Shown here in pieces: positions 1-64,000 of a stretch of DNA of 64,000 nucleotides. The notes beneath the pieces are model-generated. The model ran no database searches. It was given only the letters and a program-made list of their open reading frames with translations, and had not been told where the DNA came from. Each line of letters begins with the position of its first letter. Position 1 is the first letter of the stretch. This DNA comes from Lichenicola cladoniae. Its GTDB lineage: Bacteria > Pseudomonadota > Alphaproteobacteria > Acetobacterales > Acetobacteraceae. Location: contig NZ_CP053708.1 in the NCBI RefSeq assembly GCF_013201075.1, positions 1,615,501 through 1,679,500 on the forward strand. Reading direction: 5' to 3'. The translations under genes and the position numbers were made by a program.

Positions 1-2
1 AC

Positions 3-281
3 GGCCTGGTGCGTCAGCTCGAGGCCTCCGGCGAAACCGAGATCCCGAGCGCGCAGCTCGGCGAGCTGGTCATGGACACTCTGCGCGAGGTGGATACCGT
101 CGCCTATGTGCGCTTTGCCAGCGTCTATCGCGACTTTCGCGAAGCCCGCGATTTCGAGACCATCCTGGGCTCGCTGACCAATGTCGCCCTGCGTGAGGCC
201 GGCACCGATGCCGTTCGCGAGCTCGGAGCGGCCAGCCGCGAGTTCGGCGAGGCTGGACCTGACCGGCCAAAGGGACGATGA
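3..281 (+). CDS. nrdR: Transcriptional repressor NrdR, C-terminal part (5' truncated by window)
   Basis: The visible 92 codons are the end of the ATP-cone domain of NrdR, the zinc-finger/ATP-cone repressor of ribonucleotide reductase genes that senses ATP/dATP. The stretch around [15 protein letters not shown] followed by [13 protein letters not shown] is characteristic of this family. The N-terminal zinc ribbon lies outside the window. The last ~35 residues after the YRDF motif are a variable, poorly conserved tail. nusB follows 55 bp downstream in the same direction. In many alphaproteobacteria rib genes sit between nrdR and nusB; here they are absent. Confidence 0.93.
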
Positions 282-336
282 AGCGCGTCATGACCGCCAT
301 GACACGCCGATCGGACCGCCGCAGGGACATAACCTG

Positions 337-903
337 ATGGCGGAGGGCCAGACACGCCGCAAGCAGGCGCCACGCAGCAGGCCGCGCACTGCCGCGCGGG
401 TCGGCGCCGTGCAGGCGCTGTTCCAGAGCGAGCAGGGCGGCGAGAGCGCGGAAAGCGTGATCGACCAGTTCGTGCGCCACCGCCTCGGCGAGCTGCCGGG
501 TACCGGCGGCTACGAGGAAGGTCGCGTGCCCGATGCGGATGTGGCGCTGTTCGGCCGGATCGTGCGCACCGCGGTGACCGAGCAGGATCGGCTCGACCTG
601 ATGCTGGTCGAGGCGCTGCCCGAGGAATGGCCGCTGGCACGGCTCGATCCGGTGCTGCGGGCGCTGCTGCGCGCGGCCGGTGGCGAGCTCACGATGGCGG
701 ACGGCCCGCCCGGCCGGGTGGTGATCAACGAATATCTCGACGTGGCGCACGGGTTCTTCTCCGGCGACGAGCCGCGCATGGTGAACGGGTTGCTGAACGC
801 GCTGGGCCGCCGGCTCCGGCCGCAGGATTTCGACGTCGATGCGCCGGCACCCGCCCCGGAACAGGAACCCGAACCGGACGTCTCCGAACAGACAGGTCCG
901 TGA
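337..903 (+). CDS. nusB: Transcription antitermination factor NusB
   Basis: NusB binds the boxA RNA of rRNA leaders with NusE/S10 and promotes antitermination. The 188-residue protein has the family's N-terminal helix ending ARVGAVQALFQSE and a C-terminal VVINEYLDVAHGFF....RMVNGLLNALGR core. ATG 337 is chosen because homology begins just after it; the frame is open further upstream, but that part is the nrdR tail read in another frame. The C-terminus carries a Pro/Glu-rich tail (PAPAPEQEPEPD). The stop overlaps the thiL start, so the two are translationally coupled. Confidence 0.93.
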   Translation: MAEGQTRRKQAPRSRPRTAARVGAVQALFQSEQGGESAESVIDQFVRHRLGELPGTGGYEEGRVPDADVALFGRIVRTAVTEQDRLDLMLVEALPEEWPLARLDPVLRALLRAAGGELTMADGPPGRVVINEYLDVAHGFFSGDEPRMVNGLLNALGRRLRPQDFDVDAPAPAPEQEPEPDVSEQTGP

Positions 904-1859
904 CCGAGCCGGCTGCCGAGTTCGCTTTCATCGCGCGGCATTTCAGGCCGCTGGCCGGGCCGGGCGGGCTGGCGTTGTCGGACGACGCGGCGGTCTTTCT
1001 GCCCCCAGCCGGGCGCGAACTGGTGATGTGCGCCGACGCCATGGTGTCGGGCGTTCATTTTCTTGCCGCGGATCCGCCGGACACCGTGGCGCGCAAGCTG
1101 CTGCGGGTGAACCTGTCCGATCTCGCGGCAATGGGCGCCGAACCGCTCGGCTACCTGATGACCGTGTCGGTGCCACCCGACCTGCCTCCCAACTGGTTCG
1201 AGGGTTTCGGCGCCGGGCTGGCGATCGACCAGGCCCAGTACGGTCTCTCGCTCTTCGGCGGCGACACCACCTCGACCACCGGGCCGCTGGTCCTTTCTCT
1301 CACGATCGTCGGCCATGTCGCACCCGGCGCCGCGCTGCGTCGCAACGGTGCGCAGGCCGGCGACGGTATCTGGGTGACCGGAACCATCGGCGACGGCACC
1401 CTCGGCCTGGCCTGCCTGACCGGGGAACTCGATGACGACACCGGGCAGTTGGCCGACCGCTACCGGCTGCCGCAGCCGCGCATGGGGATGAAGCTGGCCG
1501 GCGTGGCGCATGCGGCGATCGACGTGTCCGACGGGCTGGTGCAGGACCTCGGGCATCTCTGTCGCGAGAGCGGCGTGGCTGCCCGGATCGAGGCGGCCCT
1601 GGTGCCGGCGTCGGAGGCGGCGCGTCAGGCCGGTCCGGCCTGGCTCGAGCGCCGGCTGAGCGGCGGCGACGATTACGAACTTCTGCTGGCGGTGCCGCCA
1701 GGGGCAGAGGCGACATTGCTCGCCGAGGCAGGGGCCGCTTGTATCCGGGTGACCCGGATCGGCATGTTCGAAGCCGGCCTGGACGCGGTCCACGTGATCG
1801 CCCCGGACGGCACTGCGCTCATCTTCGAGCGTCCCGGCTGGAGCCATTTTCCCGGATAG
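900..1859 (+). CDS. thiL: Thiamine-monophosphate kinase ThiL
   Basis: ThiL phosphorylates thiamine monophosphate to thiamine diphosphate, the last cofactor-forming step. The protein (319 aa, normal length) shows the AIRS/PurM-like fold signatures: LSDDAAVF near residue 24, CADAMVSGVHF near 41, the GGDTT segment and DVSDGLVQDLGHL near 205. The GTG start at 900 overlaps the nusB TGA (GTGA), a common arrangement. It ends the nrdR-nusB-thiL unit. Confidence 0.94.
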   Translation: MTEPAAEFAFIARHFRPLAGPGGLALSDDAAVFLPPAGRELVMCADAMVSGVHFLAADPPDTVARKLLRVNLSDLAAMGAEPLGYLMTVSVPPDLPPNWFEGFGAGLAIDQAQYGLSLFGGDTTSTTGPLVLSLTIVGHVAPGAALRRNGAQAGDGIWVTGTIGDGTLGLACLTGELDDDTGQLADRYRLPQPRMGMKLAGVAHAAIDVSDGLVQDLGHLCRESGVAARIEAALVPASEAARQAGPAWLERRLSGGDDYELLLAVPPGAEATLLAEAGAACIRVTRIGMFEAGLDAVHVIAPDGTALIFERPGWSHFPG

Positions 1860-2299
1860 ACCCAATTGGCGGCATGGTACCTGCTCGACCGGGATGTGCC
1901 ATCGACGAGAAGAGAGCCAGAGCCAGATGCATGTGACCGCGCTGCCCGCCACCCTGCCGTCGCCAGCGGTGCCGGGTCATGCGCTCGACGCCGAGGCGTG
2001 CTGCATCGGGCAAATGCTGGTCGGAGCTCTCACGTTCGGCAGTGCAGCGGTAATTGGAGCGCGTCGATCCGCGCACGAAATGTTCCACGCGCGGTCGGGC
2101 GAGAGCATCGTGAATCGCGGCTTGCGCAATTGTAGCCTTCACCTCGGATCGGCGATAATGGTCGAACCGGGTTCGGAGCATGGGTTGGAAACTACCGGCA
2201 TGACCAAGCTCCGCACATACGATCCGCCGACCTCATCCGTGCGGGACAGTCGGCCATGATGATCGACAACGAGGACCGGCTGGTGCCCGGCGGCCCGGC
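1860..2299. other. Intergenic stretch with no convincing complete gene
   Basis: These 440 bp separate thiL from the amidase operon. A 121-codon frame (1894-2259, +) is open but resembles nothing I recognise. A second + frame, open from 2136 after a TAG and ending at the TGA 2301-2303 that overlaps the next gene's GTG, reads like real protein (GFGAWVGNYRHDQAPHIRS, then GQSAMMIDNEDRLVPGG). It could be the tail of a decayed gene that once preceded hpxX. No start with a ribosome-binding site was found for it. Confidence 0.4.
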
Positions 2300-2491
2300 G
2301 TGAGTAGTTCCGAGCCGGCCGACCAGGCCATCCTGGCCGCACAGGCGGCGCGCTTCCTCGGTCTTTCCCTGGATCCCGCGCATCTCGACGGGATCGCCGC
2401 CAGTCTCGAACTGCTCGAAAGCCACGCGGCCCGGGTGATGGCGATGGTGCTGCCGCACGATATCGAGCCGGCACCGGTGTTCGTCGCGTGA
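2300..2491 (+). CDS. hpxX: AtzG/HpxX-like DUF4089 small subunit
   Basis: A 63-residue all-helical protein of the DUF4089/AtzG type. AtzG is the small partner that forms a transamidosome-like complex with the amidase AtzE; HpxX is its counterpart in oxalurate/purine breakdown clusters. The sequence pattern AARFLGLSLDPAHLDGI....LELLESHAARV fits the family. It starts with GTG and its TGA (2489-2491) overlaps the GTG of the next gene, indicating coupled translation of the two subunits. The symbol follows the Klebsiella hpx naming; the substrate here is inferred. Confidence 0.82.
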   Translation: MSSSEPADQAILAAQAARFLGLSLDPAHLDGIAASLELLESHAARVMAMVLPHDIEPAPVFVA

Positions 2492-3894
2492 TCGACGCAA
2501 CGGTTCTCGCCGATGGTGTGCGCACCGGTCGATGGTCGGCGGTCGAGCTGGTGAGGCAGGCACTCGACCGGATTGGCCGGCACGACCCGCTGCTGAACTG
2601 CTTCACCCATGTCCGGTCGACCGATTCCCTTGACGAAGCCGCCGCGTCCGATGCGGCGCGCGCCAGGGGCGAGGTGCAGGGCCCGCTGGCCGGGGTGCCG
2701 TTCGCGGTCAAGAACCTGTTCGACGTGGCGGGCCACACCACGATCGCCGGCTCGCGGGTGCTGGCCGGCCATCCTCCGGCGGAGCGGGATGCGACCATCG
2801 TGGCCCGGCTACGGCAGGCGGGCGCGATCCTGCTCGGCCAGCTGAACATGGACGAGTTCGCCTACGGCTTCTCCACCGAGAACAGTCACTACGGCACCAC
2901 CGCCAATCCGCACGACCCGGACTGCATTGCCGGCGGTTCTTCGGGGGGATCGGCGGCTGCGGTGGCAGCCGGGCTGGTCGCGCTTAGCCTCGGGTCCGAC
3001 ACCAACGGGTCGATCCGGGTGCCGGCATCGCTGTGTGGGGTGTTCGGCCTGAAGCCGACCTACGGACGGTTGTCGCGCGCCGGTGCGTTCCCCTTCGTTG
3101 CCAGCCTGGACCATGTCGGTCCGTTCGCCCGGAGCGTGCGGGATCTCGCCCTGGCCTACGAGCTGATGCAGGGCGCCGACGATCGCGATCCGGTCATGGC
3201 CAGGCGAGGGCATGACCCGGCGCTGGCCGGACTCGGCGCCGGAACGGGCTTGCCGCCGGGCTTTCGTGTCGGGGTGCTGCAGGGCTGGTTCCGGCGAGGC
3301 GCTTCGGATCAGGCGCTGGCGGCGGTCGATCACGTCGCGCAAGCCCTGGCCCGGGCAGGCGCCATCGTCGAACCGGCTGTGCTCGAGGATGCCGAGACGG
3401 CACGCTCGGCGGCGTTCGTCATGACCGGCGCGGAGGGCGGTGCGCTTCACCTGCCCTGGCTGGCGACCGACGCGGGATCGTATGATCCGGCGGTGCGCGA
3501 CCGGCTGATCGCCGGGGCGATGATCCCGGCCTCGGTGGTGATCCAGGCGCAGCGGGTGCGCAGCCATTTCCGTGCGCAGGTGGCACGCTTGTTCGAAACG
3601 ACGGACCTTCTGCTCGCCCCGGCGACACCGTTCCCGGCGGTCCGGCGTGGACATGCGACGATCATGCTGGACGGGAAGCCGGTGTCCGCCCGTGCCAACA
3701 TGGGCCTCTACACCCAGCCGATCAGCTTCGTCGGCCTGCCGGTGGTGAACGTGCCGATCCAGCACGAGCAGGACCGGTTGCCGATCGGCGTGCAGGTGAT
3801 CACCCGGCCCTGGGCCGAAAGCCTCGGCCTGCGCGTGGCGGCGATCCTGGAGCGGGACGACATCACCCGGGTACGCGAGCTTGCCTATGACTGA
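2488..3894 (+). CDS. hpxY: AtzE family amidohydrolase (amidase signature enzyme)
   Basis: An amidase-signature hydrolase of 468 aa, the normal size. The Ser-cisSer-Lys triad is visible: Lys in FAVKNLFD (near residue 76), the glycine/serine-rich GGSSGGSAAAV loop (near 151) and the nucleophile Ser region GSDTNGSIRVPAS (near 171). The order small DUF4089 protein, AtzE-like amidase, HpxZ-like protein matches hpxXYZ of oxalurate catabolism and atzG-atzE-atzH of cyanuric acid/biuret breakdown. The most likely reaction is hydrolysis of a ureido or carboxybiuret-like amide. HpxW and AtzD/AtzF partners are not present here, so the substrate is open. Confidence 0.88.
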   Translation: MIDATVLADGVRTGRWSAVELVRQALDRIGRHDPLLNCFTHVRSTDSLDEAAASDAARARGEVQGPLAGVPFAVKNLFDVAGHTTIAGSRVLAGHPPAERDATIVARLRQAGAILLGQLNMDEFAYGFSTENSHYGTTANPHDPDCIAGGSSGGSAAAVAAGLVALSLGSDTNGSIRVPASLCGVFGLKPTYGRLSRAGAFPFVASLDHVGPFARSVRDLALAYELMQGADDRDPVMARRGHDPALAGLGAGTGLPPGFRVGVLQGWFRRGASDQALAAVDHVAQALARAGAIVEPAVLEDAETARSAAFVMTGAEGGALHLPWLATDAGSYDPAVRDRLIAGAMIPASVVIQAQRVRSHFRAQVARLFETTDLLLAPATPFPAVRRGHATIMLDGKPVSARANMGLYTQPISFVGLPVVNVPIQHEQDRLPIGVQVITRPWAESLGLRVAAILERDDITRVRELAYD

Positions 3895-3900
3895 TCACGC

Positions 3901-4305
3901 ATGAACGGCAAGGCCGGCGAGCTCGCGATCGACGATCCGGCGACGCTGGCGGAGGTGACCTCGCATGTGGCGCGCTACGAGGCGGCGTTGATGGCGAACG
4001 ATTTCGCCGTGCTGGACGAGCTGTTCCGGCACTCGCCGCTGACCCGCCGCTTCGGGGCGACCGAGCAGCTATACGGGTTCGAGGCGATCGCCGCCTATCG
4101 CCGGGACCGCCCGGGTGGCGCGCCGCCTCGTCGTATCCTGCGACAATCGATCACCACCTACGGCACCGATTTCGCCACCGCTGACATCGAGTTCCAGCCG
4201 ATCGGCACCGACCGGCTCGGACGGCAGACCCAGAGCTGGGTTCGCACCGGGAAGGGCTGGCGGGTCGTCTCCGCGCATGTCTCCTTCATGTCGGTCCCAG
4301 ATTAG
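3901..4305 (+). CDS. hpxZ: HpxZ/AtzH-like protein (SnoaL/NTF2 fold, DUF3225)
   Basis: A 134-residue NTF2-like protein of the HpxZ/AtzH family. AtzH is reported as a small amidohydrolase acting before AtzE in cyanuric acid degradation. Family features seen: VARYEAALMANDFAVLDELF near the start, the RFGATEQLYGFEAIAAYR segment and the final strand RVVSAHVSFM. It starts 6 bp after the amidase stop and completes the three-gene operon. No clear terminator follows. Confidence 0.85.
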   Translation: MNGKAGELAIDDPATLAEVTSHVARYEAALMANDFAVLDELFRHSPLTRRFGATEQLYGFEAIAAYRRDRPGGAPPRRILRQSITTYGTDFATADIEFQPIGTDRLGRQTQSWVRTGKGWRVVSAHVSFMSVPD

Positions 4306-4482
4306 TCAGGCCCGGGATGTCCGCTTCCGGATCGGCTACGTCCCACCGCCAGGCGATTCCCACCGACCGTGTCCAGCGCGAGCGCTCGGCTGCCCGAACT
4401 TCCGATGCTGCCATCATCGCTCTTGGCCGCTACGCCGCGGTCTGGCACTGATGCCGCAGTTCTGACGGCTTCGGGGTTCGCG

Positions 4483-4779
4483 ATGCGACTGGTTCGGCTT
4501 GTTTAGCTTTATCTGCCCCTGCTCGGGGTGCCTCTGCTGCTGTCCGCTTGTGGCGGGCATTCGAACTCGGCACCGACCTTGTCGGTTTCCTGTAACGGCA
4601 GCCTGGTCCTGGCCGGCGCCAGCTCGATCGACGTGACCTACCTCGCCGGCAAGAGCACAATGCTCAGCTTCCCGGACCCGGCCAACCCGGGCCATGTCGG
4701 ATCGTTGCCGGTGTCCGACGGTCAGCCCTGCACGATCACCCCGTCGGTGAACAAGGCCGACAAGCCGGGCGCGTCCTGA
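4483..4779 (+). pseudogene. Small lipoprotein gene interrupted by TAG in its signal peptide
   Basis: Reading from ATG 4483 gives MRLVRLV, then TAG (4504-4506), then LYLPLLGVPLLLSACGGHS. That would be a textbook lipoprotein signal peptide with lipobox LSAC if the TAG were a sense codon. The frame then stays open to the TGA at 4777-4779 (about 91 residues after the amber). Starting at the downstream GTG 4528 would leave only seven residues before the lipobox Cys, too short for export. The mature part (Ser/Thr-rich, two further Cys) has no recognised domain. A gene inactivated by a single nonsense change is the simplest reading; sequencing error or readthrough are alternatives. Confidence 0.6.
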
Positions 4780-4799
4780 TCGTCCAGCCGGTCGCCTGG

Positions 4800-5027
4800 A
4801 TGCATCACGGCTACGGCTACCAGCCGGGGTTCGGGCATCACAATTTCGGCGGCGGCGGCGGCTGGCTGACCCACATGATCATCTCGTCGGTGGTGCACGG
4901 GCTGATCTACGGGGCTATATTTCGCCTGCTGCGCCATCTCAGCCTGACCGAGATCGTGCTGCTGGTCGTGCTGGTGATCGGCGGGATCTACCTGTGGAAC
5001 CAGAACCGGTACAACCGGCGTTGGTGA
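4800..5027 (+). CDS. Small Gly/His-rich membrane protein, unknown
   Basis: A 75-residue protein with a Tyr/Gly/His-rich start (HHGYGYQPGFGHHNFGGGGG), a first hydrophobic segment (MIISSVVHGLIYGAIF) and a stronger transmembrane helix (IVLLVVLVIGGIYLW) before a basic end. It starts 20 bp after the broken lipoprotein gene, so the two were probably one unit. No family is recognised. The Gly/His-rich head could bind metal, but that is speculation. Confidence 0.6.
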   Translation: MHHGYGYQPGFGHHNFGGGGGWLTHMIISSVVHGLIYGAIFRLLRHLSLTEIVLLVVLVIGGIYLWNQNRYNRRW

Positions 5028-5073
5028 CCGCGTCCGGCTCCATCAACCCATCATTCAAGAAGGTCGACTGCCT

Positions 5074-5373
5074 ATGCCCCTGTTCGTGATCGAAGTCGAA
5101 GGCGAACCGATCGTCGTCTTTCCGGAAGACGATCTTTCGCTGGCCAAGGAAGAGGCGTCCACCGGCAACGTCACTGAAGCGCTTCAGGAATTCCAGCGCG
5201 ATGGAAAGCCGGTCTGGAGCGGAGATAGCCCGCTCAATGTCCGCGAAGCCAATCCGGACGAGACGGCCCTCTATAATGCCGGGCTCGCCGAAGCACTCGA
5301 GGAAGGCGACATCACCGAGGACGAGACCGATGAGTTCGCCGTGTTCCTGATCGAAACCGACGACATGGAATAA
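5074..5373 (+). CDS. Acidic hypothetical protein
   Basis: A 99-residue, strongly acidic soluble protein starting MPLFVIEVEGEPIVVFPEDD and ending in a Glu/Asp-rich tail. It has no signal peptide and no recognised domain. The ATG is preceded by AAGAAGG with suitable spacing, which supports translation. It sits alone between the small membrane protein and tRNA-Cys. Confidence 0.7.
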   Translation: MPLFVIEVEGEPIVVFPEDDLSLAKEEASTGNVTEALQEFQRDGKPVWSGDSPLNVREANPDETALYNAGLAEALEEGDITEDETDEFAVFLIETDDME

Positions 5374-5391
5374 ACCCTGCCGCTACGGGGA

Positions 5392-5409
5392 TCATGCCTC
5401 ATGGCATGA
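5392..5409. terminator. Hairpin between acidic ORF and tRNA-Cys
   Basis: TCATGCC/GGCATGA forms a 7-bp stem with a TCAT loop. It lies just past the ends of two converging units (5074-5373 on + and tRNA-Cys on -) and could terminate either. There is no U-run, so confidence is modest. Confidence 0.35.
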
Positions 5410-5456
5410 CCTCGGGGCGGAGGCGCACAAGTTTCGAAGGTTTGGGATCGAGGTCT

Positions 5457-5530
5457 TGGAGGTCCGGGCGGGAATCGAACCCACATACGCGGATTTGCAG
5501 TCCGCTACATCACCACTCTGCCACCGGACC
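5457..5530 (-). tRNA. tRNA-Cys (anticodon GCA)
   Basis: The minus strand folds as a complete cloverleaf. The acceptor stem GGTCCGG (from 5530) pairs with CCGGACC. The anticodon arm GCGGA-CTGCAAA-TCCGC gives anticodon GCA. The T arm carries GGTTCGATTCC. The discriminator T and an encoded CCA (5457-5459 on the + strand as TGG) complete the 3' end. Confidence 0.96.
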
Positions 5531-5652
5531 GGAGGATGCCGTGGCTGTATCCCGCGGCGGAACCGGTTGGTCAAGCGGGCGTACGGCTTTGCGCCGGAGC
5601 AGGGCGGGCCCTATGGTTTGCGGACCGGTAGAAGCCGTGCGCACGGAGTATC

Positions 5653-6381
5653 ATGAGCCAGTCCACCTTGCCGATCGCCCCCGGTCGCGCGGCCCCGACA
5701 TCCGACATCGACGGCATGCCGGACATGGAATTCGCCAGGCATCGGATGGTCGATACCCAGATCCGCCCGGTGAAAGTCAGCGATCCGCGGATCCTCAAGA
5801 TCATGCGGACCCTGCCACGCGAGCGGTTCGTTCCCGCCGACCGCGCACCTGTCGCCTATACCGACCAGAACATCTCGCTCGGCGACGGCCGCGTGCTGAC
5901 CGAGCCGCGGGTGATCGCGCGCATGGTCCAGTCGCTGGTGCCGCGGCGCGGCGAGCGGGCCCTGGTGGTGGGTGCCGGCACCGGCTACGCGGCGTGCCTG
6001 CTCGAGGCGCTCGGCATCGATGTCGTCGCGCTGGAGCAGAACCAGGCTCTAGCTGTCCTGGGACACGCCCTGGTCGCCGAGTTGGCCCCGGCCGTCCGGT
6101 ATCAGGTCGGACCACTGTCCGACGGGTATGCCGAGCTTGGCCCCTACGATCTCATCCTGATCGACGGCGCCGTGCGCGCGATTCCGGACGGCCTGGCGGC
6201 GCAGTTGGCGCCGGGTGGCCGCATGTGCGGCGTGCTCGCCCTCGAGGGTCATGTCGCCACCGCATTCCTGGCCGAGGCGTCGCCGGTCGTGGGTGTCGCG
6301 ACGCTCAAGGCGAGGCCGCAATTCGACGCCGCGACTCCGTTGCTGCCGGAGCTGGCACCGGCGCCGGCGTTCAGCTTCTAA
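5653..6381 (+). CDS. Protein-L-isoaspartate O-methyltransferase-like protein
   Basis: A 242-residue class I SAM methyltransferase of the Pcm/PIMT family, whose members repair isoaspartyl residues or have related roles. The Pcm N-terminal motif appears as ARHRMVDTQIRPVKVSDPRIL (residues about 29-49), followed by the helix region RFVPADRAPVAYTDQNISLGDGR. The SAM-binding motif I is VVGAGTGYAACLLEAL, near residue 113. In alphaproteobacteria a Pcm-like gene directly upstream of tolC is common, as here. True isoaspartate activity of this subgroup is uncertain. Confidence 0.88.
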   Translation: MSQSTLPIAPGRAAPTSDIDGMPDMEFARHRMVDTQIRPVKVSDPRILKIMRTLPRERFVPADRAPVAYTDQNISLGDGRVLTEPRVIARMVQSLVPRRGERALVVGAGTGYAACLLEALGIDVVALEQNQALAVLGHALVAELAPAVRYQVGPLSDGYAELGPYDLILIDGAVRAIPDGLAAQLAPGGRMCGVLALEGHVATAFLAEASPVVGVATLKARPQFDAATPLLPELAPAPAFSF

Positions 6382-6548
6382 GCGCTTTCTCGAGGTCGGG
6401 GTCCGTTCTGCCTGTGACCCGGTAGGCACGAGCCGGCGCTCTTAACTCGGCGTAAAGGCACAAGCACTAGAAGCGTCGTCAGGTTCTGTGGCAGAGGATG
6501 GGCACCGGAAATCCGATAGATGCCGGAGATTTGACGGAGATGGTTGCT

Positions 6549-7997
6549 ATGTCGATCAGGCGAGGGGTAGGCGCGGGTTTGGCCGCCCTGTTGTGCAGTA
6601 CGGCAGCACTGGCTCAGAAATACGATGGCAGCGGTTCGCCGACCTTCATCGCACATGATCTGCAGGAAGCGCTGGCGTCGGCCTATCTGACCAACCCGAC
6701 ATTGCAGGCCGAGCGAGCCGCATTGCGGGCGGTGGATGAAAACGTCCCGACCGCGGTTGCCGGATGGCGCCCGACGGTCTCGGTGACCACGAGCGGCACC
6801 GTCTATAACGGCACCTCGTCGACCACGTTCGCCGGCAACAACGGTACTGGCGCGGGAACGACGACGCAGAGACTTAGTGGCACGCTGGGCTACACGACCG
6901 GCGTCTCGATCAACCAGCCCCTCTACCAGGGTGGACGGACGACCGGGCAGACGCACCAGGCAGTCAACAGGGTCATGGCGGAGCGCGCCAACCTGATCGC
7001 CACCGAGGAGCAGGTGTTCGGCAACGTGGTCAACGCCTATGTCGGCGTGATCGAGGATCAGCAGCTTCTGCAGCTGCAGATCAACAACGAGAAGGTGCTC
7101 GAGGAGCAGCTCCGCGCCACCAACGACCGGTTCCGCGTCGGCGAGATCACCCGGACCGACGTCGCACAAGCCGAAGCCGCCCTGGCCAGCGCCCGCGCGG
7201 CCCGGCAGCAGGCGGAAGGCACCTTGCAGACGGCGCAGGCGACCTACACCCAGCAGGTCGGCAACGCGCCGCCGCCCAACCTGATCCCGCCGCAGCCGCT
7301 GATGTTGCCGGTCAAGGACCAGGAACATGCGGTCGCCGAGGCGGTCTCCAACAACCCGAACGTCATCAACGCCCTCTTCACCCAGTCCTCGCAGCAGGAT
7401 GCGGTGGACGTGGCGATGGCCGTGCTGATGCCGAAGCTCAACCTGCAGGGCCAGTATACCTACAGCAAGGACCAGGCCGCGGTTCAGTCGAAGACGGACG
7501 TCGAGGAAGGGCTCATCACCCTGACGGTGCCGCTCTACCAGGGTGGTGCCGAGTATTCGGCGGTCCGGCAGGCCAAGCAGACCCAGCAGCAGGGCCGGCG
7601 GCAGGTCGATATCCAGCGTCGGAGCGCTGCCCAGCTGGCGATCTCGAACTGGCAGAACCTGATCTCCTACCGCGCGTCGATCGACAGCAACCGCGCTGCG
7701 ATCCAGTCCAACATCGTCGCCCTCGACGGTGTCGAGCGGCAGGCGATCGTCGGCACGAGCACCACGCTGGAAGTGCTGCAGCAGCAGCAGACGCTGCTCT
7801 CGGCGCAGGTGGCGCTGGTGCAGAGCCTCAGCAACATGGTGCTGACCTCGTATGGCGTCGCCTCCGCGATCGGCCGCCTGACCGCACGCGACCTCAGGCT
7901 GAACGTGCCGCTGTATGACGAGACTGCGTACTACAACGCGGTCAAGGATCGGCTGTGGGGCCTGAACGACTACGCCGTGTCGCAACCCGGACGCTGA
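6549..7997 (+). CDS. tolC: TolC family outer membrane efflux protein
   Basis: An outer-membrane channel for type I secretion or drug efflux. The start ATG 6549 is chosen because GGAG lies about 9 bp upstream and the product begins with a clean Sec signal peptide (MSIRRGVGAGLAALLCSTAALAQ). Two OEP repeats are visible, each with the INQPLYQGGRT / VPLYQGG box and long Gln/Ala-rich coiled helices. Length (482 aa) is typical. No inner-membrane pump genes are adjacent; popZ and valS follow. Confidence 0.93.
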   Translation: MSIRRGVGAGLAALLCSTAALAQKYDGSGSPTFIAHDLQEALASAYLTNPTLQAERAALRAVDENVPTAVAGWRPTVSVTTSGTVYNGTSSTTFAGNNGTGAGTTTQRLSGTLGYTTGVSINQPLYQGGRTTGQTHQAVNRVMAERANLIATEEQVFGNVVNAYVGVIEDQQLLQLQINNEKVLEEQLRATNDRFRVGEITRTDVAQAEAALASARAARQQAEGTLQTAQATYTQQVGNAPPPNLIPPQPLMLPVKDQEHAVAEAVSNNPNVINALFTQSSQQDAVDVAMAVLMPKLNLQGQYTYSKDQAAVQSKTDVEEGLITLTVPLYQGGAEYSAVRQAKQTQQQGRRQVDIQRRSAAQLAISNWQNLISYRASIDSNRAAIQSNIVALDGVERQAIVGTSTTLEVLQQQQTLLSAQVALVQSLSNMVLTSYGVASAIGRLTARDLRLNVPLYDETAYYNAVKDRLWGLNDYAVSQPGR

Positions 7998-8000
7998 TGG

Positions 8001-8576
8001 TTGGCTGAAGCAGCCACCTTTCCCGCGGACGATTCGGACGGCTCGATGGAGACGATCCTGGCCTCGATCCGGCGGATCATCCGCGAGGACGATGTCGGGC
8101 CGACCGCCGGCCAGCCGGCATCCGGACCTCCGGCTACCGTGCCGGCCGCCGGGGAGGATGAGCTGCTGGTGCTGCTGCCATCGATGATGGTGCAGCCGGA
8201 TAGGGATGCACAGGCTGCCATGCCGATCGAAACCGTTGTTTCCGTGCCGCCCGGCATGAGCGCCGCAGCCCTGGCGACGGCGATGTTCGACGATCCGGTC
8301 CACGCTCCGGCGACTCCGGAAGCCCCTCGCCTGCTGGCCCCCGAGACACGTGCGGCGGCGGTGCAGTCGCTGGCTGCTTTGCAGGAGGCGGTCAGGGTCG
8401 AGCCGCAGTCGCCGGCCGGCCCGAACCTGCTGCGATCGGGTGGACCCACGCTCGAGGACCTGGTGCGTGACGAGCTGCGTGGCCAGCTGAAGCTCTGGCT
8501 CGACGCCAACCTGCCCGCGCTGGTGGAACGTGTCGTCCGTCAGGAGATCGAGCAACTGGTGCGACGTCCCACCTAG
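8001..8576 (+). CDS. popZ: Polar organizing protein PopZ (DUF2497)
   Basis: PopZ forms a polymeric matrix at the cell pole that tethers the chromosome origin through ParB and recruits signalling proteins. The N-terminal DUF2497 motif METILASIRRIIREDD is at residues about 16-31. A Pro/Ala-rich disordered linker follows, then the C-terminal helices LEDLVRDELRGQLKLWLDANL and LVERVVRQEIEQLVRR needed for assembly. The start is a TTG at 8001, only 3 bp after the tolC stop. The tolC-popZ-valS order is typical of alphaproteobacteria. Confidence 0.88.
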   Translation: MAEAATFPADDSDGSMETILASIRRIIREDDVGPTAGQPASGPPATVPAAGEDELLVLLPSMMVQPDRDAQAAMPIETVVSVPPGMSAAALATAMFDDPVHAPATPEAPRLLAPETRAAAVQSLAALQEAVRVEPQSPAGPNLLRSGGPTLEDLVRDELRGQLKLWLDANLPALVERVVRQEIEQLVRRPT

Positions 8577-8660
8577 CCGAGCCCGCCCATGCCGCAGGCG
8601 CGTTCGCCAAATGCGCCGAGGTGCCTTCACTCGCTGCGCGCGTTTCTCTAGCTTCGCCGC

Positions 8661-11366
8661 ATGTTGGACAAGAGTTTCAAGCCTGAAGAGGCCGAGGCCC
8701 GCCTGTATGCACTATGGGAGGCCGGTGACGCGTTCGCCGCCCGCCCGGACAGCGAGCAGGCTCCCTATACGATCATGATCCCGCCGCCGAACGTCACCGG
8801 GACCCTGCATATGGGTCACGCACTGACGATGACGCTGCAGGACATCCTGGTGCGCTGGCGCCGGATGCAGGGCCGCGACGCGCTGTGGCAGCCGGGTACC
8901 GATCATGCCGGGATCGCCACGCAGCTGGTGGTCGAGAAGCAGCTCGACGCCGAGGGGGTGCGGCGCACCGAGCTGGGCCGCGACGCGTTCGTCGAGCGTG
9001 TCTGGAGCTGGAAGGAACAATCCGGCGGCAGCATCACCCAGCAGCTTCGCCGCCTCGGATCGTCGCTGGACTGGAAGCGCGAACGCTTCACCATGGATGC
9101 CGGCCTCTCCGACGCGGTGCGCGAGACCTTCGTCACGCTGTATCGCGAGGGCCTGATCATGCGGGCCAAGCGCCTGGTGAATTGGGACCCGTCGTTCCGC
9201 TCGGCCATCTCCGACCTCGAAGTCGAGAGCCGGGAGATCCGCGGCAGCCTCTGGTACATCCGCTATCCGGTCGAGGGCATCGACGGTCGCTCGGTGACCG
9301 TGGCGACCACCCGGCCGGAAACCATGCTCGGCGACTCCGCGGTCGCGGTGCATCCCGATGATGCCCGCTACACCGACCTGGTCGGCCGCTTCGTCATCCT
9401 GCCGCTGACCGGCCGCCGTGTTCCGATCGTTGCCGACACCTACTCCGATCCGGAAAAGGGCACCGGTGCCGTCAAGATCACCCCGGCGCACGACTTCAAC
9501 GATTTCGCGGTCGGCGAGCGGCATCGCTTGCCGACGCCCTCGATCCTCGATGCCAACGCCCGCATCCTGCTGGACGAGATCGCCGACGAGCTGCAGTCGG
9601 TCGATGGCCTCGCCGACCCGGCCTTCGTGCTGGCGCTCGCCGGCCAGTCGCGCGAGGCCGCCCGCAAGGCGATCGTGGCCGAGCTGGACCGGCTCGAGCT
9701 GCTCGAAAAGATCGAGCCGCACGTCAACCAGGTACCGCATGCCGAGCGCAGCGGCGCCGTCGTAGAGCCGCGCCTGACCACGCAGTGGTATTGCGACGCC
9801 GCCAAGCTGGCCGGCCCCGCGATCGAGGCGGTCGAGAGCGGACGCGTCGAGTTCGTGCCGAAGCAGTGGGAGAACACCTTCTTCGCCTGGATGCGCGAGA
9901 TCCAGCCCTGGTGCATCAGCCGGCAGCTCTGGTGGGGTCACCAGATCCCGGCCTGGTACGGGCCGGACGGCCACGTGTTCGTGGCGCATGACGAAATCCA
10001 GGCCGCCGATGCGGCGCTGCTGCATTACGGCAGCAACACTCTCCTGACCCGCGACGAGGACGTGCTCGACACCTGGTTCTCGTCCGCGCTCTGGCCGTTC
10101 TCCACGCTCGGCTGGCCGCACAAGACGCCGGCGACGGTGGCCGACCTCGCCCGGTACTATCCCGGCGACGTACTGGTCACCGGCTTCGACATCATCTTCT
10201 TCTGGGTGGCCCGGATGATGATGATGGGGCTGCACTTCATGGGCGAGGTGCCGTTCCGGCAGGTGTTCATCCATGGGCTGGTGCGCGACGAGCGCGGCCA
10301 GAAGATGTCGAAGAGCAAGGGCAACGGCATCGACCCGCTCGACCTGATCGACAGCTACGGCACCGACGCGCTGCGCTTCACCGTGTGCGCACTGACCGGC
10401 CAGGGCCGCGACGTGAAGCTCGGCGTGAAGCGGGTCGACGAATATCGTTCGTTCGTCACCAAGCTCTGGAACGCCGCGCGTTTCTGCGAGATGAACGACG
10501 TGAAGCCGGTGGCCGGGTTCGATCCGGAAACCGCCAAGGGCAAGCTCGCACGCTGGATCCTCGACGACGCCGCCATTGCCGTCGCCGATGCGACCGCAGC
10601 ACTCGAAGCCTACCGGTTCGACGAGTATGCAGCCGTTTCCTACAAGTTCACCTGGTATCGTTTCTGCGACTGGTTTCTCGAGTTCGCCAAGCCGGTGTTC
10701 AACAGCGGTGATAGCGAGGAAGCGGTCGAGCTTCGCGCAGCCACGGCACATGTGCTGAGCACGATCCTGCGCCTGCTGAACCCGGTGATGCCGTTCGTCA
10801 CCGAGACGCTATGGGCGGAGTTCGGCTACGGGCCGGAAGGCAGCCTGATCCGGACCGCGTGGCCGGTCCCGACGCGGCTCTCGGACGCGCAGGCGACTGC
10901 GCGCGAGCTGGACTGGGTGATCCGCTTCATCGGCGAGATTCGCGCGGTGCGGGCCGAGATGAGCGTGCCACCCGCCAAGGTCACGGAACTGCTGTTGCGT
11001 GACGCCAGCGAAACGACCCTGGCGCGTGCCGCGACCTGGTCCGAGGCGATCGGTCGCATGGCGCGCGTGTCCAGCGTCTCGGCACTGGTCGGCGAGATGC
11101 CGCACGGCGCCGCGCAGGCGGTCGTGGACGAGACCACGCTGATCCTGCCGCTTGCCGGCATCATCGATCTCGATGCCGAGCGTGCACGCCTGCAGAAGGA
11201 TCGCGCACGTGCCGTCGACGAGGCCGGCAAGGTCGAGCGCAAGCTGGCGAACGCCGATTTCGTCGCCCGCGCGAAACCGGAAGTGGTGGAAGAGAATCGT
11301 GAACGACTCAACGCATTCCAGCAGGAAACGGAACGGCTCGATGCGGCGCTTCGTCGGCTCGGATAG
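8661..11366 (+). CDS. valS: Valyl-tRNA synthetase
   Basis: ValS (901 aa, class Ia) charges tRNA-Val. The HIGH motif is HMGH at residues 50-53 after PPPNVTGTL, and the KMSKS motif is at 548-552. The central CP1 editing domain (TTRPETMLGDSAVAVHPDD) is intact, and the C-terminal coiled-coil arm (LDAERARLQKDRARAVDE and onward) is present. ilvD starts 12 bp downstream, so the two form an operon that links a branched-chain tRNA synthetase with a branched-chain biosynthesis enzyme. Confidence 0.98.
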   Translation: MLDKSFKPEEAEARLYALWEAGDAFAARPDSEQAPYTIMIPPPNVTGTLHMGHALTMTLQDILVRWRRMQGRDALWQPGTDHAGIATQLVVEKQLDAEGVRRTELGRDAFVERVWSWKEQSGGSITQQLRRLGSSLDWKRERFTMDAGLSDAVRETFVTLYREGLIMRAKRLVNWDPSFRSAISDLEVESREIRGSLWYIRYPVEGIDGRSVTVATTRPETMLGDSAVAVHPDDARYTDLVGRFVILPLTGRRVPIVADTYSDPEKGTGAVKITPAHDFNDFAVGERHRLPTPSILDANARILLDEIADELQSVDGLADPAFVLALAGQSREAARKAIVAELDRLELLEKIEPHVNQVPHAERSGAVVEPRLTTQWYCDAAKLAGPAIEAVESGRVEFVPKQWENTFFAWMREIQPWCISRQLWWGHQIPAWYGPDGHVFVAHDEIQAADAALLHYGSNTLLTRDEDVLDTWFSSALWPFSTLGWPHKTPATVADLARYYPGDVLVTGFDIIFFWVARMMMMGLHFMGEVPFRQVFIHGLVRDERGQKMSKSKGNGIDPLDLIDSYGTDALRFTVCALTGQGRDVKLGVKRVDEYRSFVTKLWNAARFCEMNDVKPVAGFDPETAKGKLARWILDDAAIAVADATAALEAYRFDEYAAVSYKFTWYRFCDWFLEFAKPVFNSGDSEEAVELRAATAHVLSTILRLLNPVMPFVTETLWAEFGYGPEGSLIRTAWPVPTRLSDAQATARELDWVIRFIGEIRAVRAEMSVPPAKVTELLLRDASETTLARAATWSEAIGRMARVSSVSALVGEMPHGAAQAVVDETTLILPLAGIIDLDAERARLQKDRARAVDEAGKVERKLANADFVARAKPEVVEENRERLNAFQQETERLDAALRRLG

Positions 11367-11378
11367 GAAATAACGATC

Positions 11379-13100
11379 ATGACCAAGGTCTGGGACAAGA
11401 GCCGGCTGCCGTCACGGCATGTCACCGAGGGCGCGGATCGGGCACCGCATCGCAGCTACTACTATGCGATGGGGCTGACGGAGGCGGAGATCCACCAGCC
11501 GCTGGTGGGCGTCGCTACCTGCTGGAACGAGGCGGCGCCGTGCAACATCTCGCTGTCGCGCCAGGCGCAGTCGGTCAAGATCGGCGTCAAGGCGGGCGGC
11601 GGTACTCCGCGTGAATTCACCACCATCACCGTCACCGACGGCATTGCGATGGGCCACCAGGGCATGAAGTCCTCGCTGGTCTCGCGGGACGCGATCGCCG
11701 ACACGGTCGAACTGACCATGCGGGGCCATTCCTACGATGCGCTGGTCGGGCTCGCCGGCTGCGACAAGTCGCTGCCCGGCATGATGATGGCGATGCTCCG
11801 GCTCAACGTGCCGAGCGTGTTCATGTATGGCGGCTCGATCCTGCCCGGCAAGTTCAAGGGCCGCGACGTCACCGTGGTCGACGTGTTCGAGGCGGTCGGC
11901 CAGCATGCTGCCGGCAACATGTCGGACGAGGACCTGTTCGAGCTCGAATGCGCCGCCTGTCCGTCGGCGGGTGCCTGTGGCGGCCAGTTCACCGCCAACA
12001 CCATGGCGACGGTGAGCGAGGCGATCGGGCTGGCGCTGCCTGGCTCGGCCGGCTCGCCGGCACCGTACGAGGAGCGCGACCGGTTCGCGGTCGAAAGCGG
12101 CCGCGCGGTGATGGCATTGCTGGAATCCGGCCTGCGCCCGCGCGACATCGTCACGCTGAAGGCGCTGGAGAATGCCGCCGTCGTGGTGGCTGCCACCGGC
12201 GGTTCCACCAATGCAGGCCTGCATCTTCCGGCAATGGCGCACGAGGCGGGCATCCGCTTTACCATGGACGACGTGGTGCAGATCATGCGCCGCACCCCGT
12301 ACATCGCCGACCTCAAGCCGGGCGGCAAATACGTCGCACTCGACGTGCATCGCGTCGGCGGCATCCCGGTGATCCTGAAGTCGCTGCTCGATGGCGGGCT
12401 GCTGCATGGCGACTGCATCACGGTCAGCGGCAAGACGATCGCCGAGAATCTCAAGGACGTGGTGTTCCCGAAGGACCAGGATGTGGTCTACCCGGTCGCC
12501 CAGGCGATCTCGACCACCGGTGGCGTGGTCGGGCTCAAGGGCAACCTCGCCCCGGACGGCGCGATCGTGAAGATTGCCGGCCTCAAGGAGCACCGGTTCG
12601 TGGGCTCGGCGCTGTGCTTCGATTGCGAGGAGGATGCGTTCGCGGCGGTCCAGGCCCGTGCCTACAAGGAAGGCGACGTCATCGTCATTCGCTACGAGGG
12701 TCCGAAGGGCGGTCCGGGCATGCGCGAGATGCTGTCCACCACCGGCGCGATCTACGGCCAGGGCCTCGGCGAGAAGGTTGCCCTGATTACCGACGGCCGC
12801 TTCTCCGGTGGCACGCGCGGTTTCTGCGTCGGCCATGTCGGCCCCGAGGCCGCGGAAGGCGGGCCGATCGCGCTGCTCCGCAACGGCGACCGCATCACCC
12901 TCGATGCTGATGCCGGCACGATCGAGGTGGCGCTATCGGATGCCGAGTTCGCCGAGCGCCGCGCCGCCTGGACCCCGCGCAAGACCGACTACAATAGCGG
13001 CGCGATCTGGAAGTTCGCGCAACTGGTGGGGCCGGCGCACCTGGGCGCGGTGACGCACCCAGGCGGCGCCGCGGAAACCCACGTCTACGCCGATATCTGA
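11379..13100 (+). CDS. ilvD: Dihydroxy-acid dehydratase
   Basis: IlvD dehydrates 2,3-dihydroxy-isovalerate and its isoleucine-pathway homologue, giving the 2-oxo acids for valine, leucine and isoleucine. The 573-aa protein carries the Fe-S cysteines in ATCWNEAAPCN, GCDKSLPG and CAACPSAGACGG, and the conserved C-terminal GRFSGGTRGFCVGHV. It is of the shorter IlvD/Edd type often annotated this way in alphaproteobacteria. The 3' end overlaps that of the convergent gene at 13085 by 16 bp. A hairpin lies just beyond the stop. Confidence 0.94.
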   Translation: MTKVWDKSRLPSRHVTEGADRAPHRSYYYAMGLTEAEIHQPLVGVATCWNEAAPCNISLSRQAQSVKIGVKAGGGTPREFTTITVTDGIAMGHQGMKSSLVSRDAIADTVELTMRGHSYDALVGLAGCDKSLPGMMMAMLRLNVPSVFMYGGSILPGKFKGRDVTVVDVFEAVGQHAAGNMSDEDLFELECAACPSAGACGGQFTANTMATVSEAIGLALPGSAGSPAPYEERDRFAVESGRAVMALLESGLRPRDIVTLKALENAAVVVAATGGSTNAGLHLPAMAHEAGIRFTMDDVVQIMRRTPYIADLKPGGKYVALDVHRVGGIPVILKSLLDGGLLHGDCITVSGKTIAENLKDVVFPKDQDVVYPVAQAISTTGGVVGLKGNLAPDGAIVKIAGLKEHRFVGSALCFDCEEDAFAAVQARAYKEGDVIVIRYEGPKGGPGMREMLSTTGAIYGQGLGEKVALITDGRFSGGTRGFCVGHVGPEAAEGGPIALLRNGDRITLDADAGTIEVALSDAEFAERRAAWTPRKTDYNSGAIWKFAQLVGPAHLGAVTHPGGAAETHVYADI

Positions 13101-13804
13101 TCCTGCACGGCCGGTACGGATCGTTGCCGGAACAGCAACGATCCGACGAGCAGCAGGCCGGCGCCGGCGGTCGTGGCCGGTAGTCCGAGACCAAGCCCGT
13201 GGCGGCTGGCGAGCAGATCGCCCACACTGGTCCCGGCAGTACGGGCGGCGAGAACGGTCAGCCAGTACGAGCCATTGCCGGTGGCGTTCGTCCGCTGCCT
13301 TAGCCAGAGCAGCGTTCCCAGCACCACGCAGAGCATGAGCGAGGCGGCGGCCAGCCCGTAACGGTCGGAGGCATCGTCGCCCAGCACCGTGCCGAGGGTG
13401 CCCGCGAGGAACAGGGTGACCCAGTAGGATGTGCTGGTCTCGGGCACCTCGGTGCTGCGCGAAATCCGCGCATCGGGAACCGTCCGGCCGACAAAAGCCG
13501 GCACCAGGGCCGACACCAGCAGCAGGATGGCCAGCACCGCGACCAGCGCATGATCCCCGAGCCGGAGATCATGCGTGGCGAGGTCGCCGATATTGGTGGC
13601 AGCGGCCCGGATGATCACCACGGCCACCCAGTAGAAGGCCACGAACCGTGCCCTGTTCCGGCCTGCCGCCAGCAGGGTCAGGGCAAGCAGCACGGCCAGG
13701 GGCGGAACACCGCGCCAATGGCCGAGATGCAAATTGTGCGAGATGAAGTCGCCAAGGCTGGCGCCGAACACGCTGGCGACGGACATCGACGCCCAGTAGC
13801 GCAT
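13085..13804 (-). CDS. COG4705-like membrane protein with four internal repeats
   Basis: An integral membrane protein of about 239 aa. Four copies of a two-helix unit can be seen, each beginning with YW and ending in a Gly-Asp-rich loop: ASVFGASLGDFISHNLHLGH, RAAATNIGDLATHDLRLGD, AGTLGTVLGDDASDRYGL and ARTAGTSVGDLLASRHGLG. This pattern fits the uncharacterised COG4705 family. The start is taken at the ATG 13804 (MRYWASMSV); the frame is open upstream into the phospholipase gene, and CTG/ATG alternatives exist. It lies 38 bp downstream of the phospholipase C gene and is probably cotranscribed. The function is unknown. Confidence 0.8.
   Translation of the reverse strand: MRYWASMSVASVFGASLGDFISHNLHLGHWRGVPPLAVLLALTLLAAGRNRARFVAFYWVAVVIIRAAATNIGDLATHDLRLGDHALVAVLAILLLVSALVPAFVGRTVPDARISRSTEVPETSTSYWVTLFLAGTLGTVLGDDASDRYGLAAASLMLCVVLGTLLWLRQRTNATGNGSYWLTVLAARTAGTSVGDLLASRHGLGLGLPATTAGAGLLLVGSLLFRQRSVPAVQDQISA
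13117..13145. terminator. Perfect 11-bp hairpin after ilvD
   Basis: CGGATCGTTGC and GCAACGATCCG form a perfect 11-bp stem with a 7-nt loop, starting 17 bp past the ilvD stop. There is no T-run. The hairpin lies inside the last codons of the opposing gene, so one sequence both encodes that protein's C-terminus and probably stops ilvD transcription. Confidence 0.6.
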
Positions 13805-13842
13805 ACCGAGTGGGCGCACGCTACCGGGAGGTCGGTTCGTGA

Positions 13843-15924
13843 TCAGCTGGAAACACCGATCGCCGGGTCGGTGACGCTGTCGCGGCCGGTTTCGACATGA
13901 CCGGCGAGCTGGCACCGGAATACGGCGTCCTCCTCCACGGTGACGGTGAGGTCATACCAGCCGAACAACGACGACGACTCCAGCTTGATCTGGTGTTTTT
14001 CGCCGGGGGTCAGCGTGTGCCGGTCGATATGGCCGCTATAGGCGTTCAGGACGTGGACGCGAACACTGAACCGACCGCGGTTGCGCAAATTCACCACGAC
14101 GCCGCAATTGCCTTCGTCCTCGTCCGCATCGACGACCACGTCGGCGTTGGCGAAGCTGGCGACGGCGCCCCGGAAGGTGCGCAGGAACCCGTTCGGGCCA
14201 TAGACCGAGAGATCGTATGCGCCCGCGGTGGCAGCCAGCCAGCTATCCTCGAGCTTCACCTTCGGCTCGACCGTGTAGCTCCGCGGCACGTCGAGAGGAT
14301 TGGTCGAGCGCACCTGGTAGACGGTGCCGACCGAGCCGTCGTTGCCGAACGCGATGCTGAACGAGCCGGCTTTCATGTCGGCATGTCCGTGCACGGACGA
14401 GCGATAGGGCAGGGCGCGTGCGCGGCGGATACCGCGTTCCTGTGCCGGCAGTGCCTGCACCACGGGCGGCAGCGGCACGTAGTCCGGATGACGCAGCGCA
14501 TCCACCGGCTTGAAGGACGTCGTCGACGAGAGCGGGGCGATCGTCCGGTTCGGGCTCCGGAAGTCGAAGGCCGAGGTCAGGTCGCCGGCGACCGCGCGAC
14601 GCCAGGGCGTGATGTTCGGCTCGACCAGGGCCGGGTTGTGGGGGCCGAAGCGCTGCTCGATGAAGCGGATGATCGAGGTGTGGTCGAACAGCTGGCTATT
14701 CACCCAGCCGCCCTTGCTCCAGGGCGACACCACGATCATCGGCACGCGGGCACCCAGCCCGTACGGACCGGCCATGGCGTCGGTACCGCCGGCATAGATC
14801 TCGTTGACGATCGAGACGGTCGACTGGCCGTGCGCCTTGGTCTGCGGCGGGGTCGGCGGCACCATATGATCGAAGAAACCGTCATTCTCGTCATAGGTGA
14901 TCAGGAAGACGGTCTTGCTCCAGACGTCCGGGTTCGCGGTCAGGATGTCGAGCATCTGCGATACGTACCAGGCGCCGTAGTTGGCCGGCCAGTTCGGATG
15001 CTCGGTATAGGCTTCCGGGGCGACGATCCAGGACACCGGCGGCAGCTTGCCCTTGCTCACGTCGCTGCGGAACTCGTCGAACATCGTGCCGGAGACGGCG
15101 ATGTCGGTGCCGGTCTTGGCGCCGACGGCGAGCGGAGAGCCGACGGCGGCGTTCTGGTACTGGTGGAAATACAGCAACGAGTTGTCGCCGTAATTGCCGA
15201 TATAGGCGTTCTCGCCCCAACCCCAGCCGCCTCCGGCGGTCAGGCCGGTGCCGATATCCTGGTAGATCTTCCAGCCGATGCCTGCAGCCTGCAGCCGCTC
15301 GGGATAGGTCGACCAGTCATAGCCCGCCTCGGCATTGTCGATGACCGGGCCACCGTTCTTGCCGTCGTTGCCGACCCAGCCGGTCCACATGTAGTAGCGG
15401 TTCGGGTCCGTCGGGCCAAGCAGCGAGCAATGGTAGGCGTCGCAGATCGTGAAGGCGTCGGCCAGCGCGTAGTGGAACGGGATGTCGTTGCGGTCGAGAT
15501 GGGCCATCGTCGTGGTGCCCTTGTTCGGCACCCACTGGTCCCAGTTGCCCTGGTTCCAGGCAAGATGGGTGGTTTCCCAGTCATGCGGCAGGTCCTGCAG
15601 GAACTGCATCCCCAGATCCGGCGCGGTCGGATGGAACGGCAGCACATAACCGGCGCCGAAAGGCTGGTACCAGACCGGCTTGCCGGACGGCAGGGTGACG
15701 GCGCGGGGATCGTCGAAGCCGCGCACGCCCTGCAAGGTGCCGAAATAATGGTCGAACGAGCGGTTCTCCTGCATCAGCACGACGATATGCTCGACGTCGT
15801 TGATGGTGCCGGTCCGGTTGTTCGCCGGGATCGCGAGCGCCCGGCCGATGCTCTGCTGCATGGTGGCGGCGAACGCACCCGATCCAAGCAATTTCAGAAA
15901 GGAACGACGATCGGCTGGTTGCAT
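13843..15924 (-). CDS. Phosphocholine-type phospholipase C, Tat-exported
   Basis: A 693-aa acid-phosphatase-superfamily phospholipase C that hydrolyses phospholipids such as phosphatidylcholine outside the cytoplasm, releasing phosphocholine. The N-terminus is a twin-arginine signal (DRRSFLKLLGSG). The catalytic entry motif VVLMQENRSFDHYFGTLQGVRGF follows at about residues 48-70, and later YDENDGFFDHM is the metal-site region. The C-terminal beta-domain repeats (DUF756 type) are present. A Pho box lies 58 bp upstream, so expression under phosphate starvation is likely. A Tat metallophosphoesterase is divergently placed. Confidence 0.92.
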   Translation of the reverse strand: MQPADRRSFLKLLGSGAFAATMQQSIGRALAIPANNRTGTINDVEHIVVLMQENRSFDHYFGTLQGVRGFDDPRAVTLPSGKPVWYQPFGAGYVLPFHPTAPDLGMQFLQDLPHDWETTHLAWNQGNWDQWVPNKGTTTMAHLDRNDIPFHYALADAFTICDAYHCSLLGPTDPNRYYMWTGWVGNDGKNGGPVIDNAEAGYDWSTYPERLQAAGIGWKIYQDIGTGLTAGGGWGWGENAYIGNYGDNSLLYFHQYQNAAVGSPLAVGAKTGTDIAVSGTMFDEFRSDVSKGKLPPVSWIVAPEAYTEHPNWPANYGAWYVSQMLDILTANPDVWSKTVFLITYDENDGFFDHMVPPTPPQTKAHGQSTVSIVNEIYAGGTDAMAGPYGLGARVPMIVVSPWSKGGWVNSQLFDHTSIIRFIEQRFGPHNPALVEPNITPWRRAVAGDLTSAFDFRSPNRTIAPLSSTTSFKPVDALRHPDYVPLPPVVQALPAQERGIRRARALPYRSSVHGHADMKAGSFSIAFGNDGSVGTVYQVRSTNPLDVPRSYTVEPKVKLEDSWLAATAGAYDLSVYGPNGFLRTFRGAVASFANADVVVDADEDEGNCGVVVNLRNRGRFSVRVHVLNAYSGHIDRHTLTPGEKHQIKLESSSLFGWYDLTVTVEEDAVFRCQLAGHVETGRDSVTDPAIGVSS

Positions 15925-15981
15925 GGCCAGACACCTCAGGTTGTTGCAAACAATTTCAGGCGCCGGTACTAGACGGCTCGC

Positions 15982-15999
15982 ATGTCAGGAGGATGACAG
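15982..15999 (-). promoter_or_regulatory. Pho box (PhoB site) upstream of phospholipase C
   Basis: On the minus strand the sequence is CTGTCAT-CCTC-CTGACAT, matching the two 7-mers with 4-bp spacing of the PhoB consensus with one mismatch. About 10 nt downstream, TAGTAC could serve as a -10 element. The placement is as expected for a PhoB-activated promoter of the gene starting at 15924. Confidence 0.7.
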
Positions 16000-16121
16000 T
16001 CGCGCGAACGTTTGAAGACGTGCAACTTGTTCGCGATCCGCCCGGTGCGACTTGCAACGGTCATTTTACCGCTCCCGGATCGCTGCCTACACATTATCAT
16101 TTGCCTGGGGGATAAGGCGCC

Positions 16122-17063
16122 GTGACGATCAACCAGTCCTGGAGCCGCCGCGGATTCCTGCGCCTGTCGGGTGCGGCAGGCCTGGCATCGACCGGTCTGC
16201 TATCCGCGCACGCCGCGACCATCCTGCCGCACGAGCGCTTCTCGTTCCTGTTCGTGACCGATACGCATCTGCAGCCGGAACTCGACGCGGCGGGCGGCTG
16301 CCATGCATGCTTCAGGAAAGCACATTCAATCGGCGGCGATTTCGCGATCCAGGGCGGCGACCATGTGTTCGACGCACTTGGAGTGGCGCAACCGCGTGCC
16401 GACAACCTGATCTCGCTCTACACGCGCACCGAGCAGGATCTCGGGATGAAGATCCATCATACCATCGGCAATCACGACTGTTTCGGCGTGTATACGAAAA
16501 GCGGCGTGCAGCCGACCGATCCGCTCTACGGCAAGAAGTTCTTCGAGGATCATTTCGGCCGGCTGTATTATGCATTCGATCATCGCGGCGTGCATTTCAT
16601 CGTGCTCGACTCGATCGGCCTCACCGAGGATCGCGACTATGAGGGCCGGATCGATACTGCCCAGCTTGCCTGGCTGGCGTCGGATCTGGCAGCGCTGCCG
16701 GCGGGGACCCCGACCATCGTCGTCAGCCATATCCCGCTGGTCACCGCGTTCGACAGCTATGCGGCGCCGCTGCCGGTTCCGGCACGCCATCACAAGAACA
16801 GCGTGATCAACGGCTGGCAGGTGATCGACCTGCTGTCCGGCCACAACGTGCTTGGCGTGCTGCAGGGCCACGTCCACATCAACGAAACCATATTGTGGCG
16901 CGGCATTCCCTACATCACCGGTGGCGCGGTCAGCGGCAACTGGTGGCACGGCACGCATCTCGGCACGCCGGAGGGTTTCACGGTCGTCACCGTGGAGGAC
17001 AACCGGCTCGTCACCCGCTACGAGACCTACGGCTTCAAGAGCGTCGATCCCCACAACACATGA
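16122..17063 (+). CDS. Tat-exported calcineurin-like metallophosphoesterase
   Basis: A 313-aa metallophosphoesterase with a twin-arginine signal (SRRGFLRLSGAAGLAS). The metal-binding motifs appear in order: DTH (FVTDTHLQ), GGDHVFD, GNHD (TIGNHDCFG), an SH region (VVSHIPLV) and GHVH (LQGHVHIN). The start is GTG 16122. It diverges from the phospholipase C gene across a 197-bp region containing a Pho box, so it may belong to the same phosphate-starvation response. The substrate cannot be read from sequence. A hairpin follows the stop. Confidence 0.88.
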   Translation: MTINQSWSRRGFLRLSGAAGLASTGLLSAHAATILPHERFSFLFVTDTHLQPELDAAGGCHACFRKAHSIGGDFAIQGGDHVFDALGVAQPRADNLISLYTRTEQDLGMKIHHTIGNHDCFGVYTKSGVQPTDPLYGKKFFEDHFGRLYYAFDHRGVHFIVLDSIGLTEDRDYEGRIDTAQLAWLASDLAALPAGTPTIVVSHIPLVTAFDSYAAPLPVPARHHKNSVINGWQVIDLLSGHNVLGVLQGHVHINETILWRGIPYITGGAVSGNWWHGTHLGTPEGFTVVTVEDNRLVTRYETYGFKSVDPHNT

Positions 17064-17079
17064 TGGACGTAGAAGGTCG

Positions 17080-17110
17080 CCACGGTGCGTCGCTGGATGA
17101 CGCACCGTGG
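17080..17110. terminator. 12-bp hairpin after metallophosphoesterase
   Basis: CCACGGTGCGTC and GACGCACCGTGG form a perfect 12-bp stem with a 7-nt loop, 16 bp after the stop codon and between convergent genes. It probably works in both directions. Confidence 0.7.
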
Positions 17111-17165
17111 AACTTCGTCCGTTTTCTCCCGATCCGGCGCTAGGTGCCGGAAGAGGGCGCGATGA

Positions 17166-19394
17166 TCAGGCCGGCGGTTCCTGCAGCCACAGGATCGCGG
17201 TCACGCCACGAGGATAATACTCGCTGCCGATCGCGATGCCGTTGATGATCTGGTCGCTCCAGGCCAGACGCCCGCTGGTCGAGTTGGTCAGCCAGGCCAC
17301 TGCAGTGGAGTCGGCCTGATCAGTACTCTGCCTGATGTCGAGATCGAGCACACGCCTGCCGACGAACTCGTTCAGGTAGGTTTTCGAGAGCCAGGTATTG
17401 TCGCTCTGGCTGTCGAGTTTCCAGCCACCGTCGGTAGTGATGCAAACCCCGGTGGAAATGACCGTGGTCAGATGGCGCTGCATCGCCTTGATCAGCTTGC
17501 CGTATTGCCCGTCGACCGAAACGACGTCCTTGCGGCCAGCGAAGTAGGAATAGACAAGCCCTTCCACGACCGGAATGATCGGGATCGCCTCGCCGTTATA
17601 GACGTTCGACGCGATGAAGCCTCCTGGCGTGACGTGTGCCAGCAGGGTGTTGGCAACGCGCGTCGCCTGCTTGGCCGCACGGGCAGCCAGGCTGAGACGC
17701 CCGGTGGTTGCAAGCAACCCTTCCAGGATGACGTAGGCGGAGAAAGTCTTGCCGGCCAGATAGGTGTTGCCGACAGCCTCTTCGAGTCCGGCGCCGACGG
17801 AGTCGTAGGTGGTGATTTCCTCGCCGGTGCCGGTCTTGGTGCTGTTGTAGCTCTCGATGCCGTCGCGCTGGCTGGGATCCGGATTGTCCCGGTTCTCCAG
17901 GCTGACCAGGATCTGCTCGAAGATCGCCCCGTTCTTTTCCAGCCAGGCGACGTCGCCGGTCTGCGCCACATAAACGCCGGCGATCAGCGTCCAGTTGGTG
18001 AGCTGCTCGCCGGTCATGAACGAGAAGGTGCCGAACACGTTGGTGCGCTCGTAGTTCGAGGCGCCATCCGGCGAGAAGGCCGGCCACTGGCCCATGTCGT
18101 GCGTGAAGCTGATGCCGCCGGCACCGGTAGCGCCCCCGGCAAGTTCAGTCCCGCTCTGGTAGGAATAATGCGCCACGAAGTTGTCGAGTTCGTTTTTGAC
18201 GGTCCAGGGGTTCATGCCGAGTTCGAAGAACAACTGGTCGACCGTCAGGTCGAACGTGTTCATGTACTGATACTGCCCCTCCATCACCACCCACCACGGC
18301 GTGCCGTCGCTCTGGGTCAGGAAAGCGGTGTTGCCGTAGTACGAGCGTATCGCGTGGGCCAGCATGAACTTCTGGTCGGACGATAGTTTCGAGTTGTCGA
18401 CAAGCCTGTCGTCGGCCTGGAACGAGGCGATCCGCGACGGCAGGTTCTGCGTTGCCGCCAGGGCCACCGCCGCGATATCGGCGTACGACTTGGTGTACCA
18501 GAACGAGGTGACACGGCCGGTGGTCGCTGCTCCCGAGCGATGGAAGCTAAGTGCGAAGCGGACGGTCCTGGTGTGTCCTGCCGCCACCGTGACCGCGAGC
18601 CCGCCGACCGGGCCTGCGCCGGTTTCGCCGTTGATCGCACTGGTCATGCTGGCGCCGGTAAAGGCGACAGCCGTGGCATCGTCGGTGGTGATCGAATAAA
18701 GGCGCGGCGCGGTGCCGAACACGACACCCCGCGTGCCGGTCGGCATGATGATCGCGTTGCCGCCGGCGACGGCGAACGCCGCCATCATCTCGGTGGCACC
18801 GGTGCTGTTGTCGATGACCATCTCTGCAAAGATCGCCGGCAGCAACGCGTCGTTGAGGGAGTTGCGGGTCGAGGTGGAGATGCCGGTCAGCGGGCCATGC
18901 AGGAGCCCCGGCGATCCACCGGTCGGATCGGGGATCGACCGTACCGGCGAATAGAGGGTGAAGTTGAAGTCGGGGGTGGTGAACGTGTCGCTCGCGGCTC
19001 GGAAGTCACGCGTGACCACGGACAGGTCGTACGGCGTGATGCCGGTTTCCGCCACGGTATCGAAGAATGGCAGCGCCTGCGTGCGCCCATCGGTCCTTAC
19101 ACCGATGAACACGCTCTGTGCGCCAGGCAGTTTCTGCTCGATGCCGAAGCCGCCATTGGCGCCCGGATAACCGAGAGTGAATGTCGCATACGCACCGATC
19201 GGTGAATGATGCGCATTGAAGAAACGGTCGGAGGGCGTGTACGAGGGCGTCGGAATGGCTGCCGCAGTGCCGGCGGCGAAGGCATTCATGCCGCCGATGC
19301 CACTGCCCGCAAGTGCCGCGCCAAGGCCCGAAAGGGCGGACGCGCGCAACAGGGTTCGCCGCGTGGGACCACGCGATTCGAATTGTGTTTTCAG
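17166..19394 (-). CDS. GH52 family beta-xylosidase, Tat-exported
   Basis: The protein matches glycoside hydrolase family 52 along its length: FFNAHHSPIGAYATFTLGYPG near the start, SDQKFMLAHAIRSYYGNT, and a C-terminal SDQIINGIAIGSEYYPRGV. By alignment with Geobacillus XynB2, the nucleophile is Glu in WVVMEGQYQYMN and the acid/base is Asp in EITTYDSVG; their spacing (159) is as in the family. The first ordinary start is TTG 19349, but the twin-arginine motif TRRTLLRASALSG is mostly encoded upstream of it. CTG 19394, with GGGAG 7 nt before it, gives a complete Tat signal and is preferred. GH52 is a small family best known from Bacilli. Confidence 0.9.
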   Translation of the reverse strand: MKTQFESRGPTRRTLLRASALSGLGAALAGSGIGGMNAFAAGTAAAIPTPSYTPSDRFFNAHHSPIGAYATFTLGYPGANGGFGIEQKLPGAQSVFIGVRTDGRTQALPFFDTVAETGITPYDLSVVTRDFRAASDTFTTPDFNFTLYSPVRSIPDPTGGSPGLLHGPLTGISTSTRNSLNDALLPAIFAEMVIDNSTGATEMMAAFAVAGGNAIIMPTGTRGVVFGTAPRLYSITTDDATAVAFTGASMTSAINGETGAGPVGGLAVTVAAGHTRTVRFALSFHRSGAATTGRVTSFWYTKSYADIAAVALAATQNLPSRIASFQADDRLVDNSKLSSDQKFMLAHAIRSYYGNTAFLTQSDGTPWWVVMEGQYQYMNTFDLTVDQLFFELGMNPWTVKNELDNFVAHYSYQSGTELAGGATGAGGISFTHDMGQWPAFSPDGASNYERTNVFGTFSFMTGEQLTNWTLIAGVYVAQTGDVAWLEKNGAIFEQILVSLENRDNPDPSQRDGIESYNSTKTGTGEEITTYDSVGAGLEEAVGNTYLAGKTFSAYVILEGLLATTGRLSLAARAAKQATRVANTLLAHVTPGGFIASNVYNGEAIPIIPVVEGLVYSYFAGRKDVVSVDGQYGKLIKAMQRHLTTVISTGVCITTDGGWKLDSQSDNTWLSKTYLNEFVGRRVLDLDIRQSTDQADSTAVAWLTNSTSGRLAWSDQIINGIAIGSEYYPRGVTAILWLQEPPA

Positions 19395-19432
19395 AAACTT
19401 GCTCCCGAGGACTGGATTTTACATCCTTTTGA

Positions 19433-19454
19433 GTAACGTGCCTCAGAACGTTAC
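19433..19454. promoter_or_regulatory. Inverted repeat upstream of GH52 gene
   Basis: GTAACGT and ACGTTAC are separated by 8 bp and lie 39 bp before the proposed start of the xylosidase. The position suits an operator. No regulator gene is adjacent to identify it. Confidence 0.3.
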
Positions 19455-19614
19455 AGGCGAACTCTAGGAGAAGTCTTTCTGTTATGACAGAGTATTTCTT
19501 TTCACGCTTCGTTGATGGTTCTGGATCAGTCGTTATGCCAGACTTGCGAGGCTGGATCGGCATTGTCGCGAACCGATGACGGCCGCGGGCATGCGGTGTG
19601 CCGAACACGGTATA

Positions 19615-19642
19615 CGGGATACGGCAGCGTCGCCGTATCCCG
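19615..19642 (-). terminator. 11-bp hairpin after M61 peptidase gene
   Basis: CGGGATACGGC and GCCGTATCCCG form a perfect 11-bp stem with a 6-nt loop, 21 bp beyond the peptidase stop codon. It separates the gene from the xylosidase promoter region. Confidence 0.65.
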
Positions 19643-19663
19643 CGACCGATATCCGCTCGGTCG

Positions 19664-21655
19664 TTACTTGCGCGCGGAAATGATCGTGTCGAGCGATGCG
19701 GGACCCGTGCCGGTCCGCTCTAGATGCGGGTAGCGCAGGCCGCCATGGTAGTCGACGGTGACCATGCGGTAATGCCGGTCGGCCTTCAGCAGGATCTGGA
19801 TCGGTGCCTTGTCGGTCAGGCTGGCCTTCAAGGTCTGCTTGAGCTCATCGGCATCGTAGGACAGCCCGTTCACGGCGACGATCTGCGTGCCGACGACGAT
19901 GCCCGCCTTGAAGGCCGGACTGTCCCAGATCACGCCACGCACCGTGCCGTCGCTCTTGAGCGCCACGCCGAGCGAGAACGAAAGTTCGGTGTATTTCCGG
20001 TTGGCTTCCTCGCTCTTCAGGAACGGCGTTTCGGTGTCGGTGTAGGTGAGGCGGTAGCCGCCGCGGGTCAGTCCGTCGAGCGGCGCCTGGGGTCCGGTGG
20101 CGAACAGGCGCGCGTTCAGGAACGCGGCCCAATCATACGGTGCCACGGTGTTCAGCGCCTTGACCACGTCGGCCAACTGATAGGTCGCGGTGATGTAGCT
20201 GCCGTTGTCGATGCCGAAGAAGGCGCGGGCGAAATCGTCCAGGGACTTGCTGTCATGCGTCAGGCTGCGCAGCCGCGTGTCGACATCGAGCCAGACCAGG
20301 GCGCCTTCCTCGTAGTAATCCTCCGACCGTTGCCAGGACCGGAACGGGATCGGCCGCCGGCTGGCGATGACCGGGTCATTGGTTGTGTCTTCCAGGTTGC
20401 GCCAGCTGCGGCCGATTCCGGTCGAATAGGTAGCCGCCGTGTAGGCGAGGCTGTCCAGCACCTCCTGCCTGCTGATCAGCCCGGAGCGCGCCGCCAGGAT
20501 CTTGCCCCAGTACTGCGTCTGGCCCTCATAGACCCAGAGCAGGCTGTCCTGCTCCGGAACGTTGAAGTTCGGCTGCCAGAGATCGGCCGGCCGCCGGAAC
20601 TTGCCGTTCCAGCTATGGGTGTATTCGTGCGGCAACAGGTCGCGCTCGGGCGCCATCTTGTCCCACTCGGTGAAGTAGCCCGGTTCGACGCCGTTCTCGG
20701 ACGAGCGATGATGCTCGAGGCCGATGCCGCCCAATTCGTCCGACAGCGACAGCAGGAAATCATAATGGTCGTAATGGTGCGAGCCGAACAGGCGCTGCGC
20801 CTGCACGACCAGCGCGCGATGGCGGGCAAGCTGGTCGGGGGTGATGGCCAGGTCGTCCGGCCGGTCGGCGGCGATGTCGAGATGCACGGGCACTGCCGCA
20901 CCCGGGGCCAGGTCCTCGCGCCGGAAGTAGCGACCGGCGAGCATCGGGTTGTCGACCAGCGTGTTCAGGGGCACCGGCTTGAAGTGGGTGACCGCACCGG
21001 CGGTGGATGCGACATCGAGGCCGGTGCCGAAGCTCCAGCCCGCGGGCAGGGTGACCGACGCATCCATGGTGATGTCACGGGAGAAATACCCGGCCGGATA
21101 CAGCAGCATGTTGTTCCACTGCAGGCTGAGCATCGCCGGCGTCATCGCCACCCGGCCCTGTTTCGGCTCGGTCGGCGACAGGAACTGGAAATCGAGGTCG
21201 AGCGAGGTGCTCCCTCGCGGAACCGGTATGTGGAACGCATAGACGTCCACCGGATCCCGTACCCATCCAAGGCGCGTGCCGCCGGCGTTCACCACCAGGC
21301 TGGCGAATGCATCGAGCTCTCCGCTGGGCGAATGATCGCCAGGCAGCCATTTCGGGAACAGCAGCACCATGTCGCCACCGCTTGCCGACAACTGGGCCGG
21401 CACCGGGACGGTCTCGTGGCCGGTGAAGATGTGCCGGTCGAGATCGGTGGCGTCGATCCGGAGCGCGATGTGTCCGGGAAATGGACGGTCCTGCGGCGCG
21501 GCGATCGCGGCCGGTGCCGTAGCCGGTTGCGGCTGGGCCTGATCCTGGACTTGCGGCTGGGCATCAGCGGCAGGAGCGATCAGGAATGCGAGCATGGCAG
21601 TGCAGGCTGCCAGCCTTTGTCGTAGCGTCGGGAGCCGGGAAGAGTGGAAAGACAC
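19664..21655 (-). CDS. M61 family metallopeptidase with PDZ domain
   Basis: A 663-aa exported peptidase of the M61 (glycyl aminopeptidase-like) family. A Sec signal peptide (LAACTAMLAFLIAPAADAQ) precedes a Gln/Pro/Ala-rich linker. The zinc site HEYTHSWNGKFRRP lies near residue 340, with the third ligand expected in LLWVYEGQTQYWG. A C-terminal PDZ domain includes SLGVALKSDGTVRGVIWDSPAFKAGI. It is transcribed alone toward the xylosidase gene and ends before a hairpin. The natural substrates of bacterial M61 enzymes are largely unknown. Confidence 0.9.
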   Translation of the reverse strand: MSFHSSRLPTLRQRLAACTAMLAFLIAPAADAQPQVQDQAQPQPATAPAAIAAPQDRPFPGHIALRIDATDLDRHIFTGHETVPVPAQLSASGGDMVLLFPKWLPGDHSPSGELDAFASLVVNAGGTRLGWVRDPVDVYAFHIPVPRGSTSLDLDFQFLSPTEPKQGRVAMTPAMLSLQWNNMLLYPAGYFSRDITMDASVTLPAGWSFGTGLDVASTAGAVTHFKPVPLNTLVDNPMLAGRYFRREDLAPGAAVPVHLDIAADRPDDLAITPDQLARHRALVVQAQRLFGSHHYDHYDFLLSLSDELGGIGLEHHRSSENGVEPGYFTEWDKMAPERDLLPHEYTHSWNGKFRRPADLWQPNFNVPEQDSLLWVYEGQTQYWGKILAARSGLISRQEVLDSLAYTAATYSTGIGRSWRNLEDTTNDPVIASRRPIPFRSWQRSEDYYEEGALVWLDVDTRLRSLTHDSKSLDDFARAFFGIDNGSYITATYQLADVVKALNTVAPYDWAAFLNARLFATGPQAPLDGLTRGGYRLTYTDTETPFLKSEEANRKYTELSFSLGVALKSDGTVRGVIWDSPAFKAGIVVGTQIVAVNGLSYDADELKQTLKASLTDKAPIQILLKADRHYRMVTVDYHGGLRYPHLERTGTGPASLDTIISARK

Positions 21656-21820
21656 GGTGTGAACTGCCTCGCTGGTTGGGCGTTATAACGCCTACACCGC
21701 GAAGCTATGCAACCGCCGGACCACGGTCACGTCCTGGCGAGCATCCGCAGCGGGGACTGCTTCACGAATACTTCAATCCCCAGCTTACAGTGAGTGCGGA
21801 CGAGAATGGAGAACCTACCC

Positions 21821-22519
21821 ATGGCTGAACGCCAGCACGAGGCGAGCACAGATCGCGTCGCCGTGTCGCGTCGCGGCGTGCTCCAGGGCGGAGCCGTTGC
21901 GGGGGCAGGGTTGATCGCCGGGGTTCCGACCGCCCGCGCCGAGCCGCAAACCACGCCGCCGGCACCGGTTACAAGGCTGGAAACCACGGTGCGTCCGGTA
22001 GTGATGCAGCAGGTGAACATCATCGTGAACGGCGAGCCACAGACGCTTAGCCTCGATGCGCGGACCACGCTGCTCGACATGCTGCGCGAGCATCTGCATC
22101 TCACCGGGACGAAGAAGGGCTGCGACCACGGCCAGTGCGGTGCCTGCACGGTGCTGACCGATGCCGGTCGCGTCAATTCCTGCCTCGGCCTGGCGGTCAT
22201 GCATGACGGCGACCACGTCACGACGATCGAAGGGCTCGCGAAGGGCGACGAGCTGCATCCGATGCAGGCGGCATTCCTCGAGCATGACGGCTACCAGTGC
22301 GGCTATTGCACGCCGGGCCAGATCTGCTCCGCGATCGGCATGCTGGATGAGCATCGCAAGGGTTGGCCGAGCTGGGTGACGGAGAACCTGCCGGCGGGCC
22401 AGCCGGCGCTGACCGATCTCGAGCTGCGCGAGCGCATGAGCGGCAATATCTGCCGCTGCAGCGCCTACCCCAACATCGTCGCGGCAATCCGCGAAGCCGA
22501 AGGAAAGATCCCGGCATGA
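21821..22519 (+). CDS. paoA: Aldehyde oxidoreductase, [2Fe-2S] subunit PaoA
   Basis: The small subunit of a periplasmic molybdenum aldehyde oxidoreductase. It has a Tat signal ([15 protein letters not shown]), then a plant-ferredoxin domain with cysteines in [13 protein letters not shown] and a second [2Fe-2S] domain with [12 protein letters not shown] and [15 protein letters not shown] 21821 is chosen because GGA(GAA) lies about 10 bp upstream and the product starts MAERQ; earlier in-frame GTG/ATG codons exist at 21794 and 21806. The stop overlaps the paoB start (ATGA). Confidence 0.94.
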
Positions 22520-23520
22520 GGAGCTTCTCCTACGAGCGTGCGTCCGACGCCCGAGCGGCGGCGAAGTCCGCGAGCGTCCAGGATGCGAGCTTCATCGCCG
22601 GCGGCACCAACCTGCTCGACCTGATGAAGCTGGAGATCGTGGTGCCGGCCCACCTGGTCGATCTTGGCCGGCTCGACCCGGGCGGGGTAGCCCCGACTCC
22701 GGATGGCGGCCTGCGCATCGGTGCGGGCGTCAGCAACAGCATCCTCGCGGCGGACCCGACGGTCCGTGCCCGCTATCCGCTGCTGTCGCAGGCGCTGCTC
22801 GCCGGAGCCTCGCCGCAGCTGCGCAACAAGGCGACGACCGCCGGCAACCTGCTGCAGCGCACGCGGTGCGGGTATTTCTACGACACCGCCGCGCCCTGCA
22901 ACAAGCGCCAGCCGGGCACAGGATGCTCGGCCCTCCAGGGCTTCAACCGGATGAATGCGGTGGTCGGCGGCAGCACCGATTGCATCGCCGTGCATCCGTC
23001 CGACATGGCGGTGGCGATGATGGCGCTCGACGCGACCATCGAGACCGTGGCGCCGAACGGCGACACGCGCCGCATTCCGATCGCGGGCTTCTACCGCCTG
23101 CCGGAGCACACGCCGCATCTGGAAACCGTGCTGCAGCCCGGCGAACTGATCACCGCCGTCACGTTGCCGCCGCCACCGCCCGGCCTGCAGGGCTATCGCA
23201 AGATACGCGACCGGGCGTCCTACGCGTTCGCGCTGATCTCGGTCGCGTCGATCGTCGACGGCGCCGGTGGCCACATCCGGCACGCGCGTTTCGCCTGTGG
23301 CGGCCTGGCCCCCAGGCCCTGGCGCGTTCCGGCCGCGGAGGCCGCCCTCGCCAACGTGTCGGCGGATGCCGAAACGATCGACCATGCCGCCGACCTGCTG
23401 CTCCAGGGCGCCGCCGGCCATGGCCATAACGACTTCAAGATCCCGATGACCCGCCGCCTGCTGGCCCATGTGGTTTCGACAGCGGTGGCCGGGTCCGACC
23501 AGGAGCTCATTCATGGCTGA
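22516..23520 (+). CDS. paoB: Aldehyde oxidoreductase, FAD/[4Fe-4S] subunit PaoB
   Basis: The 334-aa FAD-binding subunit. FAD motifs are [13 protein letters not shown] near residue 33 and [12 protein letters not shown] near 113. Directly after comes the Cys-rich insert ([22 protein letters not shown]), which in E. coli PaoB carries an extra [4Fe-4S] cluster. The start overlaps the paoA stop and the end overlaps the paoC start, so all three subunits are translationally coupled. Confidence 0.94.
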
Positions 23521-25798
23521 CGGCGACCCGAAGGGCCTGCATGCGCCAAGCCTCATCGGTCCGTTCGGGCCCGGCATCGACCGAGTCGATGGACGGCTGA
23601 AGGTTACGGGCCATGCGACCTACGCGTACGAATACGGCGCCGACGAGTATCACGGCCCGGCGCCGCTGGTCGGGTTCATCGTGCCGGCCACCATCGCGCG
23701 CGGCCGGATCGTGTCGATCGACGCGAAGGCGGCGGAAGCGGCGCCCGGCGTCAGGCTGGTGCTGACCCATGCCAATGCGCCGGCGCAGGCTCCGTGGGGC
23801 CCGCTCGACGCGCAGGATCGCTTTGCCCGCGCGAAGCCGGAACTCGGGTCCGACATGATCCGGCATTACGGCGAGCCGGTCGCGTTCGTGGTCGCCGACA
23901 GCTTCGAGCAGGCGCGTGCGGCCGCGATGGCGATCCGCGTCGAGTATGCGCCGGACGCGATCGACGTCGATCTGCTGCCGTCGCTCGGGAACGGCCAGCT
24001 GCTGGCCAAGATGGATGGCGGCGAGAAGCCGCAGAGCTCGGTCGGCGACGCGACCGCCGCCTTCGCGAAGGCACCTGTCCGCATCGACGTGCATTACGAT
24101 ACGCCCTACCAGAACCATGCGCAGATGGAGCCGCATGCGAGCCTGGCGAAATGGGACGGCCCGAAGCTGACGATCTGGTGCTCGTCGCAGATGGTCGACA
24201 GCCACCAGGCCGGTGTCGCCGCGACCCTGCAGATGTCCAAGACCAACGTCCGGATCGTCAGCCGCTATATCGGTGGCGGCTTCGGCGGCAAGCTGCCGTA
24301 CTTCTCGGACCAGATCCTGGCGGCGCTGGCGGCCAAGCGGCTCGGTCATCCGGTGAAGGTGGCGCTCACCCGGCAGCAGATGTTCCACCTGACCAGCCAT
24401 CGCACGCAGACGTTCCAGCATCTCCGGATCGGCGCCGGTCATGACGGTACGTTGCAGTCGGTGTCGCACGATGCCTGGATCCAGACTGCCCGCTACGACA
24501 ATTTCGTCGAGAACGTGGCCCAGCCGACCCGCGGCCTCTATGCGTCCCCCAACATCTCGACGCTCCACAAGGTGGTGAAGCTGGACCTGCCGCCGTCGGA
24601 CTCGATGCGGGCACCGGGAGACGCGGTCGGCTCGCTGTCCCTCGAATGCGCCCTGGACGAGTTGGCCGACGCCACCGGGGTCGATCCGGTCGCCCTGCGC
24701 CTGCGCAACGACACCATGGTCGACCCGACGACGCACGAGCCGTTCACCAGCCGCAAGCTGGCGCAGTGCCTGACCGCGGGTGCCGCGAAATTCGGCTGGG
24801 ACAAGCGTCCCGCCAAGCCGGGCACGCAGCGCGATGGCGAATGGCTGATCGGCTACGGCATGGCATCGGCGTATCGTGGCAACATGCTGCGCAACGCCTC
24901 CGCAGAGGTGACCCTGGCGCCGGACGGGCACCTGACCGTGCGGCTGGCGATGACCGACATCGGAACCGGCACCTACACGATCCTGACCCAGATCGCCGCC
25001 GAAAGCATGGGGCTGCCGGTCGGGCAGGTGACCGTGCTGATGGGAGACACCAACTTCCCGCCGACTGCCGGCTCCGGCGGTTCTTTCGGCGCCGAAACGT
25101 CCGGATCGGCGGTATTCCGGGCCTGCGAGAACCTCCGCGGCGCCCTCGCCAAGGCGGCCATCGCCGACGTGCGTTCGCCGCTGCATGGGGTCGATGCGGA
25201 CGGGATCGTGTTCGAGAATGGGCGTATCGCGTCCGGCAGCCAGGGCGAGCCTCTCGGCGCGCTGGCCGGGCGGATGTCGCCGGACGGGGTGTTCGCCAAG
25301 GGACAGGTCAGCAAGTCCGAGAAGCCGAAGGGCAAGGCCCAGGCCTCGTTCGGGGCGCACTTCGCCGAAGTCGGCGTGAATGCGATCACCGGCGAGGTCC
25401 GGATGCGTCGCATGGTCGGGGTATTCGCGGTCGGACGCGTGCTGAACGTGAAGACGCTGACGTCGCAGCTGATGGGCGGCATGATCTGGGGACTCAGCAG
25501 CGCGCTGACCGAGGAGAATGTCGTCGATACCAGGATAGGCAAGTTCGCGAACCAGGATCTCGCCAACTACCACGTGCCGATCCAGGCCGATGTCGGGTCG
25601 GTCGAGGTCAGCTTCCTGCCCGAGACCGACGATCTGGTGAACCCGATCGGGGTCAAGGGCGGCGGCGAACTCGGGATCTGCGGCTCGGGCGCAGCGATCG
25701 GGAATGCGGTTTTCAATGCCACCGGAGTGCGTATCCGCAGCTTCCCGATCACCCCGGACAAGCTGATCCCACACCTGCCCGCATTAAAGTTTGTTTGA
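23513..25798 (+). CDS. paoC: Aldehyde oxidoreductase, molybdopterin subunit PaoC
   Basis: The 761-aa catalytic subunit of the xanthine-oxidase family, binding molybdenum-molybdopterin (cytosine dinucleotide in PaoABC). The family motif [12 protein letters not shown] lies near residue 260, and the catalytic glutamate near the C-terminus is in [16 protein letters not shown]. The start ATG 23513 overlaps the paoB stop. The enzyme oxidises a broad range of aldehydes and is taken to the periplasm with the Tat-tagged PaoA. The dedicated chaperone gene paoD, which usually follows, is not found here. Confidence 0.94.
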
Positions 25799-25870
25799 TT
25801 AAGAGAGCTTTACGCTTCGATACGCAAAGCATCATTGCGGCGATCGAGCCCGTCTGTTCAGATCTGTAGC

Positions 25871-26491
25871 ATGGACAGGCTGAGCCCGATTACCGCCGAG
25901 GAACCGACCATCGCACCCACCGGCGGGTCGGGCGCCGTCCGGAGCACCGTCTACGCCGCGCTGGCGATCATGATCGCCGCCGGTGCCTGGGTGCGCTTCA
26001 ACGACACCATCGCGACGCTCTCGCCGACCCTCGCGGCGCCCGCCGCCGGGGTGGCGCAGCAGCACCAGCGGCAGCTGGAGGCCGGCCATCCGAGCGGACT
26101 GCTCGAGATCGGGCTGCTGCCGCAGGGTTCGGCGGCCGCTGCGGTCGCGACGATGGGATTGCCGCAGGGCGATGCCACCTCGATGGTTGCTGACCTCAAG
26201 CGCGACCGGCTGCGGCTGGTGCAGCTGCCGCTGTTCGATGCCGGTCCCGCCACACCCGACGGAATGCTCGGACGGGCCGTGCAGGTCAGCTCCGGCGGCT
26301 ATAGCCGGCTCATACACCTGACCCGCCAGCCGATCCTGGTGACGCTCCCGATCGATCATGTCGGCACGGTGTCGTTCAAGGTCGCAGGCGCGGATCCGGT
26401 CGGGATCGGCGCCCTGACCCTGTCGGGGCCGATCGAACTGCCGGTGCTGGCGACCGGGCAGCAACTCGACATCGGAGTGGTCGCGCAATGA
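25871..26491 (+). CDS. Membrane-anchored protein of unknown function, first gene of AAA+ operon
   Basis: A 206-aa protein with one transmembrane segment (STVYAALAIMIAAGAWV, residues about 25-41) and a mostly beta-predicted remainder outside the cytoplasm. No family is recognised. ATG 25871 is chosen over upstream in-frame codons because it places the anchor at a normal distance from the start. The stop overlaps the ATG of the AAA+ gene (ATGA), which argues that the two products work together. Confidence 0.72.
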   Translation: MDRLSPITAEEPTIAPTGGSGAVRSTVYAALAIMIAAGAWVRFNDTIATLSPTLAAPAAGVAQQHQRQLEAGHPSGLLEIGLLPQGSAAAAVATMGLPQGDATSMVADLKRDRLRLVQLPLFDAGPATPDGMLGRAVQVSSGGYSRLIHLTRQPILVTLPIDHVGTVSFKVAGADPVGIGALTLSGPIELPVLATGQQLDIGVVAQ

Positions 26492-27822
26492 AGGGCCTGC
26501 TGCCGATGGCGACGCGGCTGATGCCGCTGATGATGCTGGCGTTCCTGACGCTGGCGACCGTCCAGATCATCATGCAGCTGCATCTGTCGCCCGAGCACAT
26601 GCTACAGGTCATGCTGTCCTGGCTGACGAAGCTCGGCCCGTTCTACGCGGGGGCGGGGGCATTGGCCTGGGCGCTGGTGATCGGCGGCATAGGCTACGAA
26701 TGGCGTGCCGGCATCGCCGACCGGCGGTCACGGGCGGCTGGACGCAACCTGCGGGTCGACGCCTGGGCGCGACGCAGAAAACGGGGATGGATGATGGACG
26801 TTCTGGCCCGGCTGACAAATCGCGCAGCCCTCGAGGACATGCTCTCGAAACAGGAGAAGGCGACCGTCATCGACTCGGTGGCACTCTCCGCGACGCTGCG
26901 CTCGCAGGTCATCGGACAGGACCAGGTCTGCGAGGACATCGCCCAGCAGCTGCGCCGGCGCCTTGCCTTGCAGGTGCGCGGCAAGCCGGTCGGCATCTTC
27001 CTGCTCGCGGGCCCACCCGGAACCGGCAAGACCTATCTCGCCAAGCGGCTGGCGGCGGCACTCGGCCGCAAGCTGCTGCATTTCGACATGACACAGATGA
27101 GCAGCCCGCACGCGGCGACCCAGCTGTTCGGCTCGCCGAAGGGCTACGTGGGGTCGGACACCTACGGCAAGCTGACCGGCGGCCTGAAGGAAACCCCGGA
27201 CTCCGTCGTGCTGCTCGACGAGATCGAGAAGGCGCATCCGGACGTGTTCAAGAAGTTCCTCAGCGCCTGGAACGACGGTCACGTCACCGAGGCATCCGTC
27301 GGCACGCAGGTATCGACCACGCGCGCCATTTTCGTGCTGACCTCGAATATCGCCACCGAGGCACTCAGCGAGATCGCCGAGCGTCACGTGGACGATCCCG
27401 AGGCGATGCGCCAGGCCTCGGTGGACGCGCTCCGCCTCGCCGGTTTCGCGCCGGAAGTCCTGAACCGGCTTGACCGGATCTTCGTGTTCCGCAGCCTGGG
27501 CGGCCTGGACGTGGCCCGTGTGGCGGCACTCGAGATCGAGGCGATGATCGCCAGCTACGGGCTCGAAGTCGATGCAGGCGGTATCGATCCGTCGCTGCTG
27601 TTCGAGGTAATGCAGAAGCAGGACCGGCTGGGGCAGGGCGCCAGCGCCCGCGACCTCGTGCGCTCGATCGAGGAGATGGTCAGCGACGGGCTGATCGAGG
27701 CCCGCCAGAAGGGCGCGCACCGGGTCCGGCTGGAGAAGGGCGAGGATGGCATCATTACCCGCATCGCCGACCTGAAATCGCCCGGCAAGGACGTTCCCGC
27801 CGCCATGACCGCCGTCCCCTGA
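26488..27822 (+). CDS. Membrane-anchored ClpB/ClpA D2-like AAA+ ATPase
   Basis: A 444-aa protein. Two N-terminal hydrophobic segments (residues about 10-30 and 52-70) replace the usual Clp N-domain and first AAA module. One AAA+ module follows: Walker A GPPGTGKT 175-182, pore loop GYVG 219-222, Walker B VVLLDEIEKAHPDVF from 240, sensor 1 TSN 285-287, a box-VII-like VLNRLDRIFVF and a sensor-2-like GQGASARDL. This is closest to the second AAA module of ClpA/ClpB. It should thread and unfold protein at the membrane. No ClpP-binding loop (IGL/F) was seen. It lies in a five-gene unit with a membrane protease and an FKBP. Confidence 0.88.
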   Translation: MKGLLPMATRLMPLMMLAFLTLATVQIIMQLHLSPEHMLQVMLSWLTKLGPFYAGAGALAWALVIGGIGYEWRAGIADRRSRAAGRNLRVDAWARRRKRGWMMDVLARLTNRAALEDMLSKQEKATVIDSVALSATLRSQVIGQDQVCEDIAQQLRRRLALQVRGKPVGIFLLAGPPGTGKTYLAKRLAAALGRKLLHFDMTQMSSPHAATQLFGSPKGYVGSDTYGKLTGGLKETPDSVVLLDEIEKAHPDVFKKFLSAWNDGHVTEASVGTQVSTTRAIFVLTSNIATEALSEIAERHVDDPEAMRQASVDALRLAGFAPEVLNRLDRIFVFRSLGGLDVARVAALEIEAMIASYGLEVDAGGIDPSLLFEVMQKQDRLGQGASARDLVRSIEEMVSDGLIEARQKGAHRVRLEKGEDGIITRIADLKSPGKDVPAAMTAVP

Positions 27823-27845
27823 CCGGTGGCGCCTGGACATAATCC

Positions 27846-28691
27846 ATGATCCGCCGGTTATGGCGCCGTGCGCCGGCCTGGCGTTTCTGCCTGATCACGG
27901 CGGTGGCGCTGACCGCGCTGACCGCGATGTTCCCGCCGGCGGTCCCGCATCTGCCTTCGTTTCTGCAAAAGCACCCCGAAGCGGGGAATGCCGCCGATCT
28001 TGCCCATTATAGCGCCCCGTCGCACGAGGCGCCGACGCTTCCGGCCGACAGCGGCATGATCCACATGCCGCCGCCGGATGCCGGCCGGCAGGGGATCGTT
28101 CCGGTCAGTGGCCGCCTGCTGCCGCTGCCGGCCGGAACATGGCACGAACTCGCGCTGGCGAGGCTCGGCGGCCCCGAACCTAAACAGGTGACCGTGCTCG
28201 ACCGTATCGACGGCAATCACCTGGTGGGCCTGATCGTCAGCGTTGCGCCGACGCCGCAGGTCGCGAGCGCCGGTCCGGTGAGGATACCGCCATCATGCAT
28301 CGATCCCGAACGGATCGCCGGCCACATCACAACGGCGGAGCCCGGCGACAGCCCGCTGACCCACCAGTGCTGGAGCCTGCTGCCGATCGACATGAAGCAG
28401 GCGGTGTCAGACAAGGGCGGCAACGAATTGCTGCAGCGGGGGATGGCGCGCCTGGGCGAGCGCAACATCGCCGTGCCCGACCAGATGCTGATGCTGAGCT
28501 ATTTCAGCTCCGACGATAATGGCTGGCTGATGACCTCGGTCTACCTGCCGGATCATCCCGGTTATCTGCCGGGTGCCCTGCATCGCATCCAGGACTGGGC
28601 CCAGCGCTTCTCGGTGCCGATCCAGAAGGGCTTTACCGGGACGCTGACAGAGGCCGACCTGACCCCGGCGATCATTCGCGACCCGACCTGA
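27846..28691 (+). CDS. Membrane-anchored protein of unknown function, third gene of AAA+ operon
   Basis: A 281-aa protein with an N-terminal anchor (FCLITAVALTALTAMF, residues about 14-29) and a large extracytoplasmic part. That part holds two cysteines (in IPPSCIDPER and LTHQCWSLL) that could pair, and a domain ending LPGALHRIQDWAQRFSVPIQKG. No family is recognised. It begins 23 bp after the AAA+ gene and ends 15 bp before the M48 protease gene, so cotranscription is very likely. Confidence 0.7.
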   Translation: MIRRLWRRAPAWRFCLITAVALTALTAMFPPAVPHLPSFLQKHPEAGNAADLAHYSAPSHEAPTLPADSGMIHMPPPDAGRQGIVPVSGRLLPLPAGTWHELALARLGGPEPKQVTVLDRIDGNHLVGLIVSVAPTPQVASAGPVRIPPSCIDPERIAGHITTAEPGDSPLTHQCWSLLPIDMKQAVSDKGGNELLQRGMARLGERNIAVPDQMLMLSYFSSDDNGWLMTSVYLPDHPGYLPGALHRIQDWAQRFSVPIQKGFTGTLTEADLTPAIIRDPT

Positions 28692-28706
28692 GACGGAGCG
28701 TCCGCG

Positions 28707-29936
28707 GTGCCGAACCTGCTACTGGCCTATCTCGCCTGGACCATCGCGTGGCATGGGTTCGAGTTCTATCTCGGACGCCGGCAGGCAGCTTCGGTGCGTG
28801 GTCACCGCGATGCGGTGCCGGCCGCCTTCGTTGCCAGCGTGCCGATCGCGGATCACCGCAGGGCCGCCGACTACAGCCTGGCGCGGCTGCGGTTCGGGGA
28901 ATTCGCCGGCGCGATCGATCTCGCCGTGTCCCTCGTCGGGCTGCTGTGGGCATTTGACGCGGTGGCCGGGCTCGCCGCGATTTGGGCGCCGCCGTCCATC
29001 CTGCGGAGCCTGCTCATCCTCGGCGTGTTGTGGGTGTGCGGCAGCCTGATCGGCCTGCCGATCGGCGCCTGGCGCGATCTGGTGCTGGAGCAGCGGTTCG
29101 GGTTCAACCGCAAGAGCACCGGCCTGTTCATCCGCGATGCGCTCACCTCGCTCGGCCTCACCGCCCTGATCGGCGGCCCGGTGGTCGCCGGCATCCTGTG
29201 GGCGATGCGCGACCTCAGCGGCTACTGGTGGGTCTGGGTGTGGGCGGCGCTGACGCTGGTGATGTTCGCGGCGCCGACCATCCATGTCCGCATCGTGGCA
29301 CCTTTGTTCAACCGGTTCACGCCGCTGCAGGGCGAGCTTGCCGACCGGATCGAGGGATTGCTCGCGCGATGCGGCTTCCGGTCCGGCGGCCTGTTCCAGA
29401 TGGATGCCTCCAAGCGCTCCAGTCGTGGCAACGCCTATTTCATCGGCTTCGGCCCGACCAAGCGCATCGTCCTGTTCGATACGCTGCTGGACAAGCACGA
29501 TACCGACGAGATCGAGGCGGTGGTGGCGCATGAGCTCGGCCATTTCCGCCATCACCACACGCTGTTCGGCATGCTGCGCGGCATCGTCGGCCTGTTCGTG
29601 ATGCTGGCGGTGGTCGGGTGGCTGGCACGCCAGCCCTGGCTGCTCCCGGGCTTCGGGATCCGCCATGCCGATCCCGCGCTGGCGCTGTTGCTGGCGGTGC
29701 TGCTGGCCGGCGCGGTATCGCCGCTGCTCGGCCTGCTGGGCAACGTGGTTTCGCGCCGGCACGAGTTCCAGGCGGACGATTTCGCCAGGCGCACCGTCGG
29801 CGCGGCGCCGATGATTTCGGCCCTGACGCGGCTGGCACGCGACAACGCCAGCACCTTGACGCCGGACCGGCTGTTCTCGCTGGTGCACGACACGCATCCG
29901 CCGGTGCCGGTTCGCGTGGCCCGGCTGGTTGCCTGA
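28707..29936 (+). CDS. M48 family integral membrane metallopeptidase (Ste24-like)
   Basis: A 409-aa multi-spanning zinc protease of the Ste24/HtpX group. The zinc motif HELGH is at residues 275-279 in [13 protein letters not shown]. The third ligand is in [11 protein letters not shown]. The N-terminal CAAX-protease domain with several hydrophobic helices and the [11 protein letters not shown] segment matches Ste24-like proteins. In bacteria these degrade or clip misfolded membrane proteins. The start is GTG 28707. Its place after the membrane AAA+ ATPase suggests cooperation in membrane protein turnover. Confidence 0.9.
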
Positions 29937-29989
29937 ACCATAGTCGCGGCCCGGCACCATGCCGCGGCCGCAAACACGGAGTTTCGACC

Positions 29990-30352
29990 ATGGCAGATGA
30001 ATTCCAGACCCTGCAGCCCGGCCTGCGCTATCGCGACGACGTGGTCGGCGAGGGCGCGCAGCCGGCACAGGGACAGACGGTCAGCGTCCATTACACCGGC
30101 TGGCTCGACAACGATGGCGAGCAGGGCAAGAAGTTCGACAGCTCGCGCGATCGCGGCTCGCCGTTCCGCTTCACGCTGGGCGTGCAGCAGGTCATTTCCG
30201 GCTGGGATCTCGGCGTCGCCTCGATGCGCGTCGGTGGTCGTCGCACGCTCCGGCTCGCGCCCGAGCACGGCTACGGCGCCCGCGGTGCCGGCGGTGCCAT
30301 TCCGCCGAACGCCACGCTGATCTTCGACGTCGAGCTGCTCGGCGTCGGCTGA
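29990..30352 (+). CDS. FKBP-type peptidyl-prolyl cis-trans isomerase
   Basis: A single-domain cytoplasmic FKBP of 120 aa. Typical elements are [41 protein letters not shown] and the final ELLGVG. It catalyses proline isomerisation during folding. It starts 53 bp after the protease gene and closes the five-gene unit, just before a strong hairpin. Confidence 0.95.
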
Positions 30353-30361
30353 AGTAACGAA

Positions 30362-30389
30362 GCACCCGGAGGCGATCGTCTCCGGGTGC
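30362..30389. terminator. Bidirectional hairpin between FKBP and MFS genes
   Basis: GCACCCGGAG and CTCCGGGTGC form a perfect 10-bp stem around an 8-nt loop, 9 bp after the FKBP stop and 7 bp before the end of the convergent transporter gene. No T-run is present. Confidence 0.7.
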
Positions 30390-30396
30390 ATCCGCC

Positions 30397-31671
30397 TCAG
30401 GGTTCCGGATCGCCTTCCATGTGGGCACCGGGCAGGACCGCCGGCTGCCGTGCAGCGACCAGCGCGACGAGCACCGATCCGCCGACGACGCACAGCTCGA
30501 TCGACCGCGCCAACCCGATCATGCCGCCTCCCCATGGCACGACGAAGCTGGCGACGCCCTGGCCGAGCGACGCCACCGCGTAGCTGATCCCCATCCCGAA
30601 CGACCGGTTCTCGGACCTGAAGCGCTGCGACAGGTAATGCGGCACCAGCGCGAACACGCTGTTGCCGAAGAAGCCCATGCCGCAGGCAGCGGCCAGCAAC
30701 ACCCCGGTCGATCCGCCGGACAGGAACGGCACGATGTCGAGCACGGTCAGGACCAGATACACCACCAGCGTGATGCGGCCGCCGAATCGGGTGGCCGCCC
30801 AGCCGCAGACCGGCTTGCCGACGATCGAACCGAGGCAGTAGGCGGCGACCGCCGGGAACACCATTGCCGGCGTGAAGCCGTGAACGTCGCGCAGGAACGA
30901 CGGGTAGAAGCTGTAGATCGCCGCGTTCTGGAACTGCAGGAACAGCATGAACAGCAGCGCCTGGATCGCTGCCGGACCGAAGCGGAATTTGGGCCGCGGC
31001 GCCGCGGTGGGCGCCTGCCGGCTCTTTTCGCGCATCCGCAGCCAGACCGGGCTCTCCGGCACCCCGATGCGGATGAAGATCGCCAGCAGGGCCGGCACGA
31101 TGTCGATGAAGAACAGCACCCGCCAGCCATAATGCGGCAGGATGAGCGCCTGCGCGCCGGCAGCGGCGAAGAAGCCGAACTCGTAGCCGGACATCATGAT
31201 CGCCGAGGCCATCGGCCGGGTCTTCGGCGGCACGCTCTCCATCAGCAGCGACGCGGATGCGGTCCATTCGCCGCCGAAACCGATCCCGAACAGCAGCTGG
31301 ATCACCACCATCGCGGTGTAGCTCCAGGCCAGACCGGAGACGCCCGAGAACACCGCGAACCAGATGACCCCGATCATGAAGGTCAGCTTTCTTCCGTAGC
31401 GATCGGCGAGCCAGCCCCAGCTGGTGTTGCCGATCAGCCGGCCGATGCTTTGCGCGGTGATGACCAGGCCCATGCCGGTCAGCGACGCGCCAAGGCTCTT
31501 GCCGATGTCCGGCAGCGCCAGCAGCAGCACCACCTGGTCGAACGCGTCGAGAAACCAGCCCAGGAAGGCGGCCAACGTTACCCGCCAGTAGGGCAGCAGC
31601 TGCCGTAATGCCCCCGGCTCCCCGCCCGGGCCGGATGCATGATCGGAGGCCTGCGTGATGCTGTCCGGCAC
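30397..31671 (-). CDS. MFS transporter of the SHS/organic-acid type
   Basis: A 424-aa, 12-helix major facilitator. The conserved loop between helices 2 and 3 reads GWLADRYGRKLTF, and the FDAFDQ-like motif in helix 1 (GWFLDAFDQVVLLLALP) plus FGIGFGGEWTASASLLMES fit the sialate/lactate/aromatic-acid porter groups. It is divergent from the mutarotase operon. An operator-like site at 31776 lies between them, so it may import a sugar acid, but the substrate is not known. Confidence 0.85.
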   Translation of the reverse strand: MPDSITQASDHASGPGGEPGALRQLLPYWRVTLAAFLGWFLDAFDQVVLLLALPDIGKSLGASLTGMGLVITAQSIGRLIGNTSWGWLADRYGRKLTFMIGVIWFAVFSGVSGLAWSYTAMVVIQLLFGIGFGGEWTASASLLMESVPPKTRPMASAIMMSGYEFGFFAAAGAQALILPHYGWRVLFFIDIVPALLAIFIRIGVPESPVWLRMREKSRQAPTAAPRPKFRFGPAAIQALLFMLFLQFQNAAIYSFYPSFLRDVHGFTPAMVFPAVAAYCLGSIVGKPVCGWAATRFGGRITLVVYLVLTVLDIVPFLSGGSTGVLLAAACGMGFFGNSVFALVPHYLSQRFRSENRSFGMGISYAVASLGQGVASFVVPWGGGMIGLARSIELCVVGGSVLVALVAARQPAVLPGAHMEGDPEP

Positions 31672-31775
31672 GTGATCTCCCGTCGCGATGCCATTGCGGT
31701 GTCATTGAACAGGATGCCGGAGCTGGAGTTCCGGCTCGGGGCGGACTGCTTGCCAGGGGGGTAGAAGGCTATTAA

Positions 31776-31787
31776 TTGTCTGAGTAA
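31776..31787. promoter_or_regulatory. Operator-like motif, site 1 of sugar regulon
   Basis: AATTGTCTGAGTAATC contains the shared core TTGTC-N-GA. Three closely related sites are at 34811, 42218 and 43216, all in front of sugar genes. This one lies 79 bp upstream of the mutarotase ATG and between two divergent genes. Confidence 0.6.
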
Positions 31788-31865
31788 TCCCGGACCGTCG
31801 CTTGGGTTGCACGGCCGGCCCGCCCGCCGTGCGAAGGATCATGCGATGACGACCAGGACCGGTTC

Positions 31866-32954
31866 ATGACGACGACAGGTGCCGCACCGCAGGTCGAGAG
31901 TTTCGGCCGGCTTGCCGATGGCACTGCGGTCGAGGCGGTCAGCCTCCATAATCGCCATGGCGTCTCGGTGCGGCTGATCAGCCTCGGCGCCACGGTGCAG
32001 TCGCTGCGGGTGCCCGGGCGCGACGGCACGGTCGCCGACATCGTGCTCGGTTGTTCCGACGTCTCCGGATATATCGACGATCCGCAATTCTTCGGCGCGA
32101 CCATCGGTCGTTTCGGCAACCGGATCGGCAAGGGCCGGTTCACCCTCGACGGCGTCGAGCATCAGGTGCCGGCCAGCGACGGGCCCAACGCCCTGCATGG
32201 CGGTGCAAACGGCTACGACAAGCGTGTCTGGGAGATCGCCCGGTTATCCGCGCCCGGCGAGCCGGCCGGCGTCGTGTTCCGGCGGATCAGCCCGGACGGC
32301 GAGGAAGGGTTTCCCGGCACGCTCACCGTCCAGGCCAGCTACCGGCTCGACGATGACGGGCTCACGCTCGAGTACGAGGCGACCACCGACCGGCCGACGG
32401 TGCTGAACCTGACCAACCACAGCTACTTCAACCTGGCGGGCGTCGAGAGCGGTCGTTCGGCGCTGGACCATGTGCTGTGGATCGATGCCGATGCCATCAC
32501 CCCGGTCGACCGGACGATGATCCCCACCGGCGAGGTCCTGCCGGTCGCGGGCACGCCGTTCGATTTCCGGACACCGACCGTGATCGGGTCCAGGATCCGC
32601 GACGCAACCGACCAGCAGCTCGCAGCCGGACCCGGCTACGACCACAACTACGTCCTGCGGGCCGGCGTGACCGCGCAGCCGGAAGTCGCCGTGCGGGTCG
32701 AGGATCCGGCATCCGGGCGGGTGCTCGAGATCGCGACCACCGAACCGGGGGTGCAGTTCTATTCGGGTAACTTCCTGGATGGGACCACGCTGGGCAAGGG
32801 CATGCAGCTCTACCGCCAGGGCGACGGCCTCTGCTTCGAGACCCAGCATTTCCCGGACTCGCCGAACCATCCGCATTTCCCGAGCACGCGTCTCGATCCC
32901 GGCCAGACCTTCCGTTCCACAACGGTCTGGCGCTTCACGACCAGCGGAATTTGA
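31866..32954 (+). CDS. galM: Aldose 1-epimerase (galactose mutarotase)
   Basis: A 362-aa mutarotase interconverting alpha and beta sugar anomers. Family landmarks: [47 protein letters not shown] with the active-site His, LTNHSYFNL, and the C-terminal VQFYSGNF with [18 protein letters not shown]. It starts the upper sugar pathway and its TGA overlaps the frame of the dehydratase gene, so the two form an operon. It supplies the anomer used by the sugar dehydrogenase at 39663. Confidence 0.94.
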
Positions 32955-32959
32955 AGCCT

Positions 32960-34801
32960 ATGTCGAACCATCAGGACAGCAAGCCGGGCACGACATTGCC
33001 CGGGACCAACCAGCCGGCCAAGGCGCGGCTTCGCTCGCGGGCCTGGTTCGACAACCCGCATAGCCCGGACATGACCGCGCTCTATATCGAGCGCTACATG
33101 AATTTCGGCCTGTCGATCTCCGAGCTGCAGTCCGACCGCCCGATCATCGGCATCGCCCAGACCGGCTCCGACCTGTCGCCGTGCAACCGTCATCATCTCG
33201 TGCTGGCCGAACGCCTTCGCGAGGGCATCCGGGAAGCGGGCGGCATCGCCATCGAGTTCCCGGTGCACCCGATCCAGGAGACCGGCAAGCGCCCGACCGC
33301 CGGGCTCGACCGGAACCTCGCCTATCTCGGCCTCACCGAAGTGCTCTACGGCTACCCGATCGATGGCGTCGTGCTCACCATCGGTTGCGACAAGACCACG
33401 CCGGCCTGCCTGATGGCCGCGGCGACGGTGAACATCCCGTCGATCGCCTTCTCGGTCGGCCCGATGCTCAATGGCTGGTTCCGCGGGCAGCGCACAGGCT
33501 CCGGCACGATCGTGTGGCGGGCCCGCGAGATGCTGGCAACCGGCGAGATCGACGAGGCCGGCTTCATCAAGCTGGTCGCGAGCTCGGCGCCGTCGACCGG
33601 CTACTGCAACACCATGGGCACGGCCACGACGATGAATTCGCTCGCCGAGGCGCTCGGCATGCAGCTGCCGGGTGCCGCGGCGATCCCGGCGCCGTATCGC
33701 GACCGCCAGGAATGCGCGTTCCATACCGGCCGGCGCATCGTCGAGATGGTGCGCGAGGACCTGAAGCCCTCGCAGATCATGACCAGGGCCGCGTTCGAGA
33801 ATGCGATCCGGGTGAACACGGCGATCGGCGGCTCGACCAACGCGCCGATCCACCTGGCGGCGCTGGCCCGCCATCTCGGCATCGACCTGCCGATCGAGAC
33901 CTGGCAGCGCCTCGGCATGGATATCCCGCTGCTGGTGAACCTGCAGCCGGCCGGCGAATATCTCGGCGAGGATTTCTATCGTGCCGGCGGCGTGCCGGCG
34001 GTGATTTCGCAGCTGATGACCCAGGGGCTGATCGCCGAGGACGCGATGACCGTCAACGGCCGCACGATCGGCGACAACTGCCGGACCGTGCGGATCGAGG
34101 ACGAAGAGGTCATCCGCCCGTTCGATCGCCCGCTCCGGACCCGCGCCGGCTTCCTGGTGCTGACCGGGAACATGTTCCGGTCGGCGATCATGAAGACCAG
34201 CGTCATCTCGCCGGAATTCCGCGAGCGCTACCTCAGCAATCCCGCCGACCTGGATGCGTTCGAGGGGCGGGCGATCGTGTTCGACGGTCCCGAGGATTAT
34301 CACGCGCGGATCGACGACCCGGCGCTCGATGTCGGCGACCACGACGTGCTGGTGATGCGCGGCGCCGGCCCGATCGGCTATCCGGGCGCGGCCGAGGTCG
34401 TGAACATGCGGCCCCCGGTCTACCTGATCGAGAAGGGCGTGCATGCGCTGGCCTGTATCGGCGATGGCCGCCAGTCCGGTACCTCCGGTTCGCCGTCGAT
34501 CCTGAATGCGTCGCCGGAAGCCGCGGCCGGCGGGGCGCTCGCGCTCGTACGCACCGGCGACCGGATCCGGGTCGATCTCGGCAAGGGACGCGTGGACATG
34601 CTGCTGACCGACGAGGAAATCTCGGCACGTCGTGCCGCCCTGGATGCGGCCGGTGGCTACAGCTATCCCGCCAGCCAGACCCCCTGGCAGGAGCTGCAGC
34701 GCAGCGTGGTCGGACAGCTCGATACCGGTGCGGTGCTCGAGCCGGCGGTGGCCTACCAGCGCATTGCCCAGACCATGGGGATCCCGCGCGACAACCACTG
34801 A
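32960..34801 (+). CDS. IlvD/Edd family sugar-acid dehydratase (L-arabonate/D-galactonate type)
   Basis: An Fe-S dehydratase of 613 aa from ATG 32960 (a TTG at 32951 overlapping the galM stop is an alternative). It belongs to the IlvD/Edd branch acting on pentonates and hexonates rather than ilvD itself: [26 protein letters not shown] at the start, [22 protein letters not shown] and [18 protein letters not shown] near the end are typical. It should turn arabonate or galactonate into the 2-keto-3-deoxy acid. The genuine ilvD is at 11379, so this copy has a catabolic role. Confidence 0.9.
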
Positions 34802-34810
34802 AAAGACTAT

Positions 34811-34821
34811 TTGTCGGACAA
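34811..34821. promoter_or_regulatory. Operator-like motif, site 2 of sugar regulon
   Basis: TTGTCGGACAA (in ATTTGTCGGACAAGAA) is close to a perfect inverted repeat and lies 61 bp upstream of the araF ATG, right after the dehydratase stop. It shares the TTGTC-N-GA core with the sites at 31776, 42218 and 43216. Confidence 0.65.
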
Positions 34822-34881
34822 GAAAAACCGCATTAGAACGTGTCGCAAGCGGTCAAAGCCGCATAAACCTGGAGGGTTAAA

Positions 34882-35880
34882 ATGTTCACGACCAGACGCC
34901 GGTTGGTTCAGATGTCGTCGCTCGGTGCCGTTGCCGCGATGACCGGCCTCGGCAGCAGCCGCGCTGCCGCCGCACCACTCAAGATCGGCTTCATCGTCAA
35001 GATGCCCGAGCAGGCCTGGTTCATCAACGAGCAGCACGCCGCCACCGCGGAAGGCGCCAAGATGGACTTCATCGTGGTCAACATGGCCGGCACCGACGGT
35101 ACCGCCGTGATGAGCGCCATCGACAACCTGTCGGCGCAGGGCGCCAAGGGCTTCGTGATCTGCCCGCCCGACGTGCGGCTCGGCCCGGCCATCTTCGCCC
35201 GCGCCACCAGCGCCGGCATGAAGGTCGTTTCGGTCGACGACCAGTTCGTCTCCGGCGGCAAGCCGATGACCCAGGTGCCGCATCTCGGCATGTCCGGCTA
35301 CAAGATCGGCCAGCAGGTCGGCAGCTCGATCGCCGACGAGATGAAGAAGCGCGGCTGGAAGCCCGAGGAAGTGGCAGCCTGCCGCATCACCAGCAACGAA
35401 TTGCCGACCGCGCGCGAGCGGGTTGCCGGTGCGACCGACACGCTGGTGCAGAACGGCTTCCTGAAGGCCAACATCTTCGACGCGCCGCAGCGCACCACCG
35501 ACACCGAAGGTGCCAACACGGCATCGAGCCCGGTGTTCGCCCGCCACGGCACCTTCAAGAAGTGGGTCATCTACGCGCTGAACGAAGAGTCCGTGCTCGG
35601 CGGCGTCCGGGCCAGCGAGCAGTTCCATTTCGGTGCCGACGACGTGATCGGTGTCGGCATCAACGGCACCGGAGCGGCGTTCGCCGAGTTGGGCAAGGCG
35701 CAGCCGACCGGCTTCTTCGGCACCATCGCGGTAAGCTCCGCGCTGCATGGCCGCCAGAGCGCCATCAACCTCGTCGACTGGATCCGTGACGGCAAGGAGC
35801 CGCCGCTCGACACCCAGACCACCGGCACGCTGATGACCCGTGCGAACTGGCAGCAGGTCAAGGCGCAGCTCGGCGTATGA
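34882..35880 (+). CDS. araF: Sugar ABC transporter substrate-binding protein (AraF-like)
   Basis: A 332-aa periplasmic binding protein of the type-I sugar-binding fold, close in pattern to E. coli Ara[16 protein letters not shown] at the mature start, [45 protein letters not shown] and [26 protein letters not shown]. The N-terminus has a twin-arginine-like start ([11 protein letters not shown]) and a cleavable segment ending AAAA. GGAGGG precedes the ATG by 7 bp. AraF of E. coli binds both L-arabinose and D-galactose, matching the two branches of this cluster. The stop overlaps araG. Confidence 0.92.
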
Positions 35881-37412
35881 GTGAAGCGCTCGCCGTCGAT
35901 CCGGGACCACGCGACGATCTGCGCGGTCCCGAGCCGTTCCTGACCCTCGCCGGCATCGAGGTCGAGTTTCCCGGAGTGAAGGCGCTCCGGGGCGTCGACC
36001 TGTTTGTCGAGCGCGGTTCGGTTCATGGATTGATGGGCGAGAATGGTGCCGGAAAGTCCACGCTGCTCAAGGTGTTGAGCGGCGTGAACCTGCCGAAGGC
36101 CGGAACGATCACCGTCGCCGGCAAGCAGCTTACCTTCCGCGGTGCATCCGACGCCCTCGAGGCCGGGATCGCGATCATCTACCAGGAACTGCATCTGGTA
36201 CCCGGCCTGAGTGCCGCCGAGAACCTGATGCTGGGCCACCTGCCGCGCCGGGGCGGGCTGGTCGACCGGAAAGCGTTGCGCATCCGTGCCGAGGCAGTGC
36301 TGCGTGATCTCGGCGAGGATATCGATCCGTCGACGCCGGTCGGGCGACTGTCGATCGGGCAGCGGCAGATGGTCGAGATCGGCAAGGCGCTGCTGCGGAA
36401 CGCGCAGATCATCGCGTTCGACGAGCCGACCAGCAGCCTGTCGTCGCGCGAGGTCGAGAACCTCAAGCGGATCGTGCGCCGGTTGCGCGACGAGGGCAGG
36501 GCGATCGTCTACGTGACCCATCGCATGGCCGAAGTGTTCGAGTTGTGCGACGCCGTCACGGTGTTTCGCGACGGCGCCTGCGTCGCGCGCCATCCGGACA
36601 TCGCCGACGTGACGCCCGATCAGCTGGTGACCGAGATGGTCGGCCGCGCGATCGAGGACGTCTATGGCTACCGGCCACGGAAAACTGGTGACGTGCTGGT
36701 CGAGGTCGAGAACATCGCCGGTCCGGGCATCCGCGAACCGATCTCGTTCTCGCTCCGGAAGGGCGAGATCCTCGGGTTTTTCGGACTGGTCGGCGCCGGC
36801 CGTACCGAGCTGATGCGGTTGATCTGCGGCACCGAGCGCGCCACCGGTGGCAAGATCACGCTGCAGGGCAAGGTGCTCAAGATGGGCTCGCCACGGCGGG
36901 CGATCAGCGCCGGCATCGCGATGTGCCCCGAGGATCGCAAGCGCGAGGGCATCTTTCCGATCGCCTCGGTGGACGACAACATCAATATCAGCGTGCGGCG
37001 GCGCTATGCGAAATTCGGTATCGTGAATTTCGCGCGCGAGAAGCTGAACGCCGCCAAGGCGATCCGCGACCTCGATATCCGCACGCGAAACGGCTCAACC
37101 CCGATCCGCAACCTGTCCGGCGGAAACCAGCAGAAGGCCATTCTCGGTCGCTGGCTGTCGGAGGATATCGAGTTGTTCGTGCTCGACGAGCCGACCCGCG
37201 GGATCGATGTCGGTGCACGCGCCCAGATCTACGAGATCCTGTATGGGCTCGCGGAAAAGGGTGTTGGCGTGATCGTGGTGTCCAGCGACCTGTCCGAGGT
37301 CAGCTCGATCTCCGACCGTGTCATCGTCATGGCCGACGGGTGCGTGACCGCGAACTTCTCCCGCGACGAGATCACCCCGGAGCGTCTGCTCAGCCAGGCT
37401 TTGCCACGCTAG
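35877..37412 (+). CDS. araG: Sugar ABC transporter ATP-binding protein (AraG-like)
   Basis: A 511-aa double ATPase subunit. The first domain has Walker [10 protein letters not shown], signature [16 protein letters not shown] and Walker [13 protein letters not shown]. The second domain has the usual degenerate P-loop [13 protein letters not shown] and a signature [15 protein letters not shown] followed by [12 protein letters not shown]. It starts 4 bp inside the end of araF (ATGA overlap) and is followed by the permease gene. Confidence 0.94.
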
Positions 37413-37466
37413 CACTCGTCCTTCCGATCCTGTCGACACGACCTCAGCGCAGCAGCGAGAGTTCCA

Positions 37467-38465
37467 ATGCAGCCCGTGACCCTCTCCCAGACGCCTTCCA
37501 TCGAGCGAGGCCGGCTCAACAACGCACTCAGGCGCGCGGTCCAGCAATCGGGCATCGTGTTCGTGTTCATCCTGCTGGTGATCGGGCTGGCCGCCCTGGT
37601 TCCCGACTTCCTGTCACGCGGCAACATCACCGGCCTGCTGCTGTCGGTCACACTCACCGGCACCATCGCATCGAGCATGATGCTGGTCCTGGCGCTGGGC
37701 GAGGTCGATTTGTCGATCGCATCGATCGTGGCCTTCGCGGGCGTCGTCGGCTCGGTCGCGGCAAACTATCTCGGCGCGCCGCTCGGGATCCTCTGCGGCA
37801 TTCTTGCCGGCGGGATGATCGGGCTGTTCAACGGCGTCGTGGTTGCGTCGTTCGGCATCAACTCGCTGATCGCGACCCTGGCCACGATGGAAGCGGTGCG
37901 CGGCCTTGCCTACATCGCGTCCGGCGGCGACGCGGTCCCGATCATGGCGCCGGCTTTCTTCGGCCTGTCCTCTGCGAACTTCCTGGGACTGACCACGCCG
38001 GTCTGGATCATGTTCGTGAGCTTCGTGGTGCTGGGCTTCGTGCTCAACCGCACCGTGTTCGGCCGCGACGTGCTGGCGATCGGCGGCAACGTCGAGGCGG
38101 CACGGCTGGCCGGTATCCCGGTCACCCGGTTGCGGATCGGCGTGTTTGCCCTGCAGGGACTTCTGGCCGGACTGGCCGGCGTGCTGCTGACCTCGCGCAT
38201 GGGTCTCGGCGATCCCAAGACGTCGATCGGGCTTGAGCTCGCGGTGATTTCCGCCTGCGTGCTCGGCGGCGTTTCCCTGTCGGGCGGTATCGCCACGATC
38301 TCCGGCGTCGTGGTGGGCGTGCTCATCATGGGCTGCGTGCAGGATGCCATGGGCCTGCTGAACGTGCCGGCCTTCTACCAGTATCTGGTCCGCGGCGGCA
38401 TCCTGCTGCTCGCCGTGATGTTCGACCGTTGGAAGACGGGCCGTAAGGCGTCCACCCTGCGGTAA
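37467..38465 (+). CDS. araH: Sugar ABC transporter permease (AraH-like)
   Basis: A 332-aa membrane subunit of the ribose/arabinose permease family with about 8-10 hydrophobic helices. Family elements: LALGEVDLSIASIVAFAGVVG, FNGVVVASFGINSLIATLATMEAVRGLAYIASGG, and GGNVEAARLAGIPVTRLRI, with LGGVSLSGGIATISGVVVG near the end. It completes the araFGH importer. No terminator hairpin was seen before the convergent ModA-like gene. Confidence 0.94.
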   Translation: MQPVTLSQTPSIERGRLNNALRRAVQQSGIVFVFILLVIGLAALVPDFLSRGNITGLLLSVTLTGTIASSMMLVLALGEVDLSIASIVAFAGVVGSVAANYLGAPLGILCGILAGGMIGLFNGVVVASFGINSLIATLATMEAVRGLAYIASGGDAVPIMAPAFFGLSSANFLGLTTPVWIMFVSFVVLGFVLNRTVFGRDVLAIGGNVEAARLAGIPVTRLRIGVFALQGLLAGLAGVLLTSRMGLGDPKTSIGLELAVISACVLGGVSLSGGIATISGVVVGVLIMGCVQDAMGLLNVPAFYQYLVRGGILLLAVMFDRWKTGRKASTLR

Positions 38466-38619
38466 GAACCGGTTCGGTCAGGGCGTCTTCCGATAGTTCG
38501 TGCGGCGCGCCTTCGACCGATGATGCGAAACGTGGTGGCGGGCGCGGATGCGTCGTCGGTCCACAACGGCCTGCCTGGCGTTTCTCCGCGCCAAGGCTAC
38601 AGGTTCGGCAGGACACTCA

Positions 38620-39465
38620 TCACGGACTATGGGTTCCGGAAAGTGTCACCGGGATAAGTCCGTGTTGAGCCAGGATGGTCTGGCCTGCGTCCGAGAGGAT
38701 GAAGAGCGCGAACCGCATGGCGATAGGGTTGCCCGACAGGACAATCAACCCATACGGCGCGCTGACGTCCAGAGGCTGAGGAAACTGCACTGCCACCAGA
38801 TCAGGCACCGCATTCCGCAAGACGCTTGCGCCGCTGCAGTAGCCGATCAGCACATCGGCTCGGCCGGACAGGAACACGCCCTCCGCCGCGCTGTGCCCGG
38901 GAACCAAAGCCCGTGCGCCAGGATGGCCGAGCAACTGCTGCGCCTTGTCTTCCAGCATGGCTGTGGCCCCCGGATGCACTCCGTCCGCTCGCTTGAAGAT
39001 CGCCCAGGCGTAGTCGCCGCTTGGATCCGCGCCGGGCGTCGACGTCGCAAGCTTCACCGCCGGATCGAGCAACCGGGACAGCAGGTTCGCCGGAGTCAGT
39101 CCGAGGGAGCTTCGGCCGATGGCGCACATGCGGTTGCGAGCAAACATGACCACCGACCCTTTGTGGCCGCCCTGTGCCAGCCGACGCGGTTGCGCCATGT
39201 CCGCGGACGCGAACAGTTCCGCGGTCTCGCCATGCTCAAGCCGTTCACGAAGCGCTCCGGCCGGTCCATAGGTCGCCTGGACCGCTGTCGCAGGCGGCGT
39301 GCCGAACGCCGTCAGGAGGTCGGAAAAGGAGCTTGCCAGGCTGCCGGCAGCATAAATGCGCAGCGGTTGCCGAGGGGTGGTTTGTGCCGAGCTTGCGGTT
39401 TGGCAGCCCAACAGAAGTGCCGTCGCGAGCATGGCTCGCCCGACGATCGATCTGAAACGGCTCAC
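38620..39465 (-). CDS. Orphan ModA-like molybdate/anion-binding protein
   Basis: A 281-aa periplasmic binding protein of the molybdate/tungstate group. A signal peptide (MLATALLLGCQTASSAQ) is followed by LRIYAAGSLASSFSDLLTAF, the ModA opening with the Ser ligands, then ELFASADMAQPRRLA, FARNRMCAI and a closing SDAGQTILAQHGLIPV. GTG 39465 is chosen since AGGAGAG lies 7 bp upstream. modB and modC are absent nearby. It splits araFGH from the dehydrogenase operon and may serve another solute. Confidence 0.82.
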   Translation of the reverse strand: MSRFRSIVGRAMLATALLLGCQTASSAQTTPRQPLRIYAAGSLASSFSDLLTAFGTPPATAVQATYGPAGALRERLEHGETAELFASADMAQPRRLAQGGHKGSVVMFARNRMCAIGRSSLGLTPANLLSRLLDPAVKLATSTPGADPSGDYAWAIFKRADGVHPGATAMLEDKAQQLLGHPGARALVPGHSAAEGVFLSGRADVLIGYCSGASVLRNAVPDLVAVQFPQPLDVSAPYGLIVLSGNPIAMRFALFILSDAGQTILAQHGLIPVTLSGTHSP

Positions 39466-39662
39466 TGCGCTTCTCTCCTGCCGCTGCCTTCCAGAGCCGA
39501 CGTCGCCAGCACTCGGCATGGATCCATCAGGAAGCATGGTCCACTTGATGTCACTCGTTGAAGATCGAACACCGTATCGACAGGTCGAAGGCCATGGTCG
39601 TCGTCCGAGTCAGCCGCAATCTACTGCGCAGAAAACCTCACCCGTGATTTGCCAGACAGACT

Positions 39663-40592
39663 TCACACCCGCTCGATCCGCGCCAGGCTGAACGCGTCGG
39701 CGGCCAGTTGCAGCGGCCGTGTCTCGGCGTCGCTCCGGCCTTCGTCGATCAATGTCTCGAAATGCCGATACAGTGCTGGATACTCGTTATCCCCGGCATC
39801 CAGCAGCATCCTGCCGTCGAGCCGCAGGATGCGACCGCCCTGTTCTAGTTCGAGCGTACCACCGTCGCCGAGGGTCCAGGTGATCGACCAGGTTTCTTCG
39901 CCGGCATGGTTCCAGTCCAGCACGGCCGAGAAGCCATCGGCATGCGAGGGCGTCGCGAGCTGCAGGGTGGCGGAGATCGGGGTGTGGGCACCGTCGCGGA
40001 CATGGAATGTCGCACCGCGCACGAACACCGGTTCGGGCATGCTGCCGACCAGGATCGACAGGGCATTCACCCCTGAATCGAACGTGCCCATGCCGCCCGG
40101 CTGCCAGAACCAGTAGACGCCGGGATGGAATTTCTCGAAATCCTCTTTCCACACGATATGCATCGCCGACACGCCGCGCTCGGCCAGGATGCGTCGTGCC
40201 GGCTCCACCGCCGCGCTGAACATCGAGTGCCACGCCGCGAACAGCGTTCGTCCGGACGCGGCGGCGCGGGTGGCGAGGTCCTCGACTTCCGACACGGTCT
40301 GCGCCGGCGGCTTCTCCAGCAGGACATGCAGCCCGGCGGCGATCGCGGTGCGCGCCAGGCCATAGCGGATCTGCGGCGGCGTGCAGATCGAGACGGCATC
40401 GACGATGCCCGCCTCGATCATCGCGTCGATCGACGGGAACAGCGTGACGCCGTCCGGCACGTCGACCGGCACCGGATTGGCGATCGCGGTCAGCCTGAAC
40501 CCGGCCGATGCGGCGATCGCCGGGATGTGCTGCACCTTGGCGATCTGCCCGGCGCCGACGATCCCGATCCGGATGGGCTCGCCGGTCTTCAT
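39663..40592 (-). CDS. Gfo/Idh family L-arabinose/D-galactose 1-dehydrogenase
   Basis: A 309-aa NAD(P)-dependent oxidoreductase. The Rossmann start is IGIVGAGQIAKVQHIPAIA, the Gfo/Idh signature is VLLEKPPAQTV, and the later IVWKEDFEKFHPGVYWFWQPGGMGTFDSGVNALSI closely follows the Azospirillum L-arabinose 1-dehydrogenase and Pseudomonas galactose dehydrogenase pattern. It oxidises the sugar at C1 to the lactone. ATG 40592 overlaps the dgoA stop. It is the last gene of a dgoK-dgoA-dehydrogenase operon. Confidence 0.88.
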   Translation of the reverse strand: MKTGEPIRIGIVGAGQIAKVQHIPAIAASAGFRLTAIANPVPVDVPDGVTLFPSIDAMIEAGIVDAVSICTPPQIRYGLARTAIAAGLHVLLEKPPAQTVSEVEDLATRAAASGRTLFAAWHSMFSAAVEPARRILAERGVSAMHIVWKEDFEKFHPGVYWFWQPGGMGTFDSGVNALSILVGSMPEPVFVRGATFHVRDGAHTPISATLQLATPSHADGFSAVLDWNHAGEETWSITWTLGDGGTLELEQGGRILRLDGRMLLDAGDNEYPALYRHFETLIDEGRSDAETRPLQLAADAFSLARIERV

Positions 40593-41224
40593 GCGGCAGC
40601 ACCCGCGACGGCGCGATCCCACGCGGCGGCGTAGGCGCGGGCAAGCACCCCGACCTCCTCCCCACTGCGGCCCGGCTTGTAGAGGCCGGAGCCTAGTCCG
40701 AACCCGACCGCGCCGGCGGCGATATACGGCGCCACGTTGTCCGGCGTGATGCCGCCGACCGGCAGGAACATCGTGTCCTTGGGGAATACCGAGCGAAGCG
40801 CGCGCAGCACGTCCGGCGTGATCAGGTCGGCCGGGAACAGCTTGAGCGCATCCGCGCCGGCAGCGAGCGCCGCGAAGCCCTCGGTCGGTGTGATGATCCC
40901 GGGCGTGCAGACCATGTCGAGCGCCTTGGCGGCCCGGATCACCGCGGTGTCGCCATGCGGCATCACCACGACGCGGGCACCGGCCGCATGTACCGCGTGC
41001 ACGGCTTCCACTGATGTCACGGTACCCGCGCCGATCAGGCAAGTGCTTCCGAACTCCACCGAAAGGCGCTTGATGCTTTCGAGCGGCTCCGGCGAGTTGA
41101 GCGGCACCTCGATGATACGGAACCCGGCCTTAACCAGGGCGGCCGACACCGGGATGATCTCGTCCGGGGTGATGCCGCGCAGGATCGCGACATAGGGAGA
41201 TTGCGAAAGATACTGTTTCAGCAT
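40589..41224 (-). CDS. dgoA: 2-dehydro-3-deoxy-6-phosphogalactonate aldolase
   Basis: A 211-aa class I aldolase of the KDPG/KDPGal family that splits 2-keto-3-deoxy-6-phosphogalactonate into pyruvate and glyceraldehyde-3-phosphate. The catalytic Glu region reads RIIEVPLNSPEPL, and the Schiff-base Lys is in ADALKLFPAD. The RGITPDEII opening and PVGGITPDNVAPYIAAGAVGFGLGS end are typical of DgoA rather than Eda. It overlaps dgoK by a few bases and the dehydrogenase start by four. Confidence 0.93.
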   Translation of the reverse strand: MLKQYLSQSPYVAILRGITPDEIIPVSAALVKAGFRIIEVPLNSPEPLESIKRLSVEFGSTCLIGAGTVTSVEAVHAVHAAGARVVVMPHGDTAVIRAAKALDMVCTPGIITPTEGFAALAAGADALKLFPADLITPDVLRALRSVFPKDTMFLPVGGITPDNVAPYIAAGAVGFGLGSGLYKPGRSGEEVGVLARAYAAAWDRAVAGAAA

Positions 41225-42210
41225 GCGGAGTCTCCAGCCGTCGCCGACACCAGTCCGGCCAGCACGGCGATACGATACAGGCCGCGCACCGAGGCGGCGC
41301 CGAGTTCCAACGGTATGGTTCGTCCCAACGTCGCGAATGCCCGTGCATAGCGCGTGGTGATCGCAGGGTCGCCGACCAGCACGATGCGGCCGGGCTCGGC
41401 GCTGCCGGCATGTGCGGCGGCCAGTGCCCGGGTCAGTTCCTCGCCGATCAGCAGCCCGGACAGGTAGTCCGTGATGAGGGCGGCATCGAGCCTGCCGGTC
41501 AGCACCAGGGCGCGCACCGAGAACAGCCGGCCCGCCAGCCCGTCGGACGCGGCCGCACGCACGCCATCATCGAAGGCGCGGCGCCGGGCCGGATCGTCCG
41601 CCGGCAGCGTCGGCGCGGTGGTCGGGATCGACCGGCCGAGGATCGAATGCTCGGTGAGCATCGCGAACAACTCGCCGGTCATGTAGGTGGTGAAGCCGGC
41701 GATCACCCCGTTGGAGACCCTGACCCACTTGCAGTGGGTGCCGGGCATCACCAGCAGGATCTCGCCGGCCGTGTCGTCCAGCCGTTCGAGCGCACCGACC
41801 GCCTCGGTCTCCTCGCCGCGCATCACGTCCGGGCGTCCGTCCCGGGTCTCGTCGATCAGCCCGGGAACCAGTCGCAGCCCGGTCCCGCCGACCTGGGTCA
41901 GCGATCCCGCCAGCTGGTTCAGGTCCAGCGGCAGGCTGAGATACGGAACCTCGTGCCAGCCCTGTCGGCTGCCGACCATGCCGCACGCAATGGCGGCCAC
42001 CGGTGCATCCGGCTGCCCCTGCCAGCCCTCGGTGATGGAGGCATACGCCGCCGGGAACCCACCCTCCGGCAGGCGCAGGATACCCCAGGGGCGGTGGCGT
42101 TCCTCGAGCACGCGCCCGGCAGTCGAAACCCGCCAGGCCCGCAGCGAACTCGTGCCCCAGTCCAGCGCCAGCAGGGCGGTGCGACCCGGTCCCGGACTAT
42201 CGACAGCCAT
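41218..42210 (-). CDS. dgoK: 2-dehydro-3-deoxygalactonokinase
   Basis: DgoK phosphorylates 2-keto-3-deoxygalactonate ahead of DgoA. The protein begins LLALDWGTSSLRAWRV and includes ACGMVGSRQGW, VMPGTHCKWVRV and TGELFAMLTEHSILG, all family marks. ATG 42210 is preferred. The upstream in-frame TTG 42228 would put an operator-like palindrome inside the coding sequence, and homology starts only after 42210. About 330 aa, normal length. Confidence 0.93.
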   Translation of the reverse strand: MAVDSPGPGRTALLALDWGTSSLRAWRVSTAGRVLEERHRPWGILRLPEGGFPAAYASITEGWQGQPDAPVAAIACGMVGSRQGWHEVPYLSLPLDLNQLAGSLTQVGGTGLRLVPGLIDETRDGRPDVMRGEETEAVGALERLDDTAGEILLVMPGTHCKWVRVSNGVIAGFTTYMTGELFAMLTEHSILGRSIPTTAPTLPADDPARRRAFDDGVRAAASDGLAGRLFSVRALVLTGRLDAALITDYLSGLLIGEELTRALAAAHAGSAEPGRIVLVGDPAITTRYARAFATLGRTIPLELGAASVRGLYRIAVLAGLVSATAGDSAC

Positions 42211-42217
42211 GTTCGTC

Positions 42218-42228
42218 TTGTCTGACAA
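42218..42228. promoter_or_regulatory. Operator-like palindrome, site 3 of sugar regulon
   Basis: TTGTCTGACAA is a perfect inverted repeat around one central base, 7 bp upstream of the dgoK ATG and just downstream of the FadR-type regulator gene. It is the most symmetric of the four related sites. Such a position close to the start fits repression. Confidence 0.7.
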
Positions 42229-42297
42229 TTCGGATCCTCCATGGGTCGTTGCGTGTCCGCGCCGCCGGAATCGGCAGGCAATCCGGCATTCCCCTGC

Positions 42298-43092
42298 TCA
42301 GCGTTCGGCCGGCCGGGACAGACGCGCACTGCGGCCGGAGAGTGATGCCTGCATATCGTCGAATGCATAGCGCACCAGCTCGGTCATGGCTGCACGCGCC
42401 TTCTCCGGCTCCCGCAGGCGGATCGCCTCGAACACGGCGCGATGTTCCGGCAGCGGATCCCGGGGGTAGCGCTGGGCACGCTGCTTGAACAGGGTGGTCC
42501 ACCAGATGGCGGTGACCACGCTGCTCGACAGGGCGGCGATCAGTTCGTTGCCGGTGGCGACCAGGATCACGTGGTGGAAGGCGCGATCGGCTGCCCGCCC
42601 TTCCTCGGTGGTGAGCTGGAGCCGCGCCATGGTTCCGAGTGCGTCGCCCATCTCGTCGATGTCGCGCTGGGTATGATTGAGTGCTGCCAGCGAGGCTGCA
42701 TGCGGCTCCACCATCTGCCGCACCTCGAACAGGTCACGCACGAAACTCTCGCTCGGCTTGGTCTCGAGAAACCAGCCCAGCACCTCGGGATCGAGGATGT
42801 GCCATCGGTTGCGCGGGCTGACCCGGGTGCCGGTCTTGGTGCGGCTCTCGACCATGCCCTTGGCCGCCAGGATCCGTACCGCCTCGCGATAGGCGGTTCG
42901 TGACACGGCAAGCTGCTCGGCGGCATCGATCTCGCCGGACAGCAGATCGCCGGGCAGCAGCTGCTCGCCGGTGATGCGAATGCCGATGTCACGGGCAATG
43001 TTGTCGTGCAGGCGCGGCGCCGACGGGGACCGCTTTTCTACGTATCGCGCCGGTCTGCCGGTACCGGAATAAGTCGTCTCAGGCCGATCCAT
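42298..43092 (-). CDS. FadR-family GntR regulator of the sugar cluster
   Basis: A 264-aa regulator with an N-terminal winged helix (LLSGEIDAAEQLAVSRTAYREAVRILAAKGMVESRTKTGTRV) and a C-terminal FCD ligand domain (VRDLFEVRQMVEPHAASLAA, with metal-binding residues in RAADRAFHHVILVATGNELIAAL). ATG 43092 is chosen; open frame upstream has no homology. It sits between the dgoK operon and the divergent aldehyde dehydrogenase gene, and operator-like sites lie on both sides, so it is the likely regulator of the cluster. The effector is probably a 2-keto-3-deoxy acid or sugar acid. Confidence 0.9.
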   Translation of the reverse strand: MDRPETTYSGTGRPARYVEKRSPSAPRLHDNIARDIGIRITGEQLLPGDLLSGEIDAAEQLAVSRTAYREAVRILAAKGMVESRTKTGTRVSPRNRWHILDPEVLGWFLETKPSESFVRDLFEVRQMVEPHAASLAALNHTQRDIDEMGDALGTMARLQLTTEEGRAADRAFHHVILVATGNELIAALSSSVVTAIWWTTLFKQRAQRYPRDPLPEHRAVFEAIRLREPEKARAAMTELVRYAFDDMQASLSGRSARLSRPAER

Positions 43093-43215
43093 CCGCGACG
43101 ATTTCCCCTTGCGCGAGCACCCTGCTGCAGGCCATGCCATCATCGGTCCAAAGCGCCGGCGGTGCCAGCGCCGACACCCGACGACCTGTTGCAATAGCAT
43201 GCATTAGCGTCGATT

Positions 43216-43227
43216 TTGTCCGAGTAA
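43216..43227. promoter_or_regulatory. Operator-like motif, site 4 of sugar regulon
   Basis: TTTTGTCCGAGTAATC matches site 1 (AATTGTCTGAGTAATC) at 13 of 16 positions. It lies 20 bp upstream of the aldehyde dehydrogenase ATG and in the divergent region of the regulator gene, allowing autoregulation. Confidence 0.6.
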
Positions 43228-43246
43228 TCGAAATGGAGCCAGTGCG

Positions 43247-44806
43247 ATGAGCATCGGGACACAAACCGCACCGGATCAGACCGGCTTCCGCGGCGTCGAC
43301 CCGCGGACAGGCCAGTCGATCGGCCCGTCCCTTCCGGTCGATGACACCGCATCGGTCACTGCAGCCGTCGAGCGGGCCGAAGCTGCGTTCGAGGCCTATC
43401 GCGCAACCTCTCCCGATATCCGGGCGCGCTTCCTGGAAGCCATTGCCGGCTCTCTCGAGACCCGTCGCGAGGCGATCATCGCCTCCGCTTCCACGGAGTC
43501 CGGTCTGCCGATCCCGCGCATCACCGGCGAATTCGGACGCACCACGGGTCAGCTCAAGCTGTTTGCAAGCGTGGTCAGGCAGGGCGACTGGCTCGGCGTC
43601 CGGCTCGATCCCGCGCTGCCCGATCGCGCACCGCTGCCGCGTCCGGATCTGCGCGTCCGTCGCATTCCGGTCGGGCCGGTCGCGGTGTTCGGCGCCAGCA
43701 ATTTCCCGCTCGCCTTCTCGGTCGCCGGCGGCGACACCGCATCGGCGCTGGCCGCCGGCTGCACGGTCGTCGTGCGCGGCCATCCGGCGCATCCCGGCAC
43801 CAGTGCATTGGTCGGCGAAGCGATCGACGAGGCGGTCCGCCTCAGCGAACTGCCGGCCGGCGTGTTTTCGCTGGTCTCCGGCCCCGACATCGCTCTCGGC
43901 CAGACACTGGTCGGCGATCCACGGATCGCCTCGGTCGGCTTCACCGGCTCGCGCAATGGCGGGCTGGCCCTGGCGCGTCTCGCCGCCGAGCGGCCCGTGC
44001 CGATCCCGGTGTTCGCCGAGATGAGCAGCATCAATCCGGTGTTCCTGTGCCCGGCCGCTCTCGAGGCCGGTGCCGACGCGCTGGCGGACGGGTTCGTCGC
44101 CTCGCTGACCCTCGGCGCCGGCCAGTTCTGCACCAATCCCGGCGTGGTGATCGCGATCAAGGGCGCGTCGCTCGATGCGTTCGTCGCCCGTGCCGGCAAG
44201 GCGATCGAGGCAGCCACCTCGTCCACCATGCTGACGGCCGGCATCCATGCCGCCTATGACCGCGCCATCCACGCACGCAACAGTGTCGCCGGCGTCACCT
44301 GCGTGGCGTCCGGCCAGCTCGGCGACGGCGAGAACCAGTGCCGCGCGGCGCTGTTCACCACCACGGCGGCGCACTTCAATGCGGAGCCGTCGCTGACCGA
44401 CGAGGTGTTCGGCGCCAGCGGCCTGATCATCGCCTGCGACGATGCGGAGGCGGTGCTGGACGTGGCGCGCCGGCTCGAAGGCCAGCTGACCGCGACGCTG
44501 CACATGGTCCCGGCCGACGAGCCGTTCGCCAAGGGCCTGCTGCCGCTGCTCGAGCGCCGGTGCGGACGCATCCTGGTCAATGGCTGGCCGACAGGGGTCG
44601 AGGTGGCGCATGCGATGGTGCATGGCGGCCCGTTCCCGTCGACCACGGACGGACGCTTCACATCGGTCGGCACGCTGGCGATCGACCGGTTCCTGCGTCC
44701 GGTCTGCTACCAGAACCTGCCGCAGGCGCTGCTGCCGCCCGAGCTTGCCGATGCCAACCCGCTCGGCCTTAGCCGTCGGATCGACGGCGTCCTGAAGCTC
44801 GCCTGA
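43247..44806 (+). CDS. 2,5-dioxovalerate (alpha-ketoglutarate semialdehyde) dehydrogenase
   Basis: A 519-aa NADP-type aldehyde dehydrogenase. The catalytic Cys is in LGAGQFCTNPGVV and the general-base Glu in PVFAEMSSINPVF. VFGASNFPLAFSVAGGDTASALAAGC is typical of the ketoglutarate-semialdehyde group, as are the FRGVDPRTGQ opening and the HGGPFPSTTDGRFTSVG end. It turns 2,5-dioxopentanoate into 2-oxoglutarate, the last step of the oxidative arabinose pathway. AraD1 follows 17 bp later. Confidence 0.92.
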   Translation: MSIGTQTAPDQTGFRGVDPRTGQSIGPSLPVDDTASVTAAVERAEAAFEAYRATSPDIRARFLEAIAGSLETRREAIIASASTESGLPIPRITGEFGRTTGQLKLFASVVRQGDWLGVRLDPALPDRAPLPRPDLRVRRIPVGPVAVFGASNFPLAFSVAGGDTASALAAGCTVVVRGHPAHPGTSALVGEAIDEAVRLSELPAGVFSLVSGPDIALGQTLVGDPRIASVGFTGSRNGGLALARLAAERPVPIPVFAEMSSINPVFLCPAALEAGADALADGFVASLTLGAGQFCTNPGVVIAIKGASLDAFVARAGKAIEAATSSTMLTAGIHAAYDRAIHARNSVAGVTCVASGQLGDGENQCRAALFTTTAAHFNAEPSLTDEVFGASGLIIACDDAEAVLDVARRLEGQLTATLHMVPADEPFAKGLLPLLERRCGRILVNGWPTGVEVAHAMVHGGPFPSTTDGRFTSVGTLAIDRFLRPVCYQNLPQALLPPELADANPLGLSRRIDGVLKLA

Positions 44807-44823
44807 CCAGTCGGAACGCGATC

Positions 44824-45822
44824 ATGTCCATCAGCCTCATCCAACTGACCGATCCTGCCGGCCAGCGCGTGGTCGCGACCTTCGACGGAAACGGCGATGC
44901 CCGCCTGGTTGCCGGGGCAACCACGACCTACGCCCTGGCGCTTGAGGCGATCGACGCAGGTGCCAGCCTCGCCGAGATCGTCGGGCGGCATGGGCTGGGC
45001 GAGACGGTGGATGTCGAAGCGGCGTCCGCATCCGGTCGCGTGCTGTCGCCGATCGATCATCCCGATCCGGCGCATCTGCTGCTCACCGGAACCGGGCTGA
45101 CCCATCTCGGTTCGGCCGATGGCCGCGACAAGATGCACAAGGCCGCCGCCGCCGGGCAGGCGACGGACTCGATGCGCATGTTCCTGATGGGCGTCGAGAA
45201 CGGCAAGCCGGCGGCTGGCGAGACCGGCGTGGCGCCCGAGTGGTTCTACAAGGGCGACGGATCGAGCCTGATCGCGCCCGGCGCCCCGCTGCCGAGCCCG
45301 GCCTTTGCAGCCGACGCCGGCGAGGAGCCGGAGATTGCCGGCATCTATGTCAATGGTCCGGATGGCGCCCCGTACCGCGTCGGTTTCGCGATCGGCAACG
45401 AGTTTTCCGATCATGTCACCGAGCGCCAGAATTACCTGTGGCTCGCGCATTCCAAGCTCCGCCCGGCGTCGCTCGGCGGCGAGCTTCTGGTCGGCGAACT
45501 GCCGGCCGACGTTCGCGGCACGTCGCGGATCGAGCGTGACGGCAAGGTCCTGTGGGAGAAGCCGTTCGCGTCCGGCGAGCAGAACATGTCGCATGCGATC
45601 GCCAATCTCGAGCACCACCACTTCAAGTATTCGCTGTTCCGCCGTCCGGGCGACGTGCATGTGCATTTCTTCGGCACCGCGACCCTGTCGGTCTCGGACG
45701 GGATCGTCACCCGCGATGGCGACGTGTTCGTGATCCAGGCCGAGCCGTTCCGGCTGACCCTGCGCAACCCGGTCTCGTTCGACACCACGTTTGCCAGCCC
45801 CGTCGTCACCCGCGCCCTCTGA
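44824..45822 (+). CDS. AraD1-type 2-keto-3-deoxy-L-arabonate dehydratase (FAH superfamily)
   Basis: A 332-aa member of the fumarylacetoacetate hydrolase superfamily, AraD1/GguC group. Landmarks: LLTGTGLTHLGSADGRDKMH near residue 90, PEWFYKGDGS, EEPEIAGIYVNGPDGAPYRVGFAIGNEFSDHVTE with the metal-binding acids, and HHFKYSLFRRPGDVHVHFFGT. It removes water from 2-keto-3-deoxy-arabonate to give 2,5-dioxopentanoate, the substrate of the preceding gene's product. Some AraD1 members have unclear roles, so the assignment rests partly on context. Confidence 0.88.
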   Translation: MSISLIQLTDPAGQRVVATFDGNGDARLVAGATTTYALALEAIDAGASLAEIVGRHGLGETVDVEAASASGRVLSPIDHPDPAHLLLTGTGLTHLGSADGRDKMHKAAAAGQATDSMRMFLMGVENGKPAAGETGVAPEWFYKGDGSSLIAPGAPLPSPAFAADAGEEPEIAGIYVNGPDGAPYRVGFAIGNEFSDHVTERQNYLWLAHSKLRPASLGGELLVGELPADVRGTSRIERDGKVLWEKPFASGEQNMSHAIANLEHHHFKYSLFRRPGDVHVHFFGTATLSVSDGIVTRDGDVFVIQAEPFRLTLRNPVSFDTTFASPVVTRAL

Positions 45823-45829
45823 CGTCGCG

Positions 45830-46210
45830 ATGGCGGAACGTCAGCCGGGGGATCAGGCGATGCTGCCCATCAACCTGGCAGACAAGCTGTCGCAATTCTC
45901 CAGCCACTGGTCACCCAGGATCGTCTCGGGCTTCAACGGGAACGACGTCATGGTGGTCAAGCTCAAGGGCGAGTTCACCTGGCATTCGCACCCGGACACC
46001 GATGATCTCTTCCTTGTCCTGAAAGGAATATTGACGATCAGGCTCCGCGACGGCGATGTGCAGCTCGGACCGGGCGAGTTGTATGTCGTTCCCAGGGGTG
46101 TCGAGCACTGCCCGTTCGCCGAGGAGGAGGTCCACCTGCTTCTGATCGAACCGGCTGGAACGCCCAACACCGGCGATGTTGCCACCGCGGTGTTGAAGGA
46201 ATTTATCTGA
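45830..46210 (+). CDS. Small cupin-domain protein
   Basis: A 126-aa single-cupin protein. Cupin motif 1 appears as FTWHSHPDTDDLFLVLKG and motif 2 as LGPGELYVVPRGVEHCP, with the His/Asp/His metal ligands in place. It starts 8 bp after AraD1 and may help in sugar or sugar-acid handling; the reaction cannot be told. ATG 45860 is an alternative start. The 3' end overlaps that of the convergent oxoprolinase gene by 8 bp. Confidence 0.8.
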   Translation: MAERQPGDQAMLPINLADKLSQFSSHWSPRIVSGFNGNDVMVVKLKGEFTWHSHPDTDDLFLVLKGILTIRLRDGDVQLGPGELYVVPRGVEHCPFAEEEVHLLLIEPAGTPNTGDVATAVLKEFI

Positions 46211-49200
46211 TCGCTGCGGCGGCGTTGCCTGGCGCCTCGATGTCGCTCGCGCCGAACCCGCCGCCGCCGGGTGTCGCCACCGCGAATACGTCCCCGGGCA
46301 TCAGCGATGCCTGCGTCACGCCCTCGACGGTTTCCCGTGTTCCGTCCGTGCGCTCGATCCATTGTCGTCCGGCCGCGCCGTCGAGGCCGCCGGCGAGACC
46401 GAATGGGGCGACGCTGCGTCGCGACGAGACCAGCATGACATCCATCGGCTCCAGGAAGCGCAACCGTCGCAGCAGGCCGTCGCCCCCGGGATGCGCACCG
46501 CCACCGCCGGACCCGCGGCGGATCGCGAATTCCTCGACCCGAACCGGGAAGCGCATTTCCATCACTTCCGGATCGGTCATGCGCGTGTTGGTCATGTGGC
46601 TCTGCACGCCGTCGGCACCGTCGAACTCCGGACCGGCGCCGGTGCCGCCGCCGATGGTTTCGTAATACTGTCGGGTGGCGTCGCCGAAGGTCAGGTTGTT
46701 CATCGTCGCCTGCGCCGATGCACACGCACCGAACGCACCCAGGAGCGCATTGGCGATCGCCTGCGACAACTCGGTATTGCCCGACACCACCGCGGCGCCC
46801 GGATGCGGATCGAGGAAGCTCCCCCGCGGAACGATGATCTCGATCGGCCGCAAGCAGCCGTCATTGAGCGGGATCTCGTCGTCCACCAGGCAGCGCAAAA
46901 CATAAAGGATCGATGCGCGCACCACTGCCGGCGGCGCGTTGAAATTGCCCGGCCGCTGGGCGTCGGTGCCGGTGAAGTCGATACGGGCTCTGCGTGCGGC
47001 GCGGTCGATGGTGACCGCCAGCCGCAACGTCGCACCGTCATCCAGCCTGTACTCGCGGGCGCCATCCTGTAGCCGGTCGAGCAGGCGGCGGACCGCATGC
47101 TCGGCATTGTCCATGACGTGGCCTGCATAATCCTCGACCGCGATCCAGCCGTAACGTGCCGCGGCACGCAGCAGCGCGGTCGAACCGGCCGCGTTGGCGG
47201 CGACCTGCGCCGTGATGTCGGCGACGTTCATGTCCGGGTTGCGGGCAGGGAAGGGTGCGTGCGCGAGCAGGTCGCGGAACGCCTGTTCCCGGAAACTTCC
47301 CTGCTCGATCAGCAGGAAATCGTCGATGACGACGCCTTCCTGGTCCAGCCTGGTGGAAAACGGTGGCACCGAGCCCGGCGTGATGCCGCCGATATCGGCA
47401 TGGTGGCCGCGGCTGCCGACAAAAAAGCGCGGACCCGTGCCGTCCGGATCGAACACCGGGGTGATCACCGTGATGTCCGGCAGGTGGGTGCCGCCGGCAT
47501 ACGGGTCGTTCAATGCGACCGCATCGCCCGGACGCAGCGTGCCGCCACGCGTACGGATCACCCGGCGAACGCTCTCGCCCATTGCGCCGAGATGCACCGG
47601 CACGTGCGGCGCGTTGGCGATCAGCCGTCCGGCGGCATCGAACAGGGCGCAGGAGAAATCGAGCCGCTCGCGGATGTTCACGCTGAGCGCGGTGCCGGCG
47701 AGCACGGTTCCCATCTGCTCGGCGATGCTCATGAAGATGTTGTTGAACAGGGCGAGCCGGATTGGGTCGGCGGTGCGGGTATCGCGCACGATCGCCCTGG
47801 CCGCATGAGCCGTCCCGGGCCGGTGGTGCAGCACGAGAGCCTGGCCGATCGTCTCGGCCTCCCAGTCGAGATCGACCAGGGTGGTCGCGTTGGCTTCCGC
47901 GATCAGCGCCGGGCCGACGATACGGTCGCCGGTGCACAAGAGCGAGCGCTGGAAGATCGCCGTGCGACGCATCGCCCCGCCGGTCCAGATCTCGGCATGG
48001 CCGACCGGCGCCAGTTCGCCGTCCGTCCGCCGAGCGCCCAGAGCATCGGATACCGGCTCCCCAGCCGAGGTCGCCGCGACCTCGATCGACTGGACGATCA
48101 GGGTTCGTTCGGGTGTCGCGAAACCGAACCGCACCCGATGCGCGTGGGTGAACGCGCGACGCATCTCGTCGAGCCCGGCGAAATTCACCGGCAGCCAGCT
48201 CTCGGTCCCCTCGTAGCGCAACCGCACGGTCCGGGTGGCGGTCAGCACGTCCGGGTCGTTGCCGTCTGCGGCCAGTTCCGTCCTCGCCTCGTGCTCCAGC
48301 CGGTCCGCGAGCGCTTCGATTCCGATCATCGCCGGGTCGGTCAGCGGGGTTTCGACCGCCTGCTCGCGCAGCGTCGTCTGGTCGGCCAGTCCCATGCCGT
48401 AGGCCGACAACAGCCCGGCCTTCGCATGGATGAAGATCCGGGCGAGCCCGAGCTCTTCCGCAACCAGGCACGCATGCTGCCCGCCGGCGCCGCCGAAGCA
48501 GACCAGCGTGAACCCGTCCAGGTCGCGGCCGCGCTCGATCGAGATGCGGCGGATCGCCCCCGCCATCTGCTGTATGGCGATGTCCAGCGCTCCGGCGGCG
48601 ATCGCCCGCTGGTCCAGGCTCATGCCGGCTGCTGCGAACTCCCGGGCGAGGTCCCGGAAGCCCGTCTCCACGGAAGCAGCGTCGAGCGCCTGATCGCCGG
48701 CCGGGCCGAACACGCTGGGAAACGACTCCGGCCTGATCCGGCCCAGCAGGATATTGGCATCGGTGATGGTCAACGGGCCGCCGCGACGATAGGCCGCCGG
48801 CCCCGGGTCGGCACCCGCACTCTCAGGCCCGACCCGCAGCCGCTCGCCATCGAAGCGCAGGATCGAGCCACCGCCGGCGGCGACGGTGTGGATTGCCATC
48901 ATCGGTGCGCGGATCGACAGCTCGGCGATCTCGGCTTCGTCCATGCGCTCGATCGGAGCCCGGCCCTCGTCGCCGGACCCCTCATGCAGCGACACGTCTG
49001 TGGAGGTGCCGCCCATGTCGAACCCGACGATGCGATCGAACCTGCTGGCCGCAGCCGTGCGGATCGCGCCGACGACACCGCCGGCCGGACCGGACAGGAT
49101 CGCATCCTTGGCCATGAACCGTGCCGCCTCGACCAGCCCGCCGTGCGACTGCATGAAATGCAGGCGAACCCCGGGCAGGGCGTGGTTCAGCCGGTCCACA

Positions 49201-49901
49201 TGCCGCTTCAGCACCGGAGACAGGTAGGCGTCGATGACGGTGGTGCCGGCGCGGGGCACCAGCCTCGGGCTCGGGTCGATGCGGTGGCTGGCAGAGACGT
49301 GCGTGAAGCCGGCCCGGTCGGCCAGTTCGGCCAGCCGACGCTCGTGGCTCGGATGCGCCCACCCATGCATCAGCGCGATGGCGCAACTCTCGTATCCGGC
49401 TGCATGCGCGTCCGCCAGGGCATCGAGCGCGGCTGCTTCGTCCAGCGGCTCGATCTCTCGCCCATCGGCCGCAAGACGGCCGCCGATCGCAATGGTTCGG
49501 CCGGCCAGCGGCAGCGTCCGCCTGATGTCGAGCGCGAACAGATGCGGGCGAGACTGGTTGCCGATGGTCAGCAGGTCGGTGAACCCGCGCGTCACCAGCA
49601 GCAGCGTGCGGGCGCCACGCCGTTCCAGCAGTGCGTTGGTGGCGACGGTCGTGCCCATCCGCACGATCTCGATCGTGCCGGGCTCGGGTGTCTCGTCGGG
49701 GCCGAGCCCGAGGAAGCCGCGTATGCCGGCGAGTGCGGCGTCCTCGTAGAGGTCCGGGTTCTCGCTCAGCAGCTTGGCATCGAGCAAAGCCCCGTCCGGC
49801 CGGCGGGCGACGATATCAGTGAAGGTGCCGCCCCGGTCGATCCAGAACTGCCAGCCGGATCGCGGCGCCCGGTCGGGGCGCCGCGTCTGGCCGGGTGGCA
49901 G
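46203..49901 (-). CDS. 5-oxoprolinase / hydantoinase A-B fusion protein
   Basis: A fused HyuA-HyuB protein of roughly 1,230 aa that hydrolyses 5-oxoproline or a hydantoin using ATP. The HyuA part has the actin-like phosphate loops, including [14 protein letters not shown] at the start and [14 protein letters not shown]. The HyuB part has [18 protein letters not shown] and [29 protein letters not shown]. The first ordinary start is TTG 49787, but the essential DRGGTFTDI loop is encoded upstream of it. No ATG, GTG or TTG is available there, so CTG 49901 is given as a nominal start. Another CTG (49916) or ATT (49922) is possible. It follows the glycosyltransferase stop directly. Confidence 0.85.
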
Positions 49902-49917
49902 GCCGGTGTCGCGCAGG

Positions 49918-50985
49918 TTAATCGCGCGAGACCAGGCGGAGCGACGGCCGGTGCAGCGCGTCCAGCTGGCGGTAGATCCCCAGATAATCCTCGGCCATGC
50001 GGCGCGCGGTGAAATGGGTCTCGAAGCGCTGCCGGATCAGCTGCGGCTGCAGGCTGTCCAGGCGCGCGATGGCGCCGATCGCGCCGGTCTCGTCCTCGAC
50101 GATCAGGCCGGTGAGCCCGTCCTCGAGCACTTCCGGCACCGAGCCACGGTTGAATGCGATCACCGGGGTGCCGCAGGCCATCGCCTCGATCATCACCAGG
50201 CCGAACGGCTCCGGCCAGTCGATCGGCATCAGCAGGCCGCGGGCGCCGGACAGGAAGGCGGCCTTCTGGCCATCGTTGATCTCGCCGATCAGCTCGACCC
50301 CGTTGCCCAGCATCGGCTTGATCTGGTGCTCGAAATACTCGACATCGACCTTGTCGACCTTGGCGGCGATCTTCAGCGGAATGCCCACCGCGCGGGCGAT
50401 GCGGATCGCCTTGTCGACGCCCTTTTCGGGGCAGATGCGACCGAGGAACGCCAAGTAGCTGCGGTCGCTGCCGTCAGGGTTGCCCTGCGGGGTCAGCAGC
50501 ATCTCGGGCAGGCCGTGATGCACGGTGCGCACGAAATTAGCCCGCTGCAGCGGCCGGCGCTGGCTGTCCGAGATCGAGACCAGGGGTGCGTGCGGGAAGG
50601 CATCGAACACCGGCTGCAGCTCCGGCAGGTCCAGGCGTCCGTGCATGGTGGTCAGGAACGGCACCGACTGGCGGCCGAAATGGGTGAACGGCCAGTAGTC
50701 CATGTGGAAATGCAGCACGTCGAACTGCTCGAGCCGCTGCGCCACGTGCTCCATCATCAGCATGTGCGGCGCGATCGGGTCGCGAATAGCCGGGTCCAGC
50801 CTCAGCGCGCGCGGCCAGGACGCATGCAGGTTGGCCGAGGTGATGCTGTCGCCGCTGGCGAAAAGGGTGACCTCATGGCCAAGATTGACCAACTCCTCGG
50901 TGAGGAAGGATACCACCCGCTCGGTCCCGCCATAGAGCTTGGGAGGGACGGCCTCATGGAGGGGGGCAATCTGGGCTATGCGCAT
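49918..50985 (-). CDS. Glycosyltransferase family 4
   Basis: A 355-aa GT-B fold glycosyltransferase. The N-terminal glycine loop reads PPKLYGGTERVVSFLTEEL. The C-terminal nucleotide-sugar region has YLAFLGRICPEKGVDKAIRIA and the EX7E motif in EPFGLVMIEAMACGTPVI. ATG 50985 is chosen because AAGGAG lies 7 bp upstream. It is divergent from an ABC exporter gene. The sugar and acceptor are unknown; similar stand-alone enzymes are common in alphaproteobacteria. Confidence 0.9.
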   Translation of the reverse strand: MRIAQIAPLHEAVPPKLYGGTERVVSFLTEELVNLGHEVTLFASGDSITSANLHASWPRALRLDPAIRDPIAPHMLMMEHVAQRLEQFDVLHFHMDYWPFTHFGRQSVPFLTTMHGRLDLPELQPVFDAFPHAPLVSISDSQRRPLQRANFVRTVHHGLPEMLLTPQGNPDGSDRSYLAFLGRICPEKGVDKAIRIARAVGIPLKIAAKVDKVDVEYFEHQIKPMLGNGVELIGEINDGQKAAFLSGARGLLMPIDWPEPFGLVMIEAMACGTPVIAFNRGSVPEVLEDGLTGLIVEDETGAIGAIARLDSLQPQLIRQRFETHFTARRMAEDYLGIYRQLDALHRPSLRLVSRD

Positions 50986-51133
50986 GAAAGCTCCTTCGTT
51001 GTTCCAGAAAGCCATTCAACACGATGAACGAGGCATTTTGTTGGCAATCAGGTGATACTGTCTCAGCGAATGATCATCTGCCTGCGAGCCGGCAGCCAAG
51101 TTCCACGATTTCTGCCGACCGGAAGGGTTCTGC

Positions 51134-53041
51134 ATGAGTTTGACGCATAGGTCGGAGACCGGCCACCCATCCGCTGGTCCTGCCTCTGCTGGCGCCCAGG
51201 TTGGCACTGGCATCGGTGCCGGTGGCAAACGCCGTTCCGGACATAAGCGCGAAGAGGCGGTGACCATCAGCGATGCCGACCTGATCCGGCTGGCACCGAG
51301 GCCGCTCGCCTTCATGTTCCGCTACGTGTTGCACCACAAGGTGCAGCACCTGCTGATCCTGGCCTCGGTCGTGGTCGCGGTGGCGGCCGTGGTCGGCTCG
51401 TCCTACGCCGTCCATTACCTGGTCGACACGCTGACCGGCTATCACGGTGGCTCGATGCGGACGGTATGGGGGGCGGTCGGGCTGCTCGGCGCGCTGATCG
51501 CGGTGGACAACCTCGCCTGGCGGGTCGGCGGCTGGGTCGCGGCCAGGGCATTCGTCGAGGTGACCGGCGACCTGCGGCGCGACCTGTTCCGGCACCTGAC
51601 CGGGCATGCGCCGTCCTATTTCGCCGACCGGATGCCCGGCACGCTGGCCGGACGCATCACCGCGACCTCGAACGCCATGTTCACGCTGGAGAACCTGGCA
51701 ACCTGGAACGTGCTGCCGCCGGTCCTGAACGTCGCCCTGTCGATCCTGCTGTTGCTGACCGTCAGCCCGCTGATGGCGGTGGTGCTGATCGCACTGGCGG
51801 CGGCGATCTCGCTGCTGATGTTCCGGCTGGCCGCCAGCGGGCGTCCGCTGCACCATCGCTATGCCTCGGATGCGGCCCGGGTGGACGGCGAACTGCTCGA
51901 CATCATCAACAACATGCCCCTGGTCAGGGCGTTCGGCGCCACCAGGCGCGAGCGGGTCCGGTTCAGCCAGCGCATGGAAGGCGAGATGTCGGCCCGCAGC
52001 CGCTCGCTCCGCTACCTGGAGCGGCTGCGGCTGATCCATGCGGTGCTCACCGCGATCCTCACCGCCGGCCTGCTGATCTGGGCGGTGATGCTGTGGCACC
52101 AGCATGCCGCCAGCATCGGCGACGTGGTCATGGTGGTGACGCTCGGCTTCATGATCCTGCACGGCACCCGTGACCTTGCCGTGGCGCTGGTCGAGACCAT
52201 CCAGCACGTCGCCCGGCTGGCCGAGGCCCTGTCCACGCTGCTGCTGCCGCACGACATGCCCGACGCTGCCGATGCCGGCGGCTTTCATGGCCAGGCGCGC
52301 GGCGAGATCGTGTTCGAGCACGTGACCTATTCCTATCCGGGCGGCGGCCCGGTGCTGGACGACTTCAACCTGCGCGTCGATGCCGGCACCCGGATCGGCA
52401 TGGTCGGGCGCTCCGGCTCGGGCAAGACCACCGTTCTCGCCCTGCTCCAGCGCATGCGCTACATCCAGGGCGGCCGCATCATGATCGACGGCAAGGACCT
52501 GCTCAGCCTGACCGAGGAGGCATTGCGGGCGGTCATCTCGGTCGTGCCGCAGGATGTTTCGTTGTTTCATCGCTCGGTGCTCGAGAACATCCGCTACGGA
52601 AAGCCGGAAGCCACCGACGAGGAGGTCCACGCCGCCGCCGAGGCATCCGGCTGCCGCGAGTTCATCGAGGACATGCCGGAAGGGTTCCGGACCGAGGTCG
52701 GCGATCGCGGCGTGAAGCTGTCCGGCGGGCAACGGCAGCGCCTGGCGATCGCACGGGCATTCCTGCGCAACGCCCCGATCCTGCTGCTCGACGAGGCCAC
52801 CAGTGCGCTCGACAGCGAGAGCGAGCAGAAGGTCCAGGAGGCGCTGGACCGCCTGATGGTCGGCCGCACCGTAGTTGCGGTGGCGCATCGTTTATCAACA
52901 CTTCGCGACTTCGACCGGATTGTCGTCATGCAATCGGGACGCGTCCTGCAGGACGGCGCCCCGTCCGTTCTGGAGCGCAGCGAGGGTGCATACCGCGATC
53001 TGCTGTCGCGCCAGGCGATGAGCCTCGAGGATGTTCTCTGA
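51134..53041 (+). CDS. ABC exporter, fused permease and ATPase
   Basis: A 635-aa half-transporter with an ABC-B type membrane domain (six helices, residues about 60-370) and a C-terminal ATPase. Walker A is GRSGSGKTT, the signature LSGGQRQRLAIARAFL, Walker B ILLLDEATSALD, and the H-loop VAVAHRLST. A flexible Gly/Ser/His-rich N-terminal tail of about 40 residues precedes the membrane part. It probably works as a homodimer exporting a lipid-like or drug-like molecule. The substrate is not evident. Confidence 0.92.
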   Translation: MSLTHRSETGHPSAGPASAGAQVGTGIGAGGKRRSGHKREEAVTISDADLIRLAPRPLAFMFRYVLHHKVQHLLILASVVVAVAAVVGSSYAVHYLVDTLTGYHGGSMRTVWGAVGLLGALIAVDNLAWRVGGWVAARAFVEVTGDLRRDLFRHLTGHAPSYFADRMPGTLAGRITATSNAMFTLENLATWNVLPPVLNVALSILLLLTVSPLMAVVLIALAAAISLLMFRLAASGRPLHHRYASDAARVDGELLDIINNMPLVRAFGATRRERVRFSQRMEGEMSARSRSLRYLERLRLIHAVLTAILTAGLLIWAVMLWHQHAASIGDVVMVVTLGFMILHGTRDLAVALVETIQHVARLAEALSTLLLPHDMPDAADAGGFHGQARGEIVFEHVTYSYPGGGPVLDDFNLRVDAGTRIGMVGRSGSGKTTVLALLQRMRYIQGGRIMIDGKDLLSLTEEALRAVISVVPQDVSLFHRSVLENIRYGKPEATDEEVHAAAEASGCREFIEDMPEGFRTEVGDRGVKLSGGQRQRLAIARAFLRNAPILLLDEATSALDSESEQKVQEALDRLMVGRTVVAVAHRLSTLRDFDRIVVMQSGRVLQDGAPSVLERSEGAYRDLLSRQAMSLEDVL

Positions 53042-53137
53042 GTCCGGGCTCCCCCAGGCGCCGTATTGCATAGTTTGAAACCAGCCGCGCAAACTTCGCT
53101 CTTCCCAATGATGTGAAAGCCGGTGCATTTATTGTCG

Positions 53138-53160
53138 AATATGTCGGGCCACGACATATT
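53138..53160. promoter_or_regulatory. Inverted repeat upstream of second GntR regulator
   Basis: AATATGTCG and CGACATATT form a perfect 9-bp inverted repeat with a 5-bp spacer, about 100 bp before the regulator start. It is a good candidate operator for autoregulation. Confidence 0.45.
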
Positions 53161-53258
53161 GCATTGCGTCAAGTTGCGCGGGTGTTTGCTGAAGGTGCTT
53201 CAGGGATATCCAGCAGACCGACACGGGCAAGAATTACAGGCCAATTTGAAAGGAACCG

Positions 53259-54041
53259 GTGGTACGTCCCATGATGAACATCACCGCAGAGACGGCCTCG
53301 CCTGCCGCACGTCCCGCCGATCCGCTACCGCCTGCGCTCGTCGTCGAGCCACCGGCCGGACCGGGTTCGACCGACATCCGCCTGGATGCCGATGACGGCC
53401 GCAACAGCCTGTGCCAGCGCGCCTACGCACAGATCCGAAAGTCGCTGATCACCAGCGCGATCCGGCCCGGGCACAAGCTGATCCTGCGGCCGCTCGCGGC
53501 CGAGCTTCACCTGAGCCCGACCCCGGTTCGGGAAGCGCTGCTGCGCCTGGTTTCGGAACAGGCGCTGGTTCTCGACGAGCGCGGTTCCGCGATCGTTCCG
53601 ATCATGGATCAAACCAGCTTCCGTGAGTTGAGCGAGATGCGCGGCGATCTCGAGGCGCGGGCAGCCGAACGCGCGGTCGAGTTCGCGACGGTGCAGCAGA
53701 TCGACGAGCTCGAGCGGATCAATGCCGAGTGCCTCGACCTGCATCGAGCCAACCGGCATGCCGCGATGCTGGAGGCCAACGCATCCTTCCATCGCAGCGT
53801 CTGCAAGGCAGCCGCCGCGCCGCTGATCCTGCGCATGCTGGAAGGGCTGTGGATGCGTCTGGGGCCGGTCTATGCGCTGAGTTTCGATCGGCCGCTGCCG
53901 GAGTTCGGTCCCGACGGGCACCCGCATTTGCAACTGATCGAGGCGCTGCGCCAGCGCGACGTGGCCCTCGCCCGCGAAGCCGCCTTCAACGACGTGCGCT
54001 ACAGCAACGAGATCCTGCGCCCCAGTCTGATCGACGCCTGA
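53259..54041 (+). CDS. GntR-family regulator with FCD domain
   Basis: A 260-aa regulator. After about 45 disordered residues comes the winged helix (YAQIRKSLITSAIRPGHKLILRPLAAELHLSPTPVREALLRL), then an FCD domain with likely metal-binding residues in EANASFHRSVCKAAAAPLI. GTG 53259 has AAAGGA at good spacing; ATG 53271 and 53274 are alternatives. No metabolic operon is adjacent, so its regulon is unknown. Confidence 0.88.
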   Translation: MVRPMMNITAETASPAARPADPLPPALVVEPPAGPGSTDIRLDADDGRNSLCQRAYAQIRKSLITSAIRPGHKLILRPLAAELHLSPTPVREALLRLVSEQALVLDERGSAIVPIMDQTSFRELSEMRGDLEARAAERAVEFATVQQIDELERINAECLDLHRANRHAAMLEANASFHRSVCKAAAAPLILRMLEGLWMRLGPVYALSFDRPLPEFGPDGHPHLQLIEALRQRDVALAREAAFNDVRYSNEILRPSLIDA

Positions 54042-54075
54042 TCGACGCCTGAGCGGTACGCCGGCAGGGCCGCAT

Positions 54076-54099
54076 CGCCGGGCGAGGGATCGCCCGGCG
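54076..54099. terminator. Bidirectional hairpin between GntR gene and minE
   Basis: CGCCGGGCGA and TCGCCCGGCG form a perfect 10-bp stem with a GGGA tetraloop, followed on the + strand by TTT. It lies 34 bp after the regulator stop and directly behind the minE stop. Confidence 0.75.
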
Positions 54100-54100
54100 T

Positions 54101-54469
54101 TTACGGCCCGGTCGGCAGCGACTGGTTGCCGCTGGCCGGATCGGCCTTGGCGTCCAGGTTCTTCTTGATCCCGGCTTCGACCACGTTCGGTTTCGCGATG
54201 ACCGGATCGAGCTTCTTCTTCAGCTGCGGCACCTCGATGTCGATCTCGAGCGTCGAGACCGCCGCGCCGCGGTCGAGCTTGATCTGCACCTTGTCGCGGT
54301 CGATTGGCACATGCCGGGCGATCACGTCGAGGATTTCCTCACGCAGCTTGGCGATCAGCTCGGACTGGCCTTCGCCGCTGGTCCGCTCGTGGGCCAGCAG
54401 GATCTGCAGGCGGTCGCGCGCGACCGGTGCCGAACTGCGCTTTGCGAAGAACTGTGAAAGAAAGCTCAT
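54101..54469 (-). CDS. minE: Cell division topological specificity factor MinE
   Basis: MinE stimulates MinD ATPase and drives Min oscillation that keeps the Z-ring at midcell. The N-terminal membrane helix ([11 protein letters not shown]) and MinD-binding part ([12 protein letters not shown]) are followed by the dimer domain ([27 protein letters not shown]). At 122 aa it is about 30 residues longer than usual: a Lys/Asp-rich tail beginning near [19 protein letters not shown] extends beyond the normal end. Its ATG overlaps the minD stop. Confidence 0.94.
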
Positions 54470-55281
54470 GCGAGCCTCCACTTGAAGAGCTTGGCGAACA
54501 GGCTTTTCCGCTCCGACGGCACCTGCATCTCCAGGCTCTCGCCCTGCAGGCGCCGAACCGCATCGAAATAGGCCCGCGCCGGTGCGCTGTCCGGATTGCT
54601 CAGGGTGACCGGCGAACCGATGTTGGAGGCGCGCAGCACCTCCTCGCTTTCCGGAATGATGCCGATCAGCGGGATCGACAGGATTTCCAGCACGTCCTCG
54701 ACGCGAAGCATCTCGCCGCGCGCCGCACGCGCCTGGTCGTAACGGGTCAGCAACAGGTGCTTGTTGATCTTCTCGCCGGCTTTCGCCTTGGCGGTGGTGC
54801 TGTCCAGCATCCCGATGATCCGGTCGCTGTCGCGCACCGAGGAGACCTCTGGGTTGGTCACGACCACCGCTTCGTCGGCATGGTACATCGCCAGCTGCGC
54901 GCCGCGCTCGATCCCGGCCGGGCTGTCGCAGACGATCCAGTCGAACTTCTCGCGCAGCTCGTTGATGACCCGCTCGACGCCGTCGGCGGTGAGGGCGTCC
55001 TTGTCGCGGGTCTGGCTGGCCGGAAGGATCGAGAGCGTCTCGACCCGCTTGTCGCGAATCAGCGCCTGGCTCAGCTTGGCATCGCCCTGCACCACGTTGA
55101 TCAGGTCGAACACCACGCGGCGCTCGGCGCCCATCACCAGGTCCAGGTTGCGCAGGCCGACGTCGAAATCGACCACGACCACGTTCTGCCCGGTCTGTGC
55201 GAGAGCGGCGCCGAGAGCGGCGGTTGAGGTCGTTTTCCCGACGCCACCCTTGCCTGATGTGACGACCAGCACTTTGGCCAT
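54466..55281 (-). CDS. minD: Septum site-determining ATPase MinD
   Basis: A 271-aa ParA-like ATPase that binds the membrane in its ATP form and recruits MinC. The deviant Walker A is [10 protein letters not shown] at residues 9-18, switch regions [11 protein letters not shown] and DSPAGIERG are intact, and the C-terminal amphipathic helix ([12 protein letters not shown]) is the membrane-targeting sequence. It lies between minC and minE in the usual order. Confidence 0.97.
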
Positions 55282-55365
55282 TAGGGGGGAGACCTTTCTT
55301 GGTAGCCCGGCCGGGCAAGTTCAGCAGACCGGCACGGAGTCGGACAGTGTTTTGTCTGCTCTACA

Positions 55366-56121
55366 TCAATCGATGGGTAGCAGCACTAGCGACTCGCCAT
55401 CAAGCCGTGCCTGGATCGCCTGCCCGATCCGTTCGGCCGGCATGTCGTCTGCAGTCATGTAGAACCCGTCGATGGCGATCAGCTCGGCATTCATCCGCCG
55501 GCACAGGATGCGGGCCGATGCATTGCCGCCGACCCCGGCGAGTGCACGGCCGCGCAACGTTCCATACACATGGATCGAGCCGCCCGCGGTGATTTCCGCA
55601 CCGGACGCGACCGAGCCGATGATGATCACGTCGCCTTCCGGGAACGACACCGACCGGCCGGACCGGACCGGCTCGTCGATGACGAGCGAGGCCCGCGCCG
55701 GATCGGGTGGCGGCGGCAGCGCCTCCTCCGGGATCTCGACCGCCCCGACCGCGCGGCCGCCCGAGTAGCCGCGCGGCCACTCCCAGCCCGCGGTGGCCGG
55801 CCATTCCGGGTCCGCACCCTCGATCTCGATCAGCCGGATGCCGCGTTCCAGCAGTGCCGGCACCAGGTCGGCCAGCCCGGCCTCGTCCGCCGTCAGCAGG
55901 CCGCAATCGAGAATCACCGGCTTGGCATCGAAGAAGGCGGCGGACTTGGCGATCTGCGCATCCAGGGCAACCACCCAGCCGACCAGCGGCGGCTCTGGCG
56001 ACAGCACCAGCGCCATGAAGGAGCGGCCGCGCGCCCTGATCTGCTGCGGCGGCAGCGGGGCCGGGGCGTGTGGGCGGGATGCATCGTCAGGTGGAACGGG
56101 CGGGGCGTTGGGTTCGGACAC
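55366..56121 (-). CDS. minC: Septum site-determining protein MinC
   Basis: MinC blocks FtsZ assembly away from midcell. The N-terminal FtsZ-binding domain (IRARGRSFMALVLSPEPP onward) is joined by a Pro-rich linker (PEEALPPPPDP) to the C-terminal beta-helix that binds MinD (VRSGRSVSFPEGDVIIIGSVASGAEITAGGSIHVYG and GRALAGVGGN). Length (251 aa) is normal. The three min genes form one minus-strand operon starting here. Confidence 0.94.
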   Translation of the reverse strand: MSEPNAPPVPPDDASRPHAPAPLPPQQIRARGRSFMALVLSPEPPLVGWVVALDAQIAKSAAFFDAKPVILDCGLLTADEAGLADLVPALLERGIRLIEIEGADPEWPATAGWEWPRGYSGGRAVGAVEIPEEALPPPPDPARASLVIDEPVRSGRSVSFPEGDVIIIGSVASGAEITAGGSIHVYGTLRGRALAGVGGNASARILCRRMNAELIAIDGFYMTADDMPAERIGQAIQARLDGESLVLLPID

Positions 56122-56300
56122 GTGTGGGCAACCCTCGAGGACGCGCCGCGAAAGCCGGCGGGATCAGGACGCAGCATGCACGGGCCGGACGCCGCCATCA
56201 AACCTTGCCCCCGCGCCGCAGGCGCGTTTTGCGGTCTTGTGCCCGCAGGCGCATTCGTAAAGGTGTGCGGGCGCGTTCAGGTCTGGCACGCGAGGGACGG

Positions 56301-56987
56301 ATGAAATACACCGCGCCTATGCGCATCCTGCACCACATCCCGCTTTCGCCCTTTTCGCGCAAGGTCCGCCTGGTCCTCTCGGAGAAGCGGCTCCCGTTCG
56401 AGCTGAAGGTGGAGAAGGTCTGGGAGCGCCGGCCGGATTATCTCGATCTCAACCCGGCCGGCACCGTGCCGATGCTGGTCGAGGAAAATGGCCTGTCGAT
56501 CCCCGATTCGGGCGTGATCTGCGAATATCTCGAGGAGGCCTATCCGGATACCCCGCTGATGGGCCGCACCCTGGCCGAGCGGGTCGAGGTCAGGCGGCTC
56601 ACCGCCTGGTTCGACGGCAAGTTCTACCACGAGGTCACCCGCAACCTGCTGGGCGAGAAATACATGAAGCGGCTGATCGGCCGCGGCAACCCGGACGCGA
56701 CCGCGCTCCGGGCCGGATACGCCAACATCCGCTACCATCTCGATTATATCGGCTGGCTGGCGGAAACCCGGAAATGGCTGGCCGGGCCGAGCCTGTCGCT
56801 CGCCGATTTCGCGGCGGCGGCGCAGCTTTCGTCGCTGGACTATATCGGCGACCTCGACTGGACGCTGAATGCGCCGACCAAGGACTGGTATGCGCGGGTG
56901 AAGTCGCGGCCGTGTTTCCGCGCCCTGCTGAACGACCGCGTCACCGGTATCAACCCGCCCGACCATTACGGCGACCTCGACTTTTGA
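56301..56987 (+). CDS. Glutathione S-transferase family protein
   Basis: A 228-aa GST. The thioredoxin-like N-terminal domain starts ILHHIPLSPFSRKVRLVLSEK, with Ser/Pro at the active-site position and the cis-Pro/ES-like segment GTVPMLVEENGLSIPDSGVICEYLEE. A helical C-terminal domain follows with WLAGPSLSLADFAAAAQLS. ATG 56319 is an alternative start. The substrate is unknown. Confidence 0.92.
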   Translation: MKYTAPMRILHHIPLSPFSRKVRLVLSEKRLPFELKVEKVWERRPDYLDLNPAGTVPMLVEENGLSIPDSGVICEYLEEAYPDTPLMGRTLAERVEVRRLTAWFDGKFYHEVTRNLLGEKYMKRLIGRGNPDATALRAGYANIRYHLDYIGWLAETRKWLAGPSLSLADFAAAAQLSSLDYIGDLDWTLNAPTKDWYARVKSRPCFRALLNDRVTGINPPDHYGDLDF

Positions 56988-57060
56988 AAGACCGTTCGAG
57001 AATGCGCGCGGGAAAGCCGCATCGGATGACCGCCGTATCAGCATTATCGATCGGTCTCTG

Positions 57061-58266
57061 ATGGCGTCCGACTGGTCCGCGATCATGGGCGACCCGCGTC
57101 GCTTCGACGTGGCGATCCTCGGCGCCGGTGCTGCCGGGCTGATGGCGGCGATCGCGGCCGGGCGCCGGGGCCGCAGCGTGCTGCTGCTCGACCATGCCGA
57201 GGAGCCGGGCGCCAAGATCGTGATTTCCGGCGGCGGGCGCTGCAACTTCACCAACCGCGACTGCAAGCCGGATCGCTTCCAGTCGCAGAACCCGCATTTC
57301 GCCCGCTCGGCCCTGGCCCGCTACACCAGCGCCGACTTCCTCGCCCTGGTCGAGAAGCACAAGATCGTCTGGCACGAGAAAACCCTCGGCCAGCTGTTCT
57401 GCGACGGCTCGGCCCGGCAGATCGTGGCCATGCTGCTGGCCGAGTGCGAGGCGGCCGGCGTCACGCTCCGCACCGGGCAGCGCATCACCGACATCAGCCG
57501 TCCCGACCGGTTCCGCCTGATGACCGACGAGGGCGCGGTCGAGGCCGACAGCCTGATCGTCGCCACCGGTGGCCTGTCGATCCCCAAGATGGGCGCCACC
57601 GGCTTCGCCTACGACATCGCGCGCCGCTTCGACGTGCCGATCGTGCCGACCATGCCCGCCCTGGTGCCGTTCACCTTCGGCGACGAGCAGCCGGCGATGC
57701 GCACGCTGGCCGGCGTGTCGCTGGAGGTCATGGCGCGCTGCGGCGGCGCCTCGTTCCGCGAGGCGATGCTGTTCACCCACCGCGGCCTGTCCGGCCCGTC
57801 GATGCTGCAGGTGTCGTCGTACTGGCGCGAGGACCAGCAGATCCATGTCGATCTGGCCCCCGGCCAGGATCTCGCGGCGTTGTTCCGGCAGCGGCGGCAG
57901 ACCCGCGGCAAGGCCGAGCTGCAGACCATCCTCGGCGAGTTCATGCCGCTCCGGCTGGCCCAGGCGGTGACGCTGGAGCAGGGCGCGTCCGGCCCGTTCG
58001 GCGGCCTGAACCAGGTGACGCTGAACGCGGTGATCGAGCGGCTGAAGGACTGGCGCCTGAGCCCGACCGGCACCGAGGGCTATGCCAAGGCCGAGGTCAC
58101 CGGCGGCGGCATCGACACCAAGGCGCTGTCCTCGAAAACCATGGCGGTGACCGCCGTGCCCGGCCTGTTCTTCATCGGCGAGGCGGTGGACGTGACCGGC
58201 TGGCTCGGCGGCTACAACTTCCAGTGGGCCTGGTCGAGCGGCTGGGCCGCCGGCATGGCTGCCTGA
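57061..58266 (+). CDS. BaiN/HI0933-like flavoprotein (NAD(P)/FAD oxidoreductase)
   Basis: A 401-aa FAD protein of the HI0933/BaiN family. The dinucleotide motif is AILGAGAAGLMAAIAAGRRG, and the family box GAKIVISGGGRCNFTN follows. The C-terminal AVTAVPGLFFIGEAVDVTGWLGGYNFQWAWSSG is diagnostic. The biological reaction is unknown for most members. It converges on the tesB gene with only 13 bp between them. Confidence 0.9.
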   Translation: MASDWSAIMGDPRRFDVAILGAGAAGLMAAIAAGRRGRSVLLLDHAEEPGAKIVISGGGRCNFTNRDCKPDRFQSQNPHFARSALARYTSADFLALVEKHKIVWHEKTLGQLFCDGSARQIVAMLLAECEAAGVTLRTGQRITDISRPDRFRLMTDEGAVEADSLIVATGGLSIPKMGATGFAYDIARRFDVPIVPTMPALVPFTFGDEQPAMRTLAGVSLEVMARCGGASFREAMLFTHRGLSGPSMLQVSSYWREDQQIHVDLAPGQDLAALFRQRRQTRGKAELQTILGEFMPLRLAQAVTLEQGASGPFGGLNQVTLNAVIERLKDWRLSPTGTEGYAKAEVTGGGIDTKALSSKTMAVTAVPGLFFIGEAVDVTGWLGGYNFQWAWSSGWAAGMAA

Positions 58267-58279
58267 CGCGCCCGCCGCA

Positions 58280-59188
58280 TCAGTCGATCTGCCGCTGCAG
58301 GGATTCCTGCGCCACCGTCGCCACCAGCCGGCCGCCTCGGTCGTAGATCAGCCCGCGTGAGAGCCCGGTCGCGCCGGATGCGGACGGGCTGTCGGTATCG
58401 AACAGCAGCCAGTCGCCGGTCAGCACCGGACGGTGGAACCACATCGCGTGGTCGATGCTGGCCATGAACAGGTGCGGGCCCGGCAGCGGAACCGTGTGCA
58501 TGACCAGCGCCGCACCGCTCAGCGAAAAGTCCGACATCCAGGCCAGGATCTGCAGATGCAGCGCCGGATCGGTGAGGCCCGCGGCGCTCGGCACCCTGAA
58601 CCAGGCCTGGCGGCGGTTCTGCTTCTGCCGGGTCAGCACCTGGTCCGGCCGCACCGGACGGACTTCCAGCGCCTGGTAGGCGCGCAGGCGCCGGCTGAGG
58701 ATCTCGCCGATGACCGGCTCCGCGCCCCGGGCGATCTCGACCATGTCCGCGAGTGCGTCCGGCGGCGGCACGTCCGGCATCTCCGACTGGTGCTCCCAGC
58801 CGGGTTCGGTGGCGTGGAACGAGCATTCCATCTGGAAGATGGTCTCGCGTCCCCGCGCGGTCTCCTGCGTGCCTGTGACGCGGCGGGTGGAGAAGGAGCG
58901 GCCATCGCGGGTTCGCTCGACGACATATTCGGCCGGCAGGTCGCCGGCGCCCGGACGCAGGAAGTAGCCGTGCATCGAGTGGATCGGCCGGTTCTCGACC
59001 GTCGCCGTGGCGGCGGCGATCGACTGCCCCAGCACCTGTCCGCCGAACAGGCTCTTGTAGAAGTTGACCTGGTTGAACCGTCCGACGAACCGGTCCGGGC
59101 CGATCGGCGTCACCGCCACGATGGCGGGCACGTCGGCGCCGTCCCAGGTTTCGACGGCGGGCTTGGAGGAATCGGTGTGGCTGCTCAT
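58280..59188 (-). CDS. tesB: Acyl-CoA thioesterase II (TesB)
   Basis: A 302-aa double hot-dog thioesterase that hydrolyses acyl-CoA. Recognisable parts: FVGRFNQVNFYKSLFGGQVLGQS near the start, HSMHGYFLRPGAGDLPAEYVVERTRDGRSFSTRRV, and the C-terminal MASIDHAMWFHRP with the catalytic Asp region. ATG 59188 (MSSHTDS) is chosen over the upstream ATG 59218, where homology is lacking. Confidence 0.92.
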   Translation of the reverse strand: MSSHTDSSKPAVETWDGADVPAIVAVTPIGPDRFVGRFNQVNFYKSLFGGQVLGQSIAAATATVENRPIHSMHGYFLRPGAGDLPAEYVVERTRDGRSFSTRRVTGTQETARGRETIFQMECSFHATEPGWEHQSEMPDVPPPDALADMVEIARGAEPVIGEILSRRLRAYQALEVRPVRPDQVLTRQKQNRRQAWFRVPSAAGLTDPALHLQILAWMSDFSLSGAALVMHTVPLPGPHLFMASIDHAMWFHRPVLTGDWLLFDTDSPSASGATGLSRGLIYDRGGRLVATVAQESLQRQID

Positions 59189-59233
59189 CGTGCGACCGTG
59201 GCCGTCGGCGGCGCGCACCGCAACAACGACCGT

Positions 59234-60100
59234 CTATCTTTCGCTGGGGCCCGCATCGAGCAGCGCCAGGTCCTGTTGCGCCATGTCCGCCTCGTGGGTG
59301 TCCGGCGCCAGCGACACGATGCGGTCCCAGTCGGTCCGCGCCCCGTCCGCATCGCCGGCCCGCTCGCGCAGGATGCCGCGTTCGAGCAGCGCCGACGGCT
59401 CGTCCGGTGCCAGCCGGCAGGCCGTGTCGATGTCGGCTCTCGCCTCGCGCAGCCGCTCCAGCCGGCGGAACGCCGAGGCGCGGGTGACCAGTGCATCCCG
59501 GTCGGCCGGGCGGGTCGCCAGCACCTTCGACAGGTCGGTCACCGCGCCGGCGGGGTTGCCCGCCGCGACCAGGGCGCGCCCGCGATCGACAAGCAGCCCG
59601 AGATCGAGCGGGTCGAGCGCCACCGCCCGCCGGGCCGATGCCAGTGCGTCGGTCGGGTGGCCGGCCAGCAGCCAGGCCTGCATCGCCTGGTCGGCGAACT
59701 GCGCCCGGTGCGCGGCGGGAGAACTGCCGCGTTGGGACAGCGTATCCAGCGAGCCGGCGCCGCCCACCGTATCGCCGAGCGCGATGTCGGACAGTGCCGC
59801 GCATTGAGCTGCGTCGTCGCCACCGCCATGTTTGGCCCAGTCACGGGCGGCGTCGGCGGCGGTTTCCGGATCGGAGGCGAGCAGGACGAGGCAGGCGTTC
59901 GTTTCCGCCACGGGCTTGCGGCTCGCGAGACGGGTCTGCCGAACCGGGGGAGCCTCGAGCCGGGCGAGGCGTTGCAGCCGCGACGCCGGCGCGGGGCGGG
60001 GTTCGGCGGCGTGTGCCACGGTCCACAACATGTCCGCGCTGCCGCTGGCGATCGCGACGATCAGGAGTGCCGACAGGTGAAGACTGGTTTTGATGACCAT
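59234..60100 (-). CDS. Exported TPR-repeat protein
   Basis: A 288-aa protein with an N-terminal signal or anchor (LHLSALLIVAIASGSADMLWTVAHAAE) and at least three tetratricopeptide units in the second half (AWLLAGHPTDALASARRAVALDP, AAGNPAGAVTDLSKVLATRPADRDAL and LREARADIDTACRLAPDEPSALLERGI). It probably acts as a periplasmic scaffold; the partner is unknown. ATG 60100 is chosen because it gives the better signal peptide. Confidence 0.82.
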   Translation of the reverse strand: MVIKTSLHLSALLIVAIASGSADMLWTVAHAAEPRPAPASRLQRLARLEAPPVRQTRLASRKPVAETNACLVLLASDPETAADAARDWAKHGGGDDAAQCAALSDIALGDTVGGAGSLDTLSQRGSSPAAHRAQFADQAMQAWLLAGHPTDALASARRAVALDPLDLGLLVDRGRALVAAGNPAGAVTDLSKVLATRPADRDALVTRASAFRRLERLREARADIDTACRLAPDEPSALLERGILRERAGDADGARTDWDRIVSLAPDTHEADMAQQDLALLDAGPSER

Positions 60101-60198
60101 GGCGATCGTTTCACCTTGCGCCACGCACGCGTTGCACGGTCAAGCCAAACCGGGTCCGGTGCCGGGATGGTGATATGCGCCGAAGGGCGGCTGCGCGC

Positions 60199-61080
60199 AT
60201 GAGCACGCCAGCCGACCGCCATCTGCTGATCTTCGGCCTCGGCTATTCCGCCCTGGAAGTGGCCAGGCTGGCGGTCAAGGCGGGCTATCGCGTGACCGGA
60301 ACGACCCGGCGTCCCGACCTGCAGGCCCCCGCCGGCGTGGCGCTGGTGCGGCCGGAGTCGGCGCTGGATCTGCTCGACGGCGTGACCCACCTGCTGGCCG
60401 GCGCCCCGCCCGGCGCGGACGGCGACCCGATCCTGGCGCTGCTCGCGCCCCACCTCGATGCGTGCCGGCCCGGCTGGATCGGCTATTTCTCGACCACCGG
60501 CGTCTATGGCGATCGCCAGGGCGGCTGGGTCGACGAGAACACCGAACCCGCGCCGACCGGACCGCGCGGCACCCGCCGCCTGGAAGCCGAACTGGCATGG
60601 GAAAAGTTCGCCCGCCGCACCGGCGCGCGGCTCGACCTGCTGCGCATCGCCGGGATCTACGGCCCCGGCCGCAGCGCATTCGACAGCCTGCGCGCGGGAA
60701 CGGCACGGCGCGTGGATGCGCCGGGACACGCGTTCGGACGCATCCACCGCGACGACATCGCGGGGGCGACGCTGGCCGCCATGCACACGGATGCCGGCCG
60801 GGACGAACACGGGCGCCGAGTGCTGAACCTCAGCGACGACCTGCCGGAGGAGAGCGCGGTGGTGACCGCGGCGGCAGCCCGGATGCTCGGGATGGAGCCG
60901 CCGGTGGCGGTGCCTCTGGAAGAGGCGCTGGCGGGGATGAGCGAGATGGGGCGGAGCTTTTGGGCGGAGAACCGGAAGGTGGCTAGCCGGATGACGCAGG
61001 AGTGGCTTGGGCGGGAGTGGTCGTATCCGAGGTTTCGGGAGGGGCTCACCGCCATCCGCATGACCGAAGCAGAGATGTAA
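60199..61080 (+). CDS. NAD-dependent epimerase/dehydratase-like protein (YeeZ-like)
   Basis: A 293-aa atypical short-chain dehydrogenase/epimerase. The Rossmann motif is degenerate (IFGLGYSALEVARLAVKAGYRVTGTTRRP), and the active-site region YFSTTGVYGDRQGGWVDE and RIAGIYGPGRSAFDSLRAG resemble the E. coli YeeZ group. The substrate is unknown. It is the last backbone gene before the AT-richer region. Confidence 0.85.
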   Translation: MSTPADRHLLIFGLGYSALEVARLAVKAGYRVTGTTRRPDLQAPAGVALVRPESALDLLDGVTHLLAGAPPGADGDPILALLAPHLDACRPGWIGYFSTTGVYGDRQGGWVDENTEPAPTGPRGTRRLEAELAWEKFARRTGARLDLLRIAGIYGPGRSAFDSLRAGTARRVDAPGHAFGRIHRDDIAGATLAAMHTDAGRDEHGRRVLNLSDDLPEESAVVTAAAARMLGMEPPVAVPLEEALAGMSEMGRSFWAENRKVASRMTQEWLGREWSYPRFREGLTAIRMTEAEM

Positions 61081-61419
61081 GGGCTACTGCTAAAAAGATC
61101 TGAACTGGATATGTAGTTCGGAAAGAAAAGCGCACTGGTGGCTAAGCACGGTGATTAAACCTTCAGTCGCGACGGGCAGCTTTTTGTTCGCGGACATGAC
61201 CAGGAGTCGGGTTGTAGAGTGAGCGAATACTGAAGCCTAAAAAACAAGTAAGCAAGGCATTAACGACGAGACAATTGATAATAGATCCTGTGAAATAAGT
61301 ATCTTTCGATGCCGTCGGGGAAAGCCGAAGAGACAACCCTTTACAAAATTCCGGTCTAGATCCGGAGCCTATTGCGTCGGATGGGACTACCTTCCCGTGG
61401 TATATGATAATTCAGGATT
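61081..61419. other. AT-richer non-coding stretch at island edge
   Basis: No ORF with a usable ribosome-binding site, tRNA or clear repeat was found. Composition changes visibly just after the epimerase stop, marking the left edge of an acquired segment. A structured RNA belonging to the reverse transcriptase system cannot be excluded. Confidence 0.5.
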
Positions 61420-61722
61420 TCAAAGCGCTGGCTGCAATCGCATCGCCCTGGCCGGTTGTCGTGAAGCCAGAAAACAGCAGTTATCTCTGCTTCGCAACGG
61501 GTAAAACCGAAAGAAAATTAAATGATCGATGCCGACCGTCGAATCAATGTCGCCGGGAAAAAATGAAATGACCCGCGTCGGCAATTCCCGCCGCATCTCC
61601 ACATAATCTACAATCAGGTGTTCAATTGCTGCAAGTCGCGGCTGAGGATGACCAAGATGGAGGGGAGACTCACTCCGAGCAATATCGAAGCAGGGCTTAA
61701 CAATCATCTTGCCTCGCTTCAT
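61420..61722 (-). CDS. Small unknown ORF downstream of reverse transcriptase
   Basis: A 100-codon frame starting MKRGKMIVKPCFDIARSE. AGAAGG lies about 5 bp before the ATG, a good ribosome-binding site, and the gene is on the same strand 78 bp after the reverse transcriptase stop. No domain is recognised; it is not hydrophobic and has three cysteines. It may be an accessory protein of the reverse transcriptase, or a remnant. Confidence 0.45.
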   Translation of the reverse strand: MKRGKMIVKPCFDIARSESPLHLGHPQPRLAAIEHLIVDYVEMRRELPTRVISFFPGDIDSTVGIDHLIFFRFYPLRSRDNCCFLASRQPARAMRLQPAL

Positions 61723-61800
61723 CGTTACCTTCTAGACTAGAAAAAAATAGAGAAACACTCATAATCTATTAAACAGGAACGGCCCTGGAGTAAGATATAT

Positions 61801-63603
61801 TTAGATGCTAAGCCGCTTCGCAATATCTGAATAATAAGCATCTTTCCAAGCTAGCACGTGATTGTTCTTCAACGTTGCAATCTGCGTGGGAGGAACCGCT
61901 TTATTTTTGAGAGCTGAAAGAAGACACAAAAATTTCGGATGAGTAATGCCGGTTCCACGTGAGGGATTGGTCGCTTTCAGGCTGTCATACATGGAGTTAA
62001 AGACGTTTGGGTCGTTGGCCAATGCATCATGAAATCTGCTAACGTCCCTTACCCCATGATTTACAGCCTGATTTATAAGTGTGTAATAGCTAGATTTCTC
62101 CGCGATATCTGCAAACAGGGGTGAGAATGACCCTACGAGCCTGCCCATGCGCTCATGAGAAGCCCATAAAGCCTGAGTGGCTTGTATCGTATCTAGCAGG
62201 GCTTGCGTCGTATCGTATTTAGATTGCAGCCACATCTTACAGTAAAGGCCAAAGTATGTTTGAACATCGCACGCCGCTTGGACGCGCATGATATGATCAT
62301 GGCGCTTTCCTTTTCTGGGAACAAGTGCTTCGAGCAGATAGTTGACGAGATCTACCCGTCCGGCATCATCGACAAGTAGCGGTGACCTAGCACACTCCGC
62401 AGCCATCTTTGCCAAAGAAATAGAGAAGTCAGACCGCATTATGTAGCTACATACATTTTCTCTTACTGAGGGGCGGTTAAGAAAGACCCTTTTCAAATCT
62501 TCAGTATCGAGTATTGCTCCTGTTTTTGCAGCAAGATTTATCCATCGCTTTAAGACCTTGTCTCCGTTGCCATGATCGAAAGACTTTTTTGCAAGTCCGG
62601 ACGATACGGCCTTTTCGATGCGGGCAACCTCGACGGTGATCTGTTTTCCGCTCGCGACCTTTAAAGCAATGTTTTCAGTAAGCTTATCAAGTTGAGAATT
62701 CTGAAATATTCGAAAGTGTTTTGCGGCAGCATCTTTGCGTAGAATCAGTGTTTTTCCACTGTTTAGCCGAACCTGTTTTGTTTGTAGAACTAGGTCCATC
62801 GCTTTGAGAACTTGTTTGGCGTCGGAGATCCTGTCGACACCCACGTCGATATCATCCATAAATCTAACGAAATCCCGGTTGGGGTCGCTGGCTAGAAATT
62901 TATCGAGCTCATAAAGAAAACAGTGCGCGAGCAAGCGGGGCGCATCAAGGTTCATTTGTGGCAGTCCGATTTCAACACGAGGCATATAATCAGGCTGCCA
63001 AAGAAGGCTGCTCAGCACATGAATAAGCATGTCTAAAACACACTCTTCGACCCCTGAAATCGCCGATATCACGTTTCGAAGGTGGGTATAAGAGATGGAA
63101 TCATAGTAATTTGATATGTCGGTGACGACTATATAGTTCCGATTTGCAGAGAAGTTGAACAACTCCCGTTGAAAATTTAGCCAGGCAGGGATTGAACCAT
63201 ATTGGCTCTTCTGTATTGAGAATTTATGGTTCTTGGGCTCAAAGAAAGCGCATTTCGTTGGCTCTTTTCCTTTTACCTCGGTGTATAGCGCATCAGATAA
63301 ACACTGTAAAACGATGGCATCTTTAACAGAGGGGATAACCAGCTGCCGGCAAAGCCCCTTGCTCTTCTCGACTAGTATTCGTTGAGCACGTTCTGGAACA
63401 TAGTCACCGGCTAAGATCAAACGTGAAAGCTTCTGGCACTCGGCCTTCCTTGCAACGTGAAAGTCGAGGTGTTCAATTCCGTCATTTAAAAACTGCTGTC
63501 GCATATATACTCGGACTTTGGTTGTCCAAATCTTTTCCAGATTTGACGGAGAAAATATTGTTCTCAGCGGGGCCGAGCGGGTATCAAAGTTTGGAGACTT
63601 CAT
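61801..63603 (-). CDS. Stand-alone reverse transcriptase (Abi/unknown-group type, putative phage defence)
   Basis: A 600-aa RNA-directed DNA polymerase. Motifs: RQLVIPSVKDAIVLQ (86-100), motif A YIVVTDISNYYDSI with Asp162 and Asp168, motif B-like VEIGLPQMNLDAPRLLAH (from 210), motif C FMDD (248-251, in place of the common YADD), and a motif D-like NSGKTLIL. A C-terminal helical half of about 300 residues follows. There is no maturase, HNH or integrase domain and no group II intron or retron structure was recognised. It therefore resembles the Abi-like and unknown-group reverse transcriptases tied to phage defence. Base composition is clearly AT-richer than the neighbours. The exact group needs a profile search. 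Confidence 0.85.
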   Translation of the reverse strand: MKSPNFDTRSAPLRTIFSPSNLEKIWTTKVRVYMRQQFLNDGIEHLDFHVARKAECQKLSRLILAGDYVPERAQRILVEKSKGLCRQLVIPSVKDAIVLQCLSDALYTEVKGKEPTKCAFFEPKNHKFSIQKSQYGSIPAWLNFQRELFNFSANRNYIVVTDISNYYDSISYTHLRNVISAISGVEECVLDMLIHVLSSLLWQPDYMPRVEIGLPQMNLDAPRLLAHCFLYELDKFLASDPNRDFVRFMDDIDVGVDRISDAKQVLKAMDLVLQTKQVRLNSGKTLILRKDAAAKHFRIFQNSQLDKLTENIALKVASGKQITVEVARIEKAVSSGLAKKSFDHGNGDKVLKRWINLAAKTGAILDTEDLKRVFLNRPSVRENVCSYIMRSDFSISLAKMAAECARSPLLVDDAGRVDLVNYLLEALVPRKGKRHDHIMRVQAACDVQTYFGLYCKMWLQSKYDTTQALLDTIQATQALWASHERMGRLVGSFSPLFADIAEKSSYYTLINQAVNHGVRDVSRFHDALANDPNVFNSMYDSLKATNPSRGTGITHPKFLCLLSALKNKAVPPTQIATLKNNHVLAWKDAYYSDIAKRLSI

Positions 63604-63678
63604 GTTAAGCAGCGGCCCATTAGTTACGTAGTATGAGTAGGTTAGAGGGAGTCTTCCTGCGTGATCGGGGTTCTACCC

Positions 63679-63843
63679 TCAGCAGTCATAAAGCCTGGTA
63701 AAAGACGGACCACGGTAGCCAACGAATTTCTGCATGTCTTGCAATCGGTCCCCGTTTTGACGACATGAAAAAATGTCGCTCGTATCAGTATGTCCAAAAT
63801 TCGTCGCATTAGCCAATGCCAGCGGCGTATTTCCAACGAACAT
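63679..63843 (-). CDS. 54-codon ORF with one ankyrin-like repeat, upstream of reverse transcriptase
   Basis: Translating the minus strand from ATG 63843 gives MFVGNTPLALANATNFGHTD and a tail ending TRLYDC before TGA. GNTPLALA....FGHTD fits the ankyrin repeat consensus G-TPLHLAA---GH-D. GGAGG lies 7 bp before the ATG, an excellent ribosome-binding site, and a stop codon directly precedes it. It ends 75 bp before the reverse transcriptase start on the same strand. It could be a tiny accessory protein or the remnant of a larger ankyrin protein. Confidence 0.45.
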   Translation of the reverse strand: MFVGNTPLALANATNFGHTDTSDIFSCRQNGDRLQDMQKFVGYRGPSFTRLYDC

Positions 63844-64000
63844 TTAACTGCCTCCGGTCCAATCTGCCGACGGCGTCGTGCGGCTAGTGCTGCCCCGCCG
63901 CGGCCGGAACGGTGGCCCGTCATTCTTATTCCCGGGGATGGCTTGATCGAGATAGTGTACATCCGCTGTGCCGCTTACGGATTGGACGGAAAGGCACCGC
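63844..64000. other. Right window edge, no gene assigned
   Basis: The sequence returns to GC-rich composition at about 63.87 kb. A promoter for the minus-strand reverse transcriptase unit may lie here, but no convincing -35/-10 pair was identified. Confidence 0.4.

Follow-up and report, generated by a model that had tools for sequence, protein, structure and literature searches.

In general, bacterial single-nonsense pseudogenes carry one in-frame stop in a gene that is otherwise complete and whose relatives are unbroken, as is also the case at the locus described here. Belinky and colleagues (PMC7918605) report in-frame stops with dN/dS <1 as widespread in bacterial genes, and argue that many of those with low dN/dS are read through, with lowered expression. 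Signal peptidase II small lipoproteins have a basic start, a hydrophobic stretch and a lipobox, and the unbroken homologues of the gene described here have the same layout, as judged by eye.

The gene lies in a 64,000-nucleotide stretch of Lichenicola cladoniae DNA, analysed as a whole and called here the window. It is quite probably a recent nonsense allele of a small Acetobacteraceae lipoprotein, confined to a single lineage and likely to give little or no product.

A lipoprotein-type frame with an in-frame TAG

The frame opens on the forward strand with ATG 4483. The start and codons 1–7 of the signal peptide (4483–4503) encode seven residues, and codon 8 is an in-frame TAG (4504–4506). Past the TAG there are 90 sense codons and a terminator, TGA 4777–4779, in agreement with the open frame of about 91 codons noted in the original prediction. 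Its placing of the TAG inside a lipoprotein signal with a lipobox was likewise borne out by the DNA and its translation. The post-stop frame encodes the remainder of the hydrophobic signal, up to the residue preceding the lipobox Cys (4507–4548, from translation and alignment), a Leu-Leu-Ser-Ala-Cys lipobox and then the 76-residue mature part, which runs from the Cys (codon 4549–4551) to the TGA (4549–4779) and has two more invariant Cys. The signal peptide, recognized by eye and without a predictor, ends in a lipobox whose Cys is found in all 13 aligned rows, as in lipobox-type lipoproteins. By its sequence, the window gene is such a lipoprotein, its signal broken by the TAG; lipidation and export are predicted. 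A terminator-like site was found within the gene (4567–4585; 0.4 expected by chance), and a promoter scan of 4250–5100 gave no site.

Homologues of the post-stop frame were found in 12 of 299 genomes of the family including its own, that is, in 11 of 298 others. The gene was present in all five genomes of the genus, and thus in all four congeners. A separate search gave seven loci. One of them, in a Rhodopila MAG (L011), was a further homologue; the other six lie on contigs of the same length as in genomes already in the family set and were counted once, for a total of 12 other copies. In the alignment these were 36–60% identical to the window piece. This identity, together with a third-position GC of 0.88 in the mature part, indicates that the post-stop frame is more than a chance open frame. 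All 12 other copies were unbroken, from the start codon (ATG in 11, GTG in G098) through a signal-like stretch and the Cys to the stop. A TAA flagged inside the match in G079 was, by its coordinates, that gene's own terminator. No second copy was detected in the window genome at E 0.001, and the plasmid collection had no match to the lipoprotein gene. On sequence grounds, the family is a small, single-copy, uncharacterised Acetobacteraceae lipoprotein.

At a threshold of E 0.1 the window piece hit nothing in Pfam or NCBIfam, and Pfam searches with ten homologues gave nothing above cut-off. The PDB sequence search (best E 0.03) retrieved no convincing relative, and neither did Foldseek against the PDB with the predicted model (best E 1.1). 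The model had six beta strands in the mature part and a mean pLDDT of 75.5, with block means of 85–92 over residues 21–80 and of 49 at both ends.

Probable start codon and possible decoding of the TAG

ATG 4483 is probably the true start, as three observations suggest. The first six codons differ from those of the congener G004 by four silent changes only, and the encoded peptide is the same. Met-Arg-Leu opens five of the 12 other copies. The anti-Shine-Dalgarno duplex upstream of ATG 4483, at −5.7 kcal/mol, was the second strongest among nine starts tested, energy being scored without spacing. A sister with a different start and without a conserved signal, which the original prediction named as its refutation, was therefore not what the comparison gave.

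Translation could also begin past the TAG, at GTG 4528, the sole common start codon between the TAG and the Cys. The resulting 83-aa ORF is present in the sequence and might be annotated by a gene caller. However, GTG 4528 has a weak ribosome-binding duplex (−2.2 kcal/mol), the starts of the other copies lie further upstream, and the protein would have only seven residues ahead of its Cys, none of them positively charged, which is too short for a lipoprotein signal. We judged this one available start unconvincing, and such a protein highly improbable.

The preferred reading, a nonsense allele, would involve a substitution at codon 8, within the signal peptide of a single-copy lipoprotein gene. 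Translation from ATG 4483 would then end after seven residues. Because proteins begun at later starts would retain little or none of the signal peptide, the exported, lipid-anchored protein would not be made, or only in traces.

The reading frame is the same before and after the TAG, which points to a substitution and not to an indel of the homopolymer type. This argues against a sequencing or assembly error behind which the gene would be unbroken in the living strain. So does the contiguity of the assembly, probably a good one: the genome is in 8 contigs, and the one with the window measures 4.8 Mb. On the other hand, the TAG was seen in one assembly, and apart from this one codon the gene resembles a working one. 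We consider an error unlikely.

The genome encodes PrfA, the release factor for TAG and TAA (484.8 bits versus a cut-off of 423.25), and the loss of PrfA that marks amber recoding is thus not seen here. The CTA anticodon was in none of the 44 tRNA genes found, a list that is incomplete in having no Ile-GAT and no Ala-TGC. ARAGORN reported 50 tRNAs, the excess coming from six stretches among the 44 that contain two genes each, so that closely spaced genes were reported twice. The two tRNAs absent from the list of this genome (G000), tRNA-Ile(GAT) and tRNA-Ala(TGC), often sit within rRNA operons, and such stretches are maybe missing or masked. Between 3800 and 5600, the search for RNA families returned tRNA-Cys only. 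Recoding, as a candidate explanation, thus left no sign in the anticodons of the 44 tRNA genes, in PrfA or in the RNA families of this interval. The neighboring gene (3901–4305) itself terminates in TAG. A tally of stop codons over 60 long ORFs was set aside, because true genes and antisense ORFs are mixed in it. The TAG of the lipoprotein gene was carried by none of the four congeners and by none of the 12 other copies, so that across these relatives the stop is not kept, as it would be in conserved readthrough.

Probable constraint after the stop and genomic neighborhood

Pairwise dN/dS between the window gene and the four congeners was 0.35–0.59, compared with 0.38–0.61 among the congeners; for these comparisons the rows G001 and G224 were trimmed from a Cys further upstream, and the additional residues faced gaps. 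A codon model was fitted to 74 codon columns, beginning at the Cys, of six out of the 13 sequences in the alignment, with a tree derived from these same data; G001 was correctly trimmed in it, and G224 was not among the six. For the branch of the window gene, omega = 1 was rejected at 2dlnL 19.3 with one degree of freedom. The free estimate of omega for the branch, 0.011, is unreliable as silent sites are near saturation, and only the rejection of 1 was used. For comparison, the G003 branch had an omega of 0.065, with 2dlnL 11.12 versus neutrality. With dN/dS in the range of the congeners and neutrality rejected, selection has probably constrained the gene along most of its branch.

Nine alignment columns were invariant in the other 12 copies. 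The window gene keeps the eight that lie past the stop; the start Met, the remaining column, falls outside the compared piece. At 90% conservation the window gene matched 14 of 16 columns and at 75% conservation 20 of 24, one of the four departures being the start Met column. There was no second stop in frame, which is weak evidence, as a new stop would result from 21 of the 873 other single changes in the frame. In the aligned sequence, no decay beyond the TAG is visible in the rest of the gene.

Inactivation or readthrough, the two options named in the original prediction, proved the right pair to weigh. The comparison favors inactivation, since the TAG is missing from all 12 other copies, no decay is visible and the 44 tRNA genes found include no suppressor. 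The event had also been called very recent. The retained constraint suggests that it fell late on the branch of the species, and a more precise date is not supported. The low dN/dS would, however, also be expected if the gene still works despite the TAG. Leaky readthrough, in which an amino acid is occasionally inserted at the TAG and a lipoprotein that the cell still needs is made in smaller amounts, would account for both the open frame past the TAG and the purifying selection on the branch, and the argument made in PMC7918605 would allow for it at a low level. Against it stand the restriction of the TAG to this one of the 13 copies compared, the PrfA of this genome and the tRNA anticodons found, and we consider it quite unlikely.

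Upstream of the lipoprotein gene are an AtzE-family amidase gene and an HpxZ/AtzH-like gene; downstream follow a 75-aa ORF, a 99-aa ORF and tRNA-Cys. The 75-aa ORF (4800–5027, forward strand) is rich in glycine and histidine and, by eye, probably encodes a membrane protein. It had two matches in this genome (the window copy and G000:C4:145536-145763), and one in each of the four congeners; the search covered 40 genomes, and the remaining 35 had none. The arrangement of the window, with the amidase and the tRNA-Cys/pcm side together, recurs in all four congeners, and HpxZ was matched in three of them, G004 being the exception. Between the amidase and the tRNA-Cys/pcm side, the congeners gave no match to the lipoprotein gene; their stretch holds, among others, one ORF of 425–490 codons, membrane-protein-like by eye. 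The interval 4306–5456, before tRNA-Cys, thus differs in gene content from the four congeners, a small lineage-specific difference. In the congener G003 (L083 4875-6282), the AtzE-like amidase matches in two pieces that start in different frames, perhaps due to a frameshift or an assembly flaw.

At the congeners' own lipoprotein loci, none of the other genes among the 13 tried from the window gave a match, except in G004, where the 75-aa ORF homologue also adjoins the lipoprotein gene, in reversed order. As the congeners' copies sit outside the amidase–tRNA-Cys/pcm stretch, the mapped positions indicate that the lipoprotein gene has moved in at least one lineage. The TAG might be a private expression throttle, with low-level readthrough supplying small amounts of a lipoprotein still under selection, from a gene position unlike that of the congeners; we regard this as very unlikely.

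Significance and comparison with known systems

The TAG, its intact relatives and their homology, PrfA and the absence of other visible lesions were observed directly; the reality of the base, the lack of a product and the tolerance of the loss are what we infer. Most likely, the lipoprotein is dispensable and the allele a recent nonsense one, an ordinary gene loss with no special decoding trick. In itself the finding matters little, as it would be one more recent gene loss. The analysis also brought to light a family of small lipoproteins in the Acetobacteraceae, without a Pfam match above cut-off and present in all five genomes of the genus. Its apparent fresh loss in one genome of the genus may serve as a natural knock-out for comparison with the congeners.

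Compared with single-nonsense pseudogenes, we saw nothing distinctive at this locus; the stop falls within the signal peptide and is the only visible sign of decay. Like the readthrough candidates of PMC7918605, the gene has dN/dS <1 on the stop-bearing branch; it differs from them in that the TAG is in none of the 12 other copies. In contrast to signal peptidase II small lipoproteins, the signal here is interrupted, and the window piece matched no Pfam or NCBIfam family in our searches.

Follow-up and report, generated by a model that had tools for sequence, protein, structure and literature searches.

A candidate single-gene anti-phage reverse transcriptase of class UG13a in a low-GC island of Lichenicola cladoniae

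Results

The window, that is, the whole 64,000-nt stretch of DNA analyzed, carries on its minus strand (61801..63603) a real, intact gene for a 600-residue reverse transcriptase (RT) of class UG13a, based on PADLOC profiles, alignment, and dN. The protein matches the RT_UG13a profile end to end (E 3.8e-209, 694.5 bits; residues 1–596 on positions 1–587 of 589), the two agree in length (600 versus 589), and no difference between them was found. UG21 comes far behind as the second-best class (E 1.2e-34, 117.9 bits), followed by UG19 and UG9; the UG17/DRT10 profile gives E 1.1e-18 and the Drt4 profiles give E 2.6e-9. The preliminary description of this DNA had proposed an RT of the UG/Abi defense kind and a comparison with DRT, Abi, and UG profiles, which bears the proposal out. 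It had also held that a best match to group II intron or retron RTs would speak against its reading. Both identities were rejected, as the NCBIfam models scored low (group_II_RT_mat, 78 bits against a cut-off of 300; retron_St85_RT, 21 bits against 235) and Rfam gave one chance match in 60900–64000, with no intron and no retron RNA. RT_UG13a (PDLC03749) corresponds to a UG class in the scheme of Mestre et al. 2022; PADLOC 2.0.0 assigns it no DRT number, and our literature search found no functional study of UG13a.

The window RT was aligned with 10 relatives at 25–60% identity, including three from plasmid records (L013, L014, and L015) that did not enter the structure jobs; a frame-split copy (L016), a partial one (L098, residues 1–235), and near-duplicate plasmid matches (H3, H6, and H7) were left out of all alignments. 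The RVT_1 core (Pfam PF00078; residues 131–289; 62737..63213) is recognized at E 2.4e-6 and 27.9 bits, slightly under the gathering score of 29.6. The catalytic Asp162 of motif A (TDIxxYYD; 63118..63120) is found in all 10 sequences covering that position, and Asp250 and Asp251 of the FMDD catalytic box (residues 248–251; 62851..62862) are invariant in all 11. Likewise, Tyr591 (61831..61833) and the motif D588-x-x-Y591 that contains it are invariant (11/11), and by reference to DRT3b and DRT9, this tyrosine is a candidate priming residue. Conservation extends to Tyr68 in the 10 sequences covering that position.

In the AlphaFold2 model (mean pLDDT 80), only helices are present past residue 290, and residues ~321–586 (61846..62643) form an all-helical, putatively alphaRep-like C-terminal region, although no HEAT or alphaRep profile of Pfam matches the protein. 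The catalytic Asp162, the FMDD box, and the helical C-terminus described earlier are therefore confirmed by alignment and model together. In full-length Foldseek comparisons, DRT4/UG15 (TMq 0.36–0.47), DRT6 (0.39–0.40), and AbiK (0.32–0.46) rank above DRT9 (0.27–0.30), and Abi-P2 reaches 0.28–0.39; all full-length TM-scores are below 0.5, with no gain from a better model. Ranked by Foldseek E-value, group II intron RTs are on top, and they are also the best fit to the RT core alone (TMt 0.56–0.68), in agreement with a sequence-profile search of the PDB.

The preliminary description placed the RT between two small ORFs, and all three are present as open frames on the minus strand at 61420–61722, 61801–63603, and 63679–63843. 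The two tiny flanking genes, of 100 aa (61420..61722) and 54 aa (63679..63843), are probably not real, judging from their length and the homology searches. An ATG ORF of at least 100 aa arises in 38 of 500 dinucleotide shuffles of 61081–61800, and one of at least 54 aa in 489 of 500 shuffles of 63604–64600, a range that passes the window end; moreover, the 54-aa ORF is overlapped by a longer one (106 aa) in another frame. Neither has a Pfam match above cut-off (one chance match for the 54-aa ORF, E 0.11), a PADLOC match, or a tblastn match in 72,556 plasmid records. The label "ankyrin-like" was based on a single GNTPLALA string, and no ankyrin model matched. Across 96 loci, the 100-aa ORF has no counterpart and the 54-aa ORF has chance-level matches alone (E ≥ 0.15). 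Homologues thus occur without either small ORF, which the preliminary description had counted against its own reading, and the idea that these ORFs are partners of the RT was rejected.

A structured RNA, suggested for 61081–61419 or 63604–63960, found no support in folding, flank comparison, or Rfam. When 61081–61800 and 63604–64100 were folded on both strands in 120-nt pieces (60 shuffles per piece), the lowest z was −2.82, on the plus strand of 61081–61200, adjoining the end of the preceding gene. The 90 nt upstream of the window RT gave z +0.67, and the corresponding 90 nt in 10 loci gave −2.04 to +2.07. For the flank pieces of UG13a loci, 18 of 20 were unremarkable, and two were somewhat more stable than their shuffles (z −2.74 downstream in L101; z −2.04 upstream in L011). 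Blastn among the flanks of nine loci (up to 2.5 kb, some ended earlier by contig or locus ends) returned no match at E 0.01, and relaxing the threshold to E 10 brought up only scattered chance matches; MAFFT alignments of 450-nt flanks in two groups contained no conserved block by eye.

The relatives leave little space for such an RNA. UG13a is a one-gene insertion in Bradyrhizobium, Azospirillum, and the genus of genome G736. In the tightest case (L097), a 1797-nt gene lies in a 1994-nt insert, flanked by 84 nt upstream and 113 nt downstream; the insert limits of L011, L013, and L101 are similar, and the three tightest (L097, L101, and L011) have 84–120 nt upstream and 48–113 nt downstream. 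The template RNAs of DRT systems used for comparison measure 137 (DRT10), 188, and 280 nt, larger than the flanks of L097, and the tight insertions have little room for one. Flank sequence was not conserved in the nine loci compared either, so that the conserved flanking non-coding RNA that marks UG Class 2 was not recovered. Across different UG13a sites, no neighboring proteins were shared except for an ABC-ATPase likeness. Collectively, the sequences indicate that there is no conserved partner gene and no conserved flanking RNA among the relatives compared.

These data bear on whether UG13a is instead an RNA-templated, Class 2-like DRT whose RNA is very short, lies within its own mRNA, or is encoded elsewhere, which we consider unlikely. 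Its profile neighbors do include UG9 and UG17/DRT10, the 137-nt RNA suffices for DRT10, and DRT9 and DRT10, which are RNA-templated, likewise have their priming residue at the C-terminus. However, the 84–120 nt upstream must also hold the promoter and start signals, the downstream remainder is no longer than 113 nt, neither nucleotide conservation nor upstream folding singles out an RNA, and DRT9 is the poorer structural fit.

The window RT lies in the left part (61057..64000) of a low-GC island of ~8.4 kb that is missing from related genomes. GC drops from 0.72 to 0.47 at 61 kb, which confirms the AT-richer patch after backbone genes noted in the preliminary description. The island runs past the window to approximately 9451 of locus L002, whose positions equal window positions minus 60000, and carries a DDE_3 transposase and a formate/nitrite transporter, as well as ORFs with no family match and stretches lacking long ORFs. 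Empty sites were found in 9 of 19 loci, where related DNA matches up to window position 61057 at most and resumes at L002 9451–9773, past the window end; for example, L002 1020–1057 is joined to 9455–9477 in L079, L080, and L082. In the remaining 10 loci, the right flank is absent within the 1.5 kb compared. By composition only, this slot has no stretch below 0.5 GC within its first 1200 nt in 15 related genomes (262 nt only for L078). The GC and the empty sites support the proposed acquisition by transfer. A phage origin was rejected on one weak record among 50,697 phages; viral contigs gave no match by protein search and three weak RT-domain matches by alignment.

A reading in which the window copy is an island relic in decay, with a real ancestry and no present function, is in our view quite improbable. 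The transposase, the unmatched ORFs, and the stretches without long ORFs would suit such a relic, as would the Sinorhizobium copy (L016), which is divided over two frames, but the 600 codons are open, the invariant residues are intact, and dN from three relatives is 0.35–0.39 against saturated dS.

To place UG13a among defense genes, we compared what its relatives' insertion slots hold. UG13a sits as a lone gene immediately past the rpoD terminator and, elsewhere, after uvrA. Among 24 rpoD-3' loci of Bradyrhizobium, two hold UG13a and at least six others hold known or candidate defense genes, namely ABC-3C, a type IIG R-M system, TcmP/PDC-M30A (twice), an HTH gene with a retron-type RT, and a KAP/PifA-like gene. 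In the genus of G736, whose own uvrA-3' slot holds UG13a as well, 19 of 23 uvrA-3' loci were scanned and nine have a PADLOC match at E < 1e-9; the matches include UG13a, UG17, DzbA, beta, dCTPase, AriA/OLD-like, and MTase_II. Apart from one Schlafen domain, no defense-family match appeared in 9 of the 19 scanned uvrA loci and 2 of the 8 scanned rpoD loci. These fractions describe a selected set, because the scan was confined to ORFs that were long or low in GC, amounting to 11 proteins for the rpoD slot (8 of the 22 loci lacking UG13a) and 20 for the uvrA slot (19 of 23 loci), and many of the slot proteins end at the 1.5-kb locus limit. As a control, none of 10 proteins around the window RT (nine backbone, one island transporter) matches PADLOC at 1e-4. 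The slots of L029 and L039 contain unannotated genes.

Defense hotspots defined by their flanks are an established idea, and the literature matches listed held nothing on point for hotspots near rpoD or uvrA. Judging from their gene content, the rpoD-3' and uvrA-3' slots are two apparent defense hotspots. The association with defense loci proposed earlier thus holds for the relatives, which replace defense genes in the same slots and so do not lie outside defense islands; the window copy, as far as tested, does lie outside any shown hotspot. The proposed anti-phage role gains from the former and loses from the latter.

UG13a is rare and patchy, occurring in 3 of 398 genomes of the phylum including its own, and is present once in each of the seven positive genomes listed (G1271 and G1280 left out). 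The two Bradyrhizobium copies share 67% of amino acids with each other and 66–68% with a copy at another locus; being equally distant from both, they probably derive from more than one arrival. A self-mobile retroelement, in the manner of group II-like RTs, that inserts by housekeeping-gene terminators, with defense genes merely sharing the site, would match this repeated arrival and the lone position after rpoD and uvrA, but we regard it as very improbable because R-M, ABC-3C, and other non-RT genes occupy the same slots, so that the site rather than the RT explains insertion, and because nine loci have no common flank sequence, no intron RNA lies beside the window gene, and the gene is scarce and single-copy.

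Discussion

In our assessment, UG13a is probably (roughly 60%) a defense-associated RT working as a single-gene anti-phage system. Its relatives are lone insertions where sister strains keep anti-phage genes, which suggests a stand-alone enzyme; the defense role is thus supported by the location of the relatives and not by that of the window copy. Same-slot replacement, in which a lone gene trades places with known systems at one defined site, is a stronger argument than loose proximity to a defense island.

By analogy, an anti-phage polymerase of the AbiK/DRT4 kind, acting without an RNA template and perhaps primed from Tyr591, is the most likely form of such a system. Like UG13a, AbiK and Abi-P2 combine an RT-like and a helical domain. 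The priming residue of AbiK is Tyr44, near the N-terminus, whereas the most conserved near-end tyrosine of UG13a is the C-terminal Tyr591. Protein-primed, template-independent synthesis is known for AbiK and Abi-P2, and a Y44F variant of AbiK has been described (PMC9508834). DRT4 (UG15) and DRT6, which are among the best full-length folds, are lone RT genes of 500–600 aa as UG13a is, although DRT4 is a separate sequence class; a review calls both single-gene and DRT4 template-independent (PMC13213688). Furthermore, DRT3b (UG8) consists of an RT (1–322), an alphaRep domain, and a C-terminal tail with the invariant priming Tyr666, and in the Class 1 UG RTs characterized to date, an alphaRep domain goes together with synthesis that needs no template (PMC13174585). 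As described, the DRT3b layout resembles the one modeled for UG13a; in contrast, DRT3b works with DRT3a and an RNA, whereas UG13a stands alone.

Under this mechanism, phage infection would set off DNA synthesis by UG13a with no nucleic acid as template, the mode used by AbiK, DRT4, and DRT3b. Synthesis would start on a tyrosine of its own chain, with Tyr591 as the best candidate, and the DNA product or DNA–protein adduct might block phage replication or stop the cell. More tentatively, UG13a could be an unnumbered one-gene DRT, template-free and Tyr591-primed, perhaps obeying a sequence rule of its own like DRT3b, that spreads as a one-gene cassette via the rpoD and uvrA defense-exchange slots of at least two genera, Bradyrhizobium among them; we hold this fuller version to be possible rather than probable.

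DRT1–9 make several quite different DNA products, as listed in the review (PMC13213688), and DRT10 adds another. The tight insertions predict that one gene should be enough, which would make UG13a inexpensive to test. Should the rpoD-3' and uvrA-3' slots prove general, they would be places to seek further one-gene systems. In a sister genome, the uvrA-3' slot is occupied by DRT10 (UG17), whose cassette there (L069/L110) includes another ORF as well as 243 nt of non-coding space, both lacking in UG13a. By position and look, this additional ORF is presumably SLATT-like.

Identity and distribution of the window reverse transcriptase

In the last 3 kb of the window, the GC content drops from ~0.72 to 0.47, and this low-GC patch carries the minus-strand ORFs of 54 aa (63679-63843), 600 aa (61801-63603) and 100 aa (61420-61722) listed in the preliminary description. 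The longest of them, at 600 aa, encodes an intact reverse transcriptase (RT) that retains Asp162 and FMDD as first described, and the profile search proposed there placed it in a UG class, with a full-length match to PADLOC RT_UG13a (E 3.8e-209). The next-best classes were UG21 (1.2e-34), UG19 (2.1e-28) and UG9 (6.7e-24), and Pfam RVT_1 scored 27.9 bits, slightly below its cut-off. The window RT is a member of a catalogued class that is unstudied as far as the literature was searched: we found nothing there on a UG13 RT, the original UG/Abi paper, outside this search, may say more, and "UG13" does not occur in the main text of the myRT paper (PMC8934634). The preliminary description was right in part, in both observation and interpretation; what is new is a one-gene unit with too little space for a usual flanking template RNA, a candidate residue for priming and two slots for defence genes.

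Neither small ORF has an above-cut-off family in Pfam or PADLOC or a homologue in plasmid records, and 96 other loci gave chance-level matches at most. Shuffled sequence gave ORFs at least as long in 38/500 (100 aa) and 489/500 cases (54 aa). The ribosome-binding-like strings before them are visible by eye, as claimed, and do not prove that they are genes.

UG13a is rare and patchy, occurring at strict cut-offs in 3 of 398 genomes from the phylum and 1 of 385 from the class (own included), in none of 14 control genomes, and in 1/87, 1/246, 1/200 (own) and 3/391 genomes of closer draws. The genome-contig scan gave three loci, and 7 of 72,556 plasmid records had a match covering at least 80%. 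The window RT is the sole match in its own genome at E 0.001. Identity to it is 58-60% for Azospirillum sp. B510, the relative G654 and one Acetobacteraceae MAG; 36-43% for Hyphomicrobiales, Bradyrhizobium, Sinorhizobium and the relative G1280; and 25-30% for the relative G736 and Leptospira. The G736 copy, although distant, matches RT_UG13a at E 1.3e-202 in the PADLOC profile scan. In Sinorhizobium sp. M103 (L016 5807-7593), UG13a is matched in two frames and is apparently disrupted; the copy in K101 has an open frame. On a Leptospira weilii plasmid, an annotated restriction endonuclease gene (L015 5245-5838) is followed, after a gap of ~160 nt, by the distant UG13-like RT.

UG13a as a one-gene insertion in relatives

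Inserted stretches were delimited by comparison with sister genomes. In G1271, called Bradyrhizobium because it was sampled within the genus that includes Bradyrhizobium sp. CCGUVB4N, sister homology (locus L097) stops where the rpoD terminator ends, at 2102, and resumes from 4086-4099; one sister, L047, has just 17 nt between the two breakpoints. With the UG13a gene at 2187-3983, the insert is thus ~1994 nt, comprising 84 nt, the gene and up to 113 nt. Similarly, in CCGUVB4N (L011), homology extends to 7880-7887 and resumes from 9849-9861 around a gene at 8001-9800, and in its sister L037 the resuming gene lies directly behind rpoD. In Azospirillum B510 (L013), comparison with A. lipoferum (L099) limits the insert to 7814-9864 at most (gene 8001-9803). 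In G1280 (L101, reversed), uvrA-side homology stops at 1326-1330 before the gene at 1427-3256 and restarts at 3347, the latter from comparison with the G736 locus (L023) only. Limits for G736 are looser, with 186 or 319 nt before the gene, whose start codon is uncertain, and 147 nt after. Across 11 loci, no neighbour protein is common to UG13a loci at different sites; the two rpoD loci have neighbours in common, as do the two uvrA loci, and beyond these pairs there is only the resemblance of UvrA to ABC ATPases.

The two Bradyrhizobium rpoD-slot RTs share 67% aa identity, no closer than each is to the RT of another locus, L010 (66-68%), yet their rpoD regions share 86% nt identity. Based on these sequence comparisons, they more likely reached this one site separately than by descent. 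In L011, a ~40-nt rpoD terminator stretch (7844-7883) recurs at 14140-14180, at the far end of a 6.3-kb region parting rpoD from its usual neighbour.

Template and priming

Template RNAs measure 280 nt in DRT2 and 188 nt in DRT9 (PMC12489045), and the DRT10 RNA 137 nt (PMC12632851). The space beside UG13a in L097, L101 and L011 (84-120 nt before, 48-113 nt after) is smaller than these RNAs and must also contain transcription and translation signals. The UG13a flanks compared from nine loci show no sequence conservation. Folding z was -2.04 to +2.07 for the upstream 90 nt (10 loci) and -2.74 (L101) to +1.29 for downstream pieces. The uvrA slot can take larger systems, since a UG17 cassette there (G1292, L110) contains a further ORF as well as 243 nt of space ahead of the next ORF that reaches at least 70 aa. 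Possibly, a UG13a template RNA is encoded elsewhere or within the gene.

Class 1 UG RTs studied to date combine an alphaRep with template-independent synthesis; in DRT3b, the RT spans 1-322 and the alphaRep 323-621, and priming occurs at invariant Tyr666 of 667 (PMC13174585). For DRT9, C-terminal tyrosines are the probable priming sites (PMC12483538). UG13a resembles both in its near-C-terminal tyrosine: D588-x-x-Y591 is invariant in 11/11 aligned sequences, and whereas Tyr591 of the window protein is 9 residues away from the C-terminus, its equivalent in L010 and L097 is only 3 away. By this analogy, UG13a DNA synthesis would be primed from its own C-terminal tyrosine, and we suggest Tyr591 as the candidate residue.

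The window RT model (8 sequences; pLDDT 80, pTM 0.79) is helical throughout its C-terminal part, starting at residue 290, and of poor quality at residues 114-137 and 202-225. Among the best 50 Foldseek matches for each of two models, TMq was 0.36-0.47 for DRT4/UG15, 0.39-0.40 for DRT6, 0.32-0.46 for AbiK, 0.32-0.38 for AbiA, 0.28-0.39 for Abi-P2 and 0.27-0.30 for DRT9. A group II intron RT ranked first by E-value with both models, the RT domain alone best fitted group II maturase RT domains (TMt 0.56-0.68), and the PDB sequence profile search likewise ranked group II RTs first.

Genomic slots of UG13a

The gene preceding the window RT, used as a query in 30 genomes (own included), matched in 22 and gave 19 comparable loci from other genomes. 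In 9 of these, homology reaches window 61057 at most and restarts at 9451-9773 of the window locus L002 (window position minus 60000), so that an island of ~8.4 kb parts two genes closely adjacent elsewhere; in two of the nine, brief stretches of 58 and 106 nt also align with L002 5049-5156, within the island. The island also carries a DDE_3 transposase (E 1.6e-36), which we take to be of the IS630 type, and a formate/nitrite transporter (E 1.4e-49). At its far end (L002 8409-9313), neither of two ORFs, of 101 and 214 aa, has an above-cut-off family. The corresponding slot of 15 related genomes has no stretch below 0.5 GC over its first 1200 nt (262 nt only in L078), and thus a recurrent hotspot is not evident for the window copy; beyond 1200 nt, GC falls to 0.41 in L079.

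Searching the rpoD 3' end in 26 Bradyrhizobium genomes yielded 24 loci, two with UG13a. From 8 of the remaining 22, 11 proteins picked for low GC were scanned, revealing ABC-3C (L032; CTD9 7e-29, MC5 2e-39), a type IIG R-M enzyme (L038; 7e-152), TcmP/PDC-M30A (L030, 3e-33; L043, 2e-38), a KAP NTPase (5e-30) with PifA (2e-24) in L050, and HTH_VI (3e-30) in L049 with a retron-type RT (4e-15) that is cut by the locus end and below the NCBIfam cut-off. Long low-GC genes at L029 2295-3523 and L039 1-1479 have no Pfam, PADLOC or NCBIfam match and are candidates for unknown defence genes. With UG13a counted, differing low-GC defence genes lie behind the rpoD terminator in at least 8/24 genomes (L027-L050), an apparent defence hotspot. 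On the A. lipoferum 4B plasmid, a lone 835-aa gene (L099 3140-5647) fills the UG13a interval of Azospirillum B510; its protein has no PADLOC match and a below-threshold nSTAND3 match (E 0.0066).

In the genus of G736, the uvrA locus was taken from 23 relatives, and 20 proteins from 19 of these loci were scanned. Nine loci had PADLOC matches at E < 1e-9, every one to another family (DzbA, beta, PDC-M55C, dCTPase, UG13a, AriA/OLD-like, UG17, PsyrT and MTase_II), one further locus matched PDC-M63B weakly (1.8e-5), and nine had no PADLOC match, one of these with a Schlafen AlbA_2 domain. As a control, 10 proteins encoded near the window RT (nine backbone, one island transporter) were scanned, and none matched PADLOC at 1e-4; this control represents the window surroundings, and selecting low-GC ORFs favours matches. 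The uvrA-3' slot (L053-L075, L101) apparently follows a pattern like the rpoD hotspot of Bradyrhizobium.
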